A DNA stretch of 64,000 nucleotides, taken from assembly GCF_030160015.1 (NCBI RefSeq), contig NZ_BSNN01000004.1:186001-250000 (forward strand), in the 5' to 3' direction. This DNA is from Amylibacter marinus (GTDB taxonomy: Bacteria; Pseudomonadota; Alphaproteobacteria; Rhodobacterales; Rhodobacteraceae). The position numbers were made by a program, and so were the translations under genes. Shown piece after piece: positions 1 to 64,000 of the stretch (its first letter is position 1; the number at the start of each line of letters is the position of its first letter). Below the pieces are notes generated by a model, which saw nothing but the letters and a program-made list of their open reading frames with translations, was not told the origin of the DNA and made no database searches.

Positions 1-509
1 AGGGTGCGCTCTGGTGCTGAAATTTGACCTGATGCTGAGTAGTTGTAGAACCATGGCACCTTGTTGAACAGCCAGACTAGGAAAAACTGGGCCGCCAGTG
101 TGGCAACCGCCAGATAGAAGCCTTTAATCCGCAGACTTGGCAGACCAAACAACATCCCCACAAGGGCCGTGATACCACCAGACAATAGGATCACGAATAC
201 GATGTTTAGGTCTGGGAAGGCCGTCATAAGCTTGTAGGATGCATAAGCGCCCACAGCCATAAAACCACCCGTTCCTAGGCTGACCTGACCGCAATATCCT
301 GTCAGGATATTCAATCCCAAGGCCGCGATCACATAGATCAGGAATGGTAAAACAACCGCATTTGCCCAGTAATCGTTTATGAAAAACGGTACCGCCAGAA
401 AGGCTAGGGCCAAGGTTATAAAGTAGCCCCATCTATCCAATGCGATTGGAAACGTTTGTTGGTCCTTTGCATAGGTTGTCTTAAACTCACCTGCTTCGCG
501 ATAGAACAT
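1..509 (-). CDS. livM: Branched-chain amino acid ABC transporter permease LivM (C-terminus cut off)
   Basis: This is the second inner-membrane permease of a LivFGHM-type importer. The gene reads leftward from the ATG at 509 and runs off the left edge, so only about 170 N-terminal residues are present. After a short polar start there are several hydrophobic segments, then the conserved LivM stretch GLNILTGYCGQVSLG followed by GGFMAVGAYASY. The start lies 2 bp after the livH stop, which fits one operon. A substrate-binding protein and LivF would be expected beyond the edge. The family call is confident; the transported substrate is not known. Confidence 0.9.
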   Translation of the reverse strand, partial: MFYREAGEFKTTYAKDQQTFPIALDRWGYFITLALAFLAVPFFINDYWANAVVLPFLIYVIAALGLNILTGYCGQVSLGTGGFMAVGAYASYKLMTAFPDLNIVFVILLSGGITALVGMLFGLPSLRIKGFYLAVATLAAQFFLVWLFNKVPWFYNYSASGQISAPERT

Positions 510-511
510 GA

Positions 512-1510
512 TTATACCCTCTCAATGATTTTTTCGCCAAACAGGCCTTGGGGACGGAACACTAGGAACAACAGCGCCAGCATATAGGCAAACCAGTTCT
601 CCGTAGCCCCCCCAAGAAAGGGCGCCCCGATTAGAAATTCAAACATCTTTTCACCGACCCCAATGATCAATCCACCAATGATTGCCCCAGGGATAGAAGT
701 GAAGCCACCCAACATCAAAACCGGCAATGCCTTTAGGGCGATCAACGATAGCGAGAACTGTACCCCCGATTTCGAGCCCCACATGATCCCAGCAATCAAT
801 GCCACGAACCCAGCGATTGACCAGACAATCACCCAGATAGCCCGCAGGGATATACCTACCGATAGCGCCGCCTGATGATCATCGGCCACCGCACGCAGGG
901 CGCGGCCTGTTTTGGTGTATTGCGAGAACACAACCAACGAAGCCACCAAGATGATCGCACAAACCGTGGCCCAGATGTCTAGGTTATCTAGGTAGAACCC
1001 ATAGAAACCATCCCCACCTAAAGTAGCGGTTTTTTCCTCGAGCCAGAAATTACCACCCTGTGGAATGCCGATATCCAGCTTCTTGATTTCAGACCCCCAC
1101 ATTAGATCGCCAAAACCTTCCATGAAATAGGCCAGCCCAATGGTGGCCATAAACAGAATAATCGGCTCTTGGTTAACCAAATGCTTCAGGATAAATTTCT
1201 CGACCAAGAAGGCGAATAGGATCATCACCATAAGAGTGAAAATCAATGCCAGTATCGTGGGCATTTTCCACCCAAAATGATGCAGCTCTGTGCCGAATAC
1301 AGCATTTATCAAATGCGCAAACGGGATCTGCCCTGACTGAAACCCAACCAAGGTTAGGGCCGCGAACAGGGCCATAACGCCCTGCGCATAATTGAAAATT
1401 CCAGAGGCCTTGAAAATCAAAACAAAACCCAAAGCAACCAGTGAATACATCACCCCAGCCATCAGCCCGTTTAGGAAGACCTCGACACCAAAATAAAATC
1501 CAGCGCTCAT
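512..1510 (-). CDS. livH: Branched-chain amino acid ABC transporter permease LivH
   Basis: LivH is a polytopic inner-membrane permease that pairs with LivM to form the translocation path. The 332 residues are almost entirely hydrophobic helices, with the family hallmarks FNYAQGVMALFAA near residue 40 and the loop GRALRAVADDHQAA around residue 205, which couples to the ATPase. It is slightly longer than the roughly 300-residue norm because of an extra periplasmic segment (about residues 140-170). It sits between livG (36 bp upstream) and livM (2 bp downstream). Because an acyl-CoA ligase belongs to the operon, the cargo may be an aromatic or aliphatic carboxylate rather than leucine. Confidence 0.92.
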   Translation of the reverse strand: MSAGFYFGVEVFLNGLMAGVMYSLVALGFVLIFKASGIFNYAQGVMALFAALTLVGFQSGQIPFAHLINAVFGTELHHFGWKMPTILALIFTLMVMILFAFLVEKFILKHLVNQEPIILFMATIGLAYFMEGFGDLMWGSEIKKLDIGIPQGGNFWLEEKTATLGGDGFYGFYLDNLDIWATVCAIILVASLVVFSQYTKTGRALRAVADDHQAALSVGISLRAIWVIVWSIAGFVALIAGIMWGSKSGVQFSLSLIALKALPVLMLGGFTSIPGAIIGGLIIGVGEKMFEFLIGAPFLGGATENWFAYMLALLFLVFRPQGLFGEKIIERV

Positions 1511-1546
1511 AACATCGCCCCGTATCTATAGTTATTTTTCAAGTTC

Positions 1547-2359
1547 TTAGTCATGCGCAACCCCCAAATAGGCATCAATTACATTCTGATTGGTGCGCAC
1601 CTCTTCTGGGGTGCCATCACCAATTTTCTTGCCATAATCCATCACCACAACACGATCAGCGATATCCATCACCACCCCCATGTCATGTTCAATCAGGGCA
1701 ATTGTCGTGCCAAATTCATCATTCACATCCAGAATAAATCTCGACATGTCTTCTTTTTCTTCAACATTCATTCCCGCCATTGGCTCATCCAGCAACAATA
1801 GCTTTGGCTCTGCGGCCAGTGCACGGGCAAGCTCTACTCGCTTTTGTAACCCATAAGGCAGGCGGCCAACCGGCGTTTTACGAATGGCCTGAATTTCGAG
1901 AAAGTCGATTATTTTTTCGACGACTTCGCGATTCTTCACCTCGTCGCGTTCAGAAGCACCCCACCAAACCATCTGGCGCAACAGGCCCGATTTCATATGG
2001 GTCAAACGGCCCGTCATGATGTTGTCCAAGGTAGACATTCCCTTAAACAAGGCAATGTTTTGGAATGTACGCGCGATACCCTGATGGGCAATCTGATGCG
2101 GACGCATGGCACGGCGTTTCGTGCCATGGAACATCACTTCGCCCTCTTGCGGGTGATAAAAGCCATTCATCACATTCAACATCGATGATTTACCGGCCCC
2201 ATTTGGCCCAATGATCGCGCGAATTTCGCCCTGTCGGATATCAAAAGAGATGTCCTTAATGGCCACCACACCGCCAAACCGTAAGGTGATGTTTTTCATC
2301 TCCATTACCGCCGGCCCAATGGTGCGCCCATCGGCCGTTACATAGGATTGCGTGTTCAT
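1547..2359 (-). CDS. livG: Branched-chain amino acid ABC transporter ATP-binding protein LivG
   Basis: This cytoplasmic ATPase powers the LivHM permease. The 270 residues carry a Walker A (GPNGAGKSS, about residue 53), a Q-loop region, a degenerate signature LPYGLQKRVELARA, a Walker B (LLLLDEPMAGM) and the H-loop histidine in ALIEHDMG. The C-terminal extension (GTPEEVRTNQNVIDAYLG) is typical of LivG. The start overlaps the stop of the upstream acyl-CoA ligase by 4 bp (ATGA), which implies translational coupling. Confidence 0.93.
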   Translation of the reverse strand: MNTQSYVTADGRTIGPAVMEMKNITLRFGGVVAIKDISFDIRQGEIRAIIGPNGAGKSSMLNVMNGFYHPQEGEVMFHGTKRRAMRPHQIAHQGIARTFQNIALFKGMSTLDNIMTGRLTHMKSGLLRQMVWWGASERDEVKNREVVEKIIDFLEIQAIRKTPVGRLPYGLQKRVELARALAAEPKLLLLDEPMAGMNVEEKEDMSRFILDVNDEFGTTIALIEHDMGVVMDIADRVVVMDYGKKIGDGTPEEVRTNQNVIDAYLGVAHD

Positions 2360-4317
2360 GCTGCCACCTGCTTGCGTTCAAATGTCTCTGTATTGCGAAT
2401 TTCTAGGGTCGCAGATATTTTACCCTTACGGCCATCTTCGTAGGTGACCTCGGTTTCGGTGGAAACGGTTGTCGATCCATCATATATCGCGTTGATCAAA
2501 TCGGCATATCTTTCCTCGATGACATTACGGCGTACCTTTAGGGTACGGGTTAACTCACCGTCATCTGCATCTAATTCCTTATGCAAAATGATAAACCGAT
2601 GAATCTGACATCCCGACAGGAACGGATCAGTTGCAACCGACCTATTCGTCTCTTCAATATTGGCCTGAATCATCTGATAAACCTCAGGATGGGCCGCCAA
2701 TTCTTGATAGGACGCATAGGCAATATTATTGCGCTCTGCCCAGCTACCCACCGCATTCAAATCGATATTAATGAAGGCCACACAGGTATCTTTGCCATTC
2801 CCAAGGACAACGGCCTCTAGAATATTTGCATAGAACTTCAGCTTGTTTTCGACAAATTTCGGGGCAAACATTGACCCGTCCTTCATCTTGCCAACATCCT
2901 TGGCGCGGTCGATTATGCGCAACTGGCCGCTTTCCGGTTCGATGAACCCAGCATCCCCAGTGGCAACCCAGCCTTCGGAATCTTTGGTCTCTTTGGTGCT
3001 TTTCTCATTATTATAATAGCACACAAACGAACCAGGCGAACGGTAGAACACCTCGCCGCTGTCGGTGATCTTCAACTCAACACCCGGTGACGGCGTACCA
3101 ACGGTATCCGCGCGTACTTCACCATCTTTTTGTTGTGTAATAAACACACTAGCTTCAGTTTGACCATACAGCTGCTTCAGGTTGATCCCCAGCGAACGAT
3201 AGAAATCGAACAGCTCCGGCCCAATCGCTTCACCCGCAGTATAACCCACCCGCATTCGGCTTAACCCAAGAGAATTTTTCAGCGGATCAATAACCAACAA
3301 ACGACCAAGGCGGTATTTCAACCGATCTACAACGCCGACTGGTTTTCCATCCAGCAATTTTGGGCCAATATCCTTAGCATGACCCATAAAGGTGTGGAAC
3401 GCCCAGCGCTTAAAGCGGCCCGCATCTTCCATGCGGATCTGCACCGAGGTTAGCAACCCTTCGAAATAACGCGGTGTAGCGAAGAAATAGCTGGGCCCAG
3501 ATTCAACCAAACCCTCCTGCATTGTTTCCTCACTTTCGGGGCAACAAACGCAAAATCCAATATTATAGGCCTGAGCGACCGAGAAAATGAAATCCCCAAC
3601 CCATGCCATAGGTAGGTATGCCAACACACTATCAGTGGAGCGCAGACCATCGAATTCCGCCGTAGCGCGACCCGTTTCCACAATGTTTTGATTGGATAGC
3701 ACAACCCCTTTGGGGCGACCTGTTGTACCCGATGTATATAGCATAACGCAGGTATCTGAGGAGTTTTGCTCCTGAATGCGCTTCTTTAGCTCTGACAGCT
3801 TTTCAGATGCAGTAGCCTGCCCTTGCTTTTGCAGATCGTGAAAATCAAACAAGGCACTTCTATCGTATTTACGCATGCCGCGCGGATCAAGATAGATGAT
3901 GGATTTCAGAGTTTTAATCTGATCCATAACGTCAACAACCTTATCGACCTGCTCTTGATCTTCGGCCACAACAAAGCGCGCCGAACAATGATCCAAGACG
4001 TAGGCCATCTCCTCGGCAACCGCGTCTTTATACACCGGCACCGGCACCGCGCCTATCATTTGGGCCGCAACGATCGCCCAATAGAAATAGGGGCGATTGC
4101 GCCCCACAATTGCTATGTGGTCGCCCTTTTCAGCGCCAATGGTTAAAAATCCTAGAGCCAGATTAGTGATTTCCTGTTCTGCCTCGGCCCATGTCCAGCT
4201 TTGCCAGATTCCGAATTCTTTCTCTCGATACGCGGGCGCATCGGCGAACAGTTGTGCATTTCGTGCCAATAGCTTTGGAATAGTATCCAGTGATTGGCCT
4301 TTGTTTTCTTTGGTCAT
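2356..4317 (-). CDS. AMP-forming acyl-CoA synthetase within the liv operon
   Basis: A 653-residue ANL-superfamily enzyme that would activate a carboxylate with ATP to its CoA thioester. It has the P-loop YTSGTTGRPKG (about residue 205), the YGQTEAS adenylate motif and the VATGDAGFI aspartate motif. The start at 4317 is preferred over an in-frame codon 33 bp upstream because GGGAGG lies 5 nt before it. The gene opens the livG-livH-livM operon. This arrangement recurs in Rhodobacterales and suggests that the imported compound is activated on entry. The family resembles long-chain acyl-CoA ligases, but the substrate cannot be read from the sequence. Confidence 0.88.
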   Translation of the reverse strand: MTKENKGQSLDTIPKLLARNAQLFADAPAYREKEFGIWQSWTWAEAEQEITNLALGFLTIGAEKGDHIAIVGRNRPYFYWAIVAAQMIGAVPVPVYKDAVAEEMAYVLDHCSARFVVAEDQEQVDKVVDVMDQIKTLKSIIYLDPRGMRKYDRSALFDFHDLQKQGQATASEKLSELKKRIQEQNSSDTCVMLYTSGTTGRPKGVVLSNQNIVETGRATAEFDGLRSTDSVLAYLPMAWVGDFIFSVAQAYNIGFCVCCPESEETMQEGLVESGPSYFFATPRYFEGLLTSVQIRMEDAGRFKRWAFHTFMGHAKDIGPKLLDGKPVGVVDRLKYRLGRLLVIDPLKNSLGLSRMRVGYTAGEAIGPELFDFYRSLGINLKQLYGQTEASVFITQQKDGEVRADTVGTPSPGVELKITDSGEVFYRSPGSFVCYYNNEKSTKETKDSEGWVATGDAGFIEPESGQLRIIDRAKDVGKMKDGSMFAPKFVENKLKFYANILEAVVLGNGKDTCVAFINIDLNAVGSWAERNNIAYASYQELAAHPEVYQMIQANIEETNRSVATDPFLSGCQIHRFIILHKELDADDGELTRTLKVRRNVIEERYADLINAIYDGSTTVSTETEVTYEDGRKGKISATLEIRNTETFERKQVAA

Positions 4318-4492
4318 GTATCCTCCCAAAACGTCAATCGACGCACCCAAAGCTACCGAATCTTGGGTTACATTATCGTTACCTTAGGGTCGGCCTTTTG
4401 CAGAAGTTTTTCTGAAATGTATCAAAATGTAACAAATGAAATAATTTTCATACCGCTGGTCAAGACCACTTTTTGGGTGCTAGCAATAAGAC

Positions 4493-6427
4493 ATGGAACG
4501 ACAGAACCCTAATCCCAATACAGAAAAAATGACCCGCTCAGGGTTAAATCTGATCAAGCAGGCAATTTCGATCTACGACCAAGATCTGCGACTGGTTGTA
4601 GCCAATCGCCGATTCAAGGATCTGTTCGGCCTACCCGATCATCTGGTACAGCCCGGTGCCCTATTCAAGGACACGATCACCCATTTGACCGAAACCGGTG
4701 AATACGGTGTGATCGAGGACAAACAAAGGTTCATCGATCAACGCGTGGCACAGGCGAAAACCTTTCGGCCACATTACCTAGAACGCCAACGCGCCAACGG
4801 CAGCTACGTCTCTATCGAAGGCAGCCCCCTGCGGCAGGGCGGCTGGGTGGCTGTCTATACGGATATCTCGGAAACCAAGGCCCAAGAGAAACTGCTACAG
4901 GGCCATTCAAAAGACCTGTCAGAAAAGCTGTTGCGCCGCTCAGAGCAGTTGGCCCGTAGCAACCGCCAGCTTAGCGCTACGATCATGGCTTTGGAAGAGA
5001 CGAAAAACGAGTTGATCGAGTCAGAATCGCTGTTGCAAACCACAAATGAAATGACCCCAGCGCATATTGCCCGTGTGGATCGAGAGGGCATTTACACCTA
5101 CTCCAATCGTCGCCTAGATACGGTAATTTCCGGCAGGCCCAAGGAAATTATCGGCCTACATTTTGAACAAGCCTTGGGTAAAGAGGTCTATGCCCTGATT
5201 GCTCCGCGCCTGAACCAAGCCCTACAAGGACAAGCAGAAACGTTTCAGTTTTCGGTTAAAAAAACTGGTCAGCAAATCCGATTGGCAATCACACCCGATC
5301 GCGATGCCAAGGGCCGCGTGATCGGCGCATATCTTCTGTCGATGGATATCACCGACGAGGCCAATGCCCGTCGCGCCCTTACACATGCCAAGCGCCGCGA
5401 ATTGGCGGCGCAGCTGACCAGCGGCCTTGCACATGATTTTTCCAATCTACTAACCATTATTATCGGCCAACAGGCCAAGCTGGAAAAACTAGCGCCCCAA
5501 TCCAGTGAAATCCAAAACATCGTAGAAACAACCAAGGCTGCCGCACTACGCGGGGGCGCATTGCTACAAGGCCTGTCCCAAGTAGATACCACCCGTAGTC
5601 TGGCACCAGAGGTCATCTCCTTTGATGATCTTATGCAGGATTTTCGCCGCCTAGCGACGGCAGCGGTAGCACCCGACATTCGACTCGTGATCAAAAACAA
5701 AATTGGCAATGCAAAAATTATCCTCGATCACGGTTTCGTTCTTGATGCCCTATTAAATCTGGCCCTAAACGCGTCCGAGGCCATCACCGAGCAAGGCGTA
5801 ATCATGGTGATTGCCCATCGCCCACACCAAGATTGGTTGGAGTTTCTGGTGCTGGATTCAGGGCCAGGATTTAGCGAAGCCGCACAAAAAAATGCCTTTG
5901 CGCCATTTTATACCACGAAGAAAGATCAGGCAGGGCGTGGTCTTGGGTTGATGACCGTTTTTGATTTCACCAAACTAAGCGGCGGGCATATCGACATCCA
6001 AAACCGCACAAGCCACGGCGCACGCGTCAGCATCCGCATCCCCTACACCCCAGCAAAGCACAGCAAACCCGGATTGGTACTACTGGTCGAAGACAACGAT
6101 GAAATCCGCGCGACTGTACGCGAGTATCTGCGCAATATGGGCCATTCCGTGATCGAAGCAAACAGCGCCGAAGAGGCGGTCAATCTAGGGAAGATCCCAG
6201 ACCTGACCCATGTAATTACCGATTTGATGCTGGCAGGCACCCTAACGGGACTTGATCTGGCGACAAGCATACGAAAATTGCGGTCCGATATTCCAATCAT
6301 AACCATCACAGGGTTGCCATCCGAGGATCCCCTCCGTAGGGATGCCGCCAGCGACTTTCCCGTATTGCATAAACCCTTCAGTTATAGCGCCCTTGCGGCA
6401 ATGCTTCAGAGACAAACCCATGGATAA
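4493..6427 (+). CDS. PAS-PAS hybrid histidine kinase with C-terminal receiver
   Basis: A 644-residue cytoplasmic sensor kinase without membrane segments. Domains in order: PAS (about 20-130), a probable coiled coil (about 130-185), a second PAS (about 185-290), a dimerisation/phosphoacceptor helix with H314 in GLAHDFSNLL, a catalytic ATPase domain (N-box LNLALNASEA around 421-430, G1 DSGPGF, G2 GRGLGL), and a receiver from about 525 with the probable phosphoacceptor D577 and conserved K627. It overlaps the next gene, a response regulator, by 8 bp, so the two probably form a phosphorelay. It is divergent from the liv/acyl-CoA ligase operon, so control of that operon is possible but unproven. 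The signal is unknown. Confidence 0.9.
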   Translation: MERQNPNPNTEKMTRSGLNLIKQAISIYDQDLRLVVANRRFKDLFGLPDHLVQPGALFKDTITHLTETGEYGVIEDKQRFIDQRVAQAKTFRPHYLERQRANGSYVSIEGSPLRQGGWVAVYTDISETKAQEKLLQGHSKDLSEKLLRRSEQLARSNRQLSATIMALEETKNELIESESLLQTTNEMTPAHIARVDREGIYTYSNRRLDTVISGRPKEIIGLHFEQALGKEVYALIAPRLNQALQGQAETFQFSVKKTGQQIRLAITPDRDAKGRVIGAYLLSMDITDEANARRALTHAKRRELAAQLTSGLAHDFSNLLTIIIGQQAKLEKLAPQSSEIQNIVETTKAAALRGGALLQGLSQVDTTRSLAPEVISFDDLMQDFRRLATAAVAPDIRLVIKNKIGNAKIILDHGFVLDALLNLALNASEAITEQGVIMVIAHRPHQDWLEFLVLDSGPGFSEAAQKNAFAPFYTTKKDQAGRGLGLMTVFDFTKLSGGHIDIQNRTSHGARVSIRIPYTPAKHSKPGLVLLVEDNDEIRATVREYLRNMGHSVIEANSAEEAVNLGKIPDLTHVITDLMLAGTLTGLDLATSIRKLRSDIPIITITGLPSEDPLRRDAASDFPVLHKPFSYSALAAMLQRQTHG

Positions 6428-7118
6428 AAAATTAATTTCAATCGTCGAAGATTCCGCCGATATACGACAGCTGCTCTGTGAGGAGCTGAACGACGCAGGA
6501 TACCAAACCCGCAGCTATGGCCGCGCCACAGGGTTTGAGCGCGACCTGTCTATTCACAAACCCGATGTCTGCATAATTGATCTAGGCCTACCGGATAAGG
6601 ACGGCCTAGCGTTGGTCAATCGATTGTCCGTAGAGGATGGCATCGCTACAATCATCATTTCTGGTCGTTCTCGGGTTCAGGATAAAATCGTCGGGCTAGA
6701 ATTAGGGGCGGATGACTATATCACCAAGCCATTCGAAGCCGCCGAAGTGGTGGCGCGGGTGCGTGCGCTATTGCGGCGGAATCAGCATCCCCCCTCTTCG
6801 CCCAGCAAATCGGTGATCCGCTTTTCTGGATGGACTGCCGATTTTGATCAACACAAGCTAACCAACCCTGACGGCGAGGTCTTTGGTCTGTCTGCGGCGG
6901 AAATGCAGCTGTTGCATCTGTTCCTATCCTCGCCCAACCGTCTGATCTCGCGCGAGCATATGGCGGATCAGCTGGGCGTCAGTGTGGCCGATAGCTTCGA
7001 GAGAGCCATGGACGTGCGGGTGTCTCGCCTTAGAACCAAACTGCATGATGATCCCCAAAACCCCAAGATGATAAAAACCATCTATGGCGCCGGCTATATC
7101 TTTATCGGTGAAATATAG
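6420..7118 (+). CDS. OmpR/PhoB-family response regulator
   Basis: A 232-residue DNA-binding response regulator. The receiver domain (1-120) has the acidic pair E10/D11, the phosphoacceptor D54 in CIIDLGLPD and the conserved lysine in DYITKPFEA. The C-terminal winged helix (about 130-232) ends in the typical DPQNPKMIKTIYGAGYIF. The start was placed at the ATG inside the end of the kinase gene because it gives a canonical receiver N-terminus (MDKKLISIVED). The overlap suggests the kinase is its partner. Target genes are not known. Confidence 0.92.
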   Translation: MDKKLISIVEDSADIRQLLCEELNDAGYQTRSYGRATGFERDLSIHKPDVCIIDLGLPDKDGLALVNRLSVEDGIATIIISGRSRVQDKIVGLELGADDYITKPFEAAEVVARVRALLRRNQHPPSSPSKSVIRFSGWTADFDQHKLTNPDGEVFGLSAAEMQLLHLFLSSPNRLISREHMADQLGVSVADSFERAMDVRVSRLRTKLHDDPQNPKMIKTIYGAGYIFIGEI

Positions 7119-7206
7119 GGTCGATTATTGGTCACGAGCGTCGAATTTGAACACTCTTTTGCCCTACATCACAGTATGCTAGGGCAAATCTGTGAAAGAG
7201 ACCCAC

Positions 7207-8718
7207 ATGAAAAATCAACAAAATATTCTGATCATTATGGTCGACCAACTGAATGGCACCTTCTTCCCCGATGGGCCAGCAGATTTCCTACATGCCCCGC
7301 ACCTAAAGGCGCTGGCAAAAAAATCAACACGGTTTAAAAATGCCTATACGGCATCGCCTCTCTGCGCACCTGGGCGGGCGTCTTTCATGTCGGGGCTCCT
7401 GCCTTCACGCTCTCGAGTGTATGATAATGCCGCCGAATTTTGCTCGGATATCCCAACCTATGCACACCACCTGCGCGGGGCGGGATACCAGACCTGCTTG
7501 TCGGGCAAGATGCATTTTGTTGGCCCAGATCAAATGCATGGGTTCGAGGAACGCCTCACGACGGATATCTACCCCGCTGATTTTGGCTGGACACCAGATT
7601 ATCGCAAACCCGGCGAGCGGATAGACTGGTGGTATCACAACATGGGGTCGGTCACCGGTGCAGGTGTTGCGGAAATTTCCAATCAGATGGAATATGATGA
7701 CGAGGTCGCCTATCACGCTACGCGCAAAATTTATGACCTAGCACGGGGGCATGATAGCCGCCCATGGTGTCTAACGGTCAGCTTTACGCACCCCCATGAC
7801 CCCTATGTGACTCGTAAAAAGTATTGGGATCTATACGAGGATTGCGAGCATTTGTTGCCAGAAGTGCCGGCGCTGGATTACGATGATCACGACAACCATT
7901 CTCAGCGAATTTTCGACGCCAATGATTGGCGTAGTTTCGACATTACCCCAGAGGATATCAAGCGTTCGCGCCGTGCCTATTTTGCCAACATCAGCTACCT
8001 AGACGACAAGGTAGGCGAAATTCTTGGCGCGCTGGAATCCACCCGCCAAGAAGCGACAATTCTATTTGTTTCTGACCATGGCGATATGTTGGGCGAACGG
8101 GGACTGTGGTTTAAGATGTCTTTCTTCGAGGGCTCGGCCCGTGTGCCGCTGATGATCTCATCCCCGCAGATGGACGCCGGTCTGGTCACAACACCTGTTT
8201 CCAACATCGATGTTACGCCCACCCTATGTGATTTGGCGGGAGTGTCGATGACGCAAATCATGCCATGGGTCCAAGGCGAGAGCTTAGTCCACCTAGGCCA
8301 AGGCGGCAGCCGTACATCCCCAGTGGCCATGGAATATGCTGCCGAGGCCTCTTATGCGCCGATGGTTTCTTTGCGCAGTGGTGCGTGGAAATACACGCGC
8401 TGTGCCTTGGATCCTGATCAGTTGTTCAATCTGGATGATGATCCGCACGAGCAGGTAAATCTAGCGACCTCGGCCAATCATCAAGGTATCTTGGTAAAAT
8501 TGCGTGCAGAATCAGAGGCGCGCTGGGATTTATCCGCGTTTGACCAACAGGTTCGCGAAAGCCAAGCGCGCCGGTGGGTCGTCTACGAAGCCCTGCGCAA
8601 TGGTGAATATTACCCATGGGATTACCAGCCCCTACAAAAAGCATCCGAGCGTTTTATGCGCAATCACATGAATTTGGATAACGTGGAAAACGATCAACGC
8701 TTCCCACGCGGCGAATGA
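7207..8718 (+). CDS. betC: Choline-sulfatase
   Basis: This cytoplasmic type I sulfatase hydrolyses choline-O-sulfate to choline and sulfate. The 503 residues start with the metal-binding segment IIMVDQ (D13, Q14). The sulfatase signature CAPGR has C53, expected to be converted to formylglycine, and R57. SDHGDMLGERGLWFKMSFFEG and a C-terminal domain rich in aromatic residues match BetC. The ATG at 7207 follows AAAGAGA; a GTG 15 bp upstream is less likely. Its stop directly abuts the convergent betA stop. With betA and betB it forms a complete route to glycine betaine, an osmoprotectant. Confidence 0.93.
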   Translation: MKNQQNILIIMVDQLNGTFFPDGPADFLHAPHLKALAKKSTRFKNAYTASPLCAPGRASFMSGLLPSRSRVYDNAAEFCSDIPTYAHHLRGAGYQTCLSGKMHFVGPDQMHGFEERLTTDIYPADFGWTPDYRKPGERIDWWYHNMGSVTGAGVAEISNQMEYDDEVAYHATRKIYDLARGHDSRPWCLTVSFTHPHDPYVTRKKYWDLYEDCEHLLPEVPALDYDDHDNHSQRIFDANDWRSFDITPEDIKRSRRAYFANISYLDDKVGEILGALESTRQEATILFVSDHGDMLGERGLWFKMSFFEGSARVPLMISSPQMDAGLVTTPVSNIDVTPTLCDLAGVSMTQIMPWVQGESLVHLGQGGSRTSPVAMEYAAEASYAPMVSLRSGAWKYTRCALDPDQLFNLDDDPHEQVNLATSANHQGILVKLRAESEARWDLSAFDQQVRESQARRWVVYEALRNGEYYPWDYQPLQKASERFMRNHMNLDNVENDQRFPRGE

Positions 8719-10380
8719 TTAACGCTGTTTGGTTTCCCAATCAGGATGCATCCAGGGCTGGTCATTGATCGGCGCTAGCATCCCCTGCCCCAAGATATGA
8801 TCGGCGGCCTTCTCGCCGGTCATAATTGAGGGCGCATTTAGATTACCATTGGTCACCCGCGGGAAAATAGAGCTATCCGCCACCCGAAGCCCCTGCACCC
8901 CGATCACCCGGCATTCGGGATCAACCACGGCCATGGGGTCATCAACGGCGCCCATTTTACAACTGCCACAGGGGTGATAGGCGCTTTCCACATGTTCCTT
9001 AATAAAGGCATCCAACTGTTCGTCGGTTTCCACATCATGGCCGGGCTGGATCTCCCGCTCGGCATAGGGGGCGAAGGCCTCTTGCGCGAAAATCTCGCGC
9101 GTTAGGCGAATACAGGTTCTGAAATCCGCCCAATCCTGTGGATCGCTCATATAGTTAAACAGGATTTTGGGCGCCTCTGTAGGATCGCTCGAGCGCAGGG
9201 TGATTTCGCCGCGAGACGCACTGCGCATGGGGCCAACATGTGCTTGGAAACCATGACCCTCGGCCGCGGCTTTGCCATCATAGCGCACAGCAATTGGCAA
9301 GAAATGATACTGGATATCAGGGTAATCCACCCCTTTATCAGACCGGATGAAGGCCGCGGATTCAAACTGGTTTGAGGCACCCAGCCCAGCCTTGGTCAAC
9401 AACCATTGCAATCCAATGCGGCCCTTGGAGAATAAATTCCAATACCGATACAAGGTGATGGGCTTTAGGCTCTTTATCTGGATATACAATTCCAGATGAT
9501 CTTGCAGATTTTTCCCAACACCAGCGCGATCCGCCAACACTGGTATTCCGTGTTCTTTCAATTCGTTGGACGGCCCAATACCGGAAAGCATCAGCAATTT
9601 CGGTGAATTAATACTAGAGGCCGCGATGATCACCTCGCGCTTGGCATGGGCGATAACGGATGCGCCATTCCGGATCATTTCTACGCCGGTTGCGCGGGTA
9701 CCATCAAAGGTAACTTTGGTCGCTAACCCTCTGACAAGGCTGCAGTTATCGCGTTTTAGGGCCGGATGCAGATAGGCATTGGCCGCAGACCAGCGCCGCC
9801 CCTTGTACACGGTTTGCTCCATCGGGCCAAAACCCTCTTGCTGATGCCCATTATAATCATCGGTTGTCACATAACCTGCCTGTTTGCCTGCCTGTACAAA
9901 GGCATGAAAAAGCGGGTTTTTCCGCGGGCCGCGCGTCACATGCAGGGGGCCAGAGGTTCCGCGCCAGCTGGCATCTCCCCCATGGCCGCCATCGTGCCAG
10001 TTCTCCATACGTTTGAAATAGGGCGCAACATCGGCATAACCCCAACCCTGTGCGCCGCTTTCGGCCCAGTGGTCAAAATCTTTGGCATGACCACGGACAT
10101 AAACCATGCCGTTAATAGAGGACGATCCGCCAACCACCTTGCCCCGCGGCGTTGCCAATTTTCGCCCACCTAGGTGTGGTTCTGGTTCGCTCTCAAAGCC
10201 CCAATCATAGGTTTTCATGTTCATTGGATAAGAGAGGGCCGCAGGCATCTGAATAAAGGGGCCGATATCACTGCCACCATGTTCAATTACCAGCACCGAA
10301 TATTTGCCGCTTTCAGACAGACGATAGGCCAAAGCACAGCCCGCCGATCCCGCACCCACGATTACATAATCTGCTTCCAT
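8719..10380 (-). CDS. betA: Choline dehydrogenase
   Basis: This FAD-dependent GMC oxidoreductase oxidises choline to betaine aldehyde and can carry on to betaine. The 553 residues begin with the dinucleotide fold [21 protein letters not shown] signatures follow: [15 protein letters not shown] near 80 and [16 protein letters not shown] near 255. The C-terminal active-site region [12 protein letters not shown] holds the catalytic histidine. It lies 10 bp downstream of betB on the same strand, as in a betBA operon. No BetI repressor, BetT or BetX transporter is present in the window. Confidence 0.93.
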
Positions 10381-10390
10381 TTTTCGATCC

Positions 10391-11848
10391 TTAGTAGGGC
10401 GAGTCTACTGACCCCATACCCACATAAACGGTTTTTAACTGGCTATAGTGTTCGATCGCGGCCTTTGAATTTTCACGCCCAATTCCCGATCCCTTTACGC
10501 CACCAAAAGGCGCCTCAACCGGGGCATCATTGTAGCTGTTAATATAGCACGTACCCGCATCCAACGCATCTATCACGCGGTGGGCCCGTGTAAAATCATT
10601 GGTGAAAACACCCGCGGCCAGCCCCAATTCTGTGTCATTTGCGCGCGCGATAACCTCTTCTTCTGTTTCGAATTCGAACACAGACATTACAGGGCCGAAA
10701 ATCTCTTCCCGCGCGATGGTCATCGTATCTGTGACATCCGCAAAAATGGTGGGCTGAATGAAATAGCCCTCCCCCTCGATCACGTGACCGCCCGTAACCA
10801 ATCTGGCGCCCTCATCGATCCCCTTAGCCACATAGCTCATTACGATATCGCGCTGACCCTTAGAGACCATGGGCCCAAACTGGGTTTCCTCATCCATTGG
10901 ATCCCCAACTTTTATCGCCTCTGTACGCTCGGATAAGCGTTTTAAAAATGCCTCTTTGATGCCTTTTTGCACAAAGACCCGTGTGCCGTTGGAACACACC
11001 TGACCGGTTGAATACATATTGGCCAACAACGCACCCCCGATGGCATTTTCAACATCGGCATCATCAAAAATGATCAGTGGGGATTTGCCACCCAATTCCA
11101 TGGTTGCGTGTTTCATGTTCGCCGCAGCCGCGGCATAGACCTTCTTGCCGGTTTCGGCAGATCCAGTCAGCGAGACCTTGTCTACGCGCGGATCGCTCAC
11201 CAGTGCGCCACCCACATCCCCGTATCCCTGTACCACATTGTACAGACCAGCAGGGGCACCGGCTTCGATGAAAATTTCTGCTATTTTCAATGCGCATAGA
11301 GGCGTCATTTCGGAGGGCTTGAAAACCATCGAATTGCCACAGGCCAGCGCTGGCGCCCCCTTCCAACAGCTGATTTGTGTCGGGTAGTTCCATGCGCCTA
11401 TCCCCACGCACACCCCCAGAGGGATACGTTTGGTGTAGGCCCAATTATCGCCCAGTGGGATATGCTCGCCAGTAACAGATGCGATAAGACCACCGAAATA
11501 TTCCAAGGCATCCGCTGCTGATGTTGCATCCACATAGAGCGTTTCCTGCAATGGTTTGCCGGTATCATAGGTTTCTAGAACAGATAGCTCTTGATTGCGG
11601 GCGCGGATGATATCTGCTGCGCGGCGCAAAACACGCCCGCGCTCCACTGGCGCTGTTTTTGCCCATTGCTTCTGTGCCGCCTGTGCCGCACTTAGGGCCG
11701 CGTCGATGATTGCAGGAGTGGCGGAATATAGCTGTGCCACCTTTTCCCCTGTGGCAGGGTAAAAGCAATCTATCGGCTTGCCTGCGGTATCTTCAACATA
11801 GGCGCCATTGATGAAATGGCTGGCATTGGGTTGGCATTTTAATGTCAT
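10391..11848 (-). CDS. betB: Betaine aldehyde dehydrogenase
   Basis: This NAD(P)-dependent aldehyde dehydrogenase converts betaine aldehyde to glycine betaine. The 485 residues show [11 protein letters not shown] (cofactor binding), [11 protein letters not shown] with the general-base glutamate, the catalytic cysteine in [13 protein letters not shown], and the typical end [14 protein letters not shown]. The start at 11848 is preceded by AGGTG; the reading frame stays open a further 72 bp upstream, but that extension has no aldehyde dehydrogenase similarity. It is first in the betB-betA pair. Confidence 0.92.
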
Positions 11849-12083
11849 GGTCGCACCTGTTCTGTGGGTATCTGCACCCAATCCTCGATGGATTGGACAT
11901 CTTATTTGCGGGCGGCGCATCTCGATACGCGCCCCTTGTGGGCAATTTGCGTCATTACATGCAGATAACGGAGCAGTTGATCAATGAGAATCGCTCCTAG
12001 GATGCAGACCTTTGCCTGTTGTCGGGGCAGTGATGGGCGCACAGTGTGCGCGCCATGCGATCGATGCCCCCGCACAGGCAGGG

Positions 12084-12593
12084 TTAGCCGTTATAGGGCT
12101 CTATACGATCCGCAGATATTGCATAGCCCACCTCGGCAAGATGGGTATAGATGGATGACACCCCAAACATCCCGATCACATTCACCGGCTCGTACAAACC
12201 TTTGGTTTCAAAAGGGGTCTCAGTGGTTACAAAGACCAACTGATTTGCCGGGGGGGGTGGCACATGCACGCATGCCCCTACATAGGGCACCAGAATAAAA
12301 GCCGTAACACCAGTGCCGCGATGCTCGATAGGCACCACAAACCCAGGCAAACGCACGGTCTGTCCTGTCCAATCGGTACGCACACCGCTGGATATCGGTT
12401 GTTCGCTACTTGGCAGAGATTTGTCATGATCAATCAAATTAAGCAAATCATTGGGAATTATGCTTTCGCCCTCGGGTAATAAATCATCCCAATCTAGATC
12501 AATAAATTCATCTGCATGTACTCTGCGCGTTACCAAGGCACTGGCGGCCATTCCCGCCAATAGCCATCGCCGCGCAAGACGCGGGCCTACCAT
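12084..12593 (-). CDS. DUF3299 exported protein, second paralogue
   Basis: A protein of about 169 residues with an N-terminal signal sequence (RRWLLAGMAASALVTRRVHA) and a DUF3299-type core. The core contains LPGFVVPIEH, LVPYVGACVHVPPPPANQ and a C-terminal VGYAISADRIEPY. The Cys and His in GACVHVPPPP could bind metal, but that is inference. The ATG at 12593 overlaps the end of the upstream paralogue by 7 bp; the longer open frame upstream would read through that gene and is rejected. The two neighbours share the same motifs, so they are a tandem duplication. It is the last gene of the Zur-headed operon; its function is unknown but probably belongs to periplasmic zinc handling. Confidence 0.75.
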   Translation of the reverse strand: MVGPRLARRWLLAGMAASALVTRRVHADEFIDLDWDDLLPEGESIIPNDLLNLIDHDKSLPSSEQPISSGVRTDWTGQTVRLPGFVVPIEHRGTGVTAFILVPYVGACVHVPPPPANQLVFVTTETPFETKGLYEPVNVIGMFGVSSIYTHLAEVGYAISADRIEPYNG

Positions 12594-13087
12594 TGGTAGA
12601 CCTCCATTTCTTCCGCCACTATGGAATACCCCGTCTGGCCGAGGTCCGTGGATTGTAATTGCGTGCGCATTTGGCCGGTGACCCATACCGCATCCCACAA
12701 TCGATCACTGGGCCAAGGGGTCTTGGCGCTGACAACCACCAATTGGTTTGCAGGGGGCGGCGGGGTGTGAATACAGGCCCCCATATAGGGCACCAGCATG
12801 AAATCCGTAACGCCCTGATCGGTTATCTCAAAGGGGATCACGAATCCGGGCATTTTAATATAGGCGCCATTCAGCTGTTCATTCAGCTTAACGCCATTTT
12901 CATCATAGATCGGATTCCATGTATCATTGGTCTCATCCAACTCGCCCTCACCAATAATATTGGAATAGGGAACACCCTCTGGGATCAACTCTTCCCATGT
13001 GATTTCGCGTGGTGTGGCCGATAGCGCAGCCCGAGGGGCCAACAAACCAGCGGACAGAAGCATCACGGTTTTTCTACGGTTTAGCAT
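12587..13087 (-). CDS. DUF3299 exported protein, first paralogue
   Basis: A 166-residue protein with a cleavable-looking signal peptide (NRRKTVMLLSAGLLAPRAALSA) and the DUF3299 core: MPGFVIPFE, LVPYMGACIHTPPPPANQ, and TGYSIVAEEMEVY at the end. It follows the ABC permease by about 20 bp and is followed by a paralogue with the same motifs. A GTG 9 bp upstream (13096) has a better-spaced GAGG and is an alternative start. DUF3299 genes are often found beside FtsX-like ABC permeases. Its link to zinc here comes from the operon, not from the domain itself. Confidence 0.77.
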   Translation of the reverse strand: MLNRRKTVMLLSAGLLAPRAALSATPREITWEELIPEGVPYSNIIGEGELDETNDTWNPIYDENGVKLNEQLNGAYIKMPGFVIPFEITDQGVTDFMLVPYMGACIHTPPPPANQLVVVSAKTPWPSDRLWDAVWVTGQMRTQLQSTDLGQTGYSIVAEEMEVYQW

Positions 13088-13110
13088 CAGTTCCACTTGG
13101 ACTACCTCGT

Positions 13111-14361
13111 TTACGTTTTAACCATCATACCATCAGCAAGGGACATTTTATAAGCCCTTATCGCTGGGACCAAGCTCACAATTGCGCCAGCACCTATAAC
13201 CGCCAGCATCACCCATACCTCTTGTAGGCTGGGGGCCTCAATCGGCAACCACAGCCCATAGGCGCTATCCACCATCGGCTGTGCGACAAATAATCCCGCG
13301 TATAAAAAAGCCAAGCCCAATACCGCCCCAAGCGCCGCAATCAGCGCCGCCTCTAGCACCAACATGCACAGGATCGTGGCAGGGCGCGCACCCATTGCGC
13401 GATATACCGCCATTTCGCGGCGCCGCTCATTTAGGCTAGAGAATATCGTGGCCATCATCCCGATCAACGCCGTAACCACCACCATTCCAGATACAGCCAA
13501 TAGCGCCGTTTCCGCGATGCCTACAATTCCCCAAAGCTCTTGCAGCGCAACACCTGGCAAAATTGCCAATAACGGTTCCTGAGGGTATTCGTTGATCGCG
13601 CGTTGTAATTTAAACGTCTGGAGTGGGCTTTTCACACCCACAAGGGCCGCAGTAATAGCCTGTGGTCTTAGATCCATCTGGCGAATTCGATCCACTGGTG
13701 TGACTTGGCCCGGTATTTTGGCACCACGCTTCCAATCCACATGAATGGCCTCGATGGCCTCCATACTCACGATCACGGTACGATCCACTGGCGTACCGGT
13801 TTTCTCTAAGATTCCAGAGATGCGAAAGGGTTGATCCTTGTGTTCGGAAAACGAGGCCAAACCATGGGCCACCACAATCGGATCCCCAACCGCATAGCCC
13901 AAGGTCGCGGCCACATCAGCCCCGATCACCGTATCAAACAGATCATCTAGCACCAATCCATCACGCAAAGCCAAAGCGCGGCCTTGGCGGTATTTGTAGT
14001 GATCGAAGAACGCCTTGGTCGTGCCCATAACGCGAAACTGTCGGTGGCTATCCCCCAACGAGATCGGCACGATCCAGTCTACCTCGTGGCGTTGTGCGAT
14101 GTCTTGGTAACTCTGCCATGTGACATTATTGGTCGCGTTACCGATGCGAAAAACCGAATACAACAATAGCTGAACAGAGCCAGAGCGCGCTCCAACAATC
14201 AAATCCGTGCCCGATATGGTATTGGCAAAGCTGGCCTTGGCACCTGTGCGCACCTTCTCAACCCCCAGAAACAGCGCAACAGACAGCGCTACCGCCAGAA
14301 TCGTCATCCCAACGGTCAATGCCCGCGCCCAAAGAGAGGCAAGTGCCAGGCGCAAGTTCAT
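13111..14361 (-). CDS. FtsX/MacB-type ABC transporter permease of the zinc operon
   Basis: A 416-residue inner-membrane protein with the FtsX/LolCE plan: one N-terminal helix (ALTVGMTILAVALSVALFLGV), a large periplasmic domain (about 40-275), and three C-terminal helices with the loop MAVYRAMGARPATI that contacts the ATPase. The start overlaps the stop of the ATPase gene by 4 bp, so the two form one transporter. Proteins of this type usually drive conformational or extrusion work rather than simple uptake. Placement with Zur and a His-rich protein resembles the Vibrio Zrg zinc locus. Confidence 0.85.
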   Translation of the reverse strand: MNLRLALASLWARALTVGMTILAVALSVALFLGVEKVRTGAKASFANTISGTDLIVGARSGSVQLLLYSVFRIGNATNNVTWQSYQDIAQRHEVDWIVPISLGDSHRQFRVMGTTKAFFDHYKYRQGRALALRDGLVLDDLFDTVIGADVAATLGYAVGDPIVVAHGLASFSEHKDQPFRISGILEKTGTPVDRTVIVSMEAIEAIHVDWKRGAKIPGQVTPVDRIRQMDLRPQAITAALVGVKSPLQTFKLQRAINEYPQEPLLAILPGVALQELWGIVGIAETALLAVSGMVVVTALIGMMATIFSSLNERRREMAVYRAMGARPATILCMLVLEAALIAALGAVLGLAFLYAGLFVAQPMVDSAYGLWLPIEAPSLQEVWVMLAVIGAGAIVSLVPAIRAYKMSLADGMMVKT

Positions 14362-15053
14362 ACCATTTCTCTTTCTACCTCGGCGATATCCGCCATGTTT
14401 ATCACCCGGTCAAAATGCGCCCCAAGACGTGGATCATGGCTAACCATTAACAGGGCAGTATTGTGGGTCTTAGCCTGTGAAAACAACACATTCAAAAAGG
14501 CCAATTGGCTATTTGCATCCAGCGCCGAGGTCGGCTCGTCTGCTATAATCAGTGGCGGTTGGCCGATCAATGCACGCGCAACCGCAACCCGCTGTTGCTG
14601 GCCTACGCTTAGCGCGCTAGCCTTAATGCTACCGATACCTTTTGGCAAACCCAGCGCGGTGCATAGATCTTGTGCCGCCACTATCGCATCCCCTGCCCGT
14701 TTGCGCCGCAAAGGTGCAAACCGCAAGGGAAGTAGGATGTTGTCTAGCACAGTCCCAAAGGGCAACAGGTTAAACTGCTGAAAAATCACCCCAATTTTTT
14801 CCGCACGAAATCTATCCCGCGCAGAGCCAGACAGATTGGAAACCGGCGTACCGGCTATGGAGAGCATGCCCTGATCCGCCGATAATGTCCCACATAACAG
14901 AGACAACAGGGTCGATTTACCAGAACCGCTTTCCCCCAATAATAAAACGGATTCGCCCGCCGCCACCCGAAGGTGCGCGACGCGCAGAGAAAACCCTGCC
15001 CGTCCCGGCCAACGAAAGGCGACATCACGCATATCTATTACTGGGTCATTCAC
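14358..15053 (-). CDS. LolD/MacB-type ABC transporter ATP-binding protein of the zinc operon
   Basis: A 231-residue ATPase with Walker A GESGSGKST (about residue 39), Q-loop VIFQQFNLLP, signature LSVGQQQRVAVARAL, Walker B PLIIADEPTSALD and H-loop MVSHDPRL. This set is typical of the LolD/MacB/FtsE branch that partners FtsX-like permeases. It starts 6 bp after the His-rich protein gene and overlaps the permease by 4 bp. It probably energises the zinc-related system under Zur control. Confidence 0.87.
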   Translation of the reverse strand: MNDPVIDMRDVAFRWPGRAGFSLRVAHLRVAAGESVLLLGESGSGKSTLLSLLCGTLSADQGMLSIAGTPVSNLSGSARDRFRAEKIGVIFQQFNLLPFGTVLDNILLPLRFAPLRRKRAGDAIVAAQDLCTALGLPKGIGSIKASALSVGQQQRVAVARALIGQPPLIIADEPTSALDANSQLAFLNVLFSQAKTHNTALLMVSHDPRLGAHFDRVINMADIAEVEREMV

Positions 15054-15059
15054 CGTGCA

Positions 15060-15716
15060 TCAGTGCTCCAATTTTAGCATCGGAGATGCACGCTCTACCT
15101 CATAGGCATGTGCACCCGCGCCATTGATAATCTGAACTTCGACTTCTTTGGCGTTTTCAAATACATTAAAATACGCAAAGTTGATGGAAGACAAGGCCTC
15201 TGGCGCATCACAGCTCAGCTCATATTCGGCATGAAATTCGCTGTGCCCTGCATCTGTTGTATGGCCTTCGTGATCATCGTGCTCTTCTTCGTGCTCATGG
15301 TCATCATGCTTGTCGTGCTCTTCATCATGGTCATCGTGACCATCATGCGCTTCTTCGTGCGCGTGCTCTTCTTCATGGTCGTCATGCTCTTCACCTTCCT
15401 CGTGCTCTACCTTTAGCCCCGCATGAGCCGCCGTTACGCTACATCCTGCCGCGGCTGGATATACAAAAAGAGCCAGAGGGTTTTCCAATATCTCTACAGC
15501 GTGATGAATGGCCTCTTTGTCGGCATCGCTGGTCGCCTCGTGCTCAAACCCGACGATATCCGCACCCGGCGCGGTCAGCTCCATCACAACGCTCTTGTCC
15601 TGTATTGCGATATTCAGCGCGCCAATGCCGTGCTCGTGGGCATCCAAATGCCGGGCCTCTTCGGCTAATACGGGGGCGGCAGCGATTGTGGCCAGCAAAG
15701 AAAGTGTTTTTTTCAT
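15060..15716 (-). CDS. His-rich periplasmic zinc-binding protein (ZrgA/DUF2796 family)
   Basis: A 218-residue exported protein with a signal peptide (KKTLSLLATIAAAPVLA), an N-terminal segment starting HLDAHEHGIGALNIAI, and a low-complexity stretch (about 120-175) with roughly 16 histidines spaced by Asp and Glu. A short conserved C-terminal domain follows. This layout matches the DUF2796 proteins called ZrgA in the Vibrio zinc-regulated genes. The start at 15716 follows GGA, while the frame remains open 51 bp upstream without signal-peptide character. The acidic, His-rich tract is expected to collect Zn(II) in the periplasm. It lies 29 bp downstream of zur. Confidence 0.83.
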   Translation of the reverse strand: MKKTLSLLATIAAAPVLAEEARHLDAHEHGIGALNIAIQDKSVVMELTAPGADIVGFEHEATSDADKEAIHHAVEILENPLALFVYPAAAGCSVTAAHAGLKVEHEEGEEHDDHEEEHAHEEAHDGHDDHDEEHDKHDDHEHEEEHDDHEGHTTDAGHSEFHAEYELSCDAPEALSSINFAYFNVFENAKEVEVQIINGAGAHAYEVERASPMLKLEH

Positions 15717-15745
15717 TATATTTCCAATAGTTACGTTATAGGGGG

Positions 15746-16132
15746 TTAGGCCAAGCACATCCCGCATTGGCCGTGGATTTCAACAATGTGGCGATCAACG
15801 CGAAATGCGCTGTGGCCCGTTAGGGCCGCCAGTTTGGGCAACAGTGCGCTTCCATCATGCTCCTCGACAGATCCGCAATCTTCACAGATCGCCAAAACGG
15901 GTAGGTTTTCCCCGTGGTTACACCGACAGGGAACGAAGGCCTTGAGTGATTCTAGGCGATGCGCGCGCCCCTGATCAGTAAGCGCTGATAGTGTTCGATA
16001 CACAGTTGGCGGAGCAATATCAGGCTCTGCCAACTGTAATTTCGCAAGAATTTGATAGGCGGTCATGGGTTTGTCACAAGCACCCAGTACACTTAATACA
16101 TCCTGTTGTCGGTCTGCGGCACGTTTTCTCAT
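15746..16132 (-). CDS. zur: Zinc uptake regulator Zur (Fur family)
   Basis: A 128-residue Fur-family repressor. The winged-helix region (about 1-65) includes the recognition segment PPTVYRTLSAL. The metal-binding half has C69/C71 with H73, two Cys pairs (C83/C86 and C123/C126) expected to hold structural zinc, and a histidine-rich sensing region. It is identified as Zur rather than Fur or Irr from the next gene, a His-rich zinc protein, and the AT-rich palindrome upstream. As first gene of its own operon it is probably autoregulated. The frame is shorter than E. coli Zur (171 aa) but normal for alphaproteobacteria. Confidence 0.85.
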   Translation of the reverse strand: MRKRAADRQQDVLSVLGACDKPMTAYQILAKLQLAEPDIAPPTVYRTLSALTDQGRAHRLESLKAFVPCRCNHGENLPVLAICEDCGSVEEHDGSALLPKLAALTGHSAFRVDRHIVEIHGQCGMCLA

Positions 16133-16160
16133 TTTGCGATCCTGAAATAGTTAACAAATC

Positions 16161-16178
16161 GTTATTTTATAAAATAAC
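16161..16178. promoter_or_regulatory. Probable Zur operator
   Basis: A perfect 18-bp palindrome, GTTATTTTATAAAATAAC, centred about 37 bp upstream of the zur start. It resembles the GTTAT-n-ATAAC Zur boxes known in alphaproteobacteria. Its position fits repression of zur, the zrgA-like gene, the ABC genes and the DUF3299 pair when zinc is plentiful. Seen directly: the palindrome. Inferred: Zur binding. Confidence 0.72.
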
Positions 16179-16385
16179 AAATCTCAAGACCTAATGCCAT
16201 TCCCCTAGCCCCCAGCGAGATTGCGCCAACACCTTTGCCACAGCCCCGCAACACCCCCCGCGAAAATGCCAGAAAATCGACAGATTAGCTCTGGTATTAA
16301 GCCTATTGTTTCATAATAATATCCCAGAGCTGTGGCTGGGATTTTATTACCCCCGGAACACAGGCAATTTGGGAGGCCTTGCGCA

Positions 16386-17219
16386 ATGAAACAGTACCAC
16401 GATCTTCTTCGCCATATTCTGGACAACGGTGAAGCCTCGAGCGATCGTACCGCAACAGGCACCCTTTCGTACTTTGGCACCCAAACACGCTATCCTCTGC
16501 GCGATGGCTTTCCTTTGGTTACGACCAAGCGGCTACATTTAAAATCAATCGTGCACGAGCTACTATGGTTTCTAAGTGGCGATACAAACATCAAATACCT
16601 GAAAGAAAACGGCGTATCGATTTGGGATGAATGGGCGGACGAGACTGGAAATTTGGGGCCAGTCTATGGTGCACAGTGGCGCAATTTCCCCAGCCTAGTT
16701 GCAACCGACAAGCAAAAGGACGATCACCCACTATACCACAGAGGATCAATTGATCAGATTTCCAACCTGATAGAGGCTATCAAAAAAACACCCGATAGCC
16801 GCCGGTTGATTGTATCCGCATGGAACCCCGCCGAAATTGAAAACATGGCCCTGCCCCCCTGTCACACCATGTGGCAGGTGCGGATCGTTGGCGGCAAAAT
16901 GCACCTACAACTTTATCAGCGCTCTGCGGATATGTTTCTGGGTGTGCCCTTTAACATCGCCAGCTATGCATTGCTGTTGAAAATGCTCGCGCATGTTACA
17001 GGGTATGAGGCGGGTGATTTCATCCATACCATCGGTGATGCACATATCTATTCAAACCACGTTGATCAGGTTAACACCCAACTTCAACGCGAACATTTCC
17101 CTTTGCCCAGCTTGAAAATTCGCCGCACCGTTTCCTCAATCTTCGATTTCAAATTCGAGGATTTTGAATTCGAGAACTATCAGTTTCATCCCAGTATCAA
17201 AGCACCAGTGGCGGTTTAA
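16386..17219 (+). CDS. thyA: Thymidylate synthase
   Basis: ThyA methylates dUMP to dTMP with methylene-tetrahydrofolate. The 277 residues contain [12 protein letters not shown], the catalytic cysteine in [30 protein letters not shown] and the C-terminal APVAV. Compared with the 264-residue E. coli enzyme there is a short insert around [14 protein letters not shown], a region where ThyA length commonly varies. The start at 16386 is preceded by GGGAGG; the frame is open 54 bp further upstream but without family similarity. folA follows after 2 bp, the usual pairing that regenerates tetrahydrofolate. Confidence 0.95.
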
Positions 17220-17221
17220 TC

Positions 17222-17710
17222 ATGCTAACTCTTATCGTTGCACGCGCAAAAAATGGCGCCATAGGCCTAGACAACACAATTCCATGGCACGTTCCCGAGG
17301 ATCTGGCCTTTTTCAAGACAGAAACGCTGGGTGGCGCAATTATCATGGGGCGCAACACATGGGATAGCCTGCCCTTCAAGCCCCTGAAAAACCGGCTGAA
17401 CATAGTGGTTTCATCGAACCACAATATTGCCGAAAATGTTTGCAGCACCCCGACAGATGCGATCGACATGGCTTATTCACATGGGATTAGGCGCGTCTAT
17501 GGGATCGGCGGCCAAGGCATCTATAGCGCAATGTTACCCCTTGCCCAGCGACTATTGATCACCGAGGTGGACACCACTATCGAAGGCGCTGATACCTTTT
17601 TCCCCGAATTTGATCAGAGAAATTGGAACCGCATCGGGTCATCTCTACTAGACAACAGCGATCCGGCCTGCCGTATTGATGAATACATGCGAAATCACAC
17701 CCTAGATTGA
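17222..17710 (+). CDS. folA: Dihydrofolate reductase
   Basis: This NADPH-dependent enzyme reduces dihydrofolate produced by ThyA. The 162 residues have IPWHVPEDLAFFK (substrate and nicotinamide contacts, with the acidic residue at Glu of PED), MGRNTWDSLP and VYGIGGQGIYSAML, all at normal positions for bacterial DHFR. It begins 2 bp after the thyA stop and is almost certainly co-transcribed. Confidence 0.95.
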   Translation: MLTLIVARAKNGAIGLDNTIPWHVPEDLAFFKTETLGGAIIMGRNTWDSLPFKPLKNRLNIVVSSNHNIAENVCSTPTDAIDMAYSHGIRRVYGIGGQGIYSAMLPLAQRLLITEVDTTIEGADTFFPEFDQRNWNRIGSSLLDNSDPACRIDEYMRNHTLD

Positions 17711-17854
17711 TTTACACACCCAACGCCAAGATTTCACTTACTGAGGTTGTGCAAGAACAGGTCTTTGCCCGCGCAATGGTCGCGGCGCTCATATATCAGC
17801 CGTCGCGCGGTTCGTTTATTCAACACGATTTGCCCTGCAAAACATATAGGTGTC

Positions 17855-18898
17855 CTAGGCTGCTCTTTTGGCCCATCCGATCAGAATAGGTGCCGCGATC
17901 AATGCCACGAGAACCCTGAACAGGTGATGTAAACCAACAAAGGCAGATTCGACATCCGCCGCCACAGCAATCAGCGACATTTCCGCCAACCCACCCGGCG
18001 CATAGGCCAGCATCAGTGCCGTGGTATCCAAATTCACGACACCGCTGACTAAGATCGCGGCTCCGCAGGCGAGGCTAATCTGCACCCCGACCACAACAAT
18101 TGCCGACGCCAATGCGCCACTTAGCGTTGCCAATGTGATGCCTTGGAAACGGCTTCCAACGTGGACGCCAATGAAAATCTGCACAAGAATCGTCACAAAA
18201 TCTGGCACCAAAAAATCTGTTATACCAGCTACATGTAAACAGCCGCTTATGAGCATTGGAACCAACACCAAAGAGGCGGGCAGGATCCGGTAGCGATGCG
18301 CGACCAATCCCAACACGAGGCAGACAGACATCCAAAACCAATCCTCTACAGATAGGCTGACTTGGTTAGCTATTTGCGTGCTTGTCCCATCATATTCGCC
18401 CATCCAGACCAACAAAAATGGCATGGCCAAAATCGTAAGCGCAATGCGTAGGGCATGTACAATCGACACCCGAGATTGATCGGCGCCGGCATCGCCGGCC
18501 AGCAATATCATCTCGGCTATTCCACCCGGTATCGCACATAAAACCGCCGAAGCACGCGAAAAACCCGAGATCCGGCGTAACGCTATATACCCCACCAGAA
18601 ACATTGCCGCGAAAACGACAAACAAGCCCAACAATGACGCCCACCATTGCGTCACAGAGAGCAAAAGCTCCATTGTTATTGAGGCCCCAAGCATCATCCC
18701 AACCATGGTGCGAACGATCTGATGTGCCTTGGTAGGTAAATCGACAGGCAGCTTCAGAAAGGTCGCCGATGCCGTAGCCAGCATTGCACCGATCATCCAC
18801 GCCAAGGGCAAGCTGCTAAGCGAAAGCAGCCACCCCACCAGCGAGGCCAAGGCAAGGGTACGAACCGCAGGCCATGACTGTACTATATACTGTTTCAC
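17855..18898 (-). CDS. AbrB-family (DUF-type) membrane protein
   Basis: A 347-residue integral membrane protein with about ten hydrophobic segments arranged as two similar halves. Each half carries a related motif: PLAWMIGAMLATASATFLKLP near the N-terminus and LAYAPGGLAEMSLIAVAADVESAFVGLHHLFRV near the C-terminus, plus AIPGGIAEMILLAGDAGAD in the middle. This is the AbrB (COG3180) family, once annotated as an ammonia monooxygenase-like protein; its transported molecule is uncertain. It stands alone, convergent with folA and upstream of the sugar-acid operon on the same strand. Confidence 0.8.
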   Translation of the reverse strand: MKQYIVQSWPAVRTLALASLVGWLLSLSSLPLAWMIGAMLATASATFLKLPVDLPTKAHQIVRTMVGMMLGASITMELLLSVTQWWASLLGLFVVFAAMFLVGYIALRRISGFSRASAVLCAIPGGIAEMILLAGDAGADQSRVSIVHALRIALTILAMPFLLVWMGEYDGTSTQIANQVSLSVEDWFWMSVCLVLGLVAHRYRILPASLVLVPMLISGCLHVAGITDFLVPDFVTILVQIFIGVHVGSRFQGITLATLSGALASAIVVVGVQISLACGAAILVSGVVNLDTTALMLAYAPGGLAEMSLIAVAADVESAFVGLHHLFRVLVALIAAPILIGWAKRAA

Positions 18899-19038
18899 AG
18901 AGTTTTTTTCTGGAAATGTGGGCCATTCTCGGCATAGTCAATATTCACAAAAATGCCCATCCTCATGTGTCAGCATTGAACGTGATCACTCGCAAAATCA
19001 GCGGTATCTTTCATCCCGCAATTCTGCAGTGTTCCTCT

Positions 19039-19677
19039 TCACATGTTTCCAAATGTCGCCTTCAAGTCCATGACATCCGCATTGGACAAAAGGCGTGTTT
19101 TCTGCCCGCGAAGCGCAACCAACAATTTCGCCGTTTCCTCCAGCTCTTCTGCTGCGCAACCTGCCGAGAATAGATCCTTACCAGATACAACTGGCCCATG
19201 ATTGGCCAACAATACCGCTCCATAGGCGCCGTTTAGATCACGGATCAAATCCCCAGATTTTGGGTCGCCTGGCTTGACATAGGGCACCAATTTCACACGC
19301 CCTACCCGCATCACCACATAGGGTGTCAAAGGCGGCACGCAATCATCTGGATCAGTGTCTTCTAGACACGATAACGCCGTAGCCCAAGTTGAATGCAAAT
19401 GCACCACCGCACCCGCCTCAGGGCGCGTGTCATAAAACGCCTGATGTAGGAATACCTCCTTGGTTGGGCGGTCTCCGCTAACGTGTTCGCCATTCAAATC
19501 CAGCTTGCTGATCTTGTCTGGATCTATGCCACCCAATGTTGCATTTGTTGGCGTCATCAAAATGCCATCTGGCAGGCGCGCAGATACATTACCCGCTGTA
19601 CCAACCGAAAAACCACGTTGATACAACGAGGCACAAAGCGTGGACATTTGTTCCCGTAAATCTCTCTCAATACTCAT
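19039..19677 (-). CDS. otnC: 3-oxo-tetronate 4-phosphate decarboxylase (class II aldolase family)
   Basis: OtnC (YgbL) is a metal-dependent class II aldolase-fold enzyme that decarboxylates 3-oxo-tetronate 4-phosphate to dihydroxyacetone phosphate. The 212 residues include GTAGNVSARL, LTPTNATLGG-type phosphate contacts, the metal-binding VHLHSTWATALS, and LLANHGPVVSGKDL near 155. The start overlaps the otnK stop by 4 bp (ATGA). It is the last gene of the sugar-acid operon. The assignment rests on pairing with a DUF1537 kinase; without that it would be a generic class II aldolase. Confidence 0.83.
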   Translation of the reverse strand: MSIERDLREQMSTLCASLYQRGFSVGTAGNVSARLPDGILMTPTNATLGGIDPDKISKLDLNGEHVSGDRPTKEVFLHQAFYDTRPEAGAVVHLHSTWATALSCLEDTDPDDCVPPLTPYVVMRVGRVKLVPYVKPGDPKSGDLIRDLNGAYGAVLLANHGPVVSGKDLFSAGCAAEELEETAKLLVALRGQKTRLLSNADVMDLKATFGNM

Positions 19678-20951
19678 GTTTCATCACCCATCATACTCAA
19701 TGCCTTTACAAAGAAATCTACTGACCCAAAGTTTCCCGATTTAAGGGCAAGGGCCACTGGTCTGTCATCGCCCAACATCAGGATAGGTACACCAGGATCA
19801 ATCTCCGCGCGGATTTCCAACGCAGGAGATTTCAACTTGTCTGCCACTGCTTGGGCCACTGCGCCCGATGTTTCACCACCTGCAACAACAATACGCCGAT
19901 AATCGAGATCCAATAATGCACAAGCCGTTTCTGAAAATAATTTATCTAAACGTGCCGCCACCGCTTCTACACCAAATCGGTCTTGAATTTTTCGTACATC
20001 TTCGGGCGCACCAGAAGAATACACTAGGGGTGCATTTCCAGAATGTTTTTCAATAAACGCGACCAAATCTTGTGATCCAAGGCGGCCCTCCATTACATCC
20101 GGAACATCAATTGCAAAACTGGGATGCGATTGCATGTGTAGATCCACTTGGCCCCGCGTTGCACCCGAGCATGATCCGGCCAAAATGGCTGCCTTACCAC
20201 TGACCCCACCTTTAGCAGGAACAGTGCCCTTGGCCTGGCCCGAGCGGATGAAATTCCGCGGCAAACCCAAGGCAATACCAGATCCGCCGGTAACCAATGG
20301 TGCGCCGTCTAATGCCGCGCCCAGCGTAACTAGATGCTCATCAAGTATCGCATCCGCGACAACAAAACGGGCACGCGATTCGGACAACGCCTTGTGCGTT
20401 TCAGCAGCACCTTTGATTATGCGTGGTAGCGGTAGGTGATCAACAGAACTGTCGGTTTGGTGCCCCAGCCACCGGCGGATGTTTGCATCCGTCATAGGTG
20501 TGAGAGGGTGATTTCGCATTCCAGATTCACTTAGCAAAACGTCCCCAACGAACAGATACCCTTGATAGATACTGCGTCCAGTCGCCGGGAATGCGGGGCA
20601 AACCACAATACCACTGGCATTTAATCTATCGGCCAAAGCATCGGCTACAGGGCCGATATTTCCCTTTGGCGTCGAATCAAATGTCGAGCAATATTTGAAA
20701 ACAATTTGTGAGCACCCCTGCGCCAACAACCATTCAAGAGCGCGCAAACTATCCTCTACGGCTTGCTCCACTGGTGCAGATCGGGATTTCAACGAAATCA
20801 CACCAGCTTCGATCTCTGCGGATACGGGTGCGGTAGGTACGCCTGAAAACTGAGCTGTCTTCAATCCGCCTTCGGCACCGATGCCCTTGGCCAGAGTACT
20901 TGCTATATCACTAGCACCAGTGAAGTCATCTGCAATAACGCCTATAAGCAT
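19674..20951 (-). CDS. otnK: 3-oxo-tetronate kinase (DUF1537/four-carbon acid sugar kinase)
   Basis: OtnK (YgbK) phosphorylates 3-oxo-tetronate, an intermediate of threonate and erythronate breakdown. The 425 residues start with the N-terminal kinase motif GVIADDFTGASDIASTLA, then FKYCSTFDSTPKGNIGPVADAL. The C-terminal nucleotide-binding domain has ILAGSCSGATRGQ and VVAGGETSGAVAQA. It precedes otnC with a 4-bp overlap and follows the racemase-like gene by 3 bp. DUF1537 also contains DtnK (D-threonate kinase); the neighbouring OtnC favours OtnK. Confidence 0.85.
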   Translation of the reverse strand: MLIGVIADDFTGASDIASTLAKGIGAEGGLKTAQFSGVPTAPVSAEIEAGVISLKSRSAPVEQAVEDSLRALEWLLAQGCSQIVFKYCSTFDSTPKGNIGPVADALADRLNASGIVVCPAFPATGRSIYQGYLFVGDVLLSESGMRNHPLTPMTDANIRRWLGHQTDSSVDHLPLPRIIKGAAETHKALSESRARFVVADAILDEHLVTLGAALDGAPLVTGGSGIALGLPRNFIRSGQAKGTVPAKGGVSGKAAILAGSCSGATRGQVDLHMQSHPSFAIDVPDVMEGRLGSQDLVAFIEKHSGNAPLVYSSGAPEDVRKIQDRFGVEAVAARLDKLFSETACALLDLDYRRIVVAGGETSGAVAQAVADKLKSPALEIRAEIDPGVPILMLGDDRPVALALKSGNFGSVDFFVKALSMMGDET

Positions 20952-20954
20952 GGA

Positions 20955-21629
20955 TTAGTCCTTTCGCCCTGCGCCAACCCGCTGTCGCACTTCTTTTATA
21001 GCGGATTCGGGGCTGGTTAGTATGGGGGTATGGGTGCCTTCACGCGCTAATGGAGCGGCGGAGGCCATTGAGAATTGTGCAAACAATATTACATCCGCAT
21101 TGGTAATCTGGGCCACAGTATCTGCAATCATCTGATCATGAGCTGCAACGTCACCTGCCTTTTTTGCCTCTAATGCGTTTTCACATAGAACGGATGTTAG
21201 CGTAGCATCCCGCCCTTTGGCCTTTGCGATCTCGGCAAACTCTGCCTCCATGCTAGGTGCGGCAGGTGGGAATGTGTAAATCATCGTAACATTATCCCCA
21301 TACGAAAACGCATCATCAAACATGGCTTCGTTGGGTTTCATCACGGGAATATTTGTATCTAAATTAGCGCGGCTAATTGCATCGCCAAAAGAAGAGCAGG
21401 TGAAAAGAACGCCATCGGCATTCGCGGCTTCTGCGTAACGTGCAAGATCAACGATGCGCCGATTCATATCACTTGTTAGATCTGAGTGCTTTTGCCGATC
21501 CAGCGCCAAAGCTTCCTCTAAGATCGAGAATGTTTCAGCCTCCGCCCAGATTTCCTTGGCCGCCGTTTCAATCGGTTCGATCGCTACTTTGGTCGCATGG
21601 ATCAGGGCAATGCGTGGGCGTTCAGTCAC
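20955..21629 (-). CDS. Asp/Glu/hydantoin racemase-family protein
   Basis: A 224-residue protein with the two-cysteine racemase-like fold: IALIHATKVAIEP at the start, a first active-site region GVLFTCSSFGDAI (C near 98), and a second around TSVLCENALEAKKAG (C near 145), where a symmetrical second cysteine would be expected. The start is GTG preceded by AAGGAGG. It lies 3 bp upstream of otnK, so it very likely acts in the same route, perhaps as an epimerase or isomerase for a four-carbon sugar acid. That specific role is inference. The usual OtnI isomerase is absent here. Confidence 0.72.
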   Translation of the reverse strand: MTERPRIALIHATKVAIEPIETAAKEIWAEAETFSILEEALALDRQKHSDLTSDMNRRIVDLARYAEAANADGVLFTCSSFGDAISRANLDTNIPVMKPNEAMFDDAFSYGDNVTMIYTFPPAAPSMEAEFAEIAKAKGRDATLTSVLCENALEAKKAGDVAAHDQMIADTVAQITNADVILFAQFSMASAAPLAREGTHTPILTSPESAIKEVRQRVGAGRKD

Positions 21630-21653
21630 TTAGACCTCCTTGGGGTAGTATCG

Positions 21654-21675
21654 GGCGCCACCAGAAGGTGGCGCC
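21654..21675. other. Intercistronic hairpin in the sugar-acid operon
   Basis: A perfect 9-bp stem (GGCGCCACC / GGTGGCGCC) with loop AGAA between the dehydrogenase gene stop and the racemase-like gene start. No U-run follows it on the coding strand, so it is more likely an mRNA stabiliser or processing site than a terminator. Confidence 0.6.
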
Positions 21676-21713
21676 ACGCAAAGTGTGGGCATGGGAACCC
21701 ACTGGGAGAAGAT

Positions 21714-22799
21714 TTATGCGGCCATCGCTTCTTCAGCTACGGCATCGGCCACCAGCTGACCGAACTCATCAGTATTCAGCGTACCGCCAAGATCGCGAGT
21801 TCTGGTAGATGGATCATCAATTACACGATCCACAGCCTGTGCGATGGCATCACCAGCCTTCATCAAATCGGCCACGCCGCGTTGTTCACCCAACCAAGAA
21901 AGCATCATCGCCGCAGACAAGATCAATGACGTCGGATTTGCAACGTTTTGACCTGCGATATCAGGGGCGGAACCATGTTGCGCCTGAGCACAGCACAGCC
22001 CTGTTTCAGCATTGGCATTAATCGATCCCGCCAGTCCCAGTGACCCAGACAACTCAGATGCAAGATCAGACAGGATGTCACCGTAGAAATTGGTAGCAAC
22101 AACCACATCATATGCTTCTGGTTTGCGAACCAATAGCGCTGCATAGGCATCAACGATCAGCTCTTCTGTTTCCACTTCTGGGAAATCCTTCGCGACCTCG
22201 CGGAAGCATTCCAAGAACAAACCATCGGTCATCAAGAACGAGTTCGCCTTATGGATCGCAGCTACTTTTTTCTCGCGTTGCATTGCCAATTTAAATGCCT
22301 CGCGACAGATGCGCATTGACCCATGGCGTGTGATCTTGCGAACAGACAGTGCCATATCGGGATCTGGCATCATCTCACCCACACCTTGATACATATTGCG
22401 ATCAGGATAGAAACCCTCGGTCGCTTCGCGCATGATCACCAAATCCATTCCTGGCGCCTTGTTGGGAATAAATTCCCGGCTGCGGGCAGGTCGAACATTG
22501 GCGTACAGGTCTAGCCCGATGCGAAATCCAGCCGATACATTGCGACCACCCTCAACTAGCGGGGGGTAATCCATATGCGATTGGGTTCCCAAAATCACGC
22601 CATCGAACTCAGTTCTGGCACGATCCAGAACTTCTTCGCGCAAGGTAATACCATGATTTTTCAAGCTATCAAATCCGGATTCTTCTTCGTGGAACGAAAT
22701 GCCCAGGTTGAACCTTTGGTTCGCAGCCTCGACTACTGCCAGTGTCGCTGACATAATTTCTGGCCCGATCCCATCACAGGGAAGTGTCATAATCTTCAT
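21714..22799 (-). CDS. Isopropylmalate/isocitrate-dehydrogenase-family enzyme (tartrate dehydrogenase-like)
   Basis: A 361-residue NAD(P)-dependent beta-decarboxylating dehydrogenase. It begins MKIMTLPCDGIGPEIM and has the substrate-binding region YANVRPARSRE, IMREATEGFY, the catalytic lysine in IHKANSFLMTDGLF and the metal-binding aspartates in ATNFYGDILSDLASEL. The usual NAD-specificity region near GSAPDIAGQNVANP is conserved. Its place between TctABC and OtnK/OtnC suggests it oxidises the imported hydroxy acid, a task usually done by LtnD in threonate pathways. True substrates could include tartrate, malate-like acids or tetronates. A good Shine-Dalgarno (AAAGGAG) precedes the ATG. Confidence 0.8.
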   Translation of the reverse strand: MKIMTLPCDGIGPEIMSATLAVVEAANQRFNLGISFHEEESGFDSLKNHGITLREEVLDRARTEFDGVILGTQSHMDYPPLVEGGRNVSAGFRIGLDLYANVRPARSREFIPNKAPGMDLVIMREATEGFYPDRNMYQGVGEMMPDPDMALSVRKITRHGSMRICREAFKLAMQREKKVAAIHKANSFLMTDGLFLECFREVAKDFPEVETEELIVDAYAALLVRKPEAYDVVVATNFYGDILSDLASELSGSLGLAGSINANAETGLCCAQAQHGSAPDIAGQNVANPTSLILSAAMMLSWLGEQRGVADLMKAGDAIAQAVDRVIDDPSTRTRDLGGTLNTDEFGQLVADAVAEEAMAA

Positions 22800-22846
22800 T
22801 TTTATCTCCTTTATTCGGCCCGAAGGCCCTTGTCTCTAGTATTGGT

Positions 22847-24388
22847 TTAGTCACCAACAAATTCTTCTTCGTTGCGGGCGGCTTCCATTTTGTTTTTCAT
22901 CCGGCGGCCCAGCATCATCGGCAAAACAAATCCGGTAATCGCAATGATCCACAAAATGATCGCCAGCGGGCTACCGACCAAAGTCAGCCAATCACCATCC
23001 GAAATCGTCATGGCGCGACGCAGGTTCACTTCCATTTGGTTGCCCAAAAGAATGCCTAGAATGACAGGAACCAATGACACGTCCAATTTGCGTAAGACCC
23101 AACCGGCCAATCCAAATCCAACCATCAACATCACATCAAATGATGAACCGGTGATGCTGTAAATGCCAACGAAAGAAATCATCGCAACAATCGGCATCAG
23201 GATCCGCGTTGGAACCATCAGCACCCGTGTAAAGATGCCCACCAATGGGATGTTCATCGCTAGTAGGATGAAGTTCGCAATGAACAACGCCGCGATAAGG
23301 CCCCAAACGATATCTGGGTTTTTGGTAAACAGAAGCGGGCCTGGTGTGATGTTCAACTGCAACAATACAGCCAACAAAACCGCCGTCGTTCCAGAACCCG
23401 GAACACCAAGTGCCAGCATAGGTACAAGCGCACCACCAGAGGCGGCATTGTTCCCAGCCTCAGGCGCCGCAACACCACGCGGATCACCCGTACCAAATGT
23501 TTTGCCATCACGATCGACGGTTTGCTTCTCTAGCGAATAGGCCAAGAATGAACCCAAAGACGCCCCAGCACCTGGCAAGACACCAGAGAAAAAGCCAAGG
23601 CCAGTACCGCGAGCCATGGATGGAATACAGCGTTTAATCATCCCAAAGTCAGGCATGATGCGACCAACTTTTGTCGCAGCAGAGCTGCCTGCGGCGCCGC
23701 CACGGTGATGCTCAAGGAAGATGAAAACCTCGCTCAACGCAAACAAACCAACAATCGCGATCAGAAAATCAATCCCGTCGTATAGGTGAATATGGTCAAA
23801 GGTAAAGCGTTGCGATCCAGTTTGACTGTCACTGCCAATCATCGCAATACCCAGCCCCAACGCCGCCGCAAATGCAGACTTGGCTTGGTTCGTGGATGAA
23901 ATACCACCCAATGTCGCAAAGGCCACCGTAAACAAAACGAAATATTCTGCAGGTCCGAACAACAACGCAATTTTAACCAATTGCGGTGCCAAAACAACCA
24001 GGCCACATGTAGCAACAAATGCACCAACAAAAGATGCAACCCCAGACAAGGACAGGGCCTCGCCAGCTTTGCCTTGTTGTGCCATTGGATACCCATCAAG
24101 ACAGGTCATCATTGCCGGTTCATCGCCAGGAATATTCAGCAGAATCGAACTGATCCGCCCCCCATACATGGCCCCGTAATACACACTGACCAACAGAATT
24201 AGAGATGGTGTTGGCCCAAGCCCCAATGAAAAAGCAATTGGGATAAGAATAGCTACGCCATTCGCTGGGCCAAGTCCGGGCAAAGCACCCATAAGTGTAC
24301 CCAAAAAGCAGCCCATAATGGCCAAGAATAGGTTTTGCGGCGTCAAAGCAACGCTAAATCCATCCGCAAGAAGTGAAAGAGTCTCCAT
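22847..24388 (-). CDS. tctA: Tripartite tricarboxylate transporter large permease TctA
   Basis: This 513-residue protein is the large membrane subunit of a TTT-family importer, with about 11-12 helices. Family motifs: GTLMGALPGLGPANGVAILIP near residue 32, YYGAMYGGRISSILLNIPGDEPAMMTCLDGYPMA near 70, and FFSGVLPGAGASLGSFLAY near 265. It is preceded by tctB (10 bp gap) and followed by the dehydrogenase. The energy source is normally an ion gradient. The cargo here is probably the four-carbon sugar acid handled by the downstream enzymes. Confidence 0.92.
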   Translation of the reverse strand: METLSLLADGFSVALTPQNLFLAIMGCFLGTLMGALPGLGPANGVAILIPIAFSLGLGPTPSLILLVSVYYGAMYGGRISSILLNIPGDEPAMMTCLDGYPMAQQGKAGEALSLSGVASFVGAFVATCGLVVLAPQLVKIALLFGPAEYFVLFTVAFATLGGISSTNQAKSAFAAALGLGIAMIGSDSQTGSQRFTFDHIHLYDGIDFLIAIVGLFALSEVFIFLEHHRGGAAGSSAATKVGRIMPDFGMIKRCIPSMARGTGLGFFSGVLPGAGASLGSFLAYSLEKQTVDRDGKTFGTGDPRGVAAPEAGNNAASGGALVPMLALGVPGSGTTAVLLAVLLQLNITPGPLLFTKNPDIVWGLIAALFIANFILLAMNIPLVGIFTRVLMVPTRILMPIVAMISFVGIYSITGSSFDVMLMVGFGLAGWVLRKLDVSLVPVILGILLGNQMEVNLRRAMTISDGDWLTLVGSPLAIILWIIAITGFVLPMMLGRRMKNKMEAARNEEEFVGD

Positions 24389-24398
24389 GATCCTCTCC

Positions 24399-24830
24399 TT
24401 AAAATCCTAGGGGACCTTCGGCCAAGTGCAGGCCAAGGATCAGGTGAAAAACGATATAGATGCCAGCAGACGTCAGAACACCGGTTAGCAACGACCACAA
24501 AGGCAGTGTTCCCAGTCTCCAAGTCAGATATGCTGTGGCAAATACGGTTGAAATCAAGAACCCAAATTCGGGCAACGCTACGCAATACGCAAACATAACG
24601 GCAGCAGCGAAGAAGATTTCTGCGAATTCTCGCATATGTGGCCAATCAGGTTCATCATCAGGGCGGATGATAAAGTACAACGAACACAGGCCAAGAATTG
24701 TGCCTACAATGTAGGGAAAGGCCCGCGGCCCAACAACATCGACCATAAAGCTATCTTTGATGGTGGACGCAGCCCAAATATAAAAAACTGCAAGTAGCAG
24801 CCCGAAACCACCAAATATGCGGTCGCTCAT
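24399..24830 (-). CDS. tctB: Tripartite tricarboxylate transporter small permease TctB
   Basis: A 143-residue small membrane subunit with four predicted helices and the TctB-type start FGLLLAVFYIWAASTIKDSFMVDVVGPRAFPYIVG. It is less conserved than TctA, as usual for this family, and is recognised mainly by size, topology and position between tctC and tctA. Confidence 0.85.
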   Translation of the reverse strand: MSDRIFGGFGLLLAVFYIWAASTIKDSFMVDVVGPRAFPYIVGTILGLCSLYFIIRPDDEPDWPHMREFAEIFFAAAVMFAYCVALPEFGFLISTVFATAYLTWRLGTLPLWSLLTGVLTSAGIYIVFHLILGLHLAEGPLGF

Positions 24831-24849
24831 TTTCGCCTCCTGTTTTGTG

Positions 24850-24886
24850 GGAAAAATGGGTGCCGGCCAATCACATTGGCCGGCAC
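24850..24886 (-). terminator. Hairpin between tctC and tctB (partial terminator)
   Basis: A perfect 11-bp stem, GTGCCGGCCAA (24860-24870) with TTGGCCGGCAC (24876-24886) and a 5-nt loop. On the transcribed strand it is followed by CCCATTTTT. Placed just after the binding-protein gene, it should stop part of the transcripts or protect the tctC mRNA so that binding protein is made in excess over permease. Confidence 0.72.
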
Positions 24887-24895
24887 GTTAGTGTA

Positions 24896-25885
24896 TTATT
24901 TAATGATGCCAATTTCTTTAGAAAGCTTGGTCACATCTGCAATGCTGCCTGCTACGAACTTGTGCATGTCATCGCCAAAGTTGTTGAATGGCTCGATTGC
25001 AGCCGCTTCAAGCTCTGCTTGGAAACCTGGGTCCTGTGTCAGCGTCATGATTGCGCTTTTCCAGAATTCTTTGGCTTCGTCTGTTGCACCAGCTGGCATG
25101 TAAAGACCGCGCCAGTTTGCACCAACAACATCGTAACCTTCTTCTTTGGCTGTTGAGATGTCAGGGAAGTTCTTCAAGCGCTCAGGCGCCATGATGGTCA
25201 GGATGCGAATGTCACCTGATTCCAAGAAGCCCAACATTTCAGAGAAGTCACCCGAAAGCGCTTCAACCGCACCGGACAGAAGACCAGTCATAGCTTCGCC
25301 GCCACCGTCAAATGAGACGTATTTCATTTGCGTCACATCGGCCAAACCTGCTTCGCGTGCAACCAGCATCGGCTTGATGTGGTCAAAGCTACCAACAGAA
25401 GAACCACCAGCGATACCAACAGACTTAGGATCCGCTACAATGTCATCCATCATTTGCTTAAGAGATGTGTAAGGTGAATCCGCACGAACAGCGATCGCAC
25501 CATACTCAGCGCCGAATGTCGCCAAGAAGTGAACGTCGTCCTGCTCAGCACCTTCATAGATACCTTGTGCGATACGTGCACTGGTACTCATTGATGCAGC
25601 TACGATTAGGTTGTTATCTTCATTACGCTCTTTGGTAACGTGTGCGAACGCAACGCCGCCACCGCCACCAGACATATTTGTCACCTGCATCGAATCTTCG
25701 ATGACCTTCAGGTTAAATAGGTATTTTGCTGTTGTCCGGCAAATAAAGTCCCAACCGCCACCTGGATTAGATGGAGCGATACATTGTGGGTTTTCCGCTT
25801 TGAAGCCCTCAGCGGATGCGCCAGTCGTGCTGGCAATGGCGCTTGCTGCTACAAGCAGGCCGATACGTGAATATTTTTTGAACAC
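24896..25885 (-). CDS. tctC: Tripartite tricarboxylate transporter substrate-binding protein (TctC/Bug family)
   Basis: A 329-residue periplasmic binding protein with a signal peptide (MFKKYSRIGLLVAASAIASTTGASA). The mature part starts with the Bug-type segment NPQCIAPSNPGGGWDFICRTTAKYL and includes VGIAGGSSVGSFDHIKPML and AFW/KS-type C-terminal helices. It is the first gene of the tctCBA-dehydrogenase-racemase-otnK-otnC operon. A palindrome-rich AT region lies directly upstream and separates it from the divergent GntR-type regulator, its probable controller. Confidence 0.9.
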   Translation of the reverse strand: MFKKYSRIGLLVAASAIASTTGASAEGFKAENPQCIAPSNPGGGWDFICRTTAKYLFNLKVIEDSMQVTNMSGGGGGVAFAHVTKERNEDNNLIVAASMSTSARIAQGIYEGAEQDDVHFLATFGAEYGAIAVRADSPYTSLKQMMDDIVADPKSVGIAGGSSVGSFDHIKPMLVAREAGLADVTQMKYVSFDGGGEAMTGLLSGAVEALSGDFSEMLGFLESGDIRILTIMAPERLKNFPDISTAKEEGYDVVGANWRGLYMPAGATDEAKEFWKSAIMTLTQDPGFQAELEAAAIEPFNNFGDDMHKFVAGSIADVTKLSKEIGIIK

Positions 25886-26281
25886 AGATAGTTCCTCCCA
25901 GAAATTGTGATGTCAGGTAGGGTGATTCTTCGCCCCACACCATTAAATTGCACATTGAAACCCTAAAAGCCAATATAAATTTGGCTTTTTATATTACAAA
26001 AACCAAAAAACAGGTTTTTAAAGGCTGAGCCGAACAGCCCAAAATTCAGCAACGTATTGTTTATAAGTAGATTTTTTAACAGAATCGCTCTTGCATTGAC
26101 GTTTAGATAACAATTGCTTTATCCGTCACACGTCAATAACGAAACGCGAATCCCACCCAATATCGGTTAAAAATCCAATATTTAGGTTTTTTAGACTATG
26201 AAAACCTAAATAACGGGATTACCCTAGGGTTTAAAACCAAAGATACAACCACGGCAATGCCAGAGCACCCCAGAGAGTTTG
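25886..26281. promoter_or_regulatory. Divergent regulatory region between tctC and the GntR-type regulator
   Basis: A 396-bp AT-rich stretch without a gene. It holds three inverted repeats: AAAAGCCAA (25965-25973) with TTGGCTTTT (25981-25989); AAAAACC (25998-26004) with GGTTTTT (26013-26019); and TATTTAGGTTTT (26179-26190) with AAAACCTAAATA (26201-26212), a perfect 12-bp pair with 10-nt spacing. The third is about 70 bp before the regulator start. The first two are about 80-135 bp before tctC. Together they are candidate operators for the regulator; binding is inferred. Confidence 0.65.
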
Positions 26282-27214
26282 ATGCGAAAAAGTGACCTAT
26301 CCACAAAGATTTCTAATCGGCTTATCCAAGATATTCTATCAGGAGCACTAGCGTCCGGCCAACATATCAGCGCCCAACAGGTCGCCGATAGATATGGGGT
26401 ATCACGCACCCCTGTCAGAGAGGCTCTCAACACGCTTGAGGCCAAGAGCGTTCTGACCCGCGAGGAAAACCGCGGGTATTTCGTAACTGACGAGATGCCC
26501 TTGGAAATCACGCAGGAGATGGCACTAAGCAACCGCGAAGAAGCAAATGATTATCAAATTTTCGCCAATGACTGGCTGACAAACCAAATCCCCGAGGAAG
26601 TGACCGAGCAATTTCTGCGCGATAAATATGATTGGACCAAGGCTAAGGTTGGTGATCTGTTAATTCGCGCCGCGCGCGAGGGCTGGGCAGAGCGCAAAGA
26701 AGGCTATGGGTGGCGATTGTTACCTGTTGCCAAAACGCCCGAAGCTTTTGACGAGATTTATCGTTTCAGACTGGCGATCGAACCCGCGGCATTGCTTGAA
26801 CCCTCGTTTTCACTAAACAGAAAGGTGCTAGACGAACAGCGCCGGAACCAAGAGAACATGCTGGAAATGAGCATAAACACAGCGCCCGGCGAGGCGCTTT
26901 TGCACAGCGGCTCACAGTTTCATGAAGAAATCATCAAGCTCTCAGGCAACCCGTTCTTCCATGTGGCCTTGCAACGCGTAAATCGTATGCGCCGCTTGAT
27001 GGAATATCGCGCTGAAATAAACCGCGAGCGTTTAATAGAGCAATGTACGGAACACTTAGAGATCCTAACACTGCTTGAGCGCGGCGAAATAGCCGACGCA
27101 TCCTATCGTATGCGGCAACATCTCAGCGGGGCAATGAAACGTAAATCTCCACTGACATGGAACTGGGCAACCGACAATTCAAACCGCGTGGACAAAAGTA
27201 ATGACACAGCCTAA
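26282..27214 (+). CDS. GntR-family transcriptional regulator
   Basis: A 310-residue regulator. The N-terminal winged helix (about 1-70) has the GntR signature GQHISAQQVADRYGVSRTPVREALNTLEAKSVL in parts. Residues about 85-150 look like a second, degenerate winged helix (LRDKYDWTKAKVGDLLIRAAREGW). A helical FCD-like ligand domain follows (about 155-290; EIYRFRLAIEPAALLEP, FHEEIIKLSGNPFF, EHLEILTLLERGEIADA). The ATG at 26282 follows AGAGAG. It faces the tctC operon and overlaps mgsA by 14 bp. It probably senses a sugar acid and controls both directions. Confidence 0.83.
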   Translation: MRKSDLSTKISNRLIQDILSGALASGQHISAQQVADRYGVSRTPVREALNTLEAKSVLTREENRGYFVTDEMPLEITQEMALSNREEANDYQIFANDWLTNQIPEEVTEQFLRDKYDWTKAKVGDLLIRAAREGWAERKEGYGWRLLPVAKTPEAFDEIYRFRLAIEPAALLEPSFSLNRKVLDEQRRNQENMLEMSINTAPGEALLHSGSQFHEEIIKLSGNPFFHVALQRVNRMRRLMEYRAEINRERLIEQCTEHLEILTLLERGEIADASYRMRQHLSGAMKRKSPLTWNWATDNSNRVDKSNDTA

Positions 27215-27596
27215 AAACAGCTTTCCAAATATAAAAACCATGGCATTGGTCGCACATGATCAGAAAAAGGACGCGCTGGTTGAATGGGTTCAGGCGCACA
27301 AATCCATGCTCTCCACGCTAACACTTTATGGCACGGGCACAACAGGCGGCCGTATTGCCAACGAGACCGGCCTGAATATCGAATGCCTTAAAAGTGGCCC
27401 TCTAGGGGGTGACGCACAAATCGGCGCCATGATTGCAGAAAACAAATTGGACGCGTTGATATTTTTCACAGATCCGCTTTCTGCACTGCCCCACGATGTG
27501 GATGTGAAATCTCTGCTAAGGCTGGCCACCCTATACAACACAGTGTTGGCCATAAACGAAGCTAGCGCATCACTGATAGTTAGCTCTCTGGAGTAG
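27201..27596 (+). CDS. mgsA: Methylglyoxal synthase
   Basis: MgsA turns dihydroxyacetone phosphate into methylglyoxal and phosphate. The 131 residues hold MALVAHDQKKDALVEWV, the phosphate-binding YGTGTTGGRIANETGL, the catalytic SGPLGGDAQIGAMI and IFFTDPLSALPHDVDVKSLLRLA with its conserved aspartate and histidine. It overlaps the regulator gene by 14 bp and so is co-transcribed with it. This link makes sense because OtnC of the divergent operon produces DHAP; MgsA could relieve phosphate-trapping overflow during sugar-acid growth. Confidence 0.9.
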   Translation: MTQPKNSFPNIKTMALVAHDQKKDALVEWVQAHKSMLSTLTLYGTGTTGGRIANETGLNIECLKSGPLGGDAQIGAMIAENKLDALIFFTDPLSALPHDVDVKSLLRLATLYNTVLAINEASASLIVSSLE

Positions 27597-28263
27597 GCGC
27601 CTAGGCTCATGCTGATCTATCAAATATGTTAAGCAGCAGAGATCAATGACCGAAGATTCTCTTATTCAATGCTTATAGTTTCCAACAAGAGTAGCCGCGG
27701 AAACAATGAAAGGTTGGGAGAGCTCCCCTAGCCCTGCCTCTCGTGATCTTAATCCACGTGACTGCTCTGATTGGGGCAACTAGGGGGTAAGTGCACGTAG
27801 CATCAACCGGGTACCAAGGTGACGTGCTGTAATTAAAGACGCAGGTTAGGCCTATGGGACTATCTAGACTTGGTCATCAATTTAATAGCTTGTAGCTAAA
27901 AACAAAACCACGCATCACCGTACCTTTAGATGTTCCGATTGAAACTGGAACAGACGAGTAAGGTCGCCTAGCATGTTCACAAGTTCAGTGGCGGAGACGA
28001 AGGGAGGCTCCACCATAAATCTAAACCCTTGGCAAATAGCGATATTCCGGAACGCATTTGCTGTGTTTGTCGCACTTGTGTGTCACACTAAGCTGGATGA
28101 TGCAACCTTATCGTTACCAGTAGCGAGGGAGGGTCACTGGTTGGCCTGACCGAAGGGTTTTTATATTATCCAGCATATATATATTATGGCCTTTCTATTG
28201 GTTTATATATTATTTATTCTAATCAATCACTTACAGCATTTACTCATATATAGAGATACTGCA
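27597..28263. other. Non-coding stretch spanning the left end of the integrated element
   Basis: There is no convincing gene in this 667-bp region. It contains a short palindrome TAGGCGCCTA right after mgsA (27594-27603), the left copy of the tRNA-Ser repeat (27989-28005), a 6-bp inverted repeat ACCAGT/ACTGGT (28116-28121, 28136-28141), and a very AT-rich tail (about 28155-28260) just beyond the end of the polymerase-like gene. The part left of 27989 should be the original chromosome downstream of the tRNA. Confidence 0.55.
27989..28005. repeat. Distal attachment-site repeat of the tRNA-Ser element
   Basis: The 17-bp sequence TGGCGGAGACGAAGGGA is identical to the 3' end of tRNA-Ser at 33894-33910, in the same orientation. 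Beyond it the two sites differ. A duplicated tRNA 3' end is the standard scar of tyrosine-integrase insertion, so this marks the far end of the element. Confidence 0.85.
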
Positions 28264-29676
28264 TCACGATTGCTGATGATCTTGATTGTCCCAAAAGGCC
28301 TGTAAACGCTCTAGATAGCCAATTGGGCTTAATAGCTCGTCCATATCTACTTCGACCATCTGTCCTGTTGTACTGATCTGTTCCCCAGCTCCAAGCTGGT
28401 AGCTGACTTCTCCAACTGCACCGAATTCATCTTCAAATGCTTCTTGCATGGCACTTGTCAGATCATCGAGAAGAGCATGATGAACGATGGAGCTGTCATG
28501 AACTGGTAAGCAAGCGTTACCCTGAGAGGCAAACTTTAACATAACTGTCTCCGCCAACATGCTGTCTCTAAATTGCAGCCGCAGACCTATTCCGGTTCCG
28601 AAATGATGTTCGAACTCTGGAAAGCAGCTGACTACATATAGAAGAAATTCTTGCCACGCCATGCCCATAAAATCTTCTCTGAAGCCGTCTATAGGGCTAA
28701 TCTTAATGGTGCTGTCTGCGTTTAACATTGCATTGAATGCCAGTTTAACAAGTTTGCGAGCGCTCTTATTGCTCCACTTAGAGTAGCAGTGTTCGTAAGG
28801 GTCCGAAGGGATTGCTTTTCCATCCATTGCATACAGCATAGCAGCGTGAAGGCCTGAGTAATCCACTTCAACAGTTGGCTTTCCATCGATCAGGATCAAA
28901 GGTCTTAGCTCTGAAGGAATGCTTATCCACCAACCACCATAAAACCGACCACCTTGTTCCCAATCATCATTATTGAAGACACGATGAACGGTCCTTGCAG
29001 CAAAGTCGAAAGATTGACTGGCTTCCTCCTTACGTTTTCCACTCACAGCAGCTTTGTGCGCGATCAGTTCGCTGTCTGGCAGCGCGATGTCAGCCCAGTG
29101 GTTTCGAAGCATCCTGTTGATTACCCGAAGTCGATCTCGTGCATCATTGGCAACTTGAATATCGCCATATTCGATCTTTTTCTTTTTTCCGTCCTTTAGG
29201 ATTATCCCCTCAGAGGCACTGTGCCGACGCAGGAGGGCAACGGAAGCGCCTGCACCACGTAGGGCGCTCAAGAGCATTTCTGACGCTCTGTGACGCGCTA
29301 CACGGCTCGTTTTTCCCGATGGATCGTGCCAATGGGGTGTCGTTATAATCACAAGGCCTTGGCTGATCAAAATGCTTAGCGCGTCCTGAAAGGTTCGAGC
29401 TGATATGAACGAAGCGCCATAGCGTGATTTACTCAATTTTTGTAAGGTAGTAGTGCCCGACGCGATCCCAACCTCCAAGTCAGGATTACTTTCATTGGCG
29501 CGATACAGGTCCAGCACAATTGCTTTTATTGCCGCTTCAAAGCTCGGCTGAGCATCGGACTTACGTTTTTTCAGACGCACCTCTGCCAATGTCATCTCTG
29601 TGCAAAGATCATCAAGATACTTCAGAAGCTCAGGTGCATCAGTGGTCCACTGTGGGTCAAATGGGCGTGCTGTCAC
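28264..29676 (-). CDS. Divergent family A DNA polymerase-like protein of the mobile element
   Basis: A 470-residue protein with no assigned name known to me. The C-terminal half matches the palm of family A polymerases: GGRFYG (242-247) then IPSELRP, motif A-like VEVDYSGLHAAML with D272, an O-helix-like NKSARKLVKLAFNAMLNA (303-320), a LQFRDSMLAETVMLKF segment like the conserved helix before motif C, and motif C-like LPVHDSS with H393-D394. The N-terminal half has a possible winged helix (about 90-140) but no exonuclease motifs. The start is GTG with AAAGGAG 13 nt upstream. It follows the NTPase gene by 65 bp. A role in element replication or in defence are both open. Confidence 0.6.
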   Translation of the reverse strand: MTARPFDPQWTTDAPELLKYLDDLCTEMTLAEVRLKKRKSDAQPSFEAAIKAIVLDLYRANESNPDLEVGIASGTTTLQKLSKSRYGASFISARTFQDALSILISQGLVIITTPHWHDPSGKTSRVARHRASEMLLSALRGAGASVALLRRHSASEGIILKDGKKKKIEYGDIQVANDARDRLRVINRMLRNHWADIALPDSELIAHKAAVSGKRKEEASQSFDFAARTVHRVFNNDDWEQGGRFYGGWWISIPSELRPLILIDGKPTVEVDYSGLHAAMLYAMDGKAIPSDPYEHCYSKWSNKSARKLVKLAFNAMLNADSTIKISPIDGFREDFMGMAWQEFLLYVVSCFPEFEHHFGTGIGLRLQFRDSMLAETVMLKFASQGNACLPVHDSSIVHHALLDDLTSAMQEAFEDEFGAVGEVSYQLGAGEQISTTGQMVEVDMDELLSPIGYLERLQAFWDNQDHQQS

Positions 29677-29741
29677 GTGTAGTATCTATCTCCTTTGGCA
29701 CATCACGATTGAAAACACGACTTGATGTGAATTACTGCAAC

Positions 29742-32072
29742 TCATTTCTTGAGTGATGAAAACATGTTGCCCAAGTCAACGTTGGAGAAGCCACTTCTGG
29801 CTGCCCCCAAAGGACTGGCAGGAGATGACGAGTTTGCGGATGTGCCAGAGCTAGCAGAAGACCGTCTTAAGCCACCTTCTTCCCTCATTTCTTGCATCTG
29901 CTGATCATGAAGCTGCTGCATGATCCATAGATCATCTTCAAGCTCCCTTCGTTTCCAGCTATCAACAGGATGCCCAAGATAACTCTCAATTTTCTCAATC
30001 TCTTCTAGCCATGTGCCAATAGCTGACTCGCGATCCTCATGGCCTGCTATGCCAGAAGGCTCCAAACTATCGATACTTTCCGTTGCTGCTTCTTCAAACT
30101 GTTCGAGTATGCATTCTGGCAGGTCTTCTCGATACATGGGCAAGTTGTCAGCAAGCATGCCTAATTCTTCGATTTCCAGAACATAGTCTCTCTTCGACAG
30201 GTACTTAAACAGTTGAAGTCGAAGCCACCTGCCGAATGCCTGTGCATGCTGCAATTCACTATATTTCCCAAACATCAGGTCATCTATGAGGTTAGGCAGC
30301 TCTACTTCATTGATCCAAGAACTGACGGACAATCCACCTCCACGCAAAAAATGGATAAAATCAGACGCCTTAGATTCGGAAATTAAATCTCCAAGAAAAG
30401 GTGCTAAATCTTCGAGAGGCAGCCGCCCCTTCACTGCACCAGACTTAATCTGTAACAGGATTACGGTTGCGACCTGAATGGTCTTAGACGGTTTCCCATT
30501 GAAATATTCGGACGCGAATTTCCACAAGTCTGCTGCATTGTCGAATGTCGATATTGAACGAGATAGTCGATCCAGAATTTTAACATCATTCAACCTACGC
30601 GCCAGAAAGTCCTGTACCGAAGGATTTATGAAATTTACCGTTCCTCCTTGAAGTACAATAAATGATGATTTGATTTCTCGGAGTGTATCTTCGAAGCGGC
30701 TCTCTGGAATGGTTCCGTCACTCTCGATAGAAAAAGCCGATAGCGCTCTTTCAAAAAAATCGCGCAACTTTTCTACCTTTATGCCTCTCGCAACTCCACT
30801 ACCTTCAATGAAGGTCTCATGTCTCGATAAGTACATGCAATACAGCATCACACGCGCCGCGCCGCTGATATGATTCTGGAAAGGCTTTTCCCAAACCTTC
30901 TCAGGGTTATCGAGTGCTTGTATAAACGTGCGTGGGTATTCTTCAGGGTCAGCATCTCTAAATCGAACATGGTCTGTCATCCACTGTACGATGCGCGGCA
31001 TATAGTGCGGATGATCAACAATACGGGAGACGGTATCGCCCACTAAAAGCGCCCCGATAGCACTTTCTTCAAGACCTGAGTGATATAAATGGTTGTACAA
31101 AATTCGAGCTTTGATCTCTCTCGTATAAACGTCGAGATCAAGGATCATCTCTGTTAATTCCACCTGATCATCATCTAGTGATTCAGAAGCGGTTCGTGCC
31201 GTTTCTAGTATGTACTTACGTGTGGTTAAAATGAACCGCTTTGTAGTCCGCCCAGCGACGAGCCGCATAAAACCAGCGATTTTTGCGTCATCTTTCGCCA
31301 ATGATCTCGCATCAAGTTTGATCTTGCCAAGGAAGTCGTCAAAAACAAAGACCTGCTTGTTTTCAGGATGGAACGCTTCATAGCCTTGCTCGATGCTACT
31401 TATCGCGACAAGTTCCCAACCGTCTTCGCAGTGTTCTGCCGCCAAAACTTGCGATAACGTTGTCTTTCCCACACCGGGCGGACCGGAAACTATCAAGCAA
31501 TGTTGTTTCTTCAAAATTTTTGCAGCTGTCGGTAGGCTTGGATTGGCAACAAACACCTTAAGTATGCGCTCTATGCCTTCTTTAGTTGCTTCAGTGAAAA
31601 CTGCTATGTCGTTAGTGAGTAATCGCTGAAGCACCGCCGCGCTTGAAAGCCAAAGCTTAATGTTACTCTTTTCGACATCACTATGCTTTCTTATCAGAGC
31701 GTTTAGCTCGGTCCTCCCGAGAATGTTCGATACCGCAACCGAAGGGTGGTTTAAGTGGTTTTTGAGCGAAGTTTTTCTATCTGGTGTCAACTTTTGAGAC
31801 GTCAGAAAATAGTACGTACTGGGACTGAGCTTACGAATCTTCGGGGATTCTTTTTTCGCTGAGGTCTCCAAGTCAGCCCATGTACTGTTTTTGTAGTGTT
31901 TGGCCTGAAGAATTACATTGCCCGATGCACTGCTGTGTCGTGCATCAATGCCGCCATCCGCACCTTCCGAGAACGTTTCAAACCGTACTCGACATTCCGC
32001 ACTCATAAGATCAGCTACGAGAGCTTCAAATTCGATGGGTGATAAATTACCAAAGTCATACTGGTCGGCCAT
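29742..32072 (-). CDS. Mrr-type nuclease fused to a STAND-like NTPase (putative defence protein)
   Basis: A 776-residue protein. Residues about 1-130 form a restriction-endonuclease-like Mrr domain: E14 in SPIEFEALVADLM, D43 in EGADGGIDAR and Q56-A-K58 in VILQAKHYKN, giving the D-QxK catalytic pattern, then TSQKLTP. Residues about 180-400 form a P-loop NTPase with Walker A GPPGVGKTT (197-205) and Walker B VFVFDDFLG (241-249), of the kind called nSTAND3. A long helical C-terminal region may serve as sensor, ending in a Ser/Gly-rich tail. The ATG at 32072 follows GAGAG. The architecture resembles Avs-like anti-phage NTPases; target and activity are inferred. Confidence 0.78.
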   Translation of the reverse strand: MADQYDFGNLSPIEFEALVADLMSAECRVRFETFSEGADGGIDARHSSASGNVILQAKHYKNSTWADLETSAKKESPKIRKLSPSTYYFLTSQKLTPDRKTSLKNHLNHPSVAVSNILGRTELNALIRKHSDVEKSNIKLWLSSAAVLQRLLTNDIAVFTEATKEGIERILKVFVANPSLPTAAKILKKQHCLIVSGPPGVGKTTLSQVLAAEHCEDGWELVAISSIEQGYEAFHPENKQVFVFDDFLGKIKLDARSLAKDDAKIAGFMRLVAGRTTKRFILTTRKYILETARTASESLDDDQVELTEMILDLDVYTREIKARILYNHLYHSGLEESAIGALLVGDTVSRIVDHPHYMPRIVQWMTDHVRFRDADPEEYPRTFIQALDNPEKVWEKPFQNHISGAARVMLYCMYLSRHETFIEGSGVARGIKVEKLRDFFERALSAFSIESDGTIPESRFEDTLREIKSSFIVLQGGTVNFINPSVQDFLARRLNDVKILDRLSRSISTFDNAADLWKFASEYFNGKPSKTIQVATVILLQIKSGAVKGRLPLEDLAPFLGDLISESKASDFIHFLRGGGLSVSSWINEVELPNLIDDLMFGKYSELQHAQAFGRWLRLQLFKYLSKRDYVLEIEELGMLADNLPMYREDLPECILEQFEEAATESIDSLEPSGIAGHEDRESAIGTWLEEIEKIESYLGHPVDSWKRRELEDDLWIMQQLHDQQMQEMREEGGLRRSSASSGTSANSSSPASPLGAARSGFSNVDLGNMFSSLKK

Positions 32073-32238
32073 GTAATTAGCTCTCGTGAAATTCAATTAC
32101 TAGTCAACCAATTGGCGAACTCTCCAAAGGCCTACTACTACATTTCGCTTTACGCTCAAAGGCGCTGCGATAAAAAATGAAACATTTTTCCATGCCCATA
32201 TACTCTACTAGTTGCGCTCAAATTTCCCCCAATGCCCT

Positions 32239-33825
32239 TCACAATTGGAACCTCTCTATGGTCTCTTTCAGTTGAGTAAGTGTGTATCTTTCCCGCATGT
32301 AGACTTGGAAGGTGACGCCCGCTTGTTCATGTCCAACTATGCACTTGGCCTTTTCTGGTGGGGCCTCAGCTTGGATCAATCTTGTGATCATCGTATGCCG
32401 GAAGCTGTGGAAGACGTGGCGGGGTGTTTTGATGCCCAACTTCGGGGTGAAGCTCTCATTGAACCACCGACCTAGGTTTCGACCATAGCCGTTTGACTTC
32501 GTAAACCGATAGTCGGGGAAGAGTTGTTTTCCACGTTGGCGTGACTGGTAGAAGTCAAGAAACCCTGCATCGATCAAGGCGCTATGGACTGGCACCTTGC
32601 GCTTACTGGCCTTGTTTTTCACTTCTTTCTGGTTCTCGCCCTCGTCGGAGATATTGAAGTGCCAAACACCATCTGTTTCCTGAACATCCTCAACTAAAAG
32701 TTGAGCAACCTCGTTGAGCCGCGCACCTGTAAACATGCCGATCAATGCGCCCCACTTATGGCTTTCACTTTTGACCAAGCCAGACCTGTTCGATGTCAGC
32801 TCAATGAACATGGTGTTCATAGCATCAGGCGTGAAAGGCAATCGTTCTTCCTTGGTGGCATTGGCGCGGCCAACTTTCATACCTTCAAACAGTTTTTCAT
32901 GGATGTAGCCGTTCTTTTTGGCCCATCCGAAAAATGCAGCAAAAGCCTGCAAGTACCAGTTCAATGTCTCGACACTGATCTTGCTGAGACCATCAACTTT
33001 TGTCGCATCTCTTAGGCTTAAGTCACGTGTGGCAGGCAGGGTTTTCTGACGGGCTGGCAACTCCATCATCAGCTTCTTTGCCTCTTGCGCATCCCTTTGT
33101 GAGATTGAGGTAAGAACCCTGTCCTGTCCAAATATCTCAATCAAGTGATCTAAAGCGCGACGGTTCTTTTCTGCTGTCTTTCCTCGCCAAGTCTTGGCCC
33201 GTGCTTGTTCGTCCAGATAGTCTCGAATAGCATCGCCCAACGTGGTTTCGTTAGATGCTGCAATGGCTTTGCTAACTGCTCGCCCATCATTGCCAAACTC
33301 ATAGCTATCCAAAGTTTTGTAGTGCGCAAGGACAGCTCGAAGATGATCTCGGTCAGCCTTCCGTATTTCCCGCAACAAGAATGTTTCGTTGTCGGTCCAC
33401 TGCTCTTCTGTCAGCTTAGCAGCCTTTCGAAACCCAACAAGGTTAAGCATCTGATCAGAAACTTCCGTGTCACCATCGACAGCCTCATCATGGAAGTCGA
33501 TCCCATTTTGAATGGCCGTGATCTGCATAGGCGACAAGCCACGCTTGTTCACACGATCAATATGCTTGTCTAACACAGATTGGAAAAACTTGCGGACCAT
33601 TTCCCGCATTTCATCTTGTCTCAGCCCTGCCAATGCGCTGCTTTCCCTTAGCTTTTCGCCCGATACTGTAAGCAATCTTGCAAGCCGTCCAGCCCGTTCT
33701 GGGCAACGAGTTCGTAAAGATACTCTAAACGTGGCTCGTTTTGGTTGATGATCCGTTAACGGCAACGGCCATCTAAAGTAATAAATGCCGTGGCGTGAGG
33801 GACTTAGGTACGCGTCGAATTTCAT
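32239..33825 (-). CDS. Tyrosine recombinase (integrase) of the tRNA-Ser element
   Basis: A 528-residue phage-type integrase. An N-terminal arm-binding region and a core-binding SAM-like domain (about 200-300) precede the catalytic domain, which has the first arginine in GMFTGARLNEVAQL, HSFRHTMITRLI (H-x-x-R), the second histidine in CIVGHEQAG, and the nucleophile tyrosine in VYMRERYTLTQL. The first ATG, at 33825, is chosen; an in-frame GTG 15 bp upstream is possible. It starts about 70 bp from the tRNA-Ser 3' end, the usual place for an integrase that uses that site. Confidence 0.9.
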   Translation of the reverse strand: MKFDAYLSPSRHGIYYFRWPLPLTDHQPKRATFRVSLRTRCPERAGRLARLLTVSGEKLRESSALAGLRQDEMREMVRKFFQSVLDKHIDRVNKRGLSPMQITAIQNGIDFHDEAVDGDTEVSDQMLNLVGFRKAAKLTEEQWTDNETFLLREIRKADRDHLRAVLAHYKTLDSYEFGNDGRAVSKAIAASNETTLGDAIRDYLDEQARAKTWRGKTAEKNRRALDHLIEIFGQDRVLTSISQRDAQEAKKLMMELPARQKTLPATRDLSLRDATKVDGLSKISVETLNWYLQAFAAFFGWAKKNGYIHEKLFEGMKVGRANATKEERLPFTPDAMNTMFIELTSNRSGLVKSESHKWGALIGMFTGARLNEVAQLLVEDVQETDGVWHFNISDEGENQKEVKNKASKRKVPVHSALIDAGFLDFYQSRQRGKQLFPDYRFTKSNGYGRNLGRWFNESFTPKLGIKTPRHVFHSFRHTMITRLIQAEAPPEKAKCIVGHEQAGVTFQVYMRERYTLTQLKETIERFQL

Positions 33826-33893
33826 GGCCTTGTGTTCCACCTATGTGGTGCACCGGACGCTATCAACTTGTAAGTCATTGATTTTAAAGTAAA

Positions 33894-33910
33894 TGGCGGA
33901 GACGAAGGGA
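33894..33910. repeat. tRNA-proximal attachment-site repeat
   Basis: The copy of TGGCGGAGACGAAGGGA that forms the 3' end of the intact tRNA-Ser, including its encoded CCA. It matches 27989-28005 over 17 bp. Confidence 0.85.
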
Positions 33911-33986
33911 TTCGAACCCTCGAGACAGCTACAAACCGCCTACTCCCTTAGCAGGGGAGCGCCTTCGACCACTCGGCCACGTCTCC
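33894..33986 (-). tRNA. tRNA-Ser (anticodon GCU)
   Basis: A 93-nt class II tRNA on the minus strand. The acceptor stem pairs GGAGACG with CGTCTCC, and CCA is encoded. The anticodon stem CTCCC/GGGAG encloses CTGCTAA, giving GCT, which reads AGC/AGU serine codons. A long variable arm and the T loop GGTTCGAATCC are present. Its 3' end is the integration site of the mobile element, which rebuilds an intact gene. Confidence 0.95.
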
Positions 33987-34031
33987 ACGGGCGTGTTTAT
34001 TGAGAAGGCGCAGGTGTTACAAGAGGATTTA

Positions 34032-34907
34032 TTAGATCGACAGCACAAATTCCGACTTTGAATAACCCTGTAGGTACAATAGGCCGCTTAAATCTGCAAA
34101 ATTTAGCCGAATATTGCACTGTGCGGCCACCACTGGCTTTGCATGTAGGGCCACGCCGCTGCCTGCAAGGGTCAGCATCCCCAGATCATTCGCTCCATCC
34201 CCAACCGCGATCACATCCTTCGGTGAAATATCTAGGCGCGCGACGATATCCTTTAGCGCCTCAACCTTGGCCTCGCGCCCAAGAATCGGCATGCCGACCT
34301 CTCCTGTCAGCTTACCATCTGCATTCAGCAACGTGTTCGCGCGATTCTCATCAAATCCCAATCTCGCCGCGATTGCCTGTGTAAAATCTGTAAACCCGCC
34401 AGAAACCAGCGCACAATATGCGCCATTCGCCTTCATGGTGGCCAATAGCGCCGGACCGCCGGGCATAAGGGTTATGCGTGTCTCCAGAACTTGTTGGATC
34501 ACATCTAGGTTCAGATCCTTCAGTAATCCTACCCGTTCGCGCAATGCGCCATCAAAGTCCATTTCACCGTTCATGGCGCGTGCAGTAATATCCGCGACCA
34601 TTGCGCCAACCCCTGCAACATCGGCCAGTTCGTCGATGCATTCTTGCTGAATCATCGTGCTGTCCATATCAGCCAACAAAACCCTTTTTCGGCGCGTACT
34701 CTCTGCTTGGATCACCAGATCAATCTCTGATTCTTGTAAATCGCGCCATAGGGATTCGCATTCGGATTGATCACAGGCAATGTCGGCGGCGATTCCATCG
34801 GCCAGCCAATTGATATCAGCACTATTCAGATTTGCTGCGGCTCTTTGCACCAATTCATCGGTTAGCGGTTTACCGGAGGGATTTGCAATCAGTGTAGCAA
34901 CGAACAT
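34032..34907 (-). CDS. serB: Phosphoserine phosphatase
   Basis: SerB removes phosphate from O-phosphoserine, the last step of serine synthesis. The 291 residues have an N-terminal ACT-like part (about 1-80) and a HAD domain with VLLADMDSTMIQQECIDELAD (nucleophile and acid aspartates), ALVSGGFTDFTQAIA, and VIAVGDGANDLGMLTLAGSGVALHAKP. The start at 34907 follows AGGAC; the frame extends 204 bp upstream into the serC leader and that part is rejected. It is divergent from serC. Confidence 0.93.
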   Translation of the reverse strand: MFVATLIANPSGKPLTDELVQRAAANLNSADINWLADGIAADIACDQSECESLWRDLQESEIDLVIQAESTRRKRVLLADMDSTMIQQECIDELADVAGVGAMVADITARAMNGEMDFDGALRERVGLLKDLNLDVIQQVLETRITLMPGGPALLATMKANGAYCALVSGGFTDFTQAIAARLGFDENRANTLLNADGKLTGEVGMPILGREAKVEALKDIVARLDISPKDVIAVGDGANDLGMLTLAGSGVALHAKPVVAAQCNIRLNFADLSGLLYLQGYSKSEFVLSI

Positions 34908-34990
34908 TGGGTGTCCTATCAAAAATATCTGAACCTGTTTCTCCGCCCTTATGAGGAAATTTTGCAAAATTACCAGAACTAACACTTGCC

Positions 34991-35050
34991 CTGCGACCCT
35001 TTCTTGCCTATTTGCGGCAGTGGGACACCCTTCCCCAACGAAGGGCATTT
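34991..35050 (+). promoter_or_regulatory. Possible serC leader RNA / attenuator hairpin
   Basis: The serC untranslated region contains a stem CCCTTC (35028-35033) with GAAGGG (35040-35045), loop CCCAAC, followed by CATTTTAT. A weaker upstream pairing around CTGC and GCAG is possible. A structured serC leader is known in alphaproteobacteria; whether this one belongs to that family needs a covariance search. Confidence 0.4.
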
Positions 35051-35069
35051 TATCTGTGAGGATACACAT

Positions 35070-36230
35070 ATGACGACGACACAACCGGACATCCGTCCGA
35101 ACAATCCCCAATTCTCTTCTGGCCCCTGCACCAAACCATCTACATGGACTTTGGATGCGCTATCTGATGCGGCACTGGGCCGTTCGCACCGCGCTGCCAT
35201 TGGCAAAAATAAATTGCTAGAAGCCATCGAAACCACCCGCGAGGTTTTGAACATTCCAACAGATTACAAAATCGGCATCCTGCCCGCATCTGATACCGGT
35301 GCAGTCGAAGCCGCCATGTGGTCATTATTGGGCGCACGTGGTGTAGATATGTGTTCATGGGAAAGCTTTGGCGCCGGCTGGGTCACGGATGTGGTCAAAC
35401 AGCTGAAACTGGAAAATGTAACACACCACAGCGCCGATTACGGCCACCTACCTGATCTGAGTGCCGTGAATTTCGACAACGATGTTGTCTTCACATGGAA
35501 TGGCACCACATCAGGCGTAAAGGTTCCCAACGGCGACTTCATCCCATCTGATCGCGCTGGTCTAACCATCTGTGATGCAACCTCTGCGGCATTTGCCCAG
35601 GACTTGGCATGGGATAAATTGGATGTAACCACATTCAGCTGGCAGAAAGTACTGGGCGGCGAAGCGGCCCATGGCATGATCATCCTGTCCCCGCGCGCGG
35701 TTGAGCGCCTGGAAACCTATACACCGGCATGGCCATTGCCAAAAATTTTCCGCCTAACCAAAGGTGGCAAATTGATCGAGGGTATCTTTAAGGGGGCCAC
35801 GATCAACACGCCATCTATGCTGGCGGTCGAGGACTACCTGTTTGCGCTGAACTGGGCCAAGGGCTTGGGCGGCAACGCTGGCCTGATCGCCAAGGCAGAT
35901 GCCAACATGAACGTGTTGGCCGATTTTGTGGCCGCCAATGACTGGATCGATTTTCTGGCAGAGGTGCCCGAAACCCGCTCAAACACATCCGTATGTTTGA
36001 AGATTTCCGACCCGCGTGTTGCGGCACTGGATGCGGACGGCCAAGCCGCATTTGCCAAGGGGCTGGCCAAGTTATTGGACGATGCGGGCGTTGCCCAAGA
36101 CATCGGCGCCTATCGCGATGCGCCTGCTGGTCTGCGTATCTGGACGGGTGGCACGGTCGAGCAAGCCGACCTAGAGGCGTTGGCGCCTTGGTTGAACTGG
36201 GCCTTTGAAACCCAAATCGCCACATTGTAA
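35070..36230 (+). CDS. serC: Phosphoserine aminotransferase
   Basis: This PLP enzyme turns 3-phosphohydroxypyruvate and glutamate into phosphoserine. The 386 residues include SSGPCTKP near 17, [39 protein letters not shown] with the PLP-ring aspartate and the Schiff-base lysine in [15 protein letters not shown]. This long version (about 385 residues) is the alphaproteobacterial type. The ATG at 35070 follows GAGGA; the open frame begins 84 bp earlier within the leader. serA follows 53 bp downstream. Confidence 0.94.
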
Positions 36231-36283
36231 TTCTTGCTGGCCCCAAGGGGCCGGCCACCCAAATATTTCTAAAGGAGGCTGTA

Positions 36284-37873
36284 ATGCCCAAAGTACTTGT
36301 ATCTGACAAACTGTCTGAAACCGCCGTTCAAATCTTTCGCGACAATGGAATCGATGTAGATTTCGAACCAACTCTTGGCAAAGACAAGGACGCCCTGCTG
36401 GCCAAAATTGGCGAATATGATGGCCTAGCCATTCGTTCGGCCACCAAGGTCACCGAAAAGTTGCTAGAAGCCGCAACCAACCTAAAGGTCGTAGGCCGTG
36501 CGGGTATCGGTGTGGATAATGTGGATCTGAAAGCCGCATCTAAAAACGGCGTGATCGTTATGAACACCCCCTTTGGTAATTCTATCACCACCGCAGAACA
36601 TGCGATCGCGATGATGTTTGCCGTGGCACGCCAAATCCCAGAAGCATCGCAATCAACACATGCCGGCAAATGGGAGAAATCCAAATTTATGGGTGTTGAG
36701 CTGACCAACAAAACCCTTGGCTTGATCGGCTCAGGCAACATCGGGTCAATCGTTGCATCTCGCGCTTTGGGTCTAAAGATGAAGGTCGTCGCATATGACC
36801 CCTTCTTGTCCGAAGAGCGCGCCCAAGAAATGGGTGTCACCAAGGTAGAGTTGGACGAATTGCTGGGCAGATCAGATTTCATCACCCTGCACGTTCCAAA
36901 AACCGAGGCCACCGCAGGCATGATTTCTGCCGAAGCAATCGCAAAAATGAAACCAGGCATCCGCATCGTGAACTGTGCGCGTGGTGGCCTAGTAGATGAA
37001 GAAGCCCTCGCAGAGGCGTTGAAATCTGGCCATGTAGCCGGTGCCGCATTTGACGTATTCGCAGTAGAACCTGCAACAGATAGCCCGCTGTTCAATCTGC
37101 CAAATGTTGTGGTTACACCCCACCTTGGCGCGTCTACATCAGAGGCTCAGGAAAACGTCGCGATCCAAGTCGCAGAGCAACTGTCAGATTATCTGAATAA
37201 CGGCGCAGTATCCAATGCAATTAACATGCCATCCATCACCGCAGAAGAGGCGCCTATACTGGGGCCGTTTGTGAAATTGGCACAACACCTTGGCGCATTC
37301 GCGGGTCAGCTAACCGACGAACCGATCACCGAAATCAACATCGTCTATGATGGTGGTGTGGCCGAAATGAACACCAAAGCATTGGCATCTGCTGCAATCG
37401 CAGGCGTGATGCAGGCACAAAATCCGGATGTGAATATGGTGTCTGCACCCGTTATCGCGCAGGATCGCGGCATCAAGGTTTCAAACACAACCCAAGCAAA
37501 GTCAGGCGTTTTTGACAGCTATATCAAGCTGACTGTAAAAACAGCCGAGCGCGCGCGCGCAATTGCTGGGACTGTATTCTCTGACGGCAAGCCACGTTTC
37601 ATCCAAATCAAAGGGATCAACATTGATGCAGAGGTAGGTGCACATATGTTGTACACCACCAACAATGATGCGCCGGGTATCATCGGTACATTGGGTCAAA
37701 CCATGGGGGCCAATGATGTTAATATTGCGAACTTTACATTGGGTCGTACAGAGGTGGGCGGTGATGCAATCGCCCTGTTGTATTTAGACGATACTCCAAA
37801 CCAAGAAGCGCTGGATGCGCTAAAGGAAACCGGCATGTTTAAAACGGTTTCTGCTCTTAAATTCGAGATGTAA
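36284..37873 (+). CDS. serA: D-3-phosphoglycerate dehydrogenase
   Basis: SerA catalyses the first, committed step of serine synthesis, oxidising 3-phosphoglycerate with NAD. The 529 residues have the catalytic/NAD domains (LGLIGSGNIGSIVASRA, the catalytic arginine in VNCARGGLVDEEAL and the Glu-His pair ending VTPHLGAST), an intervening domain from about 320, and a C-terminal ACT domain from about 455 (MLYTTNNDAPGIIGTLGQ) that typically binds serine. AAAGGAGG precedes the ATG. It forms an operon with serC and ends in a strong terminator. Confidence 0.95.
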   Translation: MPKVLVSDKLSETAVQIFRDNGIDVDFEPTLGKDKDALLAKIGEYDGLAIRSATKVTEKLLEAATNLKVVGRAGIGVDNVDLKAASKNGVIVMNTPFGNSITTAEHAIAMMFAVARQIPEASQSTHAGKWEKSKFMGVELTNKTLGLIGSGNIGSIVASRALGLKMKVVAYDPFLSEERAQEMGVTKVELDELLGRSDFITLHVPKTEATAGMISAEAIAKMKPGIRIVNCARGGLVDEEALAEALKSGHVAGAAFDVFAVEPATDSPLFNLPNVVVTPHLGASTSEAQENVAIQVAEQLSDYLNNGAVSNAINMPSITAEEAPILGPFVKLAQHLGAFAGQLTDEPITEINIVYDGGVAEMNTKALASAAIAGVMQAQNPDVNMVSAPVIAQDRGIKVSNTTQAKSGVFDSYIKLTVKTAERARAIAGTVFSDGKPRFIQIKGINIDAEVGAHMLYTTNNDAPGIIGTLGQTMGANDVNIANFTLGRTEVGGDAIALLYLDDTPNQEALDALKETGMFKTVSALKFEM

Positions 37874-37891
37874 ATTCTAATACATAAATTC

Positions 37892-38866
37892 CTATTGGGC
37901 ATCCCGCTGGGGTGCCCTTTTTGTTAGTAAATTCGGCAAATCGTTCGACCAAATATATCCGGTAAATCCCTGTGCGACCTCGTCTAACATTTCTGGGCTA
38001 TCAATGCCGAGAATGCGACTGTTTTTTTGCAATGGGCCAACCAGCACAATATCCGTTTGATTTGCGCTCATGCGCGCCTGAAACCGCAGGGGCCACCCCC
38101 AAAGATACGGAGCAATATCACTCGGTATCATCACGATCTGATTTCGGCATGCCCGAGGCACAAAACCAGACCAACCAATAAGCGTATATTGTACGACGCA
38201 TCTCTTGACACTCTTGCGGGTAAAACCCTTAATTCCTAGACCTGCATTTATAACATAGTTGGTTGGTTCATCTCCACCGTACACCCCAAAAATCTGATCC
38301 TTATATGCCGGCACATCGCGCAAACGTCTTACAAGCTCTTTGCCCTCACTTCGCTTGTTACTTTTGTAGTTAATTAGAAATTTCTCCGTCGGGAACCTTG
38401 CCAAAACCTCGGCAAGGTTTGGCATCATGCCCACCCCAGATCCACGCAGAGGAAAATGAGAGCCATCTGTGGAATATCCGTGGCCCAAATCTAACGTCCG
38501 AAGGTCATCATAGGTAATTTTATTCGTTTGCCCTGTTCCATTTGTGCGGCAATCAATGGTCCAGTCATGAAAAACTGCGAACACCTTATCAGGGGTGAGA
38601 TGGACATCCAGCTCAACCACCTCGGCGCCTAGCTCAAATGCAGCCTGCATCGATGGCAAGGTGTTCTCGATGTAGCTATGGGCCGGCGGGGCAATAGGCT
38701 GGGCAGTACAGGTATCTAGATTCAGCTCTTTTCCCGCAAAGGTTTGATGAATACCGCGATGCGATAATATTTTGGGATCTTGGTCAGTGGGCGACATAAA
38801 CAAAGAGGTATTATTTAGCCACATTACCGATATAAAAAATGCGAAACAAATAATGAACTTTGGCAT
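37892..38866 (-). CDS. Glycerophosphodiester phosphodiesterase, exported
   Basis: A 324-residue GDPD-family enzyme that hydrolyses glycerophosphodiesters to glycerol 3-phosphate and an alcohol. An N-terminal hydrophobic segment (FIICFAFFISVMWLNN) acts as signal or anchor. Catalytic motifs follow: LSHRGIHQTFAG, ENTLPSMQAAFELGAEVVELDVHLT and FHDWTIDC. The ATG at 38866 is chosen; a TTG lies 6 bp upstream. Its last codons overlap the serA terminator on the other strand. It is last in the leftward CcdA-to-GDPD string. Confidence 0.86.
   Translation of the reverse strand: MPKFIICFAFFISVMWLNNTSLFMSPTDQDPKILSHRGIHQTFAGKELNLDTCTAQPIAPPAHSYIENTLPSMQAAFELGAEVVELDVHLTPDKVFAVFHDWTIDCRTNGTGQTNKITYDDLRTLDLGHGYSTDGSHFPLRGSGVGMMPNLAEVLARFPTEKFLINYKSNKRSEGKELVRRLRDVPAYKDQIFGVYGGDEPTNYVINAGLGIKGFTRKSVKRCVVQYTLIGWSGFVPRACRNQIVMIPSDIAPYLWGWPLRFQARMSANQTDIVLVGPLQKNSRILGIDSPEMLDEVAQGFTGYIWSNDLPNLLTKRAPQRDAQ
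37897..37922 (+). terminator. Rho-independent terminator of serC-serA
   Basis: Stem GGGCATCCC (37897-37905) with GGGGTGCCC (37909-37917), loop GCT, then TTTTT. It lies 24 bp after the serA stop and overlaps the 3' end of the convergent GDPD gene. Confidence 0.88.
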
Positions 38867-38881
38867 AATCAAATAAAACCC

Positions 38882-39538
38882 CTAAATCTCTAACCCCATC
38901 ATATCCGCGGCAATCTCCAGAACCTCTTCTGGATGGCCTGCCATCATATCAGGTTCGGCGCGGCGTAACTCCTCGGCGTCGCCGAATCCCCATAGGGCGG
39001 CAATATTGGGGATGTCGTTGTTTTTTGCCCCGAAAATATCAAACTCGCGATCGCCGATCATAATCGCCTGCGCAGGATCGATACCTGTTTCATCCAGAGC
39101 ATGCTGCAACAATTCGGTTTTGTCGGCGCGTGTTCCATCCAGCTCTGATCCAAACAGCTGTTCGATATGGGCGTGCAATCCGAAATGGCCCACCACCTCT
39201 TGGGCAAAAACCAATGGCTTTGATGTGGCGATAAACAGACGCGCATCGATTTGGTGTAACTGATCAAACATCTCGCCAACGCCATCATAAATATCGGCCT
39301 CAAACATGCCTTCCTCAGCATAGCGCTCGCGGTAGATTTCCACCGCCTGCATCGCCAGGTCGGGGTCCTGTAGTAAATGCATGAACCCATGCCCAAGCGG
39401 CGGGCCAATCATCCATGTTAATTCCGCCGCATCAGGCACATCTGCACCCAGCTCGCGTAGCGTGTGTTGTACGCAATTGGTGATGCCCTCTTGGGGATCG
39501 ATTAGCGTGCCATCCAGATCAAAGAACAGGTTCAGCAT
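38882..39538 (-). CDS. HAD-family phosphatase (phosphoglycolate phosphatase-like)
   Basis: A 218-residue HAD hydrolase. Motif I is LFFDLDGTLIDPQEGI, with nucleophile and acid aspartates; motif II is FIATSKP; motif III/IV is AIMIGDREFDIFGAKNN. The cap domain is the small helical Gph type. Its ATG overlaps the stop of the upstream unknown gene by one base. The substrate is not known; the Gph/phosphoglycolate label is only the closest family. Confidence 0.82.
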   Translation of the reverse strand: MLNLFFDLDGTLIDPQEGITNCVQHTLRELGADVPDAAELTWMIGPPLGHGFMHLLQDPDLAMQAVEIYRERYAEEGMFEADIYDGVGEMFDQLHQIDARLFIATSKPLVFAQEVVGHFGLHAHIEQLFGSELDGTRADKTELLQHALDETGIDPAQAIMIGDREFDIFGAKNNDIPNIAALWGFGDAEELRRAEPDMMAGHPEEVLEIAADMMGLEI

Positions 39539-39876
39539 TACTTCTTATCCTCGAAAAACGGCGTCAACTGATAGACCACCACTGAATTTTCATCTAGTGC
39601 CTGCTGCATCAGCCCGCGCTCTTCTTCGTTGATATCATGGCCCTGTTCGATGCGCTCGTCCAATGTGCCGTATCCGGTCACATCCAGCGGCGCTAAATCA
39701 GCCTGTTTTAATAACGCAACCGTTTCGCGCACGGCCTCGGCCTCGTCCACACCCGAGCTGAAACACATCAGCGCGCCACCGGTGGCTCCCTTGGGCAGGC
39801 CATCGTTCTCGTTGCGGCCCACCTCGACCAACAGGGTAAAGACCTGCTGTTTTCTCTTTTGCTTTTTCTCTGTCAT
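39538..39876 (-). CDS. Conserved-looking hypothetical protein
   Basis: A 112-residue soluble protein that I do not recognise. It has a basic N-terminus (TEKKQKRKQQ), then VFTLLVEVGRNENDGLPKGATGGALMCFSSG and an acidic helical half. There is no signal peptide or membrane segment. It overlaps the HAD gene by one base and lies 38 bp after the thioredoxin-like gene, so it is co-transcribed. The start at 39876 is chosen over one 27 bp upstream because the extension is hydrophobic and unlike the rest. Confidence 0.6.
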   Translation of the reverse strand: MTEKKQKRKQQVFTLLVEVGRNENDGLPKGATGGALMCFSSGVDEAEAVRETVALLKQADLAPLDVTGYGTLDERIEQGHDINEEERGLMQQALDENSVVVYQLTPFFEDKK

Positions 39877-39914
39877 GGCGGCGGTATAGAACAGCGCCGC
39901 CAACTAAGAAAGAC

Positions 39915-40328
39915 CTAAGAGCTGGCCACGGCCAATGCCGCATCCATCAGCTCTTTGATCGCGCTCTTTGATGTACCGGCCACAATGCGCCCCAACTCGT
40001 CTGACCCCTTTAGCGCGATCAACGTTGATCTGCGCGGTATGTTGCGCTTTGTTGATACGGGATGGCTGCCGTACTTGTCGAAATCGACCTTCACAAACAG
40101 AATATGCGCATCGTAATCAGCGTTCGATTTGCGCAGCTCGTTAATCACCCGCTCTTGGCGCGCACAGGTCGAACACCAGCCAGTGTAGTAATCCACAAAC
40201 ACGGTCTTGCCCTCATCCAGCGCCTTCTGGATCACACCAGGGCTAAAGGATACAGTATCTGCTGCAAGCGCAGCTGGCGCAAATGCCCCCATAGCCAATG
40301 TACTTGTGATAAATGTTCTACGTTTCAT
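39915..40328 (-). CDS. Exported thioredoxin-like protein
   Basis: A 137-residue protein with a twin-arginine-like start (MKRRTFITSTLAMGAFAPAALA) and one thioredoxin domain. The active site is WCSTC in YYTGWCSTCARQERVINEL, and the cis-Pro region is RRSTLIALKG with a Ser-Thr in place of the usual Thr-Pro. The ccdA gene lies 9 bp upstream, so electrons from CcdA probably reduce this protein in the periplasm. Confidence 0.85.
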   Translation of the reverse strand: MKRRTFITSTLAMGAFAPAALAADTVSFSPGVIQKALDEGKTVFVDYYTGWCSTCARQERVINELRKSNADYDAHILFVKVDFDKYGSHPVSTKRNIPRRSTLIALKGSDELGRIVAGTSKSAIKELMDAALAVASS

Positions 40329-40337
40329 GTCTCTCTC

Positions 40338-41051
40338 CTATAGTGCGACTGATAAATCTTGGAACCAATAGGGCAGGCTCTCTACCGCCCAGCGTTCGAT
40401 GGTATGGTGTAGGCGGGTTAGAATCATAACCCCAACGGCTATGAAAACGCCCCCCATTAGGGGTTTGGATTTCTCGGCCAAGCCCTGTAATTTCTGTGCA
40501 CGCTTGCGGATCAGGTTCTGTCCGCCCATCCCAATGCCGATAATCAGGGTCGATACACCCAATGCAAAGAACAGCATAATCAGAAAAGCCCAAAACAAAT
40601 TTTCACCTTGGCTGGCCAATGCGATTGCCCCGCCTAGCGTTGGCCCAATACACGGAGACCAAACCGCCCCCAACAATGTACCGCCAATAAATTGCCCGCG
40701 CAGACCAGAGGTAGGGCTATTGCCGATCTGTTGATCCGCATTCTGTGCAAATCGGGCGAGACCCCGTTCGAATATCGCACCCAAAGGACGGATCAGTAGA
40801 ATCAGTCCAAACACGATCATCACCCATGCACCGATACTAGACAGGCGATCCACGCTTAGGCCGATTGCTCGCCCAAACAGCGCGACAAACATCCCAAATC
40901 CAATGAACGAGATCGACATCCCCAGGGCCAAAGCCAATGGCCCGCGCTTGTCTGCGTTCAGCGCTGTCACCAAAACAATCGGAAGCACCGGCAAAACACA
41001 GGGGTTAATCAGGGTCAAAAGGCCCGCTATATATGCAAAGATAAGTTCCAT
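40338..41051 (-). CDS. ccdA: CcdA/DsbD-type membrane electron carrier
   Basis: A 237-residue membrane protein with about six helices. The paired redox cysteines are in LTLINPCVLPVLPIVL (about residue 18) and GAVWSPCIGPTLGGAIAL (about 133), the CcdA hallmark. It passes electrons from cytoplasmic thioredoxin to periplasmic thiols. It is co-transcribed with the thioredoxin-like gene. The same family is also called cytochrome c biogenesis protein; this copy may serve other disulfide targets. Confidence 0.87.
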   Translation of the reverse strand: MELIFAYIAGLLTLINPCVLPVLPIVLVTALNADKRGPLALALGMSISFIGFGMFVALFGRAIGLSVDRLSSIGAWVMIVFGLILLIRPLGAIFERGLARFAQNADQQIGNSPTSGLRGQFIGGTLLGAVWSPCIGPTLGGAIALASQGENLFWAFLIMLFFALGVSTLIIGIGMGGQNLIRKRAQKLQGLAEKSKPLMGGVFIAVGVMILTRLHHTIERWAVESLPYWFQDLSVAL

Positions 41052-41149
41052 GGCGCCACCCTAACCTGATCTGCATAGCGAACAATAAACGTTTCGCTGA
41101 TGGGACGTAACATCTGCTTTAGAAATGTTTCATAATTTTGGTGGCGCAT

Positions 41150-41179
41150 AAAAAAGGGCACACCAGAATTGGCATGCCC
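41150..41179 (-). terminator. Rho-independent terminator of dapD
   Basis: On the minus strand, stem GGGCATGCCA pairs with TGGTGTGCCC (two G-U pairs) across 41156-41179, followed by five or more T. It ends the leftward dapD transcript. Confidence 0.8.
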
Positions 41180-41200
41180 AAATTTCAAATTGCAAACGCC

Positions 41201-42028
41201 TTAGTCGCGCAACAACTCATTGATCGATGTTTTCGAACGGGTCTTTGCATCGACCTTTTTCACGATCACAGCACAATACAGGTTTACGCCGTTTTTGGAT
41301 GGCATAGATCCCGCCACCACAACTGATCCTGCTGGAACCTCGCCATACATCACTTCTCCGGTTTCGCGATCCAAGATTTTTGTGGATTGGCCGATGAATA
41401 CGCCCATGCCCAGCACAGAGCCTTCGCGAACGATACAGCCCTCTACCACCTCAGAACGCGCGCCGATGAAACAGTTGTCTTCGATGATGGTTGGGCCAGC
41501 CTGCATAGGCTCTAGCACACCACCAATACCTACACCGCCAGATAGATGCACATCTTTGCCGATCTGCGCACAGGAACCAACAGTGGCCCATGTATCGACC
41601 ATGGTGCCCTCGCCCACATAGGCGCCTAGGTTAACAAAGGATGGCATCAAGACCGCACCGGGTGCGATATAGGCTGATTTACGAACGATGCAATTGGGAA
41701 CAGCGCGAAACCCAGCGGTTTGAAATTCTGACGCGCCCCAGCCTTTGAATTTGCTGTCGACCTTATCCCACCAAGTGCCGTTTTGAGGTCCGCCCTCTTG
41801 GAGCTCCATATCTTGAATGCGAAAGCCTAGCAAAACCGCCTTTTTGGCCCATTGATTCACATGCCACTCACCTGATGCCGTTGGCTCTGCTACACGCAGG
41901 GATCCGCTGTCCAGCGCGGCCAGTGTCGCCTCGATTGCGTCACGTTGCTCGCCCTTGGTTGCGGATGTGATGCTGTCTCGGGCATCCCATGCGGCTTCGA
42001 TTGCTGTTTCTAGTTGCGCATTTGACAT
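41201..42028 (-). CDS. dapD: Tetrahydrodipicolinate N-succinyltransferase
   Basis: DapD succinylates tetrahydrodipicolinate in lysine/diaminopimelate synthesis. The 275 residues show [14 protein letters not shown] near 66 and a left-handed beta helix made of hexapeptide repeats (for example [27 protein letters not shown] in parts and [15 protein letters not shown]). The start at 42028 follows GGAG 7 nt upstream. It is divergent from the LOG-family gene. Confidence 0.94.
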
Positions 42029-42127
42029 GACGTACTCCAATACTTGACGTTCCACTCGTTACCTGTCCCTATAGTGGCAGAACACGCAACGCGCAATGCG
42101 CCGCAAAAACTGAATTGGATTTCAACA

Positions 42128-42937
42128 ATGGCTAGAAAACAAAAATCATTCCCAGATGCAGAAACAGACCTAAAGAGCGCCTCAGGTGTACCCGAGACCG
42201 CCCAGACCAAGGCACCGGCCTATCGCCTTGCCTTTGCCGATGACGATTTCCTATGCTCAGACGAATTGCGCTCGGTGCGCATTCAACTGGAAATGATGAA
42301 ACCAGAGCTGGTTCTGGCAGAACGCGGTATCGAAAGCACCGTCGTGATGTTTGGTGGTGCCCGCATTCCCGCACCCAAAGACAAGGCAAAAGCCCGCACC
42401 GAAACATTGGCGAACCTGTCTAAATATTACGACGAGGCCCGCGAATTTGCCCGCCTTGTGACCGAGAAGAGCATGAAGAGCTATGGCCAGCAGGATGTGA
42501 TTGTAACCGGCGGTGGCCCCGGCGTGATGGAGGCCGGAAATCGCGGTGCCATGGATGCAGGCGGATCCAGCATTGCCCTGAATATCGTATTGCCCTTCGA
42601 GCAGGCCCCCAATGAATATTGCACCCCTGAGCTGTGCTTTAATTTCCACTATTTCGCCACGCGCAAAATTCATTTCCTGATGCGCGCCAAGGCCGTAACG
42701 GCCTTCCCTGGTGGCTTTGGCACATTAGACGAATTGTTTGAGACACTGACCCTCATTCAAACACAGCGCATGAATCGTGTGCCGATCCTGTTGTTCGGCG
42801 AAGAATTCTGGCGCTCGATCATCAACTGGGAAGTGTTGGCAGACGCTGGTACGATTTCCGCCGATGACTTGGATCTTTTCCAATTCGTGGAAACCGCCCA
42901 ACAGGCCGTAGACATCCTAGACAACTGGGAAAGCTAG
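42128..42937 (+). CDS. LOG-family protein (Rossmann-fold, TIGR00730)
   Basis: A 269-residue protein of the lysine-decarboxylase-like/LOG family, whose members hydrolyse cytokinin nucleotides or AMP-like molecules. It has VTGGGPGVMEAGNRGAMDAGG and the signature FPGGFGTLDELFETLT. The N-terminal 60 residues are a variable extension. The first ATG that gives a family-like start is 42128; the longer frame begins inside the dapD promoter. The catalytic arginine and glutamate in PGGFGTLDE are kept. True substrate unknown. Confidence 0.85.
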   Translation: MARKQKSFPDAETDLKSASGVPETAQTKAPAYRLAFADDDFLCSDELRSVRIQLEMMKPELVLAERGIESTVVMFGGARIPAPKDKAKARTETLANLSKYYDEAREFARLVTEKSMKSYGQQDVIVTGGGPGVMEAGNRGAMDAGGSSIALNIVLPFEQAPNEYCTPELCFNFHYFATRKIHFLMRAKAVTAFPGGFGTLDELFETLTLIQTQRMNRVPILLFGEEFWRSIINWEVLADAGTISADDLDLFQFVETAQQAVDILDNWES

Positions 42938-43806
42938 GGCAGGATATATTCGACGATTTCAGAGGCTAGAAAAAACCTGAAATTGTCATCCGAAATCATC
43001 GTGGCCCGCAAATTTCCCTGTGGGTCACGCCAAACACTAATCCCCTCTAGGTTATCATGGCGCCCTGTTCGGGTGCGCAGGTGGCGCCGCTCGTCCCTAA
43101 GGCCGCTTTGCCCCATGGCAAAGCTGCGCAGCTGTGTCGCAAAGCCAAATCCCGCAAAGTGACGCTCTAGCACATAGAACCGCCCATCAGGGCCGATATC
43201 CGCCCCCACCATTAGAAACGGGTGATCCCGCGGCACCTGCCCATAGATATCCCATGCCCCACCTTGATATCGATAGATCGGGAAGGGCCGTTTCTCATGG
43301 CCAGATCGCTCCGGCATCGTATAAAGAACCCCGTTTTTATCAATGGCCAGCGCCTCTAGGGATGAATTCTGTTGCATAGACTTAAATCGCGCATGCCCAG
43401 AAATATGCGCGGCGTTTCCGTCAATATCCGTGTATTTTCGCACGCGATGAAACCCCTCGAACGAAACAAAAATATCGCCATTTTGGGCCACCGCGATGCC
43501 CTCGGAATCGCTGTTATTCCCCGACACCGCACCGCCATCGATCTTGCGTACGGGTGACTGTTCTTGGGGGATCACACCAGTTAATGTACCGTCTTTACGC
43601 TCGAGCACACCGCGTAGGAACAGCCCATGGTCCGACAGGGCCAGGAATTCTTGGCCATTCTCATAAACATGAATCGCCGAAAACCCCCCGAATTTTGCCC
43701 CCTCACCGCTCAGCTTGGCCGCCCCAGAAAACCGAGCGGCGTCGCCCGCGCCCTCGGCCAGTGCCAATGTTGCACTGGCAAAAAATACCAAAATTGCCTT
43801 GATCAT
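42934..43806 (-). CDS. Exported esterase-like phytase-family protein
   Basis: A 290-residue protein with a signal peptide (MIKAILVFFASATLALA) and a beta-propeller-like body of the phytase-like (PF13449) type: FGGFSAIHVYENGQEFLALSDHG, SDSEGIAVAQNGDIFVSFEG, SLEALAIDKNGVLYTMPER, DNLEGISVWRDPQG. Acidic residues in these blades are known to hold calcium in related proteins. The ATG at 43806 overlaps the mepA stop (ATGA), so both are co-transcribed. Whether it is a phosphatase is not shown. Confidence 0.78.
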   Translation of the reverse strand: MIKAILVFFASATLALAEGAGDAARFSGAAKLSGEGAKFGGFSAIHVYENGQEFLALSDHGLFLRGVLERKDGTLTGVIPQEQSPVRKIDGGAVSGNNSDSEGIAVAQNGDIFVSFEGFHRVRKYTDIDGNAAHISGHARFKSMQQNSSLEALAIDKNGVLYTMPERSGHEKRPFPIYRYQGGAWDIYGQVPRDHPFLMVGADIGPDGRFYVLERHFAGFGFATQLRSFAMGQSGLRDERRHLRTRTGRHDNLEGISVWRDPQGNLRATMISDDNFRFFLASEIVEYILP

Positions 43807-44696
43807 TTGCTTTTCAAAACGGCGGCGCATTTATTAGGTAGGTCTGCCATGGTGAACTGGCGTGGATGTTTGCGCGGCTTGGGCTTGGGGGCGTTGGGGT
43901 CTGGTTTGGCAGGCCTTAGGGCATCGGTCACCCACCAGTTCAGCGTCTCATCGCAACCATCCCCGCCCTTTGACAATGCAGAAACGGTGGGCTTTTGCGT
44001 TTCGCATCTGCGATCACCCTTGGGGCATTTCAGGCGTACATGAAAATGGTAATTATGCCCCCAGAACGGGCGGATTTTCTGCAACCAGTCGCGATTGCCA
44101 CGGGCATGTTTGCACATATAAATCTTGACGGGTGGGGTTACAAAAATACGATCCACAGCGCGATCTTTGGCCGCTATCTCCATGACCTTCATATGTTGTT
44201 TTGTCCAGTTTTTGCTAACCGAGCGCTGATCTCCAGACCGCATATTGGCCGATGACAGAGATTCGCGTTCTGCGACTGTTAGGTTCAGATTCTTTGCCGC
44301 CAGCAACCAGATGTCGGCATCCAGTCCCATTTGATGCGAGGCATGACCAGAGATCATCGGGCCACCCCGAGGTTGGGAGATATCGCCAACGTATAGCCCC
44401 TTCCAGCGGGTCTTTTTGGCCACCTCGGCGGAAACCCGTTCGATATAGTCGATCATATCAGGGTGCCCCCAATTCCGGCCACGAGACAGGCGCATGGCCT
44501 GCCATGTGGGGCCATTTGGCGCCAGTTCTACCCCACCTGCAAGGCATCCCTTGGAATAAAATCCAATTGACTGGGGTTTTTGGTGCGAGCCTTCGGTCTT
44601 GGCCCCCAGCAAAAACCGCGCGCGCGTTTCCGCGACCGCAAATGTTGTGTGAAAAAATGACCCTAAGAATATTGCAACAAAAATCACTCTGAGCAT
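43803..44696 (-). CDS. mepA: Penicillin-insensitive murein endopeptidase
   Basis: MepA cuts D-Ala-meso-DAP cross-links in the periplasm. The 297 residues start with a signal peptide (IFVAIFLGSFFHTTFAVA). Zinc-binding motifs are PMISGHASHQMGLDADIWL (with H-x-x-x-x-x-x-D) and the C-terminal FWGHNYHFHVRLKCP. Extra cysteine-rich and proline-rich segments (CPKGDRRC, PNAPKPKPRKHP) follow. The open frame extends 171 bp further upstream into the transporter gene; the ATG at 44696 gives the proper signal peptide. Confidence 0.9.
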   Translation of the reverse strand: MLRVIFVAIFLGSFFHTTFAVAETRARFLLGAKTEGSHQKPQSIGFYSKGCLAGGVELAPNGPTWQAMRLSRGRNWGHPDMIDYIERVSAEVAKKTRWKGLYVGDISQPRGGPMISGHASHQMGLDADIWLLAAKNLNLTVAERESLSSANMRSGDQRSVSKNWTKQHMKVMEIAAKDRAVDRIFVTPPVKIYMCKHARGNRDWLQKIRPFWGHNYHFHVRLKCPKGDRRCETQKPTVSALSKGGDGCDETLNWWVTDALRPAKPDPNAPKPKPRKHPRQFTMADLPNKCAAVLKSK

Positions 44697-44700
44697 CGTA

Positions 44701-46023
44701 TTATTCGCCGTCCTCTTGCACCCAATAAAGTAAACACAGACCAATACAAAACAGCACAATAAGCGGCGCATAACCAATACGCTGGCTACCCGTAAGGTAG
44801 GTGAAAATCCCCACCAACCCAGGCGCAAGCCACGCGGTGGCACGCCCCGCCAACCCATACAACCCAAAGGCCTCGGTCATGCGCTCTTGGTTTGCCAGTC
44901 GAACCATCAGGGTTCTGGAAGAGGCCTGTAGCGATCCGCCAGCGCCCCCTAAAAATGCCCCGCACACATACAATAACATATCAGGGAAATTACTATCCGC
45001 CGCCAAAGGCACGCCGAAAAATTGACTGCGTGAAGTGCCAATAATCAGCACGGTTACCACGATTAGGATCAGGATCGACGCGGTGATCACGGCCTTTGAC
45101 CCGAACCTACGGTCTGCGTGGCCACCAAAATAAGAAAACAAAGCCGCCGCAATACCGCCGATGATCCCAAAAATCCCGATCTGGGGCACAGACCAGCCCA
45201 ACACACCGGATGCATAGATCCCCCCAAAACCATAGAGCGCCATCAAGGCATCGCGGTAGAACATCGAGGACACCAAATAGGAAGCCAAGCTGATATTCTG
45301 AGGCAATGACTTTATGGTGCCCCAGAGCTCTTTCAATGCTTTGCCACTGCTGTTGGCCTTTTCGGCCATGCGCTTTGTATCGGGAACCCATGCGAAAAAC
45401 GGGATCATAAACACCGCATACCACAACGAAGTAATCGGCCCCACAGATCGCGTACCTTGGCGTGTCTCCGCATCCAACCCCAAGGCCGGCGCATTGCCCA
45501 GCAAGGTCTTGCCCTCTTCGTTCTCTGCGAAAAGCAACAGCATGATGAACAGCGCGATCAGCCCACCAACATAGCCCAAGGCCCATCCATTGCCCGATAT
45601 CCTGCTGATTTCATCCTCTGTGCCCATATCGGGCAACATGGCATTTACGAAAATCTGGCTCATTTCCATGCCAAACATCCCGATAGCAAAGATCACCAGA
45701 ATACCCATCACCCCGTTCATATTGGGCACCGCCCACCACAGGCCAAAAGACCCGACAACATAGAGTAGCGAGAACAATAACAACCATGGCTTTTTGGGGC
45801 CGAGGCTGTCTGATATGGCGCCAAATATTGGCCCCGCAAATGCCAAACATATACCAACAATCGTTAGCATGCCGCCCCAAAGGGCCTGCCCCTGAACGCC
45901 ATCACCCACAACCACAGAAGAGAAATAGGGGGCGAAAATAAAGGTGATCAACAAGGTATTGTAGGGCTGTGCGGCCCAATCATACATCATCCAGCCCCAT
46001 ACTTTTTTCGATCTACTGGCCAT
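44701..46023 (-). CDS. UMF1-family MFS transporter
   Basis: A 440-residue membrane protein with about 12 helices. The start WGWMMYDWAAQPYNTLLITFIFAPYF and the middle SRISGNGWALGYVGGLIALFIMLL are typical of the UMF1 (Atg22-like) branch of major facilitators. The ATG at 46023 follows GGAG by 6 nt; a GTG 6 bp upstream is less likely. It stops 4 bp before mepA. Substrate unknown; relatives in fungi export amino acids. Confidence 0.83.
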   Translation of the reverse strand: MASRSKKVWGWMMYDWAAQPYNTLLITFIFAPYFSSVVVGDGVQGQALWGGMLTIVGICLAFAGPIFGAISDSLGPKKPWLLLFSLLYVVGSFGLWWAVPNMNGVMGILVIFAIGMFGMEMSQIFVNAMLPDMGTEDEISRISGNGWALGYVGGLIALFIMLLLFAENEEGKTLLGNAPALGLDAETRQGTRSVGPITSLWYAVFMIPFFAWVPDTKRMAEKANSSGKALKELWGTIKSLPQNISLASYLVSSMFYRDALMALYGFGGIYASGVLGWSVPQIGIFGIIGGIAAALFSYFGGHADRRFGSKAVITASILILIVVTVLIIGTSRSQFFGVPLAADSNFPDMLLYVCGAFLGGAGGSLQASSRTLMVRLANQERMTEAFGLYGLAGRATAWLAPGLVGIFTYLTGSQRIGYAPLIVLFCIGLCLLYWVQEDGE

Positions 46024-46092
46024 TTTCACTCCGCTTTATTTGATCTGACTAGACCAGCCTTCACACCTAGAGGCAAGGAAATTCCCGCCAAA

Positions 46093-46623
46093 CTAATGTA
46101 CAGGTGGCCAAACACGCGTGTTTTCTGCGGCGATCCAATTCTGTGCCCATTCCGGCATCTCTGGATTCCAATCCGGAACCCCTAAATAATCCGCAAATTT
46201 TTGCGGGGGAACGATCCCATTTCTATCCGTTAGCGCCGATCGGTACAGGATACTGGATGTGGCTTCTTCTGCGCGATACATGGTTTGTAGGATATAGATA
46301 AACCGCGCATCGCGCCCCATCGCAGTAGTTTTAATTTTAACTTTGTCAAATAGATGCACACGGCGCCGATACCGAACCGAGGCCCCCGCCATGGTCAGAC
46401 CCCATTTGTTTTCCTTCATCGCATCTAACAACCCAACCTGCCACCCAAAGGGCAAGCGCCCCACATCAAATAGGGTCAAAATACGCCCGTTGTTCAGCTC
46501 GTTGAAGACGTCCAAATCTTGGGGCCAGATGCGCAGGGTGCATTCATGTGTCTGGTCCACGGTTAATCTACCTTGGCGTTTGGCGCGACGATATTCCAGC
46601 GCAAGGCGCACAAATGGGTACAT
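46093..46623 (-). CDS. Hotdog-fold acyl-CoA thioesterase-like protein
   Basis: A 176-residue protein with a 4HBT/THEM6-like core: RIWPQDLDVFNELNNGRILTLFDVGRL, where the Asp-x-x-x-Asn-x-Asn-Asn segment lies at the expected active site, then WGLTMAGASVRYRRRVHLFDKVKIKT. No signal peptide. It stands alone between the MFS gene and yggT. Substrate unknown. Confidence 0.78.
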   Translation of the reverse strand: MYPFVRLALEYRRAKRQGRLTVDQTHECTLRIWPQDLDVFNELNNGRILTLFDVGRLPFGWQVGLLDAMKENKWGLTMAGASVRYRRRVHLFDKVKIKTTAMGRDARFIYILQTMYRAEEATSSILYRSALTDRNGIVPPQKFADYLGVPDWNPEMPEWAQNWIAAENTRVWPPVH

Positions 46624-46741
46624 GGTGTGATCCTTTTTCGATCAAGTTGCAAAGCACACCCATATGTGACAAGCGAAACGTTGGGTAACCTTGCAACTGA
46701 CACGATTGATCGCTAGCTAGATTGAAACAACGGAGACTACG

Positions 46742-47020
46742 ATGCACTCACTTGCACAAATTTTATTGATGTTACTGGATTTCGTCTGGTTTATTTTGAT
46801 CGCTCACATCATCATGAGCTGGCTGATCTCGTTTAATGTATTAAACACACATCAGCCCTTGGTGGCGCAATTGTGGTATGCTTTACAACGCCTGCTAGAG
46901 CCTATCTATGCCCCTATTCGCCGGATGCTCCCGCCTATGGCCGGTTTGGATTTCACACCACTGATCGTGATTTTTGCGATCCACGCGCTGCGGATTGTCA
47001 TCACCAACAACCTATACTAA
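46742..47020 (+). CDS. YggT-family membrane protein
   Basis: A 92-residue protein with two hydrophobic helices (LLMLLDFVWFILIAHIIMSWLI and PLIVIFAIHALRIVI) and the YggT motif LLEPIYAPIRRMLPPMAGLDFTPL. Its molecular role is not established; relatives have been linked to osmotic tolerance and cell division regions. It is a single gene followed by a strong terminator. Confidence 0.85.
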   Translation: MHSLAQILLMLLDFVWFILIAHIIMSWLISFNVLNTHQPLVAQLWYALQRLLEPIYAPIRRMLPPMAGLDFTPLIVIFAIHALRIVITNNLY

Positions 47021-47044
47021 AAAGGCCCGCGCAATGCGCAGGCC
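47019..47044 (-). terminator. Rho-independent terminator of argG
   Basis: On the minus strand GGCCTGCGC pairs with GCGCGGGCC (47024-47044, loop ATT, one G-U pair), followed by TTTTT at 47023-47019. It lies about 25 bp after the argG stop and touches the yggT stop. Confidence 0.8.
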
Positions 47045-47054
47045 CCTGAATGTT

Positions 47055-47081
47055 AGGCTGATCTGCAGATCAGCCTTTTTT
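47055..47081 (+). terminator. Rho-independent terminator of yggT
   Basis: A perfect 22-bp palindrome (arms AGGCTGATCTG and CAGATCAGCCT) from 47055 to 47076, followed by five T. It overlaps the last codons of the convergent argG. Confidence 0.82.
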
Positions 47082-48290
47082 GTCGCGCGCCGCCAATAGC
47101 TTTAGACGCAATGCATTAATTTTGATAAATCCAGCTGCATCCGCCTGATCATAGGCCCCTGCATCATCTTCAAATGTTACATGTGCTTCGGAATAGAGGC
47201 TATCCTCTGACCAACGGCCAACAGTTTGCACCAAACCTTTGTACAATTTCAGGCGCACAGTACCATTCACGTGCTCTTGGCTCTTGTCGATAAGCGCCTG
47301 TAGCATTTCGCGCTCTGGTGAATACCAGAATCCGTTATAGATCAGCTCGGCATATTTTGGCATCAGCTCGTCTTTTAGATGCGCCGCGCCACGATCAAGG
47401 GTGATGCTTTCGATGCCGCGATGGGCCTCTAGCATAATTGTGCCACCCGGCGTTTCATAAATCCCGCGCGATTTCATGCCCACAAAACGGCCCTCGACCA
47501 GATCAAGACGCCCAATTCCATGTTTGCCGCCCAGCTCGTTTAGGGCGGTTAGCATTTCTGCCGGTGTCAAATCCTTGCCATTCAGCGACACAGGATCGCC
47601 CTTGCTGAACCCAATCTCGATATGCTCTGGCGTATCGGGGGCATCTTCTGGATGCACGGTGCGCTGGTATACATAGTCTGGCGCTTCTACGGCTGGATCC
47701 TCTAGCACCTTGCCCTCTGACGAGGTGTGCAACAGGTTGGCATCCACAGAGAACGGCGCCTCGCCGCGCTTATCTTTGGCGATCGGAATTTGATGCTGTT
47801 CGGCAAATTCTATTAATTTGGTACGGCTGGATAGATCCCATTCGCGCCACGGTGCAATCACTTGAATTTCTGGATTCAAGGCATAGGCGGCCAATTCAAA
47901 GCGCACCTGATCATTGCCCTTACCTGTGGCGCCGTGTGCCACCGCATCAGCACCGGTTTCGGCCGCAATTTCCACAAGGCGTTTTGAAATCAGTGGCCGC
48001 GCAATAGAGGTGCCCAGTAGATATAATCCTTCGTATACCGCATTAGCGCGAAACATCGGGAATACGAAATCGCGTACAAACTCTTCGCGGACATCATCGA
48101 TGTAAATGTTTTCAGGTTTCACACCCAACATCTCGGCCTTTTTACGGGCCGGCTCCAGCTCTTCGCCTTGGCCGAGATCAGCGGTAAATGTTACCACCTC
48201 GCACCCATATTCAATTTCCAACCATTTCAAAATGATCGAGGTATCAAGCCCACCTGAATAGGCCAGAACAACTTTTTTAGGCGCTGCCAT
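47070..48290 (-). CDS. argG: Argininosuccinate synthase
   Basis: ArgG joins citrulline and aspartate using ATP. The 406 residues begin [25 protein letters not shown] with the ATP-binding SGGLDTS, and include [21 protein letters not shown] and [12 protein letters not shown]. The ATG at 48290 follows GGAG by 9 nt and matches the usual N-terminus; the 30-bp upstream extension is rejected. It is flanked by a terminator pair shared with yggT. Confidence 0.96.
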
Positions 48291-48362
48291 AGCATATGCT
48301 CCGCGATTTAAGGATTCCATTTGAGCGGGGTTTATGTGGTTTTGGCCCGACGGGCAAGAGGC

Positions 48363-49430
48363 CTAGTAATTTGCGCCAAACCACTTGCCAACCAATTGCG
48401 CATACTCACCATTTTCTTGTAGTAACAATAACTCGCGGTTCACTTGCTCCAACAAGGGCGACCCAGATTCAAATGCAAACCCGTATTTTTGAGGATTAAA
48501 CACCGAACCCACGGTTTCAAATTCACCCAAAGCCTCGGTTTTAACGTAATAGGCCAACACTGGCGCATCATGTACCACCGCATCAATCTCTTTGTTGCGC
48601 AGGGCCTCATACAGGTCTGTCAGGCTTTCAAAGGTCAGATGGTCAACGGCCTTGCGGGTCAAAAATTTCGATGATGTAGATGCCTCGGTGGTGCCAACCA
48701 CCTTGCCGCGCAAATCTTGGATGCTGCTTACCTGTGTGCGTAGGGATTCCACGGTTAGGGACGCGGTGATTTGCGCCACAAAGGCCGATACCACAAACAA
48801 ACCGATAACAATCAGAACATAGGCCAACATCCGCCCCGCCATAGAAACCGGTGTAAATATTGTAAAGCTGGCGTTGGTCACAACACTAACCGCCCACCAA
48901 ATACCTTCTTCTAGGCTTTTGGGCTTGTCCAGCTCTTTGAAAAAGCCGCTCTTACGCTCACACCATGCAATCAACGCGCCGGCACAAATGAACAATAGGA
49001 TCGCCCCAACCAACAACATCAGCAATTGCGGATTAAACAATGCGGCAAACACCGAGGTTTCTTCGCCGGATCGCTTCATTATTGACAGGCCCGCATCAAA
49101 AATCGGCTGAGAGAAATCCATAATTTCCTCTCTGGCAGAGGTCACGGAAATATTCGCGCCTGCTAAATCGACATCCCCCGTTTCTACCGCGGATAGCAAT
49201 TCTGGAAAGCTGTCGATTTTCCTAAAGCTGGTTTCAAAATTGGCGTTGGTGGCGATTTTCTCCCACAATTCGATGGTAAACCCCTGCCATTCTCCATTTT
49301 TTTGAAAAGCAAATGGTTTTCGCTCGATCGTGGCCATTTCTATCGGCTGTACAGGTTGCGCAAATGCGACCTGACCAAGAGAAATCGCAATCAGAACAAT
49401 CAACCCTGTCCAAAATTTACCAAACCCCAT
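48363..49430 (-). CDS. Ionotropic-glutamate-receptor-like protein (binding domain with inserted channel)
   Basis: A 355-residue protein built as in prokaryotic GluR0: signal peptide (TGLIVLIAISLGQVAFA), first half of a periplasmic amino-acid-binding domain (EMATIERKPFAFQKNGEWQGFTIELWE), then three membrane segments with a pore loop (about 138-225), then the second half (LRGKVVGTTEAST, IDAVVHDAPVLAYYV, LLQENGEYAQLVGKWFG). The pore loop reads WWAVSVVTNASFTIFTP, without the TVGYGD potassium filter. The start at 49430 follows GAGGGG; another ATG at 49445 is possible. It might be a non-potassium channel or a receptor that no longer conducts. Function inferred. Confidence 0.8.
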   Translation of the reverse strand: MGFGKFWTGLIVLIAISLGQVAFAQPVQPIEMATIERKPFAFQKNGEWQGFTIELWEKIATNANFETSFRKIDSFPELLSAVETGDVDLAGANISVTSAREEIMDFSQPIFDAGLSIMKRSGEETSVFAALFNPQLLMLLVGAILLFICAGALIAWCERKSGFFKELDKPKSLEEGIWWAVSVVTNASFTIFTPVSMAGRMLAYVLIVIGLFVVSAFVAQITASLTVESLRTQVSSIQDLRGKVVGTTEASTSSKFLTRKAVDHLTFESLTDLYEALRNKEIDAVVHDAPVLAYYVKTEALGEFETVGSVFNPQKYGFAFESGSPLLEQVNRELLLLQENGEYAQLVGKWFGANY

Positions 49431-49534
49431 ACAATCGCCCCTCATTGCCGCCCCTCTTTGCGTAAAACTTTTTACGGGCATTGCGAGGGTAAATAAAGAC
49501 CTTTACGTTACAAAAAAAATCAAAGGTAGCAAAT

Positions 49535-50770
49535 ATGTCTTCGTTCCAGATTGACGCGAAAAGCGCCACACAGGAAATGCGCGCATTATTCCCGTCAACA
49601 CCTCTGCAAAAAAACGAATACCTATCGGAAAAGTACAGCGCAGATATTTACCTGAAACGCGAAGATCTCTCGCCGGTGCGGTCCTATAAAATCCGTGGCG
49701 CATTTAACGCCATGCGCAAACAGGTTTTTGCCGGAAACAACGGGCCATTTGTTTGTGCATCTGCTGGTAATCACGCACAGGGCGTGGCCTTCGCATGCCA
49801 ACATTATGATGCACGGGGGCGTATTTACATGCCCGTAACCACTCCACAGCAAAAAATTGGCAAAACCAAAGCCTTTGGCCGCAATGCTATCGAGATCATT
49901 CTAGAGGGCGACAGCTTTGATGAAACCTTGCGTTCGGCGCAAACCTATGCAGCTCAGCATAATGCCACCATGTTGCCCCCTTATGATCATCCTGATGTGA
50001 TCGAGGGCCAAGCCTCGATCGCGGTAGAAATTCTTGATCAACTCGGCAAATGCCCCGATTATATCATCGCGCCCGTGGGCGGTGGCGGGCTGTCCTCGGG
50101 GTTGGTAAAATACTTCGGTGCAAAAACCAATTTTCGATTTTGCGAACCCGCCGGCGGACGGAGCCTCTTTGGCGCGCTAAAGGCTGGTCATCTGATCACG
50201 TTAGAAGAGGTCGATAATTTCGTGGATGGCGCAGCTGTTGCCCGCATTGGGGATGCGAACTTTGCCGCGTTGCATACTCAGCCCATCGAAAACACACTGT
50301 CCATCCCCGAGGATCGTCTTTGTTCTACTATGATCGAAATGCTGAATATCGAGGGCATTGTCCTAGAACCAGCCGGCGCGCTATCCGTTGATGCGCTGAA
50401 AGATGTCGCCCCAGAAATCGTTGGCAAGACAGTGGTTTGTACAGTTTCTGGTGGGAATTTTGATTTCGAACGCCTGCCAGATGTCAAAGAGCGCGCTTTG
50501 CGGTTTGAGGGCCTGAAAAAATACTTCATCCTACGATTGCCCCAACGCCCAGGAGCACTAAAGGATTTTCTTGGCTTGCTTGGGCCCAACGATGATATCG
50601 CACGGTTTGAGTATCTGAAAAAATCTGCAAGAAACTACGGATCGGTTTTGATCGGAATCGAATCTAAAACTGCGGCGGGGTTCCCGCCCCTGCTAGACCG
50701 TATCAGTGATGCGGGTTTCTCTTTCCAAGATATTACAGATGATGATATCCTTGCCCAATTCTTAATCTAG
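49535..50770 (+). CDS. ilvA: Threonine dehydratase
   Basis: This PLP enzyme deaminates threonine to 2-oxobutyrate for isoleucine synthesis. The 411 residues have the PLP lysine in LSPVRSYKIRGAFNA, ASAGNHAQGVAFAC, the glycine loop PVGGGGLSSGL and one C-terminal ACT-like regulatory domain (from about 325, KYFILRLPQRPGALKDFLGLL). The single ACT-like domain is the short form rather than the 514-residue E. coli enzyme. The alpha/beta hydrolase follows after 6 bp. Confidence 0.92.
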   Translation: MSSFQIDAKSATQEMRALFPSTPLQKNEYLSEKYSADIYLKREDLSPVRSYKIRGAFNAMRKQVFAGNNGPFVCASAGNHAQGVAFACQHYDARGRIYMPVTTPQQKIGKTKAFGRNAIEIILEGDSFDETLRSAQTYAAQHNATMLPPYDHPDVIEGQASIAVEILDQLGKCPDYIIAPVGGGGLSSGLVKYFGAKTNFRFCEPAGGRSLFGALKAGHLITLEEVDNFVDGAAVARIGDANFAALHTQPIENTLSIPEDRLCSTMIEMLNIEGIVLEPAGALSVDALKDVAPEIVGKTVVCTVSGGNFDFERLPDVKERALRFEGLKKYFILRLPQRPGALKDFLGLLGPNDDIARFEYLKKSARNYGSVLIGIESKTAAGFPPLLDRISDAGFSFQDITDDDILAQFLI

Positions 50771-50776
50771 GTTCCC

Positions 50777-51538
50777 ATGTTAGAAATCCAACAATTCGGT
50801 ACACCCAGCGACCACCCCACCCTTGTTATTGTTCACGGGTTATTTGGTTCTGGCCGCAATTGGCGTGCAATCGCACGGCACTTCGGCCGCGATCGCCATG
50901 TTGTAACCCTTGATATGCGCAACCATGGCAACAGCTTTTGGAGCGATGATCACAGCTATCCAGCAATGGCAGATGATCTGCGCAAAGTCATTCAATCACT
51001 AGATAGCCCTATAGATTTGATGGGGCATTCCATGGGCGGCAAGGCGGCAATGGTCTTGGCGCTTGAAAGTCCTGAATTGATTAACAGATTGCTGATTATC
51101 GATATCGCGCCGACGGGATATAACCACGATCAGGCCTCGAATGTAGAGATCATGAAATCTCTACCAATCTCTGATCTGACCCGACGCTCCGAAGCAGACG
51201 AAATATTAGCAGAATCTCATCTAGAGCCGGCAGTACGCGCATTTTTCTTGCAGAGCCTGATTTTGTCCGAACAAGGTAACTCTTGGAAATTGAATTTGGA
51301 TTCTTTGGGAAAAAACATGGACTTGATCCTTGGCTTCCCAGAAATCAGTGGTCAATTTAAGAGGCCAGCCCTTTTCCTGCGCGGTGCCCTCTCGCCCTAT
51401 GTATCCAAAGATGAATACCCACGGATCAAGGCCCTGTTCCCAGCATCATCAATTCAATCGATTGATGGTGCTGGGCATTGGCTACATGCCGAGGCTACAC
51501 GCGCGTTTATTACCGCCGTAGCAAGTTTCATCGACTAA
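50777..51538 (+). CDS. Alpha/beta hydrolase (YbfF-like esterase)
   Basis: A 253-residue esterase with the oxyanion segment VIVHGLFGSGRNWR, the nucleophile elbow DLMGHSMGGKAAM (Ser near 90), and the C-terminal histidine in GAGHWLHAE. DMRNHGNSFWSDDHSYPAMADDL is typical of the YbfF group that cleaves short acyl-CoA or esters. It follows ilvA closely and is convergent, with a 4-bp overlap, with the HPt gene. Confidence 0.85.
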   Translation: MLEIQQFGTPSDHPTLVIVHGLFGSGRNWRAIARHFGRDRHVVTLDMRNHGNSFWSDDHSYPAMADDLRKVIQSLDSPIDLMGHSMGGKAAMVLALESPELINRLLIIDIAPTGYNHDQASNVEIMKSLPISDLTRRSEADEILAESHLEPAVRAFFLQSLILSEQGNSWKLNLDSLGKNMDLILGFPEISGQFKRPALFLRGALSPYVSKDEYPRIKALFPASSIQSIDGAGHWLHAEATRAFITAVASFID

Positions 51539-51879
51539 GGTTGATAGCTGGTGTGCACGGGCGCCCCAGTTAAAAATTCGGATTTTGATGCATCGTATAG
51601 CGCAACCACAGACTGTAGATCCACCTCTGCTGCCTGCTGCTTATTCGCCAAGTCCTCACCCGCGCCACATGATGCCGCAAAATCCGCAAACCCAAGGTTG
51701 GCGGCCGAACCTTTTAAAAAGTGTAGTGCGGTCGCCATGTCATCATCACCCATCGATGTAATCTCGCGCAGTGCATCAACCGCCTCGTCGACCTCTTCTA
51801 TAAAAACCACAACGATATCCCCGAAGTCCTCGGCGCCAATATCTTCTTCTAGCTGTTTCACTTGATCCCAGTTTATCAC
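51535..51879 (-). CDS. Histidine phosphotransfer (HPt) domain protein
   Basis: A 114-residue stand-alone HPt protein. The phosphorylated histidine is in ALHFLKGSAANLGFADFA (about residue 53), within the expected four-helix bundle. It overlaps the DUF3131 gene by 4 bp and so belongs to the same operon as the GT2 synthase. A phosphotransfer module coupled to glycan synthesis is suggested, perhaps with the divergent REC-PP2C protein as partner; this is inference. Confidence 0.82.
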   Translation of the reverse strand: MINWDQVKQLEEDIGAEDFGDIVVVFIEEVDEAVDALREITSMGDDDMATALHFLKGSAANLGFADFAASCGAGEDLANKQQAAEVDLQSVVALYDASKSEFLTGAPVHTSYQP

Positions 51880-53219
51880 TGTTCGTCCTTTCTGTTGAAT
51901 CTTCCCGTAACCAATGGGCCGTTCAGCTTGTACTGAAGCGCCTCTAAAATGATCCCGTTAGTATTGGCTGTCGATACTGCGTTTACCCGCCCATCCGACT
52001 CGTAGATGCCAGAATTCCACCCGCTGTCCGTAGTTTTGGCGACATCTATATGTTCCAGCAACCGATCGGTATATTCCGTCTGGAACAACGCATCCCAACC
52101 GAAAACCGCCTTGGTGCTGACCGTGCGCTTATCTGTATGAGAGCTGCCATCCTCGGCCAATGGGTTCCACGCCACACCATTTGCATACACAGTATTGTAC
52201 AAAAAGTAGGGCTCTTGATCGAGGTTGTCCTCGCTGACCGCGGTCAAAATGCCGGCATTTTTAAAGCGCCCCTCTTGGGCACGGTAAATGCGATCCGCCA
52301 GCTCTCGCGCCTCTGTATCCAGCCCAAATTCGATCGCCGCCAAAATATAGGGCTCGCTGACCACATAGTTATGGGCATCAAATTCTGAAAAACTGCGGCT
52401 GTCGATTGCGATCTGTTGACCAGATACCGGCACAAAATTTAGATAATCGTCATATTTCATCGCGCTCAGCGCATCCAAACCCAATAACCCGATCGCCCGC
52501 GCGGCATATTCTTCGTAGCCAAGGCGACCCTCTTGCACTGTTTCTGATTGGTTTGTCTCGGGGTTCACGCGCGCACCAAACATCTCGCCGTTTTTCAACA
52601 TGCTGGAAAAATCCCAGTTTTGAATGATTTGCGCCGACGCCCCCGCATGATCTGGATAATCATACAGCAAAATATTCAGAGGTACGCTCATGCGTGCAAC
52701 ATCAAGAGCAGACCAGCCAATACCCTGTTCGACCGGAGCATTTGCATAGTTGGTCATCGCAAGGGTCTGAGTATGGTACACCTTGTTTGGGAGTTGCCCC
52801 TCAAACAGCTCTATTCTTCCAAGTGTTCGCAACGCCAGGCCCATACGGTGATCGAATTTCGCACGGTCGATCAATCCGATCCGCTCTGCTGAAATCAACC
52901 CCAACAGATAAGAGGCCTGATCCCATATCGTCGTCGAGGGATAATTATTCACCGAATTCACGAGCCCCGTTTCTGGCTGGTAGTTTTTTTCAAAATACTG
53001 CCATGCCAGACGCGCCGCGTTCATATCCTGTTCACTTAGGGCGCCAATTGGTGCCAATTCCACCTGATCCTTGGTGGGTATGATCAACGCCCCCGCTGGC
53101 CCCCGCAGACTGGTGGCAACACCCGTTTCCATCGATAGGGCAATGCCTGCAGCCAAACACAGCCCAACGGAAAACGCGATATGGCTCCGCACCTTTAAAA
53201 TGCTTGCACGAGCAGTCAT
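51876..53219 (-). CDS. DUF3131 exported protein of a polysaccharide locus
   Basis: A 447-residue protein with an N-terminal signal or anchor (HIAFSVGLCLAAGIALSM) and a DUF3131 domain (from about 65): AARLAWQYFEKNYQPETGLVNSVNNYPSTTIWDQASYLLGLISAERIG in parts, and GWNSGIYESDGRVNAVSTANTNGIILEALQYK at the end. The fold resembles alpha/alpha-barrel glycan enzymes. The start overlaps the GT2 stop by 4 bp. It probably acts on, or binds, the glycan made by the synthase. Activity is not established. Confidence 0.78.
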   Translation of the reverse strand: MTARASILKVRSHIAFSVGLCLAAGIALSMETGVATSLRGPAGALIIPTKDQVELAPIGALSEQDMNAARLAWQYFEKNYQPETGLVNSVNNYPSTTIWDQASYLLGLISAERIGLIDRAKFDHRMGLALRTLGRIELFEGQLPNKVYHTQTLAMTNYANAPVEQGIGWSALDVARMSVPLNILLYDYPDHAGASAQIIQNWDFSSMLKNGEMFGARVNPETNQSETVQEGRLGYEEYAARAIGLLGLDALSAMKYDDYLNFVPVSGQQIAIDSRSFSEFDAHNYVVSEPYILAAIEFGLDTEARELADRIYRAQEGRFKNAGILTAVSEDNLDQEPYFLYNTVYANGVAWNPLAEDGSSHTDKRTVSTKAVFGWDALFQTEYTDRLLEHIDVAKTTDSGWNSGIYESDGRVNAVSTANTNGIILEALQYKLNGPLVTGRFNRKDEQ

Positions 53220-55093
53220 GCTAGTTCTCCTTGCTTTACTTGATCTTGAATTTCCATTCCCGCCGAGGCGATATCCTTCGGGCGCCAGAGTGCTGCGGCA
53301 ATCAACACAGTCATCGCATAGCCATTAATGCTGGCCCAGAAACCGTTCACGATCAGTGCTGTTAACCTTTGGGGATTTGGATCCAAGTATTGCTGAACCG
53401 CCCCGTATCCTATGGCCAAAACACACAGGCATAGCACCGTGATCTGCGGAATCACCAAGTGGAGAAAATTGCCCGTATTTCTAGACTTTGGGGTCACCTT
53501 AAATTTAATCTCTCGGCGCATGACTACCGCCCACATCGCCTGAATATTAAACGAGAAAAACGCAAGGTTCAGCATCTTACCCTTGCGATTATCAACCCCC
53601 CATGTCCCAAGAGCGGAGGCCAATTCATGCATCAACAGAAAAGGCAAAAGATGCGCGAAAAACTCTACCGAATAGGCAGAGACTGGCGAAATGCCAGAGA
53701 ACAATGCAAAAATGGGCGCACCGATAAAAATCACCAACCATATAGGTGCAAGATAAGACCAAAACGTCATTGCATACATCATTTTTTGGGCAAGGCTCAT
53801 CCCCGACCGTCTAAGCGGATTATCATAAAGCATGATGTGCAATGTCCCTGCCGCATACTTAAACCGCTGTAATGCCCATGTGTGTAAATCCAAGGGCGAT
53901 AACATTTTGGTCTCCACCCCTGGGTGTAGAATCGATTTCCAATTTCTCTCGGTGTCTTCGTGCAAAACAATCGAGGTATAGATATCTTCGGAGACATGGA
54001 ATTTATAGGGGGTCAGCTCTGTAGAAAGTGCGCACTCCGTTGCAAGCGCGGATTGCAGCTGCGCTTTTCGATCTGGTACAGATTCATTCTCACTATACCC
54101 CGCGACCATTCCCTGCACTTGGCTCGAATAATCACGCAAAGCAGACTCCATCACCGCGCCTCGGCGGTGAATTGACCCAGCACCACAACAAAACGATGCA
54201 TTCGCGCGATTTCTCCTGCGCAAAATCACATCGTAAAACAACTTCGGATCGGAAATGAAAGGGTCTTGGTTGACTGTAATTGGGCCAACCACAGTTTCGA
54301 CGGCCTTGGCAGACCATTTCCCAACCACCCCACAGGCATTTTGCCATACGTCAGGTAATCTCGTTCCCTCTGGCACATCATAAAACCACTGCGGTGTCTG
54401 AACCCACGCAACATCAGCATCCCTAAAATACCCCAAGGTATTGATTAGAAATGTAGGAAAAACACGCGTATCAGAATCGAGGATTACAATGAAGTCCCCG
54501 TCGGTGTTCTCCATTCCGTTGCGCAGATTTCCAGCTTTGTAGCCGATATTACTGCTGCGGGTGATATAATTGACACCCTCTTGTTGGGCTACGGCCTTCA
54601 TTTCTGGACGGTTCCCATCATCCAGAACATGCACCTTTATATCTATTGAATATGGATATCGCACCGCCATTGCATCCCGAATGGAATACCGGATCAGCTC
54701 TGGGTCTTCGGTATAGGTGGGCAGAAAAATATCCACGCTCAACGGTCGATCCGCGCCATCAAACATAACCTCTCGGCGCATTTCCGGAGGTGGGGATTTC
54801 GGCACGTCATCCGTAGACCACAAATTGTTCACATAAAGGAGCAACCCGATAAATGACAGGGTTTCAGCCAGAGCCACAGGCACCGAAAACCATAGCGCAT
54901 CGTGATTTAGTGAATGCGCCCAGCGCCACTGAATATACCAGATTCCCAGAAATACCGTGGCCGTCGCACATAATTGCCACAGAAATTCGATGCGCGGATT
55001 ATAGGCCAGCGGCGGCTCTGGTTTTCGGTCTTCATACTCGGAGAAATAGAATTTTTTAAGGGGGCGCATCTGTGTCTCGATATTCGTGTTCAT
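53216..55093 (-). CDS. Cellulose synthase-like family 2 glycosyltransferase
   Basis: A 625-residue membrane glycosyltransferase. Two N-terminal helices lead into the GT-A domain with the first aspartate in VHVLDDGNRPEM, the DxD motif VILDSDTRVFPTF, CCGAGSIHRRGAV and the base HVSEDIYTSIVLHE. The acceptor motif, normally QxxRW, reads QRFKY. Five or six C-terminal helices follow and there is no PilZ domain, so c-di-GMP control is not evident. The product is probably a beta-linked polymer, but the sugar is unknown. It is first in a GT2-DUF3131-HPt operon. Confidence 0.85.
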   Translation of the reverse strand: MNTNIETQMRPLKKFYFSEYEDRKPEPPLAYNPRIEFLWQLCATATVFLGIWYIQWRWAHSLNHDALWFSVPVALAETLSFIGLLLYVNNLWSTDDVPKSPPPEMRREVMFDGADRPLSVDIFLPTYTEDPELIRYSIRDAMAVRYPYSIDIKVHVLDDGNRPEMKAVAQQEGVNYITRSSNIGYKAGNLRNGMENTDGDFIVILDSDTRVFPTFLINTLGYFRDADVAWVQTPQWFYDVPEGTRLPDVWQNACGVVGKWSAKAVETVVGPITVNQDPFISDPKLFYDVILRRRNRANASFCCGAGSIHRRGAVMESALRDYSSQVQGMVAGYSENESVPDRKAQLQSALATECALSTELTPYKFHVSEDIYTSIVLHEDTERNWKSILHPGVETKMLSPLDLHTWALQRFKYAAGTLHIMLYDNPLRRSGMSLAQKMMYAMTFWSYLAPIWLVIFIGAPIFALFSGISPVSAYSVEFFAHLLPFLLMHELASALGTWGVDNRKGKMLNLAFFSFNIQAMWAVVMRREIKFKVTPKSRNTGNFLHLVIPQITVLCLCVLAIGYGAVQQYLDPNPQRLTALIVNGFWASINGYAMTVLIAAALWRPKDIASAGMEIQDQVKQGELA

Positions 55094-55219
55094 TGCGCTG
55101 AGTATGTGCAGTGTAGGGCTAATTTTTAGTTACCAAACCCAAAAAGATAATTTTACCAGACTTCATTTTTTATAAACGCCTCTAGGCGATGTTCCCCCAA
55201 TGATAGGAGCAAAATACAA

Positions 55220-56473
55220 ATGCAAAACCCCAATTTTATTGATGATATTCCAAGTGAAAGTTCTCTTAGTGTGCTGGTGGTCGACGACAGTCGCCTTCAA
55301 CGCAAACTGGTTTCTACGCACTTAAAGAAGTGGGGGTTTACATTGCATGAGGCGGCTTCGGGACAAGAGGCGCTCGATATACTGGATCAACATCCAATAG
55401 ATATGATTCTATCGGATTGGGTAATGCCCGAAATGAGCGGCCCCGAATTCTGCCAGGAATTTCGCAAGTTACCCCGTGAAAACTATGGATACTTTATTCT
55501 ACTGACCTCTAAATCCGAGAAAGGCGATATCGCAGAGGGGCTAGAAAAAGGTGCGGATGATTTTCTATCCAAGCCGGTAAATGCCGCTGAATTGCGCGCA
55601 CGCATCAAAGCGGGCGAGCGCATTCTTAGCATGCAACAGGAACTACATCTGGAATATGCGAAAACCACCGCTGCCCTTGCAGAAGTGAACCGCGTGAACG
55701 CGGAAATGACCAAAGATCTCATCCAGGCCGAAAAGCTACAGCATTCATTATTGCCGGCCGCCGAGATCATTACCGAAACGTATCGTTTGTCCAATATTTT
55801 CAAGTCCAGCGGACATGTCGGTGGAGACCTGTTAGGAACCTTTGCGCTTACCGAAGATAGAATCGCTGTATACTCTCTAGATGTTTCGGGGCATGGCGTT
55901 TCTTCCGCATTGCTTACCGTTCAGCTTAATGGGCAATTCTCGCCCCATGATCGCGCGAATAACATCGCTTTTAAATCTGATCTAAAGGGTGATTACACGA
56001 TTCGCGAACCCCATGAAATTGCCGCGGCATTTAACCACCACTTGCTTGCACATAGTGACACCGAGCTCTATTTCACATTGGCATATGCCGACATAAACCT
56101 AAAAACTGGTCACACCAAAATGGTACAGGCTGGTCACCCATTTCCAGTGATTTTCAATCACAACACTGGCGTTCGGCGCTTGGGCGAGGGCGGCCCCCCA
56201 ATTGGGTTGATCCCAGATGTGCCTTTTGAAACCTTCAGCTTCGATTTAAACCACGATGACAAACTGTTATTGTACTCCGATGGCCTAACCGAATGCCAAA
56301 ATACCGCTGGCGACCTTCTGGATGACGAAGGTCTCGAAACCATCTTGCTAAATCATCAAAACAGTAGCGGCCCAGAACTGCTGGCCGACATCGTTTGGGA
56401 TCTGACCGAGTTCGCAGAAGGTGATGATTTTGGCGATGATTTGTCTGCAATTTTATTCGAATTCTCCGGGTAA
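55220..56473 (+). CDS. Response regulator with PP2C/SpoIIE-type phosphatase domain
   Basis: A 417-residue regulator. The receiver (about 15-135) has VVDDSRLQRKL, the phosphoacceptor aspartate in MILSDWVMPEMSG and the lysine in DFLSKPVNA. A coiled-coil linker (about 140-185) leads to an RsbU-like phosphatase: GHVGGDLLGTF and VYSLDVSGHGVSSALLT with metal-binding aspartates, TKMVQAGHPFPV, and EGDDFGDDLSAIL at the end. Such proteins dephosphorylate anti-sigma-factor antagonists. It is divergent from the GT2 operon and followed by the CsgG-like gene. Confidence 0.88.
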   Translation: MQNPNFIDDIPSESSLSVLVVDDSRLQRKLVSTHLKKWGFTLHEAASGQEALDILDQHPIDMILSDWVMPEMSGPEFCQEFRKLPRENYGYFILLTSKSEKGDIAEGLEKGADDFLSKPVNAAELRARIKAGERILSMQQELHLEYAKTTAALAEVNRVNAEMTKDLIQAEKLQHSLLPAAEIITETYRLSNIFKSSGHVGGDLLGTFALTEDRIAVYSLDVSGHGVSSALLTVQLNGQFSPHDRANNIAFKSDLKGDYTIREPHEIAAAFNHHLLAHSDTELYFTLAYADINLKTGHTKMVQAGHPFPVIFNHNTGVRRLGEGGPPIGLIPDVPFETFSFDLNHDDKLLLYSDGLTECQNTAGDLLDDEGLETILLNHQNSSGPELLADIVWDLTEFAEGDDFGDDLSAILFEFSG

Positions 56474-56544
56474 ATTCTGCTTATTTTACGCTTTAGTTAC
56501 GGCTTCTATCCAATCTGACTCCAATTGGAATCAAAGGAATGGTT

Positions 56545-58140
56545 ATGCGTTCGACTCTAAAAACTTTGCGCTCTTTGGGTTTGGTGGGCTTGCTGATTGC
56601 AGGGGTCGCCTGCACCCCACTTAGCCCAAATTTTGCACAGCGCACCGCCCAGCCCAAGGTGCCCGCGGCGCGCAACTTCACATCCTTTAGCGCCAGCCTG
56701 CGGTGTATGGACACGCTACTGGCCAGTACCAAACGCGGGCGCACACTCATCTCTTCTACTGGCATTCCCGACCTAACAAATAAGATTTCTGTCGCCGGAG
56801 ACGATATGCTGGTTAACGCGCTAAATCAGATGAATAGAACCAGCGGGGCCTATGTATTCGTTGATCAATCATTGGAACGTGATTCCGGGCAAATTGCCAT
56901 CTATACGCCACAAAAAAATATAGCCACACCCACACTGTATGTACGTGGATCAATCTCACAGGTTGATAGCAGCGTTTCTTCAAGCAGCGGTTCTATTACC
57001 AGCACCGATCAAAGTGGTGAACGATCCCTAGGGGATGCAAATGCCAACATCGGCCGTGGATTGTCGATTGTTACTGTTGATATGCATTTAGTGTCTTTCC
57101 CAGATAAAACAGTTGTACCAGGGTCTTCAGTTGCCAACTCAATGGTCGTGACCAGTCGGAGCTTTGGCACCGGTGCTACTGGAACCATCAACATGGCACT
57201 CTTCAAGAGCACCATTCAAATCTCTCGTATCGAAAGCATGAGCCAAGCGGTGCGAAACCTCGTAGAATTAGGCGCGATCGAGCTGATCGGGCGCCATGCA
57301 AATGTCCCCTATTGGGAATGTCTAAACATCCCGGCAACCAAACAGCGCCAGACAAACCGCAAAGAGATTGTCTTTAGTTCCGCAGACAAACCGCTTCGCA
57401 TCCCCGAGGTGCAGAAAATGCTGACCCAACTGGGGTATTACAGCGGCGCGGTTACCGCCGTTCTGGATCAGCGTACGCGCGATGCCATTAGCCATTTTCA
57501 GGCTAAGTCCGGCCTTATTGCAACCGGTGATCTAAACTACGATACATACCAACACCTACAAGAACAGACCAGCGGCTTTGCCCCAAGACGACGGACCTCG
57601 GATCCAGACGGAAAATTCCAGAACCCTGAAATGCCAACATTGGTGATTGCAGAAACAACCCCGCGTCCGGCCACATCGCAATCCAATCCAATATTCAAGT
57701 CAAAAAATATTCCAAGAACTGGCCCAGGCGGTCTTCCGATGCGGTTTTTAAAAACCAGATACGCAACCAATGATGTCATACGCGCTCAGATATCAATCCC
57801 TAGCTCTGGATTCCTAAGCTGTTTTCATCGATCCGGCACTAGCCCAATCGTGCAGGTATTTCCAATGGATCCCAATGTCGCCTTTGCGGTCAGCAAAGGA
57901 CAATTAATTACCGTACCAGATGCGCAGGATGGTTTTGATATCAAAGTCGAAAGCAAGACCGCAACCGAGAAACTGTTTTGTATTGTCGAACGCAACCGCA
58001 CCCCGATTGATATTTCGGATATCAGCGGCACCGGCCCGCTACAGCCCCTAACTGTGAATTCATTTCAGGAGATTTTAGGTAAAATGCAATCCAAAAACCG
58101 TCGCGTTCTCTGGGCCGAAGCCCATGTGGGATCCCGCTAG
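56545..58140 (+). CDS. CsgG/HfaB-like lipoprotein with peptidoglycan-binding and DUF4384 domains
   Basis: A 531-residue predicted lipoprotein (LLIAGVAC, Cys about residue 23). Residues about 45-270 resemble CsgG/HfaB: GIPDLTNKISVAGDDMLVNALNQM, LYVRGSISQVD, SQAVRNLVELGAIELIGRHANVPYWECL. A PG_binding_1-like region (about 285-345, VQKMLTQLGYYSGAVTAVLDQRTRDAISHFQ in parts) and a C-terminal DUF4384-like domain (about 405-500) follow. The ATG at 56545 is 6 nt after AAGGA; the ATG at 56539 is too close. CsgG-type proteins form outer-membrane secretion or adhesin-anchoring pores. The fusion is unusual. Confidence 0.7.
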   Translation: MRSTLKTLRSLGLVGLLIAGVACTPLSPNFAQRTAQPKVPAARNFTSFSASLRCMDTLLASTKRGRTLISSTGIPDLTNKISVAGDDMLVNALNQMNRTSGAYVFVDQSLERDSGQIAIYTPQKNIATPTLYVRGSISQVDSSVSSSSGSITSTDQSGERSLGDANANIGRGLSIVTVDMHLVSFPDKTVVPGSSVANSMVVTSRSFGTGATGTINMALFKSTIQISRIESMSQAVRNLVELGAIELIGRHANVPYWECLNIPATKQRQTNRKEIVFSSADKPLRIPEVQKMLTQLGYYSGAVTAVLDQRTRDAISHFQAKSGLIATGDLNYDTYQHLQEQTSGFAPRRRTSDPDGKFQNPEMPTLVIAETTPRPATSQSNPIFKSKNIPRTGPGGLPMRFLKTRYATNDVIRAQISIPSSGFLSCFHRSGTSPIVQVFPMDPNVAFAVSKGQLITVPDAQDGFDIKVESKTATEKLFCIVERNRTPIDISDISGTGPLQPLTVNSFQEILGKMQSKNRRVLWAEAHVGSR

Positions 58141-58577
58141 TTATGCAACAAAAATTGCCCTAGGAAATATCGATCTCCCTCTGATGCTATCATATCCAGC
58201 GCAGCCTCGGCATTTGCCCAGATAGCGTAGTGTCCGCGCTCACTTGGGGGCCCCAAAGAGCGCCCGGCGCGCAACACATAGATATGGCAAATTTTGCGCG
58301 CATAAAGATCATACTCAGGCATAAAGGTATAGCGGCAGTAAACACCCAGCTTGCGCTCTACTTGGCAACTCCACCCCGTTTCTTCTGCAATCTCGCGATA
58401 CAGCGCCTGTAAGGGTGGCTCGCCTTTATCGATGCCACCGCCCGGTAATTGAAATTCAGGTATCGGAGAAATTTGATGCGTCAACAACACACCCAGCTCC
58501 CCCAAAATAACTCCATATGCGCCTGGGCGATCCCTATAATTTTCTGTGGCTAATTTCGGCGCACCAAATCGCAACAT
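58137..58577 (-). CDS. NUDIX hydrolase
   Basis: A 146-residue pyrophosphatase with the complete Nudix box GGGIDKGEPPLQALYREIAEETGW. Upstream LLTHQISPIPEFQLPG and downstream YCRYTFMPEYDLYARKICHIYVLRAGR are typical of small NUDIX enzymes. The gene is convergent with the CsgG-like lipoprotein gene and overlaps it by 4 bp. Substrate not known. Confidence 0.86.
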   Translation of the reverse strand: MLRFGAPKLATENYRDRPGAYGVILGELGVLLTHQISPIPEFQLPGGGIDKGEPPLQALYREIAEETGWSCQVERKLGVYCRYTFMPEYDLYARKICHIYVLRAGRSLGPPSERGHYAIWANAEAALDMIASEGDRYFLGQFLLHN

Positions 58578-58673
58578 CGTTCCAATATCCTTCTTCGCAA
58601 TACACTACACCCGATTGCGCTTTTGTACAAAGGCGACTAATTGGGGCACAAACATATGTAGTAGGTCAAAACC

Positions 58674-59654
58674 ATGACACAAGAAATCAATTTCGAAGGC
58701 TGGGACGAACTGGTTCTACCGTTCCAGCTAGATGCATCAAACGTACGCGGCCGTGCGGCGCGCCTTGATTCACTGCTAAACGAGATTTTGGCACAACATG
58801 ACTACCCCCAACAGGTCTCTGCGTTAGTTGCCGAAGCTGTCATGTTAACCGCATTAATTGGCCAAGCAATCAAACAACAATGGAAGCTGTCGCTACAAAT
58901 TCGCGGAGATGGGCCAATTCGCATCATCGCCACCGATTACTATGGCCCCAGCGAAGATGGTCAACCCGCCAAAATTCGCGCCTACGCCAGCTATGACAAG
59001 GATCGCCTTGATGCCAGCCCTGAAACGGGCTTCGCAAACATCGGCAAGGGTATGTTTGCGGTACTGATGGATCAGGGCGCACATATGCAACCCTACCAAG
59101 GCATCACCTCATTGGATGGGGAATCACTGTCCGCCTGTGCGGAAACCTATTTTCAGCAATCCGAACAGTTGCCCACCAAATTTAAAATTATCACTGGGCT
59201 TTCTGCACAGCCCGGACAGCAGGATACATGGCGCGCGGGTGGTGTGATGATTCAACACTTGCCCAAGGCATCCCCGCATAAGAGCGGCGCGCCCATCTCC
59301 TTTGATACAGAAGAAGAACAGAGCCCTGAAACATTGGCCGAGGATTGGAATCGCGTCGGCATATTGCTGGAATCAGTAGAAGAGCTTGAACTGATCGGCC
59401 CGAATGTCACACCGCCACAGTTGCTTCACCGCCTGTTCCACGAAGAAACCCCACGGGTCTACGACCCTCAGGTGGTCAAATTTGGTTGTACATGCGGCGA
59501 AGACAAAGTGAGACAGTCCATGTCAATCTACTCTCAAAAAGATATTTCCAAAATGTTGGCCCCAAATGGAATGGTTACCGCCGATTGCCAATTCTGTGGT
59601 GCCCATTACGAGCTAGAGCCAAAAACCCTGGGCTTCGAGGGCGTGGAAAACTAA
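58674..59654 (+). CDS. hslO: Redox-regulated chaperone Hsp33
   Basis: Hsp33 prevents aggregation under oxidative stress. The 326 residues include LAQHDYPQQVSALVAEAVMLTALIG, GDGPIRIIATDYYG, and the C-terminal zinc switch with cysteines in FGCTCGEDKV and ADCQFCGAHYEL. The length is above the E. coli 292 residues because of an insert around SFDTEEEQSPETLAEDWN, which is common in alphaproteobacteria. It is followed by the CoA-pyrophosphatase gene 42 bp downstream. Confidence 0.93.
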   Translation: MTQEINFEGWDELVLPFQLDASNVRGRAARLDSLLNEILAQHDYPQQVSALVAEAVMLTALIGQAIKQQWKLSLQIRGDGPIRIIATDYYGPSEDGQPAKIRAYASYDKDRLDASPETGFANIGKGMFAVLMDQGAHMQPYQGITSLDGESLSACAETYFQQSEQLPTKFKIITGLSAQPGQQDTWRAGGVMIQHLPKASPHKSGAPISFDTEEEQSPETLAEDWNRVGILLESVEELELIGPNVTPPQLLHRLFHEETPRVYDPQVVKFGCTCGEDKVRQSMSIYSQKDISKMLAPNGMVTADCQFCGAHYELEPKTLGFEGVEN

Positions 59655-59696
59655 CCACCCCTTGCCCTAGGCGCCTACCTGGGCCATGACTACGCC

Positions 59697-60314
59697 ATGG
59701 ATATTGAAATCAGCGCAGATGGCCTGCGCCATGCATTGGCACCGGCCAACAAAACCCAAGCCACGTCAGATTTTGATCTGAACCCAAACCTACGGCCCAG
59801 TGGCGTGCAATGGCGCGCGGCATCTGTGCTGGTCGGGTTACAGAATTACCAAGGGCGTTGGCATGTGGTGCTGACCAAGCGCTCTTCTGCGCTGCGCCAC
59901 CATCCAGGCCAAATCGCCTTCCCCGGCGGCAAGATAGATGCCGAAGATGCCGATAGCATCAGCGCTGCCAAACGCGAGGCCTATGAGGAAATCAATCTGC
60001 CCTATCACAGCACCGAGATTGTCGGCCTGCTTCCCGCGCATGAAACGGTCACTGGGTTTTCTGTAACCCCTGTAGTGGCGCTGATCGATGATGGCTTCAC
60101 CCCCACCCCAGAACCATCCGAGGTCGCCGAGGCTTTCAGAGTACCGCTAACGCATGTGTTGGATTTTGAAAACTATGCGATTCAAAATCGCAGTTGGCAG
60201 GGTATAACCCGCCAATATTACGCACTTCCCTATGGGCCCTATTATATTTGGGGTGCCACAGCACGCATGTTGCGCCAATTTTCTGAGCTATTGCATGAGG
60301 CACAAAATGCTTGA
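59697..60314 (+). CDS. NUDIX hydrolase, CoA pyrophosphatase type
   Basis: A 205-residue NUDIX enzyme of the NudL/CoA pyrophosphatase group, marked by LTKRSSALRHHPGQIAFPGGKID just before the Nudix box (REAYEEINL), which has the two-residue insertion of this family. It probably cleaves CoA or its oxidised forms. It overlaps the cca gene by 8 bp, so both are translated from one transcript. Confidence 0.87.
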   Translation: MDIEISADGLRHALAPANKTQATSDFDLNPNLRPSGVQWRAASVLVGLQNYQGRWHVVLTKRSSALRHHPGQIAFPGGKIDAEDADSISAAKREAYEEINLPYHSTEIVGLLPAHETVTGFSVTPVVALIDDGFTPTPEPSEVAEAFRVPLTHVLDFENYAIQNRSWQGITRQYYALPYGPYYIWGATARMLRQFSELLHEAQNA

Positions 60315-61452
60315 GTTTCAATGGCTACAAAACCCATCGGTGCAAAAACTGATACAGGCCCTGCGGGTGCGCGGCGTCGAGCCTTATTTCGTAGGCGGCT
60401 GTGTGCGCAACAGCCTTCTGAATATTCCAATTTCAGACATAGACATCGCCACCGCTACATTGCCTTTGGATGTTGATAAATATTGCCGTGATGCGGGTTT
60501 CAAAACCATCCCCACAGGTCTAGATCACGGCACCATCACTGTGCTGGTAGATGATCAACCCTTCGAAATTACCACCTTTCGCAAAGATGTCGCCACCGAT
60601 GGGCGCCGCGCAACCGTAGCGTTTTCCACCGATATGATCGAGGATGCACGCCGCCGCGATTTCACCATGAACGCGCTCTATGTTGATGCAGATGGGGCGT
60701 TGTTTGACCCTTTGAATGGCCTTGGCGATATCACATCACGGCGCATTCGCTTCATTGGTACGGCGATGAATCGCATACGCGAGGATTACCTGCGCATCCT
60801 GCGCTATTTTAGGTTTCACGCCTATTATGCTGATCCTGAACAGGGCTTTGACTCCGTGTCTTTGGATGCCTGTCACCGCGGGATTGAGGGTATTTCAACC
60901 CTATCCAAAGAGCGCATCGGCCACGAGATGCGCAAGCTATTGGCCGCTCCAGACCCTAGCCCCGCGCTGGCCACCATGCAGACAATCGGCCTGTTGCCCG
61001 CCATTCTAACGGGCGGCACCGCTAAATTTATCGCACCACTGGTGCATTTAGAGGCGGGCCACCCCGCCCATTGGCTGGCGCGATTGTTTGTTCTGGGGGG
61101 CGAAGATATTCAAAAATCTCTGTGCCTATCCAAAGCAGAAAACCGCATGCTGGATCAATTGCGCACCGCCACCGCAATCGGATATGCCCCGCCGCGCGCT
61201 GGTTATATTCTTGGCCGGTCATTGGCGCGAGCCTATTATTTGGCCCTGTCTGCAATGACCGAGACCCCGCCGGCACCCGATTACATGGCCGCCATAGAAT
61301 TGGGCGCTGCGCATCAGCGGCGCTTTCCTGTGCGCGCGGCTGATCTTGGTCGCGATCTGCGCGGGCCTGAAATTGGTGCGCGCCTTGCGGAACTGGAAGA
61401 GCGTTGGATTTACTCAGATTTTTCACTTAGCAAAGAGGCCCTACTAACATGA
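60307..61452 (+). CDS. cca: CCA tRNA nucleotidyltransferase
   Basis: This enzyme adds or repairs the 3' CCA of tRNAs. The 381 residues have the nucleotidyltransferase core VGGCVRNSLLNIPISDIDIATA with catalytic aspartates, ITTFRKDV, and RRRDFTMNALYVD, then the RIREDYLRILRYFRF head-neck region and a helical tail. The ATG at 60307 follows GAGG and overlaps the NUDIX gene by 8 bp; another ATG lies 12 bp upstream. There is no HD domain. Confidence 0.92.
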   Translation: MLEFQWLQNPSVQKLIQALRVRGVEPYFVGGCVRNSLLNIPISDIDIATATLPLDVDKYCRDAGFKTIPTGLDHGTITVLVDDQPFEITTFRKDVATDGRRATVAFSTDMIEDARRRDFTMNALYVDADGALFDPLNGLGDITSRRIRFIGTAMNRIREDYLRILRYFRFHAYYADPEQGFDSVSLDACHRGIEGISTLSKERIGHEMRKLLAAPDPSPALATMQTIGLLPAILTGGTAKFIAPLVHLEAGHPAHWLARLFVLGGEDIQKSLCLSKAENRMLDQLRTATAIGYAPPRAGYILGRSLARAYYLALSAMTETPPAPDYMAAIELGAAHQRRFPVRAADLGRDLRGPEIGARLAELEERWIYSDFSLSKEALLT

Positions 61453-62054
61453 CTATCGCAGAGCTAATCTCCTTGATGGGTATCGCATTGGTGGCCGGCT
61501 GGACACCGGGGCCAAATAATACTTTGGTTGCCAATTCGGCCGCGCGCTTTGGCTTTCGCGCAACATTCCCCCATGTTGCTGGTATTGGTATTGGCTTCCC
61601 GATCATGGTGTTTTGCATTGCATTGGGCCTTGGCAACCTGTTCCAGCAGAGCATTGTCCTGCGCGAAGGGCTGAGGATACTGGGCGCGGTGGTGTTATTG
61701 TGGATGTCGTGGCGCATTGCCACCGCTGGCCAGCCTAATGCACAGGCCAAAGAGGCCCGCCCCTTTACACTGATTGAATCAGCCTCCTTTCAATGGATTA
61801 ATCCCAAGGGCTGGGTCATGGCAATTGGCATATCCAGCCAGTTTGCTGATCCCAGCCGCCCTGCGATCACCGCCATGATCATGGCCGCCTGTTTTGTGTT
61901 TGTCGGGTTTTCTTCGGCCTCTGGCTGGGCCTATTTCGGCACCTACATGCAGCGCTGGCTGACCACCAAGCGACGTGCGGATGTGTTTAATTGGACAATG
62001 GCCGCTCTGCTGGTTCTATCGGTTCTGATGATCGCATTCGCGGATTTGGGCTAG
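61449..62054 (+). CDS. LysE-family amino acid exporter
   Basis: A 201-residue membrane protein with about six helices. The start LISLMGIALVAGWTPGPNNTLVANSAARFGFRATFPHVAGIGIGF in parts is the LysE/RhtB hallmark, and SFQWINPKGWVMAIGI occurs in the middle. It overlaps the cca stop by 4 bp. Substrates are probably amino acids or their analogues, not resolved here. Confidence 0.87.
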   Translation: MTIAELISLMGIALVAGWTPGPNNTLVANSAARFGFRATFPHVAGIGIGFPIMVFCIALGLGNLFQQSIVLREGLRILGAVVLLWMSWRIATAGQPNAQAKEARPFTLIESASFQWINPKGWVMAIGISSQFADPSRPAITAMIMAACFVFVGFSSASGWAYFGTYMQRWLTTKRRADVFNWTMAALLVLSVLMIAFADLG

Positions 62055-62120
62055 CCCCCTTGTCAGCGGCCAAACAAGCTGGCAAACCGCGCAGGTTGCC
62101 AGCCAAAAGGAGCCCGCAAA

Positions 62121-63347
62121 ATGAGAGAAGTAACGATCGAAAAACTGGGTGCCTTGGGCGATGGCATTGCCCGTGATGGCGGCGCAGAAATCTATGTGCC
62201 CTATGCCCTACCCGGCGAGATTGTTTCTGGCGACATATCTAACGGGCGCATGGATACCCCAAAAATCATCACCCCCAGCCCCGCACGCATAAAGCCCGTG
62301 TGCCGCCACTATAAATCCTGTGGCGGGTGCACAATGCAGCATACCACCGCACAGGTGCAGGCAGATTGGAAATTGCAAAAAACCAAAGATGCGCTATCTG
62401 CGGTCAATCTGCACCCAGAGGTGCGCATTTCGGATGTGGTAAACCTACACAGCAGACGCCGCGCCACGCTAAGCGTAAAGCGCACCAAAAAGGGCGCAAT
62501 GGTTGGGTTTTATGGCCGTGGGTCAGATAACATCATCGAGATCACTGAATGTGCGGTCATCGCTCCAGAAATTTTAGCGCTGTTTCCTGCATTGATCGAA
62601 ATCGCGATCTTAGGCGCATCGCGCAAGGCCGCGCTACGCGTGGCCGTGACACTGGCAGATAATGGCATGGATCTAAGCATAGAAAACGGCAAAGAGCTGG
62701 ATGCACCGCAGATTTCAAAACTGGCACAGATCGCAGGCCGCGCGAATATCATCCGCCTTGCATGGAATGGCGAGATTGCGGTGCAATCCGATCCCCCGCG
62801 CCAAACCTTTGCTGGGGTGGCGGTATTCCCGCCCGCGGGCTCATTTCTTCAGGCGACCAAGCTGGGCGAGCAACAGCTACAATCTATTGTGGCAAAAATT
62901 GTCGGTGATGCCAAACAGGTGGTAGATCTCTTTGCCGGTTGTGGAACATTTGCTATTCCGCTGGCACGCATGGCAACCGTTGTGGCCTATGAGGGCGACG
63001 CCGCCATGATGGGCGCGCTTGATCAGGCATGGCGGGGATCAAATGGTCTGCGCGATATCACCACGCACACCCGCGATTTGTTTCGCCGCGCGGTTTTGGC
63101 CGAAGAGTTGTGCAAAACTGATGCCGTTGTCATTGATCCGCCCCGCGCTGGCGCATTGGCCCAAACCAAAGAGCTGGCCAAATCTGATGTGGCCAAGATT
63201 GCTTTTGTATCCTGCAATCCCGCAACCTTCGCACGGGACGCAAGGGTGTTGGTGGATGCGGGCTACAGCCTGAATTGGGTTCAGGTGGTCGATCAGTTCT
63301 TATTCAACCCGCATGTGGAATTGGTGGCCGAGTTCACGCGCCCCTAA
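62121..63347 (+). CDS. TrmA/RlmD-family RNA (uracil-5-)-methyltransferase
   Basis: A 408-residue class I SAM-dependent methyltransferase. An N-terminal TRAM-like beta domain ([30 protein letters not shown] in parts) is followed by an iron-sulfur site with C61, C67, C70 and C144, then the SAM-binding [16 protein letters not shown] and the catalytic [15 protein letters not shown]. The pattern matches RlmD/TrmA enzymes that make 5-methyluridine in rRNA or tRNA; which RNA is not decided. It is convergent with dxs with a 4-bp overlap. Confidence 0.88.
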
Positions 63348-64000
63348 TTGGCGCGCGCATTAATCTGCCCAACCCCCAGTACATCCAAAACCTTGGCCTC
63401 GATATCATCGGCGTTCATGGCGGCGGCGGCATACATTTTTGCAGGGCTATCCTGATCGATAAACGTATCGGGGAAAACCATAGAGCGGAATTTAAGACCG
63501 TGATCGAAAACGCCCTCATCCGAGAGCAATTGCATGACATGGCTACCAAAGCCACCCACGGCGCCCTCTTCCACGGTGATCAGCGCCTCGTGATCTGCGG
63601 CCAGTTGTAGGATCATGTCCCGATCAAGCGGTTTGGCAAAACGCGCGTCGGCGATCGTCGGGGTGATCCCTTTGGCGCCTAGGTGCTCGCAGGCCTTCTC
63701 GACCTCAGAGAGACGCGCACCAAAGGAGAGGATTGCAACCTTGCTGCCCTTGGCAATCATACGGCCCTTGCCGATTTCCAACACGCTACCCTTGTCGGGG
63801 ATATCCACGCCTGTCCCTGATCCGCGAGGGAAACGGAACGCGCTGGGCCTGTCATCAAGCGCAACAGCGGTTGCCACCATATGCACCAATTCCGCCTCAT
63901 CAGCCGCGGCCATGACGACAAACCCCGGCAGGTTGGCCAAAAACGCGATGTCGAAACTGCCCGCATGTGTAGCGCCATCGGCCCCCACCAACCCTGCGCG
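63344..64000 (-). CDS. dxs: 1-deoxy-D-xylulose-5-phosphate synthase (N-terminus cut off)
   Basis: DXS condenses pyruvate and glyceraldehyde 3-phosphate, the first step of the MEP isoprenoid route. Only the C-terminal 218 residues are in the window; the reading frame continues beyond the right edge. Residues [24 protein letters not shown] and [10 protein letters not shown] are typical of the DXS pyrimidine-binding region. A transketolase C-terminal domain follows ([31 protein letters not shown]). Confidence 0.93.

Follow-up and report, generated by a model that had tools for sequence, protein, structure and literature searches.

What does a polymerase-like gene do in a tRNA island that it shares with two other genes? 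The window, a 64,000-nt stretch of the Amylibacter marinus genome, contains such an island, with 5.9 kb between a tRNA-Ser gene and a distal repeat, filled by three non-overlapping minus-strand ORFs (at least 80 aa). A preliminary description of this locus had recognized the tRNA-Ser target, identical 17-bp repeats at both ends, one of them the 3' end of the tRNA, an integrase (INT), a defence-type NTPase (NTPase) and a PolA-like gene (POL); the ORFs, the domain matches, the tRNA and the repeat were all confirmed (Table 1).

Table 1. Features of the tRNA-Ser island, in window coordinates.
Feature	Position	Strand	Basis or remark
Attachment repeat, copy 2, at the distal end of the island	27989..28005	-	Exact repeat; HTCC2083 homology ends there
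Non-coding stretch of 59 nt holding the motif	28100..28158	-	Conserved in HTCC2083 and L113
Conserved cis motif, candidate initiation/recognition site	28106..28125	-	CGCTACTGGTAACGATAAGG, 3' of POL
POL, putative compact family-A-type (TV-Pol/divPolA2-like) polymerase, 470 aa, GTG start	28264..29676	-	Fold, residues
Cargo slot, differing wholesale between the window island and the HTCC2083 island	29705..32178	.	Gap between homologous blocks
NTPase, Mrr-nuclease plus nSTAND3 NTPase, exchangeable defence-type cargo	29742..32072	-	nSTAND3 3.6e-47; Mrr_cat 3.8e-6
INT, tyrosine integrase, ATG start	32239..33825	-	PF00589 2.2e-10; DUF6538; phrog_1 1.5e-41
Attachment repeat, copy 1, 3'-terminal 17 nt of tRNA-Ser	33894..33910	-	Exact repeat
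tRNA-Ser(GCT), complete target gene	33894..33986	-	ARAGORN; Rfam RF00005 2.7e-11

Both copies of the 17-nt repeat (TGGCGGAGACGAAGGGA on the plus strand) are perfect and are the only two in the 2.72-Mb assembly, where the same pattern read backwards did not occur. The borders were independently backed by DNA homology with the tRNA-Ser element of HTCC2083, which starts at position 27989 and stops at 33986, the 5' end of the tRNA gene. Across 33 genomes of the genus, the 17-mer was present once in 18, twice in three (including this one) and in none of the other 12. No empty site with alignable flanks was found. Flanks within the genus are too diverged to align; the left-flank DNA matched one of 61 genomes, that of A. 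marinus itself, and in relatives with a tRNA-Ser beside serB the DNA downstream is different.

HTCC2083 has the same integrase/polymerase backbone, likewise at tRNA-Ser and with its end precisely at the repeat. The backbone is shared with the window island as two blocks, one with POL and the attachment repeat (27989-29704, 79% identity) and one with the integrase and the tRNA (32179-33986, 83.5%). The two integrases are 88% identical (dN 0.071, dS 0.93), and the corresponding values for POL (dN 0.12, dS 0.95) indicate purifying selection. Between the blocks, type I restriction genes take the place of the NTPase in HTCC2083: this segment encodes a type I methylase together with its specificity subunit, alongside a weak match to a TIR effector and a match to PDC-S18. 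The closest POL relatives (80, 79 and 61% identity) lie in other tRNA islands with different cargo, and the one of 80% identity, at a tRNA-Cys, is paired with an integrase of 46% identity. These comparisons place POL in the backbone of the element and leave the NTPase alone as exchangeable defence-type cargo.

The preliminary description had read the two genes differently, as a two-component defence or conflict system. They are indeed adjacent on one strand, with 65 nt between them, and residues 12-530 of the NTPase match the PADLOC candidate defence family PDC-S73 (E = 1.5e-132), the profile of which covers the protein to residue 530 only. However, their co-occurrence was at the level of chance: among 390 genomes of the order, an even draw from a larger group, POL was present in 59, the NTPase in 10 (four of which match only its first ~150 residues) and both in two, with 1.5 expected. 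Moreover, the NTPase was absent from 55 of 56 distinct POL elements with both ends in view, the exception being the window island, and POL was found at none of nine NTPase-related loci of other genomes within the stretch examined, which at one locus is truncated where the contig stops. The other genome that has both genes carries them on separate contigs, each cut at its end, so adjacency is possible there. With co-occurrence at chance and POL found in other islands with other cargo, the two-component system was rejected as very improbable.

The 56 elements, obtained from 63 of 133 scanned loci with both ends inside the stretch after removal of seven duplicates, measure 4.9-14 kb and occupy 13 tRNA types. 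An integrase ORF lies within 55 of them, and in the remaining one (L142) the called integrase ORF overruns the border. A GTDB scan, in which sampling had kept 79 loci out of 242 matches, supplied 43 POL loci that are 19 kb or longer. Of these, 36 have a tRNA, 29 a tRNA-end repeat and 42 an integrase, the last count being favoured because the integrase profile was itself built from POL loci (34 of the initial 61 contributed integrases, and four others were added). When 20 regions of 19.5 kb were taken arbitrarily from genomes with POL, the respective counts were 2, 0 and 1. A resolvase cluster was present at 15 of 61 loci, with one member confirmed as PF00239. POL genes are broken at some loci (e.g. 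L161, L184, L190 and L097). As to cargo, 415 distinct PADLOC models (models, not proteins) were matched by 100 of the 147 proteins of at least 230 aa inside the elements (48 of the 55 other elements), and 73 by 100 of the 310 such proteins outside, so flanking chromosomal DNA likewise has some matches. DNA methylases and the type III restriction families lead the Pfam tally of the cargo, which also includes non-defence families of lyase, arginase and RTX type. The window island is one of a widespread set of small tRNA-inserting elements built on an integrase and a predicted compact polymerase that has received little study.

Sequence searches with POL matched phrog_4756 (1.6e-36), with zero matches in Pfam (at its cut-off) and NCBIfam and nothing meaningful in the PDB; PF00476 is found in the A. 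marinus genome at one locus, beyond the window. The AlphaFold model (pLDDT 93.6) resembles in its predicted fold Pol I and the yeast mitochondrial and T7 RNA polymerases. No nuclease domain was matched, a weak PADLOC REase_II match (E = 0.012) being disregarded. Across 78 POL sequences, G243, R244, R258, D272, Y294, K311, H393 and D394 are invariant; they include the β-hairpin arginine before the palm (R244, in GGRFYGGWW, strand 242-246 of the model), the metal-binding palm aspartates D272 and D394, and the lysine of an RxxxK motif, the arginine of which (R307) is kept in 77, as is the fingers aspartate D292. The same β-hairpin arginine, two palm aspartates, fingers aspartate and RxxxK, together with the absence of a nuclease domain, a length of 400-600 aa and, in a subset, an extra N-terminal domain, characterize the TV-Pol family (Iyer, Abhiman and Aravind 2008, PMC2579912). 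In these residues and its modelled fold, POL has the structural landmarks of that family, and it matches the phage divPolA2 proteins.

The hallmarks of cellular Pol I, the sugar-gate Glu and the HDE motif C, are absent from POL: none of the 78 sequences has Glu at one or the other site. Instead, 71 have H-D-S as motif C, and 67 have H at the sugar gate (D272+5). Because the two glutamates typical of DNA polymerases are absent and the catalytic aspartates are kept, it is plausible that POL primes or uses rNTPs; TV-Pols have been predicted to prime and polymerise (PMC2579912). Such residues would also suit a single-subunit RNA polymerase, since among T7/SP6 comparison sequences the RNA polymerases have HDSFG and the DNA polymerases HDE, and structural matches of POL include RNA polymerases. 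That role was in fact considered for the phage relatives in 2024 (PMC11348598). On the other hand, the spacing of motif A looks, by eye, like that of DNA polymerases, and homology to the T7 promoter-binding domain could not be established: the N-terminal domain of POL gave weak matches to winged-helix and ribosomal proteins (best Z 6.5), and its match to T7 RNA polymerase 61-258 (Z 5.8) was tied with unrelated chains. HHalign-type profile comparisons with T7/SP6 polymerases were not significant for RNA or DNA enzymes (probability 1.1% for T7-like RNA polymerase and 1.5%, respectively), and a POL profile search gave no match in T7 or in Microcystis phage Ma-LMM01 (a TV-Pol record named in 2008), for the latter at E up to 1.

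Downstream of POL, the non-coding stretch of Table 1 recurs in the tRNA-Ser element of HTCC2083 (58 nt aligned, 91% identity) and in the tRNA-Cys element L113 (51 nt aligned, 88% identity). It holds a motif of pattern CATTAC-N-GG-N2-A-N2-ATAAGG, of which the window copy has two substitutions. POL genes were counted as distinct if they scored 200 bits or more, had no 90-residue stretch in common and were followed by 200 nt or more of DNA. Within about 300 nt of the 112 such genes, the motif was found downstream and in sense at 26, and upstream or antisense at none. By identity to POL, the 26 were 13 of the 17 closest genes, 12 of 60 at 30-40% and one of 35 below 30%; the tRNA-Gln group has another motif instead. 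The background was 0 matches in 780 kb of control regions on both strands and 1 in 2240 shuffles, the pattern and training strings being drawn from the same sequences used for counting. An RNA-structural element 3' of POL was not supported, as the single-sequence fold had a z of -0.47, consensus folding gave 2 and 3 pairs showing hardly any covariation, and tRNA was the only Rfam match over threshold in the region. By eye, inverted repeats surround the motif in part of the window group (e.g. L116 and L118), which the consensus fold did not support. A part in the att or integrase site was not favoured, because the motif follows POL in both orientations and at varied distances from the tRNA and the integrase, although the integrase may conceivably bind it. 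We regard this ~20-bp motif adjoining the POL gene as new, and as a candidate start or recognition site for POL synthesis.

If POL were an RNA polymerase, the motif would be its promoter, ending NATA-AGG and perhaps resembling T7 or yeast mitochondrial promoters. Transcripts of the excised circle would cross the joined att into the integrase, NTPase and POL genes, and in some other elements transcription would enter cargo genes. Accordingly placed motifs exist 65-77 nt ahead of the next gene in L136, L165, L172 (where this gene is a type III methylase) and L179, and in one record (L047/L132) the motif keeps about 70 nt to the next gene despite an extra ORF between it and POL. In L115-L118, however, POL-sense transcription from the motif would be antisense to the integrase. 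With the motif A spacing and the N-terminal domain also against it, we consider an RNA polymerase unlikely, at perhaps one chance in four.

POL homologues were also found in phages: the window protein as query hit 127 records, and a relative encoded on an IMG/VR contig hit 220; hosts are mostly Vibrio, Rheinheimera and Aeromonas, genomes among the matches listed span 80-145 kb, and ICP1 gp100 is included. Window POL matches MG592441.1, the genome of the divPolA2 paper's model protein (E = 1e-4), a relative from L105 matches 115 Rheinheimera phage records, and the top structural matches include a Barba31A protein (E = 2.9e-19 by fold). In barbaviruses, divPolA2 has variable neighbourhoods beside a regular PolB, and was judged most likely not to be a replicative enzyme (PMC11348598). 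POL might in this light be an accessory gene for counter-defence or phage parasitism, with the island as a satellite exploiting or hindering helper-phage replication, and some tRNA/tmRNA islands are reported to be transduced by phages (PMC12595487). Yet POL is, besides the integrase, the gene common to these islands whatever their cargo, and no packaging gene appears among the 25 Pfam families most frequent in the cargo sample, which makes an accessory role improbable.

We therefore lean, by a modest margin, towards a compact element maintained by POL after excision, with the NTPase as a passenger and not a partner of POL. The integration signature, the backbone/cargo swap, the conserved polymerase active site and the conserved motif beside POL are observed. 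The backbone runs from the tRNA-Ser att through the integrase, the cargo slot, POL and the cis motif to the second att. The integrase would excise it as a circle, which POL, as a TV-Pol-type single-subunit polymerase, would maintain or amplify. Alone or with host proteins, POL would begin synthesis at or near the ~20-bp motif by its gene, yielding a primer or short strand to be extended by the host replisome. Against this reading, no helicase or SSB partner gene like those of CCPol-MP-Cch2 was recognized among the three island ORFs of at least 80 aa, the motif pattern accompanies a minority of the distinct POL genes, and phage divPolA2 was judged most likely non-replicative (PMC11348598). The NTPase would sense phage and respond by DNA cutting or abortively, probably protecting the host cell with its resident element, and would be dispensable for mobility. 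A bolder version, which we hold only tentatively and think rather doubtful, makes POL a one-polypeptide site-specific starter polymerase, using rNTPs or both nucleotide types and recognising CATTAC-GG-ATAAGG, and the islands a large class of family-A-polymerase replicons. If so, they would be counterparts of pipolins that spread exchangeable defence genes within Rhodobacterales and outside that order, and one kind of polymerase would account for these islands, for divPolA2 in barba phages and for the ICP1 enzyme.

Pipolins combine an integrase and a self-encoded polymerase with tRNA att sites and variable cargo; their piPolB is of family B, whereas the fold matches of POL are of family A. The TV-Pol genes adjoin a gamma-delta resolvase or lambda-type integrase and lie near restriction-modification operons, as here, and their alignment includes several Rhodobacterales (PMC2579912). 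In contrast to TV-Pol elements, the island has no D5 helicase gene; what this analysis adds is the description of its tRNA att borders, of the cis motif and of the exchange of cargo within a shared backbone. The divPolA2 proteins are homologous to POL, with an active palm, no exonuclease and an N-terminal domain of their own, but are encoded in phage genomes (PMC11348598); since "integrase" is absent from the main text of that paper, the link between the two is made here. For this link and for the motif, a partial literature search found no prior description, and Additional file 1 of Iyer 2008 (a neighbourhood list), beyond its scope, may hold part. CCPol of SCCmec is likewise a nuclease-free family-A polymerase domain in an integrative element, encoded beside a recombinase (PMC7581432), and a conserved operon-adjacent site is a preferred priming start of CCPol/PolA-SSB primases (PMC7581432, PMC10061031). 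CCPol differs in keeping the E710 and F762 equivalents, where POL has H and, in most sequences, N or L, and in needing MP to prime; genes for MP (SSB-like) and the Cch2 helicase were unrecognized in the island. The I55-type tmRNA/tRNA islands (PMC12595487) share a tRNA-type target, tyrosine integrase, direct repeats and defence cargo, but their core is intY plus alpA, and "polymerase" is absent from the main text of that paper. In 2020 no other TV-Pol member had been characterised to the knowledge of the CCPol authors (PMC7581432). The TV-Pol family is now tied to a small test system from nature, in which three genes lie between precisely defined borders and a conserved candidate start site adjoins the polymerase gene. 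The additional polymerase that phages of Vibrio, Aeromonas and Rheinheimera carry, ICP1 gp100 included, is linked to bacterial islands with anti-phage-type genes.

The island at the tRNA-Ser gene is a new, minimal TV-Pol-type element. Its existence, claimed in the preliminary description, was confirmed: a 17-bp repeat identical to the last 17 nt of tRNA-Ser(GCT), present in two copies in the whole assembly (2.72 Mb, 99.98% complete), accompanies three minus-strand genes which, read from the tRNA, encode an integrase, an Mrr-nSTAND3 NTPase and POL, our name for a protein of 470 aa that has polymerase motifs. Between the distal repeat and what we take to be a methylglyoxal-synthase-like ORF, positions 27611-27988 lack ORFs of 60 aa or more and are possibly the residue of earlier insertions. 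In another genome of the genus (G003:C1:468102-472849), the tRNA-Ser 17-mer occurs twice on the same strand, 4.7 kb apart, which perhaps marks a small island inserted there as well. In a relative (L222), the apparent start of another integrase gene was seen by eye after the tRNA-Ser beside serB, and the site may therefore be reused.

Features of the tRNA-Ser island (window positions)
Feature	Position	Strand	Remark
Island	27989-33910		adjoins complete tRNA-Ser(GCT)
Integrase	32239-33825	minus	
Mrr-nSTAND3 NTPase	29742-32072	minus	
POL	28264-29676	minus	
Conserved motif 3' of POL	28106-28125	minus	candidate initiation/recognition site

The two cargo genes had also been proposed to form a possibly novel two-component defence or conflict system, for which their distribution gave no support. 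Relatives of POL (E up to 1e-5) were found in 59 of 390 genomes drawn from the order and those of the NTPase (E up to 1e-20) in 10, four of which match only its first ~150 residues. Both were present in 2 of the 390, against 1.5 expected by chance, and in the second of these genomes (G264) the two genes are on separate contigs and both run off a contig end. Co-occurrence elsewhere, suggested as a check, was not seen at individual loci: POL was absent from the stretches examined around all nine NTPase-related loci of other genomes, and the NTPase was present in 1 of 56 distinct bounded POL elements, the window's own, with 55 lacking it. The pairing thus looks particular to this island.

POL relatives recur in one setting, together with a tRNA, an integrase and a second copy of the tRNA 3' end. 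The 56 distinct elements with both ends in view measure 4,853 to 14,065 bp, contain an integrase ORF in 55 cases and target tRNA-Cys (13), Gln (10), Ser (9), Ala, Gly and Val (4 each), Leu (3), Asn, Met and Tyr (2 each), and Glu, Phe and Thr (1 each). An integrase was present in 42 and a tRNA-end repeat in 29 of 43 GTDB POL loci of at least 19 kb, compared with 1 and 0, respectively, of 20 arbitrary control regions of POL-bearing genomes. Among the protein clusters of the first 61 loci (52 with POL), that of the integrase occurred in 34, followed by a resolvase cluster in 15. At L161, L184, L190 and L097, POL is broken into two open frames; decayed copies therefore exist.

The island of Rhodobacteraceae bacterium HTCC2083, also in tRNA-Ser, aligns with the window over 32179-33986 (83.5%) and 27989-29704 (79.3%), the first base of the latter match being the first base of the repeat. 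The intervening NTPase segment (29705-32178) is replaced there by ~6.7 kb of other DNA, whose products comprise a type I methylase and a specificity subunit together with a PDC-S18 protein and one that weakly matches a TIR effector. At a third locus, L113, located at tRNA-Cys, POL is 80% and the integrase 46% identical to the window's. When 100 cargo proteins from 48 of the POL elements other than the window's were compared with PADLOC (E up to 1e-10), they matched 415 distinct models, versus 73 for 100 flanking proteins. DNA methylases and type III restriction enzymes led the Pfam tally of the sampled cargo, which also included PALP, arginase and RTX repeats.

POL itself matched no Pfam family above cut-off and no NCBIfam model, and 30 of its relatives gave weak, scattered Pfam matches. 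Among solved structures, its AlphaFold model (pLDDT 93.6) most closely resembled DNA polymerases of family A (apicoplast polymerase 5dkt, Z 12.0, 4.0 Å over 248) and single-subunit RNA polymerases (yeast mitochondrial RNAP 8c5s and T7 RNAP 1h38, both Z 10.3). Residues G243, R244, R258, D272, Y294, K311, H393 and D394 are invariant in an alignment of 78 sequences, and POL has all the palm, hairpin and fingers landmarks of the TV-Pol family (Iyer et al. 2008, PMC2579912). That study already reported that TV-Pol genes have integrases, resolvases and restriction operons as neighbours, and its alignment included several Rhodobacterales. As the phage Ma-LMM01, a named TV-Pol host, gave no match with the POL profile, kinship with all of TV-Pol rests on features and not on score. 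Phage relatives of POL were named divPolA2 in a 2024 paper, which leaves DNA versus RNA polymerase undecided (PMC11348598); the window POL has a match in MG592441.1, the genome that encodes the paper's model protein. The profile also matched gp100 of ICP1 (L195:11026-12693; E 4.0e-41), annotated as hypothetical ORF100, which its sequence places in the POL family. One or more relatives of POL are encoded by many phages of Vibrio and Aeromonas.

Position D272+5, which from motif spacing and partly presumed residue roles we take to be that of the sugar-gate glutamate, is His in 67 of the 78 sequences, Asn in 7, Gln in 2, Trp and Ser in 1 each, and Glu in none. Motif C reads HDS in 71/78 and HDE in 0/78; in the T7 and SP6 sequences inspected, it is HDSFG in the RNA polymerases and HDE in the DNA polymerases. 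The absence of the sugar-gate Glu, together with HDS in place of HDE, makes it plausible that POL uses rNTPs, for primers or transcripts. In the chief rival to the mechanism proposed below, POL would be an RNA polymerase and the conserved motif 3' of its gene the promoter. The spacing of motif A resembles that of DNA polymerases. CCPol, a characterised relative, differs in keeping both ribose-discriminating residues (PMC7581432, from which the residue roles were partly taken).

Non-coding DNA 3' of POL is conserved among the window, HTCC2083 and L113, despite the other tRNA target of the last. With up to 2 substitutions allowed, the pattern CATTAC-N-GG-N2-A-N2-ATAAGG lies 3' of 26 out of 112 distinct POL genes, on the sense strand only; grouped by identity to the window's POL, the counts are 13/17 at 40% or more, 12/60 at 30-40% and 1/35 below 30%. 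It was absent upstream or antisense of these 112 genes within about 300 nt and from both strands of 780 kb of control regions, and appeared once in 2240 shuffled windows. The full set of 129 POL loci, counted with duplicates, holds 36 matches close to the 3' end of POL and 4 at other places, of which three are further downstream in POL elements. Since the motif regions share no common RNA fold, a double-stranded recognition site is likelier.

In L067, L136 and L179, with restriction-type cargo, the 20-21-nt POL-side motif forms a direct repeat (90-100% identical) flanking the cargo genes; related cargo in L063 comprises a type III methylase and ResIII, and the second copy of the motif is weaker in L172 and L103. 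In seven tRNA-Gln elements (L054, L070, L078, L164, L176, L177, L191), POL lies between inverted repeats of up to 443 nt and up to 100% identity, with the motif ATAGGNATAAGTAATG or a close variant in both arms. In L054, L070 and L191 the repeats extend to the tRNA-Gln 3' end. POL occurs in both orientations, as would be expected of an invertible module.

We propose that the element probably works by excision followed by POL-initiated synthesis. The integrase, whose integration signature is observed, would excise the element at the 17-bp core; POL would start strand synthesis on the excised circle at or near the motif, and host enzymes would complete it. Cargo genes, here the NTPase, would travel as passengers swapped as a block. 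The conserved POL-side site turns the old TV-Pol prediction into a testable one. Its closest parallel found is in the SCCmec system, where a helicase-bound site adjoining the operon is a preferred priming start (PMC7581432).
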